This document shows, in pieces, positions 1 to 22,475 of a stretch of 22,475 bases of DNA. The stretch is from a virus. Below the pieces are notes generated by a model, which was not told the origin of the DNA, did not search any database, and saw only the letters and a list, made by a program, of their open reading frames with translations. The stretch's first letter is position 1; each line of letters opens with the position of its first letter. The position numbers were made by a program, and so were the translations under genes. The stretch covers positions 1 through 22,475 of the IMG/VR virus record IMGVR_UViG_3300046515_000115; one strand, 5' to 3'.

Positions 1-1
1 G

Positions 2-592
2 TGCGCAAACCTCGCCTTTGCCCATCGGTCCCAGCGCGTTGCCGCAAGGGTCGAAGAACTCCATGCGCGCGGCTTCATGTTCGTGGAGTACATCCCTCAG
101 AAGATGGTCTTCAACCTGGAAGAGTTGTTGGCCTTCGAGAAGACGGCTGTTGACGCTGGGTTCGAAGGCATCATGCTTCGTGATCCTAACGGCGTCTACA
201 AGTATGGCCGCTCGACAGTCAACGAGAACCTGCTGCTCAAGGTCAAGCGCTTCGTCACCGAAGAGGCGCGCATCACCGGCATGATCGAGCAGATGGAAAA
301 CCTCAACGATGCCGAAGAGGATAACTATGGCCGCGCCAAACGGAGCGAGAACAAGGACAACATGATTCCGACCGGAATGGCCGGTGCATTCACGGTAGAA
401 TCGGACAAGTGGCCGCGCCCATTCCAGATCAGCGCAACGTCGATGACGCACGAAGAGCGCAAGCACGCCTTCAACAACTTCGACAAGGAATTCTTGGGCG
501 AATTGGCGCGGTTCAAGTACTTTCCGCACGGAGTCGTTGACGTTCCGCGACACGGCCTTTTTGAGTCGATTCGCGATCCTAACGACCTGTGA
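2..592 (+). CDS. ATP-dependent DNA ligase, 3' part (5' end outside the window)
   Basis: Seals nicks in duplex DNA using an AMP-lysine intermediate, in phage replication and repair. The frame is open to the left edge, so the gene starts upstream; the first ATG inside the window (77) is not the true start. Visible are nucleotidyltransferase motif IV (FEGIMLRDPNG, coded near 166-198), a conserved YKYGRST stretch, and motif V (LLLKVKRF). An OB-fold region follows with the GMIEQMENLND and RAKRSENKDN stretches usual in phage ligases. The adenylated lysine (KxDG, motif I) must lie in the missing part. This is the only replication-type gene in the window. It reads towards the structural operon and marks the border between the replication and structural arms. 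The family is secure; the subfamily and the full length are unknown. Confidence 0.9.
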   Translation, partial: CANLAFAHRSQRVAARVEELHARGFMFVEYIPQKMVFNLEELLAFEKTAVDAGFEGIMLRDPNGVYKYGRSTVNENLLLKVKRFVTEEARITGMIEQMENLNDAEEDNYGRAKRSENKDNMIPTGMAGAFTVESDKWPRPFQISATSMTHEERKHAFNNFDKEFLGELARFKYFPHGVVDVPRHGLFESIRDPNDL

Positions 593-598
593 TAAGCG

Positions 599-642
599 CG
601 CTCGCTTGTAGGCGTCGGTCCATCGGCGCTTTCGAGCGAGTG
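599..642 (+). repeat. Inverted repeat downstream of the ligase gene
   Basis: Arms 599-608 and 633-642 can form a 10-bp stem with two wobble pairs (core CTCGCT/AGCGAG) around a 24-nt loop. A competing small hairpin, CGCT-TTCG-AGCG at 627-638, has a UUCG loop. It sits 6 nt after the ligase stop. No U-run follows, so it is not a canonical intrinsic terminator; an mRNA 3'-end or processing structure is possible. Confidence 0.3.
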
Positions 643-683
643 TATTAAATCGCCTTTATAGGAGCCGTTTTGGCGCACAAATC

Positions 684-803
684 ATGAAAAGAGACGTAAT
701 CTTAGCACTCCTTTGTATCGCCGTTTTCTTGGGCGGCTGCGCACAAGGAAAGCTCAAAGCCAAACCATTCGAGTGCTCGCCATGCTACGCGGCTTCAGAA
801 TAA
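684..803 (+). CDS. Small putative lipoprotein (39 aa), possible outer-membrane spanin-like lysis protein
   Basis: Predicted to be exported and lipid-modified. The N-terminus is MKRD followed by a hydrophobic stretch (VILALLCIAVFLGG) and a lipobox L16-G17-G18-C19, so the mature part would be only 21 residues, carrying a C31-x-x-C34 pair. Length and layout recall Rz1-type outer-membrane spanins, which are small lipoproteins of phage lysis modules, and the endolysin lies just across the convergent junction. It is shorter than usual for Rz1, and no inner-membrane spanin partner is seen. The ATG at 684 has a purine-rich AGGAG about 20 nt upstream, too far for a normal ribosome site, so initiation is uncertain. 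The stop falls 8 nt before the terminator hairpin, fitting a real last gene of the plus-strand unit. Lipobox is seen; the lysis role is inferred. Confidence 0.55.
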   Translation: MKRDVILALLCIAVFLGGCAQGKLKAKPFECSPCYAASE

Positions 804-1105
804 TCAAGCGCAAAAAAGAACGCCAACCACTCGATCCTGAAGTGGTTGGCGTTCTTGCGACATTGGCCATTAAGATCATCGGCCAGACCCTAAAGGAACG
901 GGCCACGCGAGCGGTCCTGGCCGGAATCGTTGCAGGCGTTACGACTTATCTTGCGCCGCAGGCTGAGATGTCGTTTTCGTCGGAGCCTTCGGAGCCGGTG
1001 CAGGTTTCGTTGCAGCTTGGCACAACGGCAGAACAGCCGCATAGCGTTTGCGACGCAGATCACCTTGATTGGCCTGTGACGGAGCCTGTCCGTTCACAGC
1101 CTTAA
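782..1105 (+). CDS. Doubtful ORF with hydrophobic segments, antisense to the endolysin 3' end
   Basis: An ORF of 107 codons from the ATG at 782 (in-frame GTG at 773), overlapping the end of the lipoprotein gene by 22 nt. The first 55-60 residues look protein-like: a basic start (RIIKRKKERQ), then apolar stretches VVGVLATLAIKII and AVLAGIVAGVTTYLA that could be short membrane segments, as in a holin-like protein. Against it, codons 11-25 are made by the 16-bp terminator stem, the part beyond about 940 is antisense to the endolysin tail, and the ribosome site is weak. It may be a real small membrane gene that runs into the opposing gene by chance, or no gene at all. No family recognised. Confidence 0.2.
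   Translation: MLRGFRIIKRKKERQPLDPEVVGVLATLAIKIIGQTLKERATRAVLAGIVAGVTTYLAPQAEMSFSSEPSEPVQVSLQLGTTAEQPHSVCDADHLDWPVTEPVRSQP
811..857 (-). terminator. Strong rho-independent terminator of the structural operon, possibly bidirectional
   Basis: A perfect 16-bp inverted repeat, arms 816-831 and 841-856, with a 9-nt loop. Read on the minus strand, the GC-rich core CGCCAACCACT/AGTGGTTGGCG is followed by TTCTTTTTTG, a textbook U-tract. It lies 82 nt past the endolysin stop and would end the leftward late transcript. On the plus strand the stem is followed by TTCTTGCG, a weaker U-tract, so it may also stop the ligase-lipoprotein transcript. Confidence 0.9.
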
Positions 1106-1673
1106 CGGTTCCGTCGAAGTCGCCAGCGTCTGCAGCGGCAAACGCCTTGCACAACGACGAGTAGAAGAAGCAAGCGGATGCCGCGCCGTTCGCAGGTTCC
1201 TGAAGTGTCGCAGGGTCCGTATCCAACGGCAGTCCTGCAGCCTTGAAGAAGGCGGTGATGTTATCGTGACCAGTCAGCTGAATCGGACCTTGTCCACGGT
1301 ACTTCCAGCCATCTCCGCTGATCTCCGATCCATTCCCCATCCGATTCGCATACACATTGTTGGCGATTGCTTCCGGCTGACGGTTCAGCTGGTACGCCAA
1401 CGCATTCGGAATCTTTTGGAGTACGTGCGAATCGACGGCATAGCGGAACGGCCATGTGTTTGCCAGGCCTTGCGCGCTGTAGTTTAGATTCTCCACGAGC
1501 GCCGTGAATCCGTTCGATTCGACACCTACGTTGGCCAGGAACGAAGCGAGCCGCGCCGCGCTATCGCTGACGCCGAACTTGTCGCACGCGTCTTGGAGCG
1601 GAGCCAGCCACAGCGAGGCGTTTGCGTCCGTGCAGCCAGTTCCGGTGGTGAGCATTGCTGCGGTGAGTTTCAT
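939..1673 (-). CDS. Endolysin, glycoside hydrolase family 19 (chitinase-like)
   Basis: Cleaves the glycan strands of peptidoglycan at the end of infection. The 244-aa protein shows the GH19 core: VESNGF with candidate catalytic acid E52, ENLNYSAQGL at 61-70, the YANRMGNGSE block near 108-117, and the YRGQGPIQLTG signature at 125-135. The C-terminal 25 residues are a Pro/Ala/Lys/Thr-rich tail of unknown role. There is no signal peptide or membrane segment, so it should depend on a holin for release, and none is recognised next to it. The ATG is preceded by AAGGAG, which overlaps the stop of the fibre gene, so the two are closely coupled. It is the last gene of the leftward operon. Confidence 0.92.
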   Translation of the reverse strand: MKLTAAMLTTGTGCTDANASLWLAPLQDACDKFGVSDSAARLASFLANVGVESNGFTALVENLNYSAQGLANTWPFRYAVDSHVLQKIPNALAYQLNRQPEAIANNVYANRMGNGSEISGDGWKYRGQGPIQLTGHDNITAFFKAAGLPLDTDPATLQEPANGAASACFFYSSLCKAFAAADAGDFDGTVKAVNGQAPSQANQGDLRRKRYAAVLPLCQAATKPAPAPKAPTKTTSQPAAQDKS

Positions 1674-1682
1674 AAGTTCTCC

Positions 1683-3014
1683 TTAAGCGCCTGTGTACAT
1701 TACATATGACAGCGCGTAGTACGGCGGCGTAATCGATAGAGCCGTGCCGCTGCCTGTGTTGTTGGTCGTCGCGGTGATCCCAGTGGCAGAAGCGAAGTTG
1801 GCGATGTTGGCGTTTTGCGCGACGACGGAGACGCCAGTTCCATTGGCGAAGATGCCGATGCCGGTCCCAGCGTTGTTCGTAGCACCTTGGAAAGAGAATG
1901 CCTGTCCACCACCGCCAAGCCCGTTGCCGCCTGCGCCGCCGATGACGACAAAGTTTCCGCCTGGCGCTGTGTGCCCGTGACCAGGATCGCTGACTGCGTG
2001 CGCGTGGCCAGGATCGCTGGTGCCGTGTCCGTGCGGCGCTTGGTTGATGCCATGTGTGTGCGTTGGATCGCTGATGTTGACGATGTGGTTGTGCGCCGGG
2101 AGGTTGCCCACTGCGATGGCGTACGAAGTCGCGCCTCCTGAACTGCCCAACGCGTACGTGCTGCCGGCACCAGTGATGAAGCGGTTGCGCAGATCAGGCG
2201 TTCCGTTCGCGCCGTTGCAGAAGTGCCAGCCCGGTCCCCACGCGGCCTGCACCGCTGCTTCGGTCGCCGTACCACTCCACATGCGCACTTCGCCAACGAC
2301 GAACTGCTGTGCGTTCGCCCAGATTTTCCACGCGGTCCAGCTGCCGTTTGTCGCGCCGCGCATGAAGGCGAGGCCGTTGCGGTCGCGGAAGAACTGGGCG
2401 ACGTAAGTCGTCCCTGAGTTCAGCCACGTGGTGACTTCGAGCATGCCCGCTGCAGCCGCGTTGCCGCCATTCGACGGCGTGTGCGGCGAACCGGTGACGA
2501 CAGCATCCGACTGAAACTGGAAGGTGCCGCTGGACGTGAACGTGTTGAAGTCGGTCGCGGCTGTAACCAGCAGACTGCCTGGCCCATTCGGACCGCCAGA
2601 CGGCATGGGGATATTCTTGATCATCTCCCCAGAGCCTTGGATATACTCCCAATTCACACTAGAACCGGGCGTAGCGGTGTTGCCCGATACTAGGCTTCGG
2701 TACGGTACAGGCACGCCAGAGCCGTTGGGAAATACCACTTCTGCCCACTGGGCGTAGCCGCCAGGCATGTTGCTGTACCAAGGCGGTCGGTTCGACACCT
2801 GCCAGGCCTGCATTCCGCCAGTCAGCGCGTTGAACAGGTAATTCTGAATACCGCGCTCGACGGCCTTGGCTTGAGGGTCGCCAGCCGCGAGGTTGATTTC
2901 ATAGTCAGGCGTGTAGCCTGTGCGATAGTTCACAAACCCGTTCGGGTCCGTTGCCGGTACAACCGATTGATCACCGGACGCGGCAAACGGGGTGACGATG
3001 AGCGGGGGTGCCAT
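1683..3014 (-). CDS. Tail fibre/baseplate protein with tail-collar domain and HxH metal-site array
   Basis: Likely a receptor-binding or short tail-fibre protein attached to the baseplate. In its 443 aa, residues 1-70 form an N-terminal attachment region (GFVNYRTGYTPDYEINL). About 155-235 resembles a carbohydrate-contact domain found in phage fibres (QFFRDRNGLAFMRGA). From 240 it matches the phage tail collar family: VGEVRMWSG, GWHFCNGANGTPDLRNRFI, and the usual C-terminal ITPPYYALSYVMY. Between the collar motif and the glycine-rich tip lie five HxH motifs, known in T4-type fibres to bind iron along a trimer axis. It follows the DUF2612-like gene, the usual place for fibres. The start is the ATG at 3014, 3 nt after the upstream stop. 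Trimer formation is inferred. Confidence 0.85.
   Translation of the reverse strand: MAPPLIVTPFAASGDQSVVPATDPNGFVNYRTGYTPDYEINLAAGDPQAKAVERGIQNYLFNALTGGMQAWQVSNRPPWYSNMPGGYAQWAEVVFPNGSGVPVPYRSLVSGNTATPGSSVNWEYIQGSGEMIKNIPMPSGGPNGPGSLLVTAATDFNTFTSSGTFQFQSDAVVTGSPHTPSNGGNAAAAGMLEVTTWLNSGTTYVAQFFRDRNGLAFMRGATNGSWTAWKIWANAQQFVVGEVRMWSGTATEAAVQAAWGPGWHFCNGANGTPDLRNRFITGAGSTYALGSSGGATSYAIAVGNLPAHNHIVNISDPTHTHGINQAPHGHGTSDPGHAHAVSDPGHGHTAPGGNFVVIGGAGGNGLGGGGQAFSFQGATNNAGTGIGIFANGTGVSVVAQNANIANFASATGITATTNNTGSGTALSITPPYYALSYVMYTGA
1971..2093 (-). repeat. Five HxH motifs in the collar fibre (protein-level tandem repeat)
   Basis: Residues 308-348 of the collar fibre hold HNH, HTH, HGH, HAH and HGH, starting at 308, 319, 328, 337 and 346, i.e. 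spaced 11, 9, 9 and 9 residues. The last units share the SDPGH core (SDPGHAHAV, SDPGHGHTA). This is the pattern of metal-chelating needle segments in trimeric phage fibres. Confidence 0.8.
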
Positions 3015-3017
3015 TAG

Positions 3018-3962
3018 TTAGGACTCCTGGACGACTGCGTAAGCGATTCCCGCACACTTCGGCATGATGCCGTATTGCGGTGTGTTCATGATGTTCAAGA
3101 ACTGGGCCGAGAGGCCCATGTTCGCCCCAATACGATACTCCATGTACATTGTCCGCGCGACCGGCGCGACCGCAAAAGGCTGTGTCGCAGCCATCGTCGC
3201 GTCAGTCAGATAGAAGTACCGCTTTCCTGGGAAATCCCACGGCTCGCCACCGTTAAAGATGTAGGCGAGCATCTGGTTGATCCACTGCTGCCGACCGTTC
3301 GAAACGAGCGCGGCGTAACGCAGTTGGCACGCGAAACGAACCTCAGACAGTAGGCCAACGGTATTCTTTCCGCCACCGAAGAAGTTGAAGCCAACCTCAT
3401 TAAAGTTCGCAGAGTCGGTCGGCACCAAACTGAACGAGGTCGCAACGCCGTTTCCGGTGCCGAACTTGCGCGGCTGTTGCACGATCAGGGATTGGCCAGT
3501 CTCGTCGTTGACGACAGTTCCGGTCCAAGTCAGCGCCGCGTTGTTGGCGGGTGCGCTGGTGAATGCTATCGAACCAGTGGTGTTGTTGATGGTGTAGTTC
3601 GCGCTCGGAACGACTACGCCTGCGGCATAGATAACCGGCGATCCTGAGAAGGTGAAAGGCGCTGTATTACCCCCACCGTCCAGGTAGTTGCCGCGCTGCG
3701 CACCGTAGGCGAATGCGTTTGTGTTCGGCTCGAAGTTGAAGATGGACAGCGGAATGCCGAGAATGATACACCACACAACGAGTCCGAAGGCATTGGCGGT
3801 CCGCAGATCAAAAATGTTCTGCTCCCATTGCGTCCAGAATTGATCGTTGTACTTAGAATACCACGCGGCCTTCTGCTGGATGATAGACTGGATGTTGGGT
3901 GCGTTGTTCTGCAGCCACTTCAGCGAGCGCGTAAGGTCTGTGTTGTACGGAGTCATCGTCAT
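3018..3962 (-). CDS. DUF2612-like baseplate/tail protein
   Basis: A 314-aa structural protein, probably linking the baseplate wedge to the fibre, the position taken by gpI-type proteins in other myoviruses. Residues 36-75 show the DUF2612 pattern: a WYSKYNDQFWTQWEQNIFDL stretch, then TANAFGL and W-C-I-I-L-G-I-P. The middle (about 85-150) is beta-rich and glycine/threonine-rich. The C-terminus has a FPGKRYFYLTDA segment and a final IMPKCAGIAYAV. Its ATG overlaps the stop of the J-like gene as ATGA (3959-3962), indicating translational coupling. The call rests on motif resemblance and on position between the J-like protein and the fibre. Confidence 0.7.
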   Translation of the reverse strand: MTMTPYNTDLTRSLKWLQNNAPNIQSIIQQKAAWYSKYNDQFWTQWEQNIFDLRTANAFGLVVWCIILGIPLSIFNFEPNTNAFAYGAQRGNYLDGGGNTAPFTFSGSPVIYAAGVVVPSANYTINNTTGSIAFTSAPANNAALTWTGTVVNDETGQSLIVQQPRKFGTGNGVATSFSLVPTDSANFNEVGFNFFGGGKNTVGLLSEVRFACQLRYAALVSNGRQQWINQMLAYIFNGGEPWDFPGKRYFYLTDATMAATQPFAVAPVARTMYMEYRIGANMGLSAQFLNIMNTPQYGIMPKCAGIAYAVVQES

Positions 3963-5221
3963 ACGAGGTTCACCGTGATATTTCCGACCTGGAGGTTGGC
4001 CTGCTGAAATTGGCTCAGGACCACTTCATACGAGTACGCGCTGGGAAACGAAGGTGCAGGCGATCCGGCTGGCACGCAGGCGACCTGGCACGACTTCACG
4101 TAGAGGCCAGGGTACTGCCGCGCGACCGAACCGGACACTTCGAACGCCGAAACATCGGCGCTGACGACAAAACCAGGCTCACCCTGCTCCAAGCCTTGCG
4201 CGTACTCCAGGATGGACTGCTGGATAGCCGCTTGACCGGGTGATTGAGTCGCTGTCTGGTGCACGGTGATGTTGACGTACGCATCCAACATGATCGGAGT
4301 GACGTACAATATGTTGTACAGAAGGCCGGTCGTAGGATCAGGCGTCGGCGTACCGTTCGGAGAGTTGACCGGCGTGCCCATCCCTGCCGCGCCGAAGTCC
4401 CACGACATTCCGCTGTTGCGCGCGGCGTAGATGGCTGCTGCGACGGCGGAAGGGGCGGGCGTGCCGGCAACGCAGATCCACAGCGCGTTGGGCTTCGTGA
4501 ATGTGACGCCTTGAACGGTCGTTATCGTTCCGGTGTCGTTTTCGACAACCATCACGGACGTGACGTTGGGCACGTCTAGAAGGTTTGCCGCGACCGCTTG
4601 CGCCGATGCCGTGCCTTGGAGCGCGAGTTGCTGGTTGCGTTTGTTTTTCAGCTGAGGATCGTTCGCTTGCGTCGATCCTGGCGTGATTGTGCTGGTGACG
4701 GTACACGCGGCGCTGCCCCAGCCAAGCGTGCCATCCAAGATCGTCATCGCGCCGACCGGAAAGGGAATGAATCCGAACGCCTGCGATTGGAACGTGCCTG
4801 TGGTGGTGCCGCCAGACGGAATTGTCACCGCAGTAAGCAACGAGAAGATGTCGCCGTTGGGCGTTTGGATGCGCGAGCCAGCAGGGATAACAGTATCCGT
4901 ATTGCCGCCCAGCGCCACGCCTTGTACCACGGTTGATTGGTTCGTGCCGCGACCGATGCCGAGAAGCGCGCAGACTGCATCCAGAAACGTCCCGTACGCC
5001 AGGTTCGGGTTCTGCATGTTCGCGAGGTCAGCGTTGTTCTTCATAACGCTGGTGCGTGCAGTCGTTTCTGACGCGATCATCGTGCCCTGCGGCGTGCTCG
5101 CGTCCACATCGAGCGTAGCGCCGAACGCCGTCTGCCATTCGCCTTCAACGTCCGTCAGAAGATCGGTCGTGTCAATGGCGATGGTGCCGGTGTTTAGGAG
5201 GAAGGTATAGGCTGCGCTCAT
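3959..5221 (-). CDS. Baseplate J-like protein
   Basis: A 420-aa baseplate wedge component of the J/gp6-like family, forming the ring that opens when the sheath contracts. Family signs are the N-terminal DLLTDVEGEWQTAFG segment, a KNNADLANMQNPNLAYG helix region, FLDAVCALLGIGR near 80-95, and the VIPAGSRIQTPNGDIFSL strand pair that is characteristic of these proteins. QLKNKRNQQLAL near 190 and ANLLDVPNVTSVMVVEN follow. Length is typical of the family. It overlaps the upstream spike gene (ATGA at 5218-5221) and the downstream DUF2612-like gene by 4 nt each, so the three are one coupled unit. Confident from motifs and synteny. Confidence 0.88.
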   Translation of the reverse strand: MSAAYTFLLNTGTIAIDTTDLLTDVEGEWQTAFGATLDVDASTPQGTMIASETTARTSVMKNNADLANMQNPNLAYGTFLDAVCALLGIGRGTNQSTVVQGVALGGNTDTVIPAGSRIQTPNGDIFSLLTAVTIPSGGTTTGTFQSQAFGFIPFPVGAMTILDGTLGWGSAACTVTSTITPGSTQANDPQLKNKRNQQLALQGTASAQAVAANLLDVPNVTSVMVVENDTGTITTVQGVTFTKPNALWICVAGTPAPSAVAAAIYAARNSGMSWDFGAAGMGTPVNSPNGTPTPDPTTGLLYNILYVTPIMLDAYVNITVHQTATQSPGQAAIQQSILEYAQGLEQGEPGFVVSADVSAFEVSGSVARQYPGLYVKSCQVACVPAGSPAPSFPSAYSYEVVLSQFQQANLQVGNITVNLV

Positions 5222-5991
5222 GAAATCATATTCCCGCTAGTACGTGAGCCAGCACCAGAACTGATGTGGCCGTGGGTGGCGACGATGATGCCGTTGATTG
5301 TCGTGTTTGCCGGAAGAGTCACGCTGCTGGAGCCGCTGCCGCTTGCGTTGAAGCCGCCGTTGACGGTCGTCGCGCCGGTGATCGTCGCAGTCTGCTGGAC
5401 TGTTAAGTTGCCCTTAACGACTACGTTGGCAGAAAACGTCGCTGTGGGCGTCGTAACGTTTACTGCAGTCGGCGCGGTGATGTTTATCGTGCCTTCGTTG
5501 ATCGCGATTCGCGTGGTGCCGTCCGTCGATTGCAGCACCATCGCATTGGCGTCCGCGCCGTTTATGGTGTAGTTGCGAAAGACGTCAGGGATGAACCACG
5601 AGTCAGAAAACTTGTGCTTGCGCAGCGTATTAGGGCGTGCGGCAGACAGGCTCTGCAGGAACAGCGAGAGGTCACGATCAGCCGCGAGAATCCAGCCAAG
5701 GTCGCCTTGCTTGAGCGGAAAGCTGATGTGGAATCCGCCGCCGCCAAGTGACATGACAGGAACGTCAGCGATGCGATTGCGCATGCGCGTGTTGTCGCTG
5801 ACGTCGAGAATCATGATCATCGGTTGGACTGTCGCGATGTTCTTTGTGCGGTCGAATCCGATCACCGATGCCGGGATTAGCTTGTCCGTATTCAGACCGT
5901 GCATCTCGAATAGGGCCATCATCGCAGCAGGCAGGCTTTTGGCCTCTCCTGGCGCTTGATTGACGATGGGCTTACTCTGCAGGTCAGACAT
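5218..5991 (-). CDS. Central tail spike (Gp138 N-terminal/gpV-like membrane-piercing protein)
   Basis: The trimeric spike at the tail tip that punctures the outer membrane. Residues 38-115 match the Gp138 N-terminal OB-fold: IPASVIGFDRTKNIATVQPM, VPVMSLGGGGFHISFPLKQGD, and ADRDLSLFL. A threonine/valine/asparagine-rich region (165-235), fit for a beta-helix, leads to a C-terminal HGH at 240-242, followed by Gly/Ser-rich residues. In gpV-type spikes an apical HxH holds an iron ion, so this is probably the needle apex. The gene follows a 50-nt gap that carries a promoter-like leader with GGAG 6 nt before the ATG. It overlaps the J-like gene downstream. The 257-aa length is usual for such spikes. 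Confidence 0.85.
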   Translation of the reverse strand: MSDLQSKPIVNQAPGEAKSLPAAMMALFEMHGLNTDKLIPASVIGFDRTKNIATVQPMIMILDVSDNTRMRNRIADVPVMSLGGGGFHISFPLKQGDLGWILAADRDLSLFLQSLSAARPNTLRKHKFSDSWFIPDVFRNYTINGADANAMVLQSTDGTTRIAINEGTINITAPTAVNVTTPTATFSANVVVKGNLTVQQTATITGATTVNGGFNASGSGSSSVTLPANTTINGIIVATHGHISSGAGSRTSGNMIS

Positions 5992-5997
5992 TAAGGA

Positions 5998-6041
5998 CTC
6001 CGATTGAACGGCCTATTATAAGCGGTGAAGGCCACTGCCAA
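5998..6041 (-). promoter_or_regulatory. Promoter-like leader before the spike gene
   Basis: On the minus strand TTGGCA (6041-6036), 15 nt, a perfect TATAAT (6020-6015), 13 nt, GGAG (6001-5998), and 6 nt to the ATG at 5991. The same elements at the same distances stand before the tube gene. A 15-nt spacer is short for sigma-70, so activity is not certain. Confidence 0.45.
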
Positions 6042-6053
6042 CCGTCACCGCTT
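6020..6053 (-). repeat. Hairpin overlapping the stop of the 169-aa gene
   Basis: Perfect 9-bp inverted repeat AAGCGGTGA/TCACCGCTT (arms 6020-6028 and 6045-6053) with a 16-nt loop. It includes the TGA stop of the upstream gene and ends against the TATAAT of the leader. No U-tract follows, so it is not a classical terminator. Confidence 0.5.
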
Positions 6054-6554
6054 CTTCGTCGCGGCCTCATTCGCGAGTGCTTCGTTCACGCCTTTCGCAA
6101 CCATCACATCAAACATTTTGAATGCGTCTTCCAGCGAGTAGTACTCTTCAAGTTCGCGCAGTGATGCCACGTCTTCCTGGATGAGTTGCGCCGCGAGAGG
6201 GTCGATGTGCGACGACTCCTTGGGCTTGCCGCCTGCCGTGAATCGAGACGGAATCTTCACGCCCTTCCAGCCACCGGTGAAGCCAAAAGAGAACTCGTGC
6301 ACCATCTTTAGGACGCCTTGCAAGACGAGGCGAGGCGCGAGGATGAATGCCTTATCGATCACCAGTCGGTTTATCGCATCTCGCGAATCGAGCATGACCC
6401 ACTGGCCATCTTCCATCGCGTAGGTTAGGCGAAGGCTTTCAATTGGGCTGATGGTCGCAGCCTGGTCCATGATTTCAAGTGCTGGCATGGCCGCGAATTG
6501 CGTCGTTTTGTAATCGACGCCGAACATACTGAAGTGCTTGGTTTTCGTGGCCAT
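6045..6554 (-). CDS. Phage tail protein of unknown function, tail-chaperone-like
   Basis: A 169-aa soluble protein with no clear family. The pattern near the N-terminus (FAAMPALEIMDQAATI, then IESLRLTYAMEDGQWVMLD) and the helical, charged end (LRELEEYYSLEDAFKMFDVM) resemble phage tail assembly chaperones, which bind the tape measure protein during tail building. It has no signal peptide or membrane segment. It lies between the hub and spike genes rather than directly before the tape measure, unusual for a chaperone. The ATG is 1 nt after the hub stop region, so it is probably translated by coupling. It may be related to the 138-aa protein before the tape measure. The function is an inference from pattern only. 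Confidence 0.6.
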   Translation of the reverse strand: MATKTKHFSMFGVDYKTTQFAAMPALEIMDQAATISPIESLRLTYAMEDGQWVMLDSRDAINRLVIDKAFILAPRLVLQGVLKMVHEFSFGFTGGWKGVKIPSRFTAGGKPKESSHIDPLAAQLIQEDVASLRELEEYYSLEDAFKMFDVMVAKGVNEALANEAATKKR

Positions 6555-6555
6555 A

Positions 6556-7434
6556 TTAAGCGGGCGGATTGGCGAACGCGTGCACGTAAAAAGGCACTTC
6601 GCGACTCGTCAGGTCATAATCGATAGAAGACATCACGAACGTCTTGTTGAGACTCGGATTCATCTTGGACTGAAGTGCTACGGCACCCGCCAGCGTCAGC
6701 TGTGGATCGAACAGCGCCTGGAATTCAACGCCCCACTCGGTCCACAGCGGCGTACCGATGAATTCGGACACCGTAACGATCTGCGCCGTGGAGAGAATCT
6801 TGTTGATGTCCTTGACGTACAGAATGTTGTTATCGATGAATGCCGCGACGTTCGGACGGTAGGCGTTTTGGATATCAATGAGCAACGCGCCTGCTATATG
6901 CGTGGAAGCAGACGGATTGTTGATCTGAACGTTGTCATACGAAGTCTCGCACTGGACGCTGCTGACGCCCATCTGGGTCGCTGCCCATTGAACGTACTGC
7001 TTGAAGGTCGGCGTGGTCGGTGCCGGTTCCGTGATCCACTCTGTCCGGTTCAACTGCTGGGAGTAGCACTCGATTCGGACGCCTATATTTGGCGGTGCCG
7101 ATACCGGCGTGGCTGTAACGACCTGGCCTGCGAACACTGTGGTTGAAGTGTTCTGGTTGGCCGTCGAATAACCTGCCTGAACGTTCACGTTGACGTAGTT
7201 CGACAGCGCGCCGGGCTGGCCCGTTTCGATCTGGCGCTTGTTCCAGGCGGTGAATTGCGAAAGCAGAGCCTCGCGCAGATTCTGGCTCAGGTTGAAGACG
7301 TCAATAGAGCACGTGTTCTGGACGGCGAGCGCATCCTTGTGGATACGGATGCGCAAGTCCAGCGACTCGTCCAAAACGACATCGCCAGATTGCATCGAAA
7401 GCGTTACTTTGAGGTTGCGAGTACCCAGCGGCAT
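6556..7434 (-). CDS. Baseplate hub protein (gp27/gp44-like), putative
   Basis: A 292-aa protein in the usual place of the hub, directly after the tape measure and before the spike. The hub joins the tube end to the spike. Visible signs: an N-terminal beta-hairpin region (LRIRIHKDALAVQNTCSIDV), then NLSQNLREALLSQF, a motif common in hub proteins, followed by NVQAGYSTA and TVFAGQVVTATP. The TFKQYVQWAATQMGV helix and ILYVKDINKIL strand come later, and the end (SSIDYDLTSREVPFYVHAF) has the typical final beta strands. The ATG overlaps the tape measure stop as TAATG. The hub call is well supported by position and motif style but not by a catalytic or diagnostic residue. Confidence 0.7.
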   Translation of the reverse strand: MPLGTRNLKVTLSMQSGDVVLDESLDLRIRIHKDALAVQNTCSIDVFNLSQNLREALLSQFTAWNKRQIETGQPGALSNYVNVNVQAGYSTANQNTSTTVFAGQVVTATPVSAPPNIGVRIECYSQQLNRTEWITEPAPTTPTFKQYVQWAATQMGVSSVQCETSYDNVQINNPSASTHIAGALLIDIQNAYRPNVAAFIDNNILYVKDINKILSTAQIVTVSEFIGTPLWTEWGVEFQALFDPQLTLAGAVALQSKMNPSLNKTFVMSSIDYDLTSREVPFYVHAFANPPA

Positions 7435-9578
7435 TATCCCTTGACTCCAGTCGAGAAGTTGTACAAGAGATCGTTCATACTCTTCGTCAACTGCTTGTTG
7501 ACTTCCTCGCCAACCGCCTTGGGATCGGTCGCGCCGTTCACATTGATGATAATCGGACGTTCTCCGACCGTACGCGATTGCTCACCCGGCTGCTGGCGGC
7601 CAACGACTTCCGCTTGATACTGCCGCATGAGGTCCAGGCCGCGCGATTGGTCGCGCAACTCGGTCTTCAGCTTGGCGTAGTTCTGTGCCGGCATACCGCC
7701 AACGGAAAGCTGGCGCTGCAGGTCGTAGATGTGGTTGCTGATACCTGCCTGGATCTGGCGCGTGGCCCAGCCTGCGTCGCCTTGCGTAACGCCACCGCGC
7801 TGGATTTGATCGAGCGGCACGCCCAGGTACGTCGCCACCGATTGCTGCACCTGCCGGACATTCATCTTCGCGCGACTCTCGCCAATACCGCCAGAGCCGC
7901 CACCGTACGCCGCGCTGATCTTGCTGACGTAGTTCGGATCGCTATTGCCGTTGTAGCCACGTAGCGCGGCTTCTACGTTGCCGTGATTGCGCTGCAGGAA
8001 CTCCGCGTAAATCTTTGCGCCTGTGTCGATGTTCGTTTGCGGGTCGCGGTAATCCTTCAGCCCATACGCCTTCTGATTGCCGCGCGTAATCTGCATTAGG
8101 CCACCCGCACCGGTAGGGCTGACTGCGAGAGGGTCGCCCTTAGACTCCACGCGCATGATCGCGGACAGCATCTGCGGATCCAAGTTGTACTTCTTAGCGG
8201 ACTGGCTGATGAAGTTCGCATAGTTGTTTCCCTGCCAGTTATTCGACCCACCGCCTGACAGAGAGCCATTAGAACTGGATCCTGGAAGGCCAGCGGCCTT
8301 GCCTATCTCGCCAGCCCACGCGGCCCAGGCCTGTTGGATATTGATGGCCGAAGAGAACGACTGGACGGCACCGGCGAACATATTCACTGCCAGGTTCATT
8401 TGATTGGCAGTTTGGAGTCCTTGCTTGTTCGTTGCGTCCATCTTATCAACGGCAGCATCGCGCTTGTCCTGGTCCTTCTTCGCGTCAGCCTTCGCCTTGG
8501 CTTCGTCCGCTGCCTTCTTCTTGGCATCACTGCTTGGGCCAAGGATCATGTCCATGAACTTGCCGGCAACTCCCCACTTGTTATCGTCGGTCTTGCCTGC
8601 GAAGTAGTCGCCGTTGATCATGCTGAATAGGCTCTTCGCGCTTCCCAGGCCACCGGCGGAAAAGTTGCTGGCGGTGCCGATCTTATCGCCGGTTTTCGTC
8701 AGCGTCTTTGGGAGAGCGTCCGCGAGCGCCTGCATAACCTTCACCAGCTGCGACATCAGCGGCAGAAGCGGCTCTGCAAGTTCGTTCGATACTTCGGTGA
8801 ACTTCTCTTTCAGCTTCTGAAGCTGATCGTTGAAGTTGGACAGGCCTTTTTCTGCGTTTTCACGCTTGGTTATTTCATCACCGGTCATCTCGGTGATCTT
8901 ACCGATTGACGGGCCAAGCTTTTGCAGCGTCAGAAGCCAATCCTGATTCATTCCGGTCGCCTTGGCAATGCCTTGCACGTCGCCGCGCGACTTGCCTTGA
9001 AGGCCAGATGCCAGCTGCTGCATCTCTTCATTCAGGCCGGTCGGCGTCTGGCCTCGCTCACCGACATTGACTCCGAGCATGCGCATCAGCCGCGCCTCGC
9101 GTCCTAGACGGGAAGGGTCGGCGTAGGCGCTATTGGCCATGCCAGCGAATGTCTTAACGCCTTCCGCTGCTGCGTCGCGGTCCAAGTATCCGCCTGAACT
9201 CTTAACGAACTTGCGCTGGTACTCTTCCATGCGGATGGACGAGACGCCAAGCTGCATCCCTTCGGAGCGTTGGCGGTTGTACTGCTCCCGAAGGTCCATG
9301 ACCATCTTGACTCCGAGAGCAAGCGCGCCAAGCGCGGCTGTGGCCACTGCGAATTCCGCGCCCATCGCTTTGACGGCACTCGACACCGCGTTGACACCTG
9401 GGACAAGCCGTCCAAGTTCGCCAGCTGCATCACCAGCGAACTTCTTCACGTCGCTCGCGCCTTTTGCAGCCTTCGTGCCGACACCACTCATCTTGTCCTG
9501 CAGCTTCTCCAGCCGCGCGACAGAATCCTTTAGGTCAACTTGATACTGCAGAACGAACTTGTCCAGATCGTCAGACAT
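7434..9578 (-). CDS. Tape measure protein with embedded lytic transglycosylase (SLT) domain
   Basis: Sets tail length and is ejected ahead of the DNA; the SLT domain cuts peptidoglycan during entry. The 714 residues show a helical N-terminus (DLKDSVARLEKLQDKMSGV), an apolar stretch at about 76-95 (FAVATAALGALALGVKMVM), and long helical segments. A highly charged Lys/Ala/Asp coiled-coil-like part lies at 351-382. The SLT domain is at about 452-560, with LSAIMRVESKGDP (candidate catalytic E478), GAGGLMQIT at 491-499, and ALRGYNG near 538-544. At about 0.15 nm per residue the length suggests a tail near 100 nm, a rough inference. AAGGAG precedes the ATG, which overlaps the upstream stop as TAATG. 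It is by far the longest gene here, as expected. Confidence 0.93.
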   Translation of the reverse strand: MSDDLDKFVLQYQVDLKDSVARLEKLQDKMSGVGTKAAKGASDVKKFAGDAAGELGRLVPGVNAVSSAVKAMGAEFAVATAALGALALGVKMVMDLREQYNRQRSEGMQLGVSSIRMEEYQRKFVKSSGGYLDRDAAAEGVKTFAGMANSAYADPSRLGREARLMRMLGVNVGERGQTPTGLNEEMQQLASGLQGKSRGDVQGIAKATGMNQDWLLTLQKLGPSIGKITEMTGDEITKRENAEKGLSNFNDQLQKLKEKFTEVSNELAEPLLPLMSQLVKVMQALADALPKTLTKTGDKIGTASNFSAGGLGSAKSLFSMINGDYFAGKTDDNKWGVAGKFMDMILGPSSDAKKKAADEAKAKADAKKDQDKRDAAVDKMDATNKQGLQTANQMNLAVNMFAGAVQSFSSAINIQQAWAAWAGEIGKAAGLPGSSSNGSLSGGGSNNWQGNNYANFISQSAKKYNLDPQMLSAIMRVESKGDPLAVSPTGAGGLMQITRGNQKAYGLKDYRDPQTNIDTGAKIYAEFLQRNHGNVEAALRGYNGNSDPNYVSKISAAYGGGSGGIGESRAKMNVRQVQQSVATYLGVPLDQIQRGGVTQGDAGWATRQIQAGISNHIYDLQRQLSVGGMPAQNYAKLKTELRDQSRGLDLMRQYQAEVVGRQQPGEQSRTVGERPIIINVNGATDPKAVGEEVNKQLTKSMNDLLYNFSTGVKG

Positions 9579-9991
9579 TACTGCTCCTTATTCACCATCT
9601 GGAAAGCGGGTCCAAGCAGCTGCGAGCACTCGGCAACGAACGCCGTGGCCATTTCAGAGCCTGCCTTGGCCCAGTAGTGCGGCTGATCAGCGTGGGTCTT
9701 GGGATCGATACCGTTTTGGCGCAGCGTCTCTTCGAACACCGTCTGGATGTTTTGCCACGACATGAGATGGTTGTCGATGACCGCAGGCACGTTCAGCGGC
9801 AACTCGCGATCATCGATGATAACTTTGGAATACGAAAGGACTTCGAGCGTATAGCCGCGCCGGAACTCTTTGTCAGAACTTGCCGCGAATTCGATGAAGC
9901 GCTGCTGAATATCCCAGCCGTCAAGCGCAGGGAAGTGGCCGATAGAGATGGATTTTACTAGGCCGGTCGGCGTCGTGATTTCAATGTTCAT
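9578..9991 (-). CDS. Tail assembly chaperone-like protein upstream of the tape measure
   Basis: A protein of 138 aa from ATG 9991 (147 aa if the in-frame TTG at 10021 is used). It lies immediately before the tape measure gene, the usual seat of tail assembly chaperones. The N-terminal part (IEITTPTGLVKSISIGHFPA, then LDGWDIQQRFIEF) and the LPLNVPAVIDNHLMSWQNIQ region resemble chaperone-type folds and share style with the 169-aa protein at 6045-6554. The start is unclear: no ribosome site stands before the ATG at 9991, while GGAAGG is 11 nt before the TTG. A hairpin covers the interval. The gene ends with TAATG overlap on the tape measure. No slippery-site frameshift partner was noticed. Function is inferred from place and pattern. 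Confidence 0.65.
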   Translation of the reverse strand: MNIEITTPTGLVKSISIGHFPALDGWDIQQRFIEFAASSDKEFRRGYTLEVLSYSKVIIDDRELPLNVPAVIDNHLMSWQNIQTVFEETLRQNGIDPKTHADQPHYWAKAGSEMATAFVAECSQLLGPAFQMVNKEQ

Positions 9992-10000
9992 GTGAGGGTC

Positions 10001-10038
10001 GGAAGGCGGTCCAGGTTGCAATATTATGACCGCCTTCC
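10001..10038 (-). repeat. Perfect 11-bp inverted repeat before the chaperone-like gene
   Basis: Arms GGAAGGCGGTC (10001-10011) and GACCGCCTTCC (10028-10038) with a 16-nt AT-rich loop. It ends 9 nt before the ATG at 9991 and places the GGAAGG ribosome-site-like sequence inside the stem and the TTG at 10021 in the loop. No U-tract follows on either strand. It may control translation or mark an RNA processing site. Confidence 0.6.
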
Positions 10039-10074
10039 GTGTACTACTGACGCGCAGACTCGCGCCTCTGCTGA

Positions 10075-10236
10075 TTACATTTGTACCGGCGGCAAACCAG
10101 GCAACGCGTTCCCAGCCTGCAGCCAGCGTATGAAGTCTTGGAAGTCGGTGTTGTTGAAGTCAAGCGGGATATACGCACCATCCGAACGCAGGACGTTGCA
10201 TGCTGGAAATGCAATGATAAGCGTGTAAGTGAACAT
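10075..10236 (-). CDS. Small fibre-associated protein (53 aa), putative tail fibre assembly partner
   Basis: A 53-codon gene 14 nt after the tail fibre stop, with TAGGAG 6 nt before its ATG. The product begins MFTYTLIIAFPACNVLRSDG and continues AYIPLDFNNTDFQDFIRWLQ, then AGNALPGLPP. The I-P-x-D-x-x-N-x-D-x-x-x-[FY]-x-x-W-x-x-x-GN pattern is widespread in small phage proteins encoded beside tail fibres, where a role in fibre assembly or as a fibre-linked accessory has been suggested. There is no catalytic motif. The tight position after the fibre and the strong ribosome site make it very likely real. The precise role is unknown. Confidence 0.8.
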   Translation of the reverse strand: MFTYTLIIAFPACNVLRSDGAYIPLDFNNTDFQDFIRWLQAGNALPGLPPVQM

Positions 10237-10250
10237 ATAGCACTCCTAAG

Positions 10251-11999
10251 TTAAAGTTCAACTGAATTCTGAAGAGTCGCCGTCACCGATCCAACGGTTG
10301 TCTGAGCAGTGTACGTTATTGCAACGCCTGCTGCAGAAGATGCTTGAAGCGAGTTGAATGTTGCAGCAGAGGCCGACCCGCTATAAACCGCATTAACAAC
10401 AGTCGAACTCGGTATGCCGCGCATCGTTCTTGGGAACGTTATGGTTGTGGATGCGATGGTGCCTGCGGACGATAGAAAGGCATCGACTCGGTATGAATTG
10501 AAACTGAAGTAGCGTTGGCAAAGCGCAACCTCCGTTTCTATCGGGCGATGCTTGAACTGGGTTGAGATTGACCCGCCTTCGAGTTTAAGTTCAGTCATCG
10601 CAATGGTCGCGCCGACTGTCGCCGACCATTGCACCGTTCCGGTGGTTGCGATGAAGTTTCCTGCCTGCCACGCGGCGCTCGCTGTACCGCTGAATGTTCC
10701 GCTGTTCTGCGCTCCGATCCACACCACCAAACCGGTCGTGTTATTGCACGGTATGGTTGCGCCAGCAGGAATTGCTGGAACGGATATCGTAAATAGCTGC
10801 GGCGTGTTAGCAGCGGCGACTGTGATGGTTGTAAGGTATGTGAATGCGCTTGCAGCGTCGATCAAAGCGACAGCGTAAGTGCCGGCAATACTGGCTTGAA
10901 AGATGAAGCTGATCGCAACAGGCTGACCGACCAAATCATATACATCATAACCTTCGATACGATAGTTAAATCCACTCCAAAAATTAGTGCCGGTTATGCT
11001 GGTGGCAGCTGCGGTCGCCGTCTGAAGCACCGCAGGCTTAACGATTCCACCGAATGTGATGGTTGAAGCGGATTGCGTGACCGTACCGCCAGCCGCGCTG
11101 TTTGATACCCGGAAACGGTCAGGCCCACCGTATCCATTCACGTTGTTGGTGGCGACGATGGATACGCGTTGCTGCACGCGGCAGCCACCGTTAATGATCC
11201 GGTTATCGGATAGCAACGAAAACGGATTCACGTTGCCGGTATCATACGGCGTGTTGCCGTTGAATACCGGGCGAACGCTCATGGTCTGTTGCGCGGCCCA
11301 CGTATTCGCGCCGTTCAGAAGAGGAACGGTTGCGCCGCTCGTTCCGGTATTCTGCGTTGCGGCAGTCCCAAGGCCAAGGTTCGATCTGGCAGTTGGGACG
11401 CTGTTGACATCCGACAGGTTGTTGGCCTTGAGCAGAACGCCTGCGGTCCCTGACGTTGCCTGAGTCGTTCCGTCTGCGAACGTAAGGACGCCTCCAGCGG
11501 ACAATGTCAAGCCACCGACCGTGGCAACTCCCGTAACTCCGAGCGCGCCGCCAACGTTGGCGTTTTTGGACACACCTAAGCCACCGGCAACTGTAGCCGC
11601 GCCGGTAGTCGCGCTCGTGGATTGGGTCGTCGCCGTAACAACCGCGCTGCCAGTCGTTGTTACTCCAGCAACTCCGACGTTGCCGCCAACGTTGACGTTC
11701 TTTACGACGCCGACACCGCCAGCGACCGTAACGGCACCGGTTGTAGTGCTGGTCGAATCGGTCGCGCCGGACACGACGACCGCGCCGCCAACTTGAACGT
11801 CGCCGCCTACGCCTACGCCACCAGCGACCGTTACAGCGCCGGTGGTGGGCGAAGTCGTCGGCGTCGTGCCTGAGACGTTGAAGCTGGTCAGACCGGTGAC
11901 CGAGCCGCCTGTGATGTTCGCTGCAGCGTTGTCGGTCTTCGCATCGAGAGAAGCGTTGAGTTCAGCTGCGGTGAGAATCTGCCCTGGTGTATAGCTCAT
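10251..11999 (-). CDS. Tail fibre protein with repetitive N-terminal shaft
   Basis: A 582-aa probable receptor-binding fibre. Residues 1-30 (MSYTPGQILTAAELNASLDA) are a typical attachment start. Residues 49-160 hold three related TTGAVTVAGGVGV units, a likely trimeric beta-structured shaft. NLSDVNSVPTARSNLGLGTA (194-213) is a common fibre motif. From about 268, NRIINGGCRVQQR and GYGGPDRFRVSN match a beta-sandwich domain frequent in phage receptor-binding proteins. LKLEGGS then KHRPIETEVALCQRYFSF is also a common fibre element close to the C-terminal tip. The ATG overlaps the upstream stop (ATGA at 11996-11999) and has no good ribosome site, so it probably depends on coupling. The 3' half looks more AT-rich by eye than its neighbours, as expected for an exchanged host-range region. 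It lies inside the baseplate cluster, ahead of the tape measure. Confidence 0.85.
   Translation of the reverse strand: MSYTPGQILTAAELNASLDAKTDNAAANITGGSVTGLTSFNVSGTTPTTSPTTGAVTVAGGVGVGGDVQVGGAVVVSGATDSTSTTTGAVTVAGGVGVVKNVNVGGNVGVAGVTTTGSAVVTATTQSTSATTGAATVAGGLGVSKNANVGGALGVTGVATVGGLTLSAGGVLTFADGTTQATSGTAGVLLKANNLSDVNSVPTARSNLGLGTAATQNTGTSGATVPLLNGANTWAAQQTMSVRPVFNGNTPYDTGNVNPFSLLSDNRIINGGCRVQQRVSIVATNNVNGYGGPDRFRVSNSAAGGTVTQSASTITFGGIVKPAVLQTATAAATSITGTNFWSGFNYRIEGYDVYDLVGQPVAISFIFQASIAGTYAVALIDAASAFTYLTTITVAAANTPQLFTISVPAIPAGATIPCNNTTGLVVWIGAQNSGTFSGTASAAWQAGNFIATTGTVQWSATVGATIAMTELKLEGGSISTQFKHRPIETEVALCQRYFSFNSYRVDAFLSSAGTIASTTITFPRTMRGIPSSTVVNAVYSGSASAATFNSLQASSAAGVAITYTAQTTVGSVTATLQNSVEL
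11520..11855 (-). repeat. Three degenerate repeats coding for the fibre shaft
   Basis: Residues 49-160 of the fibre repeat T-S/T-x-T-T-G-A-[VA]-T-V-A-G-G-[VL]-G-V followed by a [DN]-x-[NQ]-V-G-G element. Copies start near residues 50, 84 and 129, spaced 34 and 45 residues. The second and third are separated by an extra GSAVVTATTQ stretch. At DNA level the copies have diverged. Confidence 0.75.
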
Positions 12000-12631
12000 A
12001 GTTTGCTTGAATCAAGAGTGAATAGGCCACCAATCGAATCGATAAGCGCACCGGGCGTTGGTATGGACGGAAAATTAACCGCAGATGAAACGGCCTTAGT
12101 CAACGTCGCCAGCGGCACGACGCTAGGCGGCGACTGGATGCTTACTCCGTACACCGAAGCATCGGCGCTTTGTGATGGCGCAAATCCAGAATTGGCAGGC
12201 GGCTGCGCTTGCTCAAACGTCATGATGACGCGAGTGGCGGACAGCATCTCACCAGACTGCTCCAGATCGACTGACGTCAATACTAAGAACGCCGTAATAA
12301 TCGACTTGGTGTTGATCGATATTGTAACGGTTTCATCCAGGAAGGTCGCGATAATGTCCTGGACCGTCGAGATGTTATCACTCAGCGCCGTAACGCGAAG
12401 GCGCGAAGGCTGGATGATCTTTACGGCCTCCAGATCAGCCGCGAGAACAGACTGGTACGTGGCGGAATCGGTCGTGCTGCTATTCGCCATCGGCGCATCG
12501 GTGTTGCTGCTGCCGCTTTGGATCTCGACATCGACAATGCCGAGATCAGCCCAAACGACTTCGTTGGTCACCTCATTCGTCGCGATGAATGACGGCTTGC
12601 TGAGGATGGTCGAGAGGATCGAATTGGCCAT
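11996..12631 (-). CDS. Baseplate-region protein, paralogue of its upstream neighbour (211 aa)
   Basis: No firm family. It starts MANSILSTILSKPSF, sharing LSTILSK with the 187-aa neighbour. Its middle (PSRLRVTALSDNISTVQDII, then TVTISINTKSIITAFLVLTS, then SATRVIMTFEQ) aligns in pattern with that protein. Such a core resembles the N-terminal domain of Dit-like distal tail proteins and small baseplate subunits. The last 70 residues are Pro/Ser-rich and not shared. It is soluble, without a signal peptide. The ATG is at 12631, just after the upstream stop (12633), with little ribosome-site match, so coupling is likely. Its last bases overlap the fibre start. A role at the tube-baseplate joint or as fibre adaptor is inferred. 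Confidence 0.7.
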   Translation of the reverse strand: MANSILSTILSKPSFIATNEVTNEVVWADLGIVDVEIQSGSSNTDAPMANSSTTDSATYQSVLAADLEAVKIIQPSRLRVTALSDNISTVQDIIATFLDETVTISINTKSIITAFLVLTSVDLEQSGEMLSATRVIMTFEQAQPPANSGFAPSQSADASVYGVSIQSPPSVVPLATLTKAVSSAVNFPSIPTPGALIDSIGGLFTLDSSKL

Positions 12632-12632
12632 G

Positions 12633-13196
12633 TCACAAACCCGTATTCGAGATCACGCGCTGCGCCAGTTGCTGCGCAGTCAACGCGGCGCTATTAACCG
12701 CGCTCTGTGCCGACTGGAGAGCCGTGTTTACGGTCTGGATGCCCTTGTCCAGAATGGAAGAGTCTGCCGGTTGCTCTGTTACGGGGCTAGCCGCGCCAGA
12801 TTGCCTCAGCAGCTGCTTCAAAACGATCCGCACTGGGTTCGCAGAGATAACGTCAGGGGTTTGCTTGATCGCGTTCTCTTCAGCCATAGTCTGGTCCATA
12901 ACGATGCCCTTGGACGTGACTTTATAGACCGAATCTCGATCCAGGATCAGCGCGTTGACAAGCGCGAGGTCATTCAGAGTCTCGCAGAATGCGTCAATCT
13001 CCACGTAAGCCGGTACGATGATTCGAGCGTCAACGATGCTGTTGCCGTCTTCGCGCATGTGGCGAAGGGCGCGCGCGCGAAACTTGAAGCTGACCTTGAC
13101 CACCTTCAAGTTGGCTGCAACGTCGATGCCGGTCTGGCTGTTGACGATGGTCAACGCTGCCTTGGACAGTATCGTGGAAAGGACTGTGGCCGGCAT
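12633..13196 (-). CDS. Baseplate-region protein, first of a paralogous pair (187 aa), Dit-like pattern
   Basis: No firm family. The N-terminus MPATVLSTILSKAALTIVNS shares LSTILSK with the next gene. The core runs from KVVKVSFKFRAR through ARIIVPAYVEIDAFCETLND, VYKVTSKGIVMDQTM and PVRIVLKQLL. It recalls Dit-like or baseplate proteins that make a beta-sandwich ring. The C-terminal 40 residues form a helical Ala/Gln/Ser-rich tail (NTALQSAQSAVNSAALTAQQ). The start abuts the upstream stop exactly (TAAATG), so translation depends on re-initiation. It stands between the second tube-like protein and its own paralogue, consistent with a tube-end or baseplate adaptor. Function is inferred only from position and pattern. 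Confidence 0.7.
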   Translation of the reverse strand: MPATVLSTILSKAALTIVNSQTGIDVAANLKVVKVSFKFRARALRHMREDGNSIVDARIIVPAYVEIDAFCETLNDLALVNALILDRDSVYKVTSKGIVMDQTMAEENAIKQTPDVISANPVRIVLKQLLRQSGAASPVTEQPADSSILDKGIQTVNTALQSAQSAVNSAALTAQQLAQRVISNTGL

Positions 13197-13694
13197 TTAT
13201 AGCAACGCCAGGCCAGCACGCGCGACCGTTGCCGCGAGTTCGGTAAAACTCTGCGCGCCAGCGAACGTTCCGAAGACGAAGTGGTAGGCATTGCCCTTCT
13301 TCCTCCCATTGGACGAGATGCTGTCTGCGAGCGCGCCGCTGAGGATGCCACCACCAGAGAGGATCACGCGCCCACCGTCCGGATACGTAATGATCATCGT
13401 GGTCGTGTCGGGCAGCGGCAGGAGGTGCGGCGACGACTTGCGCGCCTGCATGAGAATCTTCAGGTTGATATCGTCGTCGGTGTTCGGGATGATGCCGACC
13501 GACAGAAGGACAGGAGAAGTCTTGTCGAAGATGAAGATGCTGCCGTCATACAGCCTCTCATATCCTGACACTTCTACTTCTTCGACGGTCAACGGGTCTT
13601 CGTCGTCAGCGAATGAGGTGAGTTGGAACCCCACAGGAAAGCTGCCTGTGGATATGACGGTGATACCGATTCCAAACGCGCTGACGTCGATCAT
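13197..13694 (-). CDS. Second tube-like protein (165 aa), paralogue of the tail tube protein
   Basis: Probably a tube-fold baseplate protein, such as a tube initiator, or a second tube subunit. It aligns along its length with the 153-aa tube protein at 14596-15057. Both have an N-terminal D-[IV]-S-x-F-G, then FP-x-G, FADD-x-DPL, IP-x-x-x-DDINL, a TYP-x-G strand, and a final S-x-GR-x-K followed by F-x-FG. Identity is clearly partial, so this is an old duplication or a family with two roles. AAGGAC precedes the ATG, 9 nt after the stop of the 62-aa gene. The main tube subunit is expected right after the sheath, so this copy, placed in the baseplate group, is the more likely initiator. That assignment is inferred. 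Confidence 0.7.
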   Translation of the reverse strand: MIDVSAFGIGITVISTGSFPVGFQLTSFADDEDPLTVEEVEVSGYERLYDGSIFIFDKTSPVLLSVGIIPNTDDDINLKILMQARKSSPHLLPLPDTTTMIITYPDGGRVILSGGGILSGALADSISSNGRKKGNAYHFVFGTFAGAQSFTELAATVARAGLALL

Positions 13695-13703
13695 ACGTAG
13701 TCC

Positions 13704-13892
13704 TTACTTTGCCTCTTCGACAGGCGCGGCGTCTTGCGTCGTGGTCGTCGGATGCTGAATGACTTCAGGCGCAGGTCCGGTTGCGGTAATCGGGTGCGAC
13801 AGTGCGCCGTTCACAGCGGCTTCTTCACCAACGACAGGCGCAGCGCTCGCGCGAATCGTGATTACGCCGTGGCCGGTTTGGATAGCGGGCAT
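13704..13892 (-). CDS. Small hypothetical protein (62 aa)
   Basis: Unrecognised. It begins MPAIQTGHGVITIRASAAPV and is rich in Ala, Pro, Thr and Glu, with a mostly disordered C-terminal half (PAPEVIQHPTTTTQDAAPVE). There is no membrane segment or catalytic motif. A strong ribosome site, AAGGAG, stands 7 nt before the ATG and overlaps the stop of the gp25-like gene, which supports a real gene. It sits between the gp25-like gene and the second tube-like gene, so a small structural or assembly role in the baseplate is possible. Confidence 0.65.
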   Translation of the reverse strand: MPAIQTGHGVITIRASAAPVVGEEAAVNGALSHPITATGPAPEVIQHPTTTTQDAAPVEEAK

Positions 13893-13901
13893 GGAGACTC
13901 C

Positions 13902-14264
13902 TTAAGGGGTTGGTGTCGAACCGACTGAGACCGGGCCATAGATCGTATGGACATCGGCCTCGTAATCGAAGTTTTCGCCGTCGATGGTGATGTCCAGAGA
14001 CTTGATGCTTAGGACATCAGGACATTCCAGGATGTTTGTCGAGAGCGATTGCCGCGCGGCGTCGTAGTCCGGTTGCGGCGTGAAGATCGTGCCGAAGTAG
14101 TCAACGCCGTCGCCAGTGTTGTACTGGTTTTCGCCAAGGCGCATGAGCACCTTTTGCGTAATATTTTGGGCGCATGCGGGCGCACCGCTGATGAAGGCCA
14201 GGTTGCGACCGTCCACCAGAAAGAGGTCGTTATTTTCGTTGCACTGAAGAGTGAGTGTGGCCAT
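13902..14264 (-). CDS. Baseplate wedge protein, gp25-like (putative)
   Basis: A 120-aa protein matching the style of the W/gp25/Mu gp46 group, a small wedge protein that contacts sheath and baseplate. The N-terminus is strand-rich (TLQCNENNDLFLVDGRNLAF). NITQKVLMRLGENQYNTGDG followed by VDYFGTIF is the most diagnostic part: a helix, then the LGE and G-x-x-YF-G pattern. SLSTNILECPDVLSIKSLDI then gives the closing strand pair. Length is typical. Its ATG overlaps the stop of the plug gene (TGATG at 14262-14266). The call is supported by family resemblance and by its place next to the plug gene. Confidence 0.75.
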   Translation of the reverse strand: MATLTLQCNENNDLFLVDGRNLAFISGAPACAQNITQKVLMRLGENQYNTGDGVDYFGTIFTPQPDYDAARQSLSTNILECPDVLSIKSLDITIDGENFDYEADVHTIYGPVSVGSTPTP

Positions 14265-14590
14265 CAGATGACTCCTTCATTCAATGCCGCAACGAAAATA
14301 GCAAGCTCATCCTGCTCCAGATAATACAGGTTGCAGGATGCGCCGAACTCGGTCCAATCGGCGTCCGAATCAAACGCGAAGTTTCCCAGGTTCGGCGCAA
14401 ACATGTAGGAGTACTGCATAAGCGGAATCCCACCAAAGCACCGAATCCCATCCAAGATTTTCACGCCGTTCTTGGAGATATCCGCGCACATGAAGTTGAT
14501 GGTCTGATAGACGTGAATCGTCCACAGAACACCATCCGCATTAAACGACACGGATTGATTCGGCACCTGCGACAGCGGGATTGCCAGCAT
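14264..14590 (-). CDS. Baseplate plug-like protein (Pam3 gp18-like), putative
   Basis: A 108-aa protein resembling the baseplate plug that closes the tube end in simple myoviruses. It starts MLAIPLSQVPNQSVSFNADG, then VLWTIHVYQTINFMCADISK and NGVKILDGIRCFGG, then PLMQYSYMFAPNLGNFAF. The order 'IPL, gln-rich strand, D/N-G, Y/N, DI, G..IL.G' is that of this small beta-rich family. I chose the ATG at 14590, 5 nt after the tube stop, rather than the longer frame from 14725, whose extra N-terminus overlaps the tube gene and looks like antiparallel-frame noise (Arg/Trp-rich). The gene ends in a TGATG overlap with the gp25-like gene. Function from resemblance and position. Confidence 0.7.
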   Translation of the reverse strand: MLAIPLSQVPNQSVSFNADGVLWTIHVYQTINFMCADISKNGVKILDGIRCFGGIPLMQYSYMFAPNLGNFAFDSDADWTEFGASCNLYYLEQDELAIFVAALNEGVI

Positions 14591-14595
14591 AGCAA

Positions 14596-15057
14596 TTAGC
14601 TCGAAGGCGCGACGTTCTGACGTTGCACTTGGCCGAAGCGGAACACAAAACGCTTCGACTTCGCGCGGCCATTGGCCGAACCCGATTGCACGACCGGGCC
14701 AGTGCTCAACTTGCCTTCGGTGCACGTCACCTTCATGCCGTTGGGGTACGTGAACACGATCTGGCAGACGTCACGCGCGGACGACTTGCCCTTGGCCACG
14801 CGGTTCGCGTCCACGAGTGCCGTCAGGTTGATGTCGTCTTGCGACTGCGGAATCACGTTCATCGTGATCTCGATCAGCTGCGGACGCGTCCAGGTGATCA
14901 CGTCGCCGTTCGGACCCATCGCCATGTCGGCAATGTCCAGGTCCGGTGAGTCGAGCGGGTCTGCGTCGTCCGCGAAGGCGGTGACCGTCGTGCCGTTCGG
15001 AAAGGTGTTGGACGCGACGACTTGCGCGCTCAACCCAAAAATGCTGATATCTTCCAT
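14596..15057 (-). CDS. Tail tube protein
   Basis: The 153-aa product of the gene right after the sheath, the standard seat of the tube subunit that forms the inner DNA channel. It is beta-rich and shows the signature stretches MEDISIFGLSAQVV, FPNGTTVTAFADDADPL, NVIPQSQDDINLTALVDANR and VFTYPNGMKVTCTEGKL, ending with ANGRAKSKRFVFRFGQ. These are repeated in the 165-aa paralogue. Ribosome site GGAG is 6 nt before the ATG. Upstream lies an 81-nt gap with a promoter-like leader, suiting a highly expressed gene. The length is typical of tube proteins. The tube call rests on synteny and on length; the family is not named by any sequence-only diagnostic I can quote. Confidence 0.8.
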   Translation of the reverse strand: MEDISIFGLSAQVVASNTFPNGTTVTAFADDADPLDSPDLDIADMAMGPNGDVITWTRPQLIEITMNVIPQSQDDINLTALVDANRVAKGKSSARDVCQIVFTYPNGMKVTCTEGKLSTGPVVQSGSANGRAKSKRFVFRFGQVQRQNVAPSS

Positions 15058-15063
15058 TTACAA

Positions 15064-15107
15064 CTCCGTGAAGTGGTCCGATTATACCGGCGCGGCTGAT
15101 GTCCCAA
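15064..15107 (-). promoter_or_regulatory. Promoter-like leader before the tail tube gene
   Basis: On the minus strand TTGGGA (15107-15102), 15 nt, perfect TATAAT (15086-15081), 13 nt, GGAG (15067-15064), then 6 nt to the ATG at 15057. All four spacings equal those before the spike gene. It stands in one of the few non-coding gaps, just after the sheath stop. The 15-nt spacer is short for sigma-70. Confidence 0.5.
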
Positions 15108-15130
15108 ACACTCAGGAGACGCCAGCCGCG
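15091..15130 (-). repeat. Hairpin between sheath and tube genes
   Basis: Perfect 8-bp inverted repeat CGCGGCTG (15091-15098) and CAGCCGCG (15123-15130) with a 24-nt loop containing the TTGGGA element. It begins 8 nt after the sheath stop. No U-tract follows. It may protect the sheath mRNA end or act together with the leader. Confidence 0.4.
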
Positions 15131-15138
15131 AGCGCCGT

Positions 15139-16659
15139 TTAGATCAGTACGTCGCTGCCGTTAACAGCGCGGATTGCATCGCTCTTCGCGTACACGAACT
15201 GGTAGTTGGCCACCCATTCTTCCAGGTCGCTGTTCGGGTTCGTTTGCGATGTGAACGTGATGCTCAGCCAGTAGCCAAGCGTCTGCACCTGACGCCACGC
15301 GTTCGCATCACCGGTGATCTGCGTGATGAAGAGTTGCTGCACTGCGCTCAACGTCTTGCCAGCGGAGATCACGCCGTTGGTTTGCGCCAGCGTGATCGTC
15401 GGTTGCATCACGCCCAGAAGCATGGCCGCGCCAATCGGGTCTGCCGGCACTTCCGGAACGTTCAGGAAGAGGCTCATGAAGTTCGCGGCGAACGCCGACT
15501 TCAGCCACATCTCGTTGGCGAACGTGTTCATGTCCACCGCAGCCGTCGAGCCACCACACAGAACGCCGCGCTGGTAGAACGCGAGTTGCTGACCGGCGCT
15601 TTGCGTCACGCCGATGTAGTTGCCGCGCGAGGCGTCCACGGTATCCGCCGTGGTATCGTCGCTCACCGTGATGTTGCGGTTTGCGAACTGATAGAACATG
15701 TAGTTCTGCGACGCTGCTGCCGCACTGTAATTCGTTGCGGCCAGAATCTCGCAAGGCGACTGCTCGATGAAGTCGTTGGCCTGCGTCGTGGACAGGATGT
15801 TGATCGCCACGCCGCTGAAGCCCTTGATCAGTGCAAAGAGCGTCTGCAGATTCGCGAGCGGCGTTGCCAGCGAATAGATGAACTTGTTGTTCTGGCTGTC
15901 GGTCCACTGCGAGATCGCGGCAATCTGCGAATTGGTGAGAGGCGTGGAAGGCGTGCAGTAGACAAACGAACCGAAGTTGTCGCTGATTCCGGCCGATTTG
16001 GACACTGCTACGTCAGCGGTATCAGCCGCCTGCCCAGCAACGAGGATCGTGCCGCCTGTCGTCCAACCAAGAAGCGCGGACACGTCCGTGGTCAGGCCGG
16101 TCGGAGTCGCGGACAGCGTACCAGCGCCAGGCGAGGAACCCGTCAGAACGAACTGGTTGGTGTTGGTGTTGAACGACACCGTGCAGGTCGCCAGCTGCGA
16201 GTCCGACACAGCGCGGAGAGCCGTCTGCAGGATCGCCGCGACTTGCGTCAACGTGGTCGCGGCGGAGAAGTCCAGCCCTGTGACCGGCAGCGCGGTCGCA
16301 CCGTCGTTGATCGTCAGCGTACCGGCTGAGATGGCAACGAACGCGGCCAGCACCTTCGCGATGGTATCGCCAACGATCATCGGAGCAATCGCCGCCGATA
16401 CCCAACGCGCAAACGAGATGCGCGCAGGCGACGTGATCGACTTGCTGATGAACGAGAAGTAGGCGAGCGCGCGAAAGTACTCTTCCGACTGGGTGCCGAA
16501 GTACGCGCCGACTGCTGTGGCGTTTTGGAACTCGGCCACGAGACCAGGCGGCAGCAAGTTGTTCTGGGTGATCGCGCGCATGATCAACTGGCGCTGTGCT
16601 ACCGCTGCGCCAGCGCCCACGCCGGATACGATTTTGATATAACGGGACTGGCTAATCAC
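15139..16659 (-). CDS. Contractile tail sheath protein (DUF3383-like)
   Basis: A 506-aa sheath subunit, whose contraction drives the tube through the cell envelope. It matches the DUF3383 pattern: N-terminal SRYIKIVSGVGAG, QRQLIMRAI with LLPPGLVAEFQNA, then a VGAYFGTQSEEYFRALAYFS stretch, followed by SKSITSPARISFARWV. Later come IAAISQWTDSQNNKFIYSLA, the SPCEILAATNY-SAA region with NYMFYQF, and a C-terminal VQTLGYWLSITFTSQTN segment. The start is GTG at 16659, with AAGGAG 8 nt upstream. No ATG sits near. It is followed by the tube gene, as in other myoviruses. Confident from pattern, length and synteny. Confidence 0.9.
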   Translation of the reverse strand: MISQSRYIKIVSGVGAGAAVAQRQLIMRAITQNNLLPPGLVAEFQNATAVGAYFGTQSEEYFRALAYFSFISKSITSPARISFARWVSAAIAPMIVGDTIAKVLAAFVAISAGTLTINDGATALPVTGLDFSAATTLTQVAAILQTALRAVSDSQLATCTVSFNTNTNQFVLTGSSPGAGTLSATPTGLTTDVSALLGWTTGGTILVAGQAADTADVAVSKSAGISDNFGSFVYCTPSTPLTNSQIAAISQWTDSQNNKFIYSLATPLANLQTLFALIKGFSGVAINILSTTQANDFIEQSPCEILAATNYSAAAASQNYMFYQFANRNITVSDDTTADTVDASRGNYIGVTQSAGQQLAFYQRGVLCGGSTAAVDMNTFANEMWLKSAFAANFMSLFLNVPEVPADPIGAAMLLGVMQPTITLAQTNGVISAGKTLSAVQQLFITQITGDANAWRQVQTLGYWLSITFTSQTNPNSDLEEWVANYQFVYAKSDAIRAVNGSDVLI

Positions 16660-16671
16660 GTTCGTGACTCC

Positions 16672-17175
16672 TTATGGATTGACTTTGCTGGTGACACCCT
16701 GCCAAAGCTGGGAAGAGTCAATCAGCGGTTTGTTGAAGCCTTTATTCTCGACAGTGGATGCCGCGTTAGGCTCCCAGCCGCCGTCTCTGATGCTTGTTAC
16801 GATGCAACCCTCCAGCGCCAGCCCTATTTGACCCAGTGCTTGCTCAGGTTTTATCTTTCCCTTGATCAGCTGATCTGCGATCTTTTTCTGGATCGACTTA
16901 CGCGACTTGCCGAACTTCGAGTGCGCCAGCCGCATGAATGGTCGCGCCGGTATCGTGATGGTCTTTTCACCACGATTGATCGTTGCGCCAAACTCTTGGA
17001 TGCGCGCGATGCGAGCAATAGGAGTACCAACTAATTTTTCATCAATTGGCTTTCCGTTTGCCCGCGTTCCGGCCTTGTACCGATTTGATTCAAACCAACC
17101 TGCTTCGACGGATTGACCCTTGAGCGTCTTCAGCGCTTTTATGTGCTTGTCAACAAGGGTTTCACGCTTGGCCAT
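16672..17175 (-). CDS. Tail completion/neck protein, virion-morphogenesis-like
   Basis: A 167-aa basic protein of the head-tail joining group. Visible are a Lys-rich start (MAKRETLVDKHIKALKTL), then SVEAGWFESNRY, the IARIARIQEFGATI motif and IPARPFMRLAHSKF, which together are typical of gpG/gp10-type tail completion proteins. The end (LIDSSQLWQGVTSKVNP) matches the usual L-x-D-[ST]-x-x-L ending of the group. It sits between the neck terminator-like gene and the sheath, where tail completion proteins are normally encoded. Ribosome site before the ATG at 17175 is weak, with a small gap after the upstream stop at 17183. Role in the tail-head interface is inferred from family and place. Confidence 0.75.
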   Translation of the reverse strand: MAKRETLVDKHIKALKTLKGQSVEAGWFESNRYKAGTRANGKPIDEKLVGTPIARIARIQEFGATINRGEKTITIPARPFMRLAHSKFGKSRKSIQKKIADQLIKGKIKPEQALGQIGLALEGCIVTSIRDGGWEPNAASTVENKGFNKPLIDSSQLWQGVTSKVNP

Positions 17176-17182
17176 TTCAATC

Positions 17183-17755
17183 TCAAGGTAGTACTGGGAA
17201 GACTCCAGCGCCAGATATGCCGACTACCGTCTTACCCACCACGACATTCGTTGCACCGACAGAGAACGTAATCGTTCGCTTGTGCTGCAACACAACGTCA
17301 AAATTCGCATTCGCTTCGAACAAGTGGCGCTCATCGCGAAAGTAAGGATTCCTTATCTCACCAACGCGAAGACTGCTTACGCCCTGGCCGATCAACGTGG
17401 CTATGGTACGCCGCGAGTTGATGAATAATTTCATGTAGTTTACTACATCGGCTGCGGTCGGAAGGCTCAGGTTGGTTGGGTCTTGGGGCACGAGAGCCGA
17501 CACTTGAAATGTCGTCTCAGTCCATTGCGATTCCGTCTGCACGAATGTATTCGTGGCAGGATCGTACTGGTCATAAGTTACTTCCGGCCACCCATAAGCG
17601 TGGTCAAACAGCTTCTCGAAGAAGACGGTTGGAGCGGTCGGAATGCCTTCTTGCGTCGGTTGGTCCTTCTGGAGAACGACATAGTTCCACCCAGCCTGGG
17701 CACTAGCGGCTTCTAGCTGGGTTGCGAAGAGATCGATAAGGGCGTTGTCAAGCAT
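17183..17755 (-). CDS. Phage neck/tail terminator-like protein (LIC_12616-like)
   Basis: A 190-aa protein that probably caps the tube and sheath at the neck. Family-like features are ALIDLFATQLEAASAQAGWN, the QPTQEGIPTAPTVFFEKLFD stretch with FEKL, the QWTETTFQVSALVPQDP strand pair, and TAADVVNYMKLFINSRRTIA followed by GVSSLRVGEIRNPYFRDERH. Here the R-x-x-E-I-R-N-P-Y-F-x-D-E-x-x-x-F-E pattern is the most striking. The end is a short hydrophobic beta region. The ATG at 17755 is 3 nt after the collar-like stop. The family label rests on recalled pattern and I am moderately sure; the neck position is well supported by synteny. Confidence 0.72.
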   Translation of the reverse strand: MLDNALIDLFATQLEAASAQAGWNYVVLQKDQPTQEGIPTAPTVFFEKLFDHAYGWPEVTYDQYDPATNTFVQTESQWTETTFQVSALVPQDPTNLSLPTAADVVNYMKLFINSRRTIATLIGQGVSSLRVGEIRNPYFRDERHLFEANANFDVVLQHKRTITFSVGATNVVVGKTVVGISGAGVFPVLP

Positions 17756-17758
17756 CGG

Positions 17759-18145
17759 TCAGTTCGGACCAGTAGCGCCGGTTTTGATGCGAACGGCAAG
17801 GCAAGTTGCCCACCCATCCTGCTGGAACCAGCTTTGGCCGTTCTCCATTTGGTAAAGGTCGCCGTTGTAAATGAACCGGTCGCCGCTAGCATCACGCTGC
17901 AGATCGACCATGTTCAACGAAGCATACACTTGGACATAGAAGCTGTTGAAGTTCAGCCCCAGGTCGGCGTAGCTATTCCGGTTCACTGCCTGCACGCTCG
18001 CGCTCAGAGCGGTCGGCGCGGCGAATCCGGGCACCCACTGACGCGCGGAATTCAACACGCGGTCAGAAGCGGAGTAATACTGAACCGACTGAAACTTTAT
18101 CAGCCGGTTAGCTCTCCGAAGCAAATTGGAACCTGGAATACTCAC
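17759..18145 (-). CDS. Phage collar/head-tail connector protein
   Basis: A 128-aa neck protein. The start MSIPGSNLLRRANRLIKFQS and the middle SVQAVNRNSYADLGLNFNSF with YVQVYASLN are typical of the small collar group. It ends in a strand-rich FIYNGDLYQMENGQSWFQQD and WATCLAV region. It probably joins the connector to the tail completion proteins. The ATG overlaps the DUF4054 stop as ATGA (18142-18145), so the two are coupled. Length and position fit the group; the function of the family is known mainly from structural context. Confidence 0.72.
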   Translation of the reverse strand: MSIPGSNLLRRANRLIKFQSVQYYSASDRVLNSARQWVPGFAAPTALSASVQAVNRNSYADLGLNFNSFYVQVYASLNMVDLQRDASGDRFIYNGDLYQMENGQSWFQQDGWATCLAVRIKTGATGPN

Positions 18146-18603
18146 CAGAAGACTCCACCGACTTTGCGGAACCCGACGCGCTCAGGGAGTCCGCCGACAT
18201 AGATGCCACCCACCGCCTTGACCTGCAGGAGCGCGAGCAGCATCTTGCCGTACTGCGTTTGGTTGAGCCAGTACTCCCAACCGTCTTTGACAGGCGGTGG
18301 GAGTTCAGACACGCTGACGGCACCAATGCTTGCCGAAGTCTCGATGCCGCCTGCCATGCCAGGGTCTTCGCCAGCCGCGACGTTATTCGCGTCTTGCGTG
18401 AACAAGGTCATGATGTGCGCGCACATGCAATCGATAGCCAGCTGCAATGACGCGCCGTTCAGACTATTGCACGGATTGTCGTTCGTGCTAATGTAATCCG
18501 TGGCAACCGTCCAATACAGCTGGATGGTTGTTGAAGGATAAGTCGTCGTGTTGGCGAACGCCTTGAAGAGCGCTCTGAAATTCGCGTCATTGTATGCCGG
18601 CAT
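18142..18603 (-). CDS. Head-tail connector protein, DUF4054-like
   Basis: A 153-aa head-completion protein that binds below the portal. DUF4054-type features are an N-terminal FRALFKAFANTTTYPSTTIQ helix-turn, LQLAIDCMCAHIMTLF, and the conserved ETSASIGAVSVSELPPP stretch. WEYWLNQTQYGKMLLALLQV and a final GGLPERVGFRKVGGVF follow. This order (T-x-YG-x-x-LL-x-L-L, then G-x-Y-x-GG-x-PE) is characteristic. Start ATG at 18603 lies 3 nt after the upstream stop. It opens the connector group (connector, collar, neck terminator, tail completion). Confidence 0.85.
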   Translation of the reverse strand: MPAYNDANFRALFKAFANTTTYPSTTIQLYWTVATDYISTNDNPCNSLNGASLQLAIDCMCAHIMTLFTQDANNVAAGEDPGMAGGIETSASIGAVSVSELPPPVKDGWEYWLNQTQYGKMLLALLQVKAVGGIYVGGLPERVGFRKVGGVFW

Positions 18604-18606
18604 CGC

Positions 18607-19065
18607 TTATTCCTGCGAGAGTTCTTTCGACGGAACCTTGACCTTGATGCGCTGGCCAATGGTATCCTTCGTCAGCTGCTTGAACGGGTCTTCCTGGTTC
18701 ATTCCGGACGCCACCTTGGCTACGGCTTTGTGGTCGCTGGAGATGTCCTTGCCCAAGACTTCCAAGAAGCCGCCTTCCAGGTGCTTCTTGAACAGCCAGT
18801 GATCCTTGACGCGGTCGTAGTCCTCGTCACTCAGCGGCGTAACGATGCCTTTCGCCGTCCACAGCGGACTGCCGTTGAGGTCGTCTGCGCGCACGCCAAA
18901 GCCGCTCTTTCCGCTCGGACGGTCCGCGCCGCCACGGATGAGAACCGGGTTGGGATCGGGCACCGGCAGCGGCACGGCGTTGCGACTCGTGTTGTTGTCG
19001 CCGCGCAGAGTGTAGGTGCGATACGAGACGGCGTTTGCCATCGTGGAGACTACGTAAACAGTCAT
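18607..19065 (-). CDS. Hypothetical head protein downstream of the capsid gene (152 aa)
   Basis: Family not recognised. It begins MTVYVVSTMANAVSYRTYTL, then has a proline-rich VPLPVPDPNPVLIRGGADRP loop and FGVRADDLNG. A GIVTPLSDEDYDRVKDHWLF helix follows, and HLEGGFLEVL. The C-terminal half is charged and helical (LTKDTIGQRIKVKVPSKELS). No signal peptide or membrane segment. It lies between the capsid and connector genes, so a capsid-binding or assembly role is likely. Its ATG is preceded by AAGGAC, and its transcript must either read through the terminator at 19125-19155 or start afresh after it. No convincing promoter is seen in the gap. Confidence 0.7.
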   Translation of the reverse strand: MTVYVVSTMANAVSYRTYTLRGDNNTSRNAVPLPVPDPNPVLIRGGADRPSGKSGFGVRADDLNGSPLWTAKGIVTPLSDEDYDRVKDHWLFKKHLEGGFLEVLGKDISSDHKAVAKVASGMNQEDPFKQLTKDTIGQRIKVKVPSKELSQE

Positions 19066-19124
19066 GGTATTCAGTCCTTGTAATTACGTGGCGGTCAGCC
19101 CCTGAAGCCTATGCCATCGATAGT

Positions 19125-19155
19125 AAAACGGCCTGGCACGTCGCCGCACCAGGCC
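19125..19155 (-). terminator. Rho-independent terminator after the major capsid gene
   Basis: On the minus strand a 10-bp stem, GGCCTGGTGC/GTGCCAGGCC (two wobble pairs), with a 6-nt loop (GGCGAC) is followed by GTTTTACT. It starts 22 nt after the capsid stop and lies in a 112-nt gap. It probably reduces expression of the genes to the left relative to the capsid gene (partial terminator). Confidence 0.75.
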
Positions 19156-19177
19156 TTCCTCTAACGCCTCGCGGCGA

Positions 19178-20317
19178 TTAGATGCCGGTCACGCGAACGA
19201 CAGCCCACGGACGCTTGCACAGTGTGCCAGCCGTACCGTTCGAATAATCTTCGACATACGATTTGGCCCGCTTCTCGACGCCCAACGTCACAAACTTGGT
19301 TTGCACCAGTTGGACGAAAGTTTCGCCGCCGTCCGTGGAACCGTCCACCGACGAATCGATTTCCTCTGCGAAGAGATAGAACACGTCAGCGCCGCTGTTT
19401 GCCGCGCCCAGTTCCGGTGCCGAAACCACACGGATTTTCGGGTACGTCTGCGTCAGCCAGTCACGCACCGACACGCCGAAGTCCGTGGTCACCGACAGGT
19501 AATCCACCTTGTCGGTCGGCAGCGCCAAAGTCATCTCGACTTTTTCCGGATCGATCTGATCTTGCGACTGCGTGCGCAGCTGCACGATTGCCATCCGGAT
19601 GTCGCCGGTGATGCCTTGGAACGTACCGTTCACGCCGTTCCAGCCGCCCGTCACGCTCGAAGCGATGAATGCCGGCAGCACCGGATCATTCAGGAACCCG
19701 AACGTTTGGTTGTTGCCCGAATTCCAGCCGTAGAAGCCGATGGCGTTGCGGAAAATTTCCAGACCGACAGCCGAACCTTGACGCTTGGTTTCTGCCGACG
19801 ACAGGCGCATTGCCGCGCTGCGACCTTCTTCCAGCAGACCGACCTGGATGCCGAGTTCACCGCGCACGATCGTACGCTTGATGAAGTTCGTGTTCCAGTT
19901 GGACAGCGGGATGTTCGTGAAGTCGCCGTATTCCGTGGCGGTCGCGGCAGGTTCCACGATGCCCTGCACGATTTCCTGGTCTTCCCAGCTGCCGACCGTC
20001 TTCACGCCAATGATGTCGTCGATCTTGCGAGCGGCAGTCATCACCTTGATGAAACCCGGCAACCAGGTTTGCAGAAACTGAATCGGCGTCGGCAGCGATC
20101 CAGCCGTGGCCGGTGCGACGAATGCCGAGTCCATTGCGCCGGTCTGGCGCTGCTCGTGCAAGTGTTGAACTTGACGAAGCACCGTGTCGTGGTCGAACAC
20201 GATGCCGAACTTCTCGGCAAGCTTGTTCACCGCTGCAACGGTGATCTCTTTGCTGTCCATCGCCAACGGGCGCACTTTGCGCGGAGCGATGGACGAGCGG
20301 GTTTTGGAAAGTTGCAT
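19178..20317 (-). CDS. Major capsid protein (DUF2184-like)
   Basis: A 379-aa capsid shell protein. DUF2184-type features: a [20 protein letters not shown] segment near 87-106, then [20 protein letters not shown] with [20 protein letters not shown]. After these, [37 protein letters not shown] and [20 protein letters not shown] with FLNDP follow. The C-terminal part has [20 protein letters not shown] and a final [20 protein letters not shown]. Start is the ATG at 20317, with AAAGGAG 10 nt upstream; an internal ATG at residue 20 lacks a ribosome site. The N-terminal basic region ([11 protein letters not shown]) may face the scaffold or be cut by the protease. The gene ends close to a terminator, fitting high expression. 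Confidence 0.92.
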
Positions 20318-20351
20318 GACTCTCTCGCTCCTTTAGTTTGCGTTGTGCCGA

Positions 20352-20972
20352 TTAGGGCATTTGTGCGGTGGACAGGGCCGACACCGGTGCACCGACGCTC
20401 GACGCGCCGATGGTGCTGGTGTTGATGAGCTTCGCACCCGGAATCAGCGTGAAGCCGGTCGGAGCCGCGCTGCCTGCCGGCACGCTGATCAGGCCACCCA
20501 GCGGAATCGCTTGCGGGTTGTTCGCGCCGCTGATGCCGACCGGTGCGTATGCGAGTTGGTCGCCGAAGTTCATGGTCTTGCTGGCGGTCGTCTCGTTGAA
20601 GAGTTCCACCACCAGGCCAGGGAACATGTCCGTGAATTCGGCTTCGGAGCCAATCGGCAGATCCATCGAAGCGGCCAGCGCGTTGCCGGCAGCGCCGTAC
20701 AGTGCGTGATGCTGCGGATGGCAGAGGATACCGAAGAACACAGCGCCGCCGACGACGACGAGTGCTTCACGAGCCGCGACCGTGGTGCCGGTTGCCGGGA
20801 CTTCGCCCGAATAGCCAAACACGCGCGACATGCGGTTGGTCGATGCGGCCGGATCGGCACCGACAGTTGCCGAGTTGATGCGCGCCGGTTTGGCACGACG
20901 CGGGCCATCGTTCACGAACTGGCCTGCGAAGCCAGTCGTGTAGGCCCGTTGAACGGAAGTCTGCAGGGACAT
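20352..20972 (-). CDS. Capsid decoration/structural cement protein (Gp24-like)
   Basis: A 206-aa protein that probably stabilises the shell after expansion. It resembles the structural cement Gp24 group: MSLQTSVQRAYTTGFAGQFV, GPRRAKPARINSA, NRMSRVFGYSGEV, and ALVVVGGAVFFGILCHPQHH, with a closing ISVPAGSAAPTGFTLIPGAK strand region. It is Ala/Gly-rich with no membrane segment, and the VFGYSGE motif with a later G-x-x-FFGIL is the best signature. The ATG is preceded by AAGGAG, which lies inside the end of the scaffold gene, 6 nt away. Position between scaffold and capsid genes is standard for this protein. Confidence 0.82.
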   Translation of the reverse strand: MSLQTSVQRAYTTGFAGQFVNDGPRRAKPARINSATVGADPAASTNRMSRVFGYSGEVPATGTTVAAREALVVVGGAVFFGILCHPQHHALYGAAGNALAASMDLPIGSEAEFTDMFPGLVVELFNETTASKTMNFGDQLAYAPVGISGANNPQAIPLGGLISVPAGSAAPTGFTLIPGAKLINTSTIGASSVGAPVSALSTAQMP

Positions 20973-20978
20973 TTTCTT

Positions 20979-21893
20979 TTACTCCTTGAAATACGCGTCG
21001 ATTGCCGGCACTTCTTGCAGCGCGGCATCAGCGGTGCGTTTGGATTGGACGGACGTTGCGTTGCTCTTTCGCGCAGCTTCCAGGCCGGTCAAATAGGCGT
21101 CCAAAGCAAAGGACTCCTGACCTTTCGCGACCTTCAGCTTCAGCTTCTTCACCCCATAAAGAACGACGTCACGAGATGTTGCAGATGCGAGGTCCATGGC
21201 CCCGTCAAATGCGCCAACCACCTTAGACAGCCGGTCAATGAAGCGACCCTTAAGAGCAAGGTCAGCATGGAAAGAGCGAAGCGCAGCGTCAGCACCTGTG
21301 TGCTTTCCTGCTGCCGGGCCTTCCGACGCGCTGCCCTGTTCGCCGGTCGCACCGTTGCCTTCGTCCTCACCTTCGCGTGCCGTTCCTTCCAGCCCTTCAA
21401 CGGTGTCCGTTCCTTCTTCTGCGGCTCCATTGGCACCCTCGCCTTCGTCGCCGCTCGCAGCACCACCCGCCACTTGTTTCAGCTGGGCAAGGATCGCTTC
21501 GAGTTGGCTGATCAATTGGGCCGCGCCGCCTTCGCCACCAGCCGCTTCACCGCCTGCGCCTTCGGCACCAGCAGCGCCAGCATCTTCTTCACCTTCTTCG
21601 CCGCCTGCAGCAGCGCCTTGCGCGGTCGGTTCAGCGGCGACTTCGCCGGTGCCCGTTTCGCTTCCCATCGCGCCACCTTCAGCGCCAGTCGCTGCCGAAC
21701 CCGTTTCACCGGCAGCTGCGGCATTCGCCGTGCCCGCTTCAGCGCCTGCTGCACCAGCCTCCGCGCCTTCCTGATGAGCAGGTTCGGTGGCCTCCTCACT
21801 CAAGAACTGCTCGAATGTGGGCAGAAGCGCTTTCAGCTGGGCTTGCAGCTGCGCAACCACGCTGCTGTCGAGAGCCTTGCCTTTGCGTTTCAT
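20979..21893 (-). CDS. Nested scaffolding protein from an internal start (putative)
   Basis: An in-frame ATG at 21893 is preceded by GGAG with 5-nt spacing, giving a 304-aa product identical to the C-terminal part of the protease gene (starts MKRKGKALDSSVVAQLQAQL). This is the arrangement of lambda C/Nu3, where a scaffold is made from inside the protease gene. The sequence is low-complexity: runs rich in Ala, Gly and Glu from about residue 42 to 200, with an interrupting helix (LISQLEAILAQLKQV), then a helical capsid-binding-like end. Scaffolds are typically acidic and helical, which fits. The internal start is supported by the ribosome site and by the shift from protease to scaffold sequence at that point; it has not been shown. 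Confidence 0.65.
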   Translation of the reverse strand: MKRKGKALDSSVVAQLQAQLKALLPTFEQFLSEEATEPAHQEGAEAGAAGAEAGTANAAAAGETGSAATGAEGGAMGSETGTGEVAAEPTAQGAAAGGEEGEEDAGAAGAEGAGGEAAGGEGGAAQLISQLEAILAQLKQVAGGAASGDEGEGANGAAEEGTDTVEGLEGTAREGEDEGNGATGEQGSASEGPAAGKHTGADAALRSFHADLALKGRFIDRLSKVVGAFDGAMDLASATSRDVVLYGVKKLKLKVAKGQESFALDAYLTGLEAARKSNATSVQSKRTADAALQEVPAIDAYFKE

Positions 21894-22475
21894 ACTATCT
21901 CCATTATGAAGAGGGACTGAAAAATCCAGATGATCAAAGCACAACTTCTTCCCATCCAGAACCTTGGCACCGGGCACGCGGCCTGCGTCAACTAGCGCGA
22001 TGTGATTGCCGCGCATATTGGTTTGGACTACTTCATAAGCAACGCCGTCAAAAACGCCGGTTTGCATGAGGAAGTCGCAGGTGTAGCCCAGAGACAAATC
22101 CTTCTTTCCGCTGTTCAGATCGGCCTGCATCTGACGCGTGAAAATCTTGAGGTCGCCGCGCGTCCAGGGCGAGTCGTATCCAACGTTGAAGAGCACGCCG
22201 TCGATGCCGTAGTCTTCCGGCGCGGTCGCACTTTCGTCGCCTTGGAAGCCGCTCAACATCTCGTGATCGTTGATCAGCGGAACCTCTTGCAAGGTCGCGA
22301 GCAATTCAGGATCACTAACTGCCGACTCAGGGCGAAACACGTTGACGATGCGGTTTGGATCGCCTTCTTTCAAACCGATCTGTGCAGCTGAATACTGGAA
22401 GATGCCGAACGACGAGATGGGGCACGCCTTGACGAGAAGGAATCCGTTCTGATCTTGTTGGCGCGCTGAGGTTGG
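20979..22475 (-). CDS. Prohead protease-scaffold fusion, DUF2213-type (5' end outside the window)
   Basis: Processes the scaffold and other head proteins before DNA packaging. The frame stays open to the right edge: upstream of a TTG at 22373 it continues with FLLVKACPISSFGIFQYSAA, which is typical DUF2213 sequence, so the true start lies outside. Candidate catalytic residues of an assemblin-like serine protease are His (PLINDHEML, 22263-22265), Ser (LSLGYTCDF, 22092-22094) and His (RGNHIALVDAG, 22002-22004). After about 21893 the protein becomes an Ala/Gly/Glu-rich, probably disordered scaffold, closing with helical, charged segments (SFHADLALKGRFIDRLSKVV). Protease and scaffold are thus one polypeptide, with a second start inside. 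Active-site assignment is inferred from motif position. Confidence 0.85.
   Translation of the reverse strand, partial: PTSARQQDQNGFLLVKACPISSFGIFQYSAAQIGLKEGDPNRIVNVFRPESAVSDPELLATLQEVPLINDHEMLSGFQGDESATAPEDYGIDGVLFNVGYDSPWTRGDLKIFTRQMQADLNSGKKDLSLGYTCDFLMQTGVFDGVAYEVVQTNMRGNHIALVDAGRVPGAKVLDGKKLCFDHLDFSVPLHNGDSMKRKGKALDSSVVAQLQAQLKALLPTFEQFLSEEATEPAHQEGAEAGAAGAEAGTANAAAAGETGSAATGAEGGAMGSETGTGEVAAEPTAQGAAAGGEEGEEDAGAAGAEGAGGEAAGGEGGAAQLISQLEAILAQLKQVAGGAASGDEGEGANGAAEEGTDTVEGLEGTAREGEDEGNGATGEQGSASEGPAAGKHTGADAALRSFHADLALKGRFIDRLSKVVGAFDGAMDLASATSRDVVLYGVKKLKLKVAKGQESFALDAYLTGLEAARKSNATSVQSKRTADAALQEVPAIDAYFKE

Follow-up and report, generated by a model that had tools for sequence, protein, structure and literature searches.

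Internal late promoters before tail genes are known from phages P2 and Mu, among them one before the P2 spike gene V, and they need phage activators (Ogr and C) that have defined upstream sites. The likeness to the locus described here lies in the placement of (here putative) internal promoters before tail genes; the dependence on activators is a property of P2 and Mu. In Listeria phage CKA15, mapped start and stop sites split the contractile-tail structural module, and an intrinsic terminator follows the tail tube gene (PMC12282133). That phage is unrelated to the one studied here, and the resemblance is one of layout. Also among the closest described systems are the PB1-like phages (Pbunavirus; JG024 and LBL3) with their predicted sigma70 promoters, which belong to the same phage group and share the same polymerase dependence, since PB1 phages were reported to lack an RNA polymerase, to depend on the host, and to have predicted sigma70 promoters (PMC3008698). 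A promoter was predicted before ORF22 of JG024 (PMC3008698) and, in the LBL3 record, in the long gap that precedes the protease gene, both of which fall in the region of the protease site described below. Neither the JG024 table (PMC3008698) nor the LBL3 record contains a predicted promoter before the tube or spike gene; LBL3 has TATACT before its spike gene and no -10 hexamer before its tube gene.

The stretch of DNA analyzed in full (the window) is a virus record of 22,475 bases, the minus strand of which carries structural genes from the prohead protease through the endolysin. It represents a 22 kb fragment, and motif counts for this phage itself cover that fragment. The nearest counterparts of its tube and spike proteins occur in phages of the BcepF1, Maja, MyoSmar, Mansfield, XcP1, and PB1 groups, with identities of approximately 45 to 58%. 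We take these groups to form the family Lindbergviridae, in which the Pbunavirus Banzai has been placed (PMC12390725). Two contigs belong to this phage or to a very near relative of it: L011, with 98% identity over 10.5 kb, and L006, with 95%. The gene names given in a first-pass annotation were correct, as the proteins match the tail tubes of E217 and Pa193 and the baseplate spike gp43 of E217. The genes and the elements of the two leaders are as follows.

5218..5991, minus strand: baseplate spike gene, matching E217 gp43 (baseplate spike) and Pa193 gp44
5991-5989, minus strand: ATG, spike start
6001-5998, minus strand: GGAG, Shine-Dalgarno sequence of the spike gene
6020-6015, minus strand: TATAAT, -10-like hexamer of the spike leader
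6041-6036, minus strand: TTGGCA, proposed -35 element of the spike leader, 15-nt spacer
6020..6053, minus strand: spike-leader hairpin, arms AAGCGGTGA (6053-6045) and TCACCGCTT (6028-6020)
14596..15057, minus strand: tail tube protein gene, matching E217 gp32 and Pa193 gp33 (tail tube); phrog_2420
15057-15055, minus strand: ATG, tube start
15067-15064, minus strand: GGAG, Shine-Dalgarno sequence of the tube gene
15086-15081, minus strand: TATAAT, -10-like hexamer of the tube leader; the next base is C, as in most relatives
15107-15102, minus strand: TTGGGA, proposed -35 element of the tube leader, in the loop of the sheath-tube hairpin and not conserved in relatives
15091..15130, minus strand: sheath-tube hairpin, arms CGCGGCTG (15130-15123) and CAGCCGCG (15098-15091), ending 4 nt before TATAAT
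15139..16659, minus strand: tail sheath gene; phrog_205

As had been read from the sequence, TTGGnA-N15-TATAAT-N13-GGAG-N6-ATG stands exactly at 15107..15055, ahead of the tube gene, and at 6041..5989, ahead of the spike gene, over 53 nt in each case, and there is a hairpin in each leader. The TTGGnA box lies inside the hairpin loop in both leaders. The spike-leader hairpin overlaps both the stop codon upstream and the initial T of TATAAT, and no consistent counterpart of it was seen in the spike leaders of relatives. Neither hairpin was listed as an intrinsic terminator in a terminator scan of the window, and no T run follows either of them. TATAAT had been called rare in this DNA; there are indeed only two copies in the window, but 1.55 are expected, so that the count is ordinary. 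It is the placement that is unusual, since a random TATAAT would fall wholly within a gap of the late strand, and on that strand, with a chance of approximately 1%.

The comparison of orthologue leaders covered 45 non-redundant loci; the group is deeply diverged, and the leaders are mostly unalignable. The test was confined to orthologue leaders, as crude ORF calls on the opposite strand hid some gaps in a whole-genome TATAAT census of eight relatives. (i) An exact TATAAT at positions -60 to -12 was present in 15 of 22 spike, 15 of 41 tube, and 9 of 26 protease leaders. Among the other structural genes with at least 15 leaders, the corresponding figures were 2 of 15 for g103 and 4 of 34 for g22 (12 to 13%), and 0 to 5% for the rest. 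(ii) When the best -10 score was compared with dinucleotide shuffles of the same leaders, Z values of 9.3 (spike), 9.0 (tube), and 7.0 (protease) were obtained, next to 4.1 for g103 and at most 2.5 for the remaining 18 genes, and a -10 plus a -35 element at allowed spacing gave 11.6 for spike and 9.7 for protease; because the promoter matrices are approximate E. coli frequencies and related phages were counted separately, these values rank genes against control genes and are not exact probabilities. (iii) After clustering at 70% protein identity, the site was present in 16 of 20 spike, 9 of 20 tube, and 18 of 22 protease clusters. (iv) The tube hexamers differ mainly at the third base (TATAAT, TACAAT, TAAAAT, and TAGAAT), as -10 boxes do; the spike leader of close relatives of the window reads TAAAAT, GATAAT, or TATACT. 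Since the enrichment holds gene by gene and across many diverged clusters, the -10-like site is best taken as a real, selected feature that is conserved in position and specific to a few leaders. The weak -10 enrichment in leaders of g103 (9578-10021 of the window) makes this specificity imperfect; in some relatives of the window, CATAAT stands just before that gene.

Evidence on the -35 region differed between the leaders. Of 18 spike leaders from relatives, anchored on the -10 hexamer, 16 had T at -23 and 13 had T at -22; among 22 protease leaders anchored in this way, 19 had T at each of the two positions. This is the place of a sigma70 -35 element with a 17-nt spacer, and a TTnAC-like sequence occupies it in most spike and protease leaders of relatives, the sites of which thus look like an ordinary sigma70 layout. 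No consistent -35 element was seen in any of the tube lineages compared. The spacer of 15 nt in the window is short for sigma70, and a consensus scan that allowed 16 to 18 nt listed neither site. A sigma70 region-2 domain was not found in 12 relatives, in a search with a positive control. As a separate observation, several minus-strand sites outside the structural genes of one relative, G003 (L075-L078), share a different repeated promoter-like motif, TTTGAA...AAATGG..TATAAT.

Both window sites have the -10 hexamer of a sigma70-type promoter, an exact TATAAT that is conserved in place. We consider that the two TATAATs are probably -10 elements of internal promoters for the host sigma70-type polymerase within the long structural operon (probability approximately 0.68), and that a third site of the same kind precedes the prohead protease gene in this phage group. 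Transcription would start approximately 7 nt after each hexamer, and the resulting short leaders, with the Shine-Dalgarno sequence a few nucleotides inside, would make tube and spike mRNA independent of read-through. The sequences show that the -10-like sites and the hairpin are conserved, where they lie, and to which leaders they are specific; the polymerase that would use the sites, the start points, the timing and strength of transcription, and any boost to the expression of the two genes are inferred. The mechanism has a stronger case at spike than at tube; at spike, a host sigma70-type internal promoter is very probably at work. For the tube gene, the -10 hexamer lies beside the sheath-tube hairpin and there is no conserved -35 element, and a promoter here would therefore probably be weaker or helped by something else, a view that we hold with somewhat less assurance than the general one. 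A point against a promoter at tube is that 11 of the 20 tube clusters lack the -10 hexamer. The best reading is thus that spike (and protease) have ordinary sigma70-type internal promoters and that tube has either a weaker, hairpin-coupled promoter or an RNA-processing site.

The second of these options for tube rests on the sheath-tube hairpin. Where the gap between the two genes is at least 40 nt, 26 of 33 phages had a hairpin beyond shuffle expectation, and 25 of the stem arms were distinct; the position of the hairpin is conserved across relatives, and the stem sequence differs in nearly every phage. Its 3' arm ends 2 to 6 nt before TANAAT in 18 of 20 cases. Gaps of less than 40 nt (8 phages) had neither hairpin nor hexamer, and LBL3, XcP1, Pluto, L040, and L041 have kept the hairpin without TANAAT. 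In several phages, moreover, the folded tube leader pairs TAnAATC with GATCTAA at the sheath stop codon. The conserved unit may be RNA, namely a hairpin that closes the sheath message and is followed by an AU-rich cut site, UANAAUC, so that sheath and tube mRNAs would be separated and differently protected. The frequency of the hairpin, its fixed distance from the hexamer, its retention in phages without the hexamer, the pairing at the sheath stop, and the lack of a consistent -35 element in tube leaders all favor such processing. We nevertheless regard it as unlikely, as the fit of the hexamer to the -10 consensus (A2, A5, and T6 retained, position 3 variable) is closer than AU-rich cleavage would require, and the same hexamer occurs in spike and protease leaders that have no consistent hairpin. 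A tentative proposal, to which we give similarly little weight, is that the sheath-tube gap is a composite in which a hairpin conserved in shape and variable in sequence stands 2 to 6 nt before a -10-like TANAATC; it could be a promoter in which an inverted repeat replaces the -35 region, or a combined end protector and restart site that sets the sheath:tube ratio.

The first-pass annotation had gone further and proposed that both leaders belong to a phage-specific class of late promoters, TTGGnA-N15-TATAAT-N13-GGAG. Such promoters might be recognized with a phage factor. The exact fit of the two leaders speaks for such a class, as does a small protein with a sigma region-4-like helix-turn-helix in G001 (69144-69555) and G004 (10695-11040), but this protein was present in only 2 of 14 relatives. 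A scan for the full motif, up to the ATG, among 2.9 million viral contigs returned only L006 and the contig of L011, both of this phage species, which largely refutes the class. The relatives keep the -10 hexamer and not TTGGnA or the spacing: TTGGnA at 15 nt was absent from the relatives' leaders examined. In the same phage, the protease leader (contig L011) has CATAAT and lacks TTGGnA. Furthermore, a shared hexamer with 5 of 6 matches has a 9% chance of occurring anywhere in the upstream stretch, or 2% if only -35-like offsets are admitted, so that the TTGGnA match, which lies in hairpin loops, is unremarkable after the fact. Upstream of TATAAT, the two leaders have 9 of 36 bases in common, no more than chance would give (P = 0.60). 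A shared leader duplication, considered as another origin, is not indicated, because the leaders are unrelated outside the named blocks. The shared TTGGnA and equal spacing are therefore not a conserved class, their best reading is chance, and a phage-specific class is very improbable. Of the first-pass proposal, promoter-like sites within the operon ahead of tube and spike have held up, through a -10 hexamer conserved in place, but a common class with fixed geometry has not. That the hexamers themselves are two AT-rich words in AT-richer gaps is scarcely credible and is refuted for the -10 site by the gene-by-gene enrichment over shuffles of the same leaders (Z of approximately 9, many diverged clusters), in spite of the ordinary TATAAT count and the higher AT content of some of these leaders.

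Two further features of the window deserve mention. The first is a candidate pseudoknot in the leader of the gene that follows the major capsid gene.

19066-19119, minus strand: candidate pseudoknot, leader of gene 18607-19065, which encodes a protein of unknown function

This fold would join five loop bases of a hairpin to a five-base partner immediately 3' of the Shine-Dalgarno sequence. Every cell of the pseudoknot helix pairs in 24 aligned sequences, and sliding the partner lowers the pairing of the whole structure to 23 to 40%. Four of the five pairs change on both sides, with few independent changes, since two of the four loop/partner versions (UUCAG/CUGAA, UGUAG/CUACA, UGCAG/CUGCA, and UGUGC/GCACA) account for most sequences. 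Rfam gave no match at this leader, and pattern scans for the pseudoknot returned 9 and 23 viral stretches. The element is likely to act in translational control and is the more novel regulatory element of the window when compared with the promoter-like sites. The second feature lies at 10022-11999, where a 582-aa fibre-like gene and a 229-nt gap separate g104 from g103; close relatives have 2 to 8 kb inserted at the same place. In the annotation of Maja, the counterparts of g104 and g103 form a tape-measure chaperone pair linked through a frameshift, and because the inserted gene and gap separate the two, the frameshift product probably cannot be made where the insert is present.

Taken together, the -10-like sites provide a testable map of possible transcription restarts within the structural operon of phages of the PB1/BcepF1 group, and the conserved sheath-tube hairpin stands out as a possible control on the relative amounts of two abundant tail proteins.
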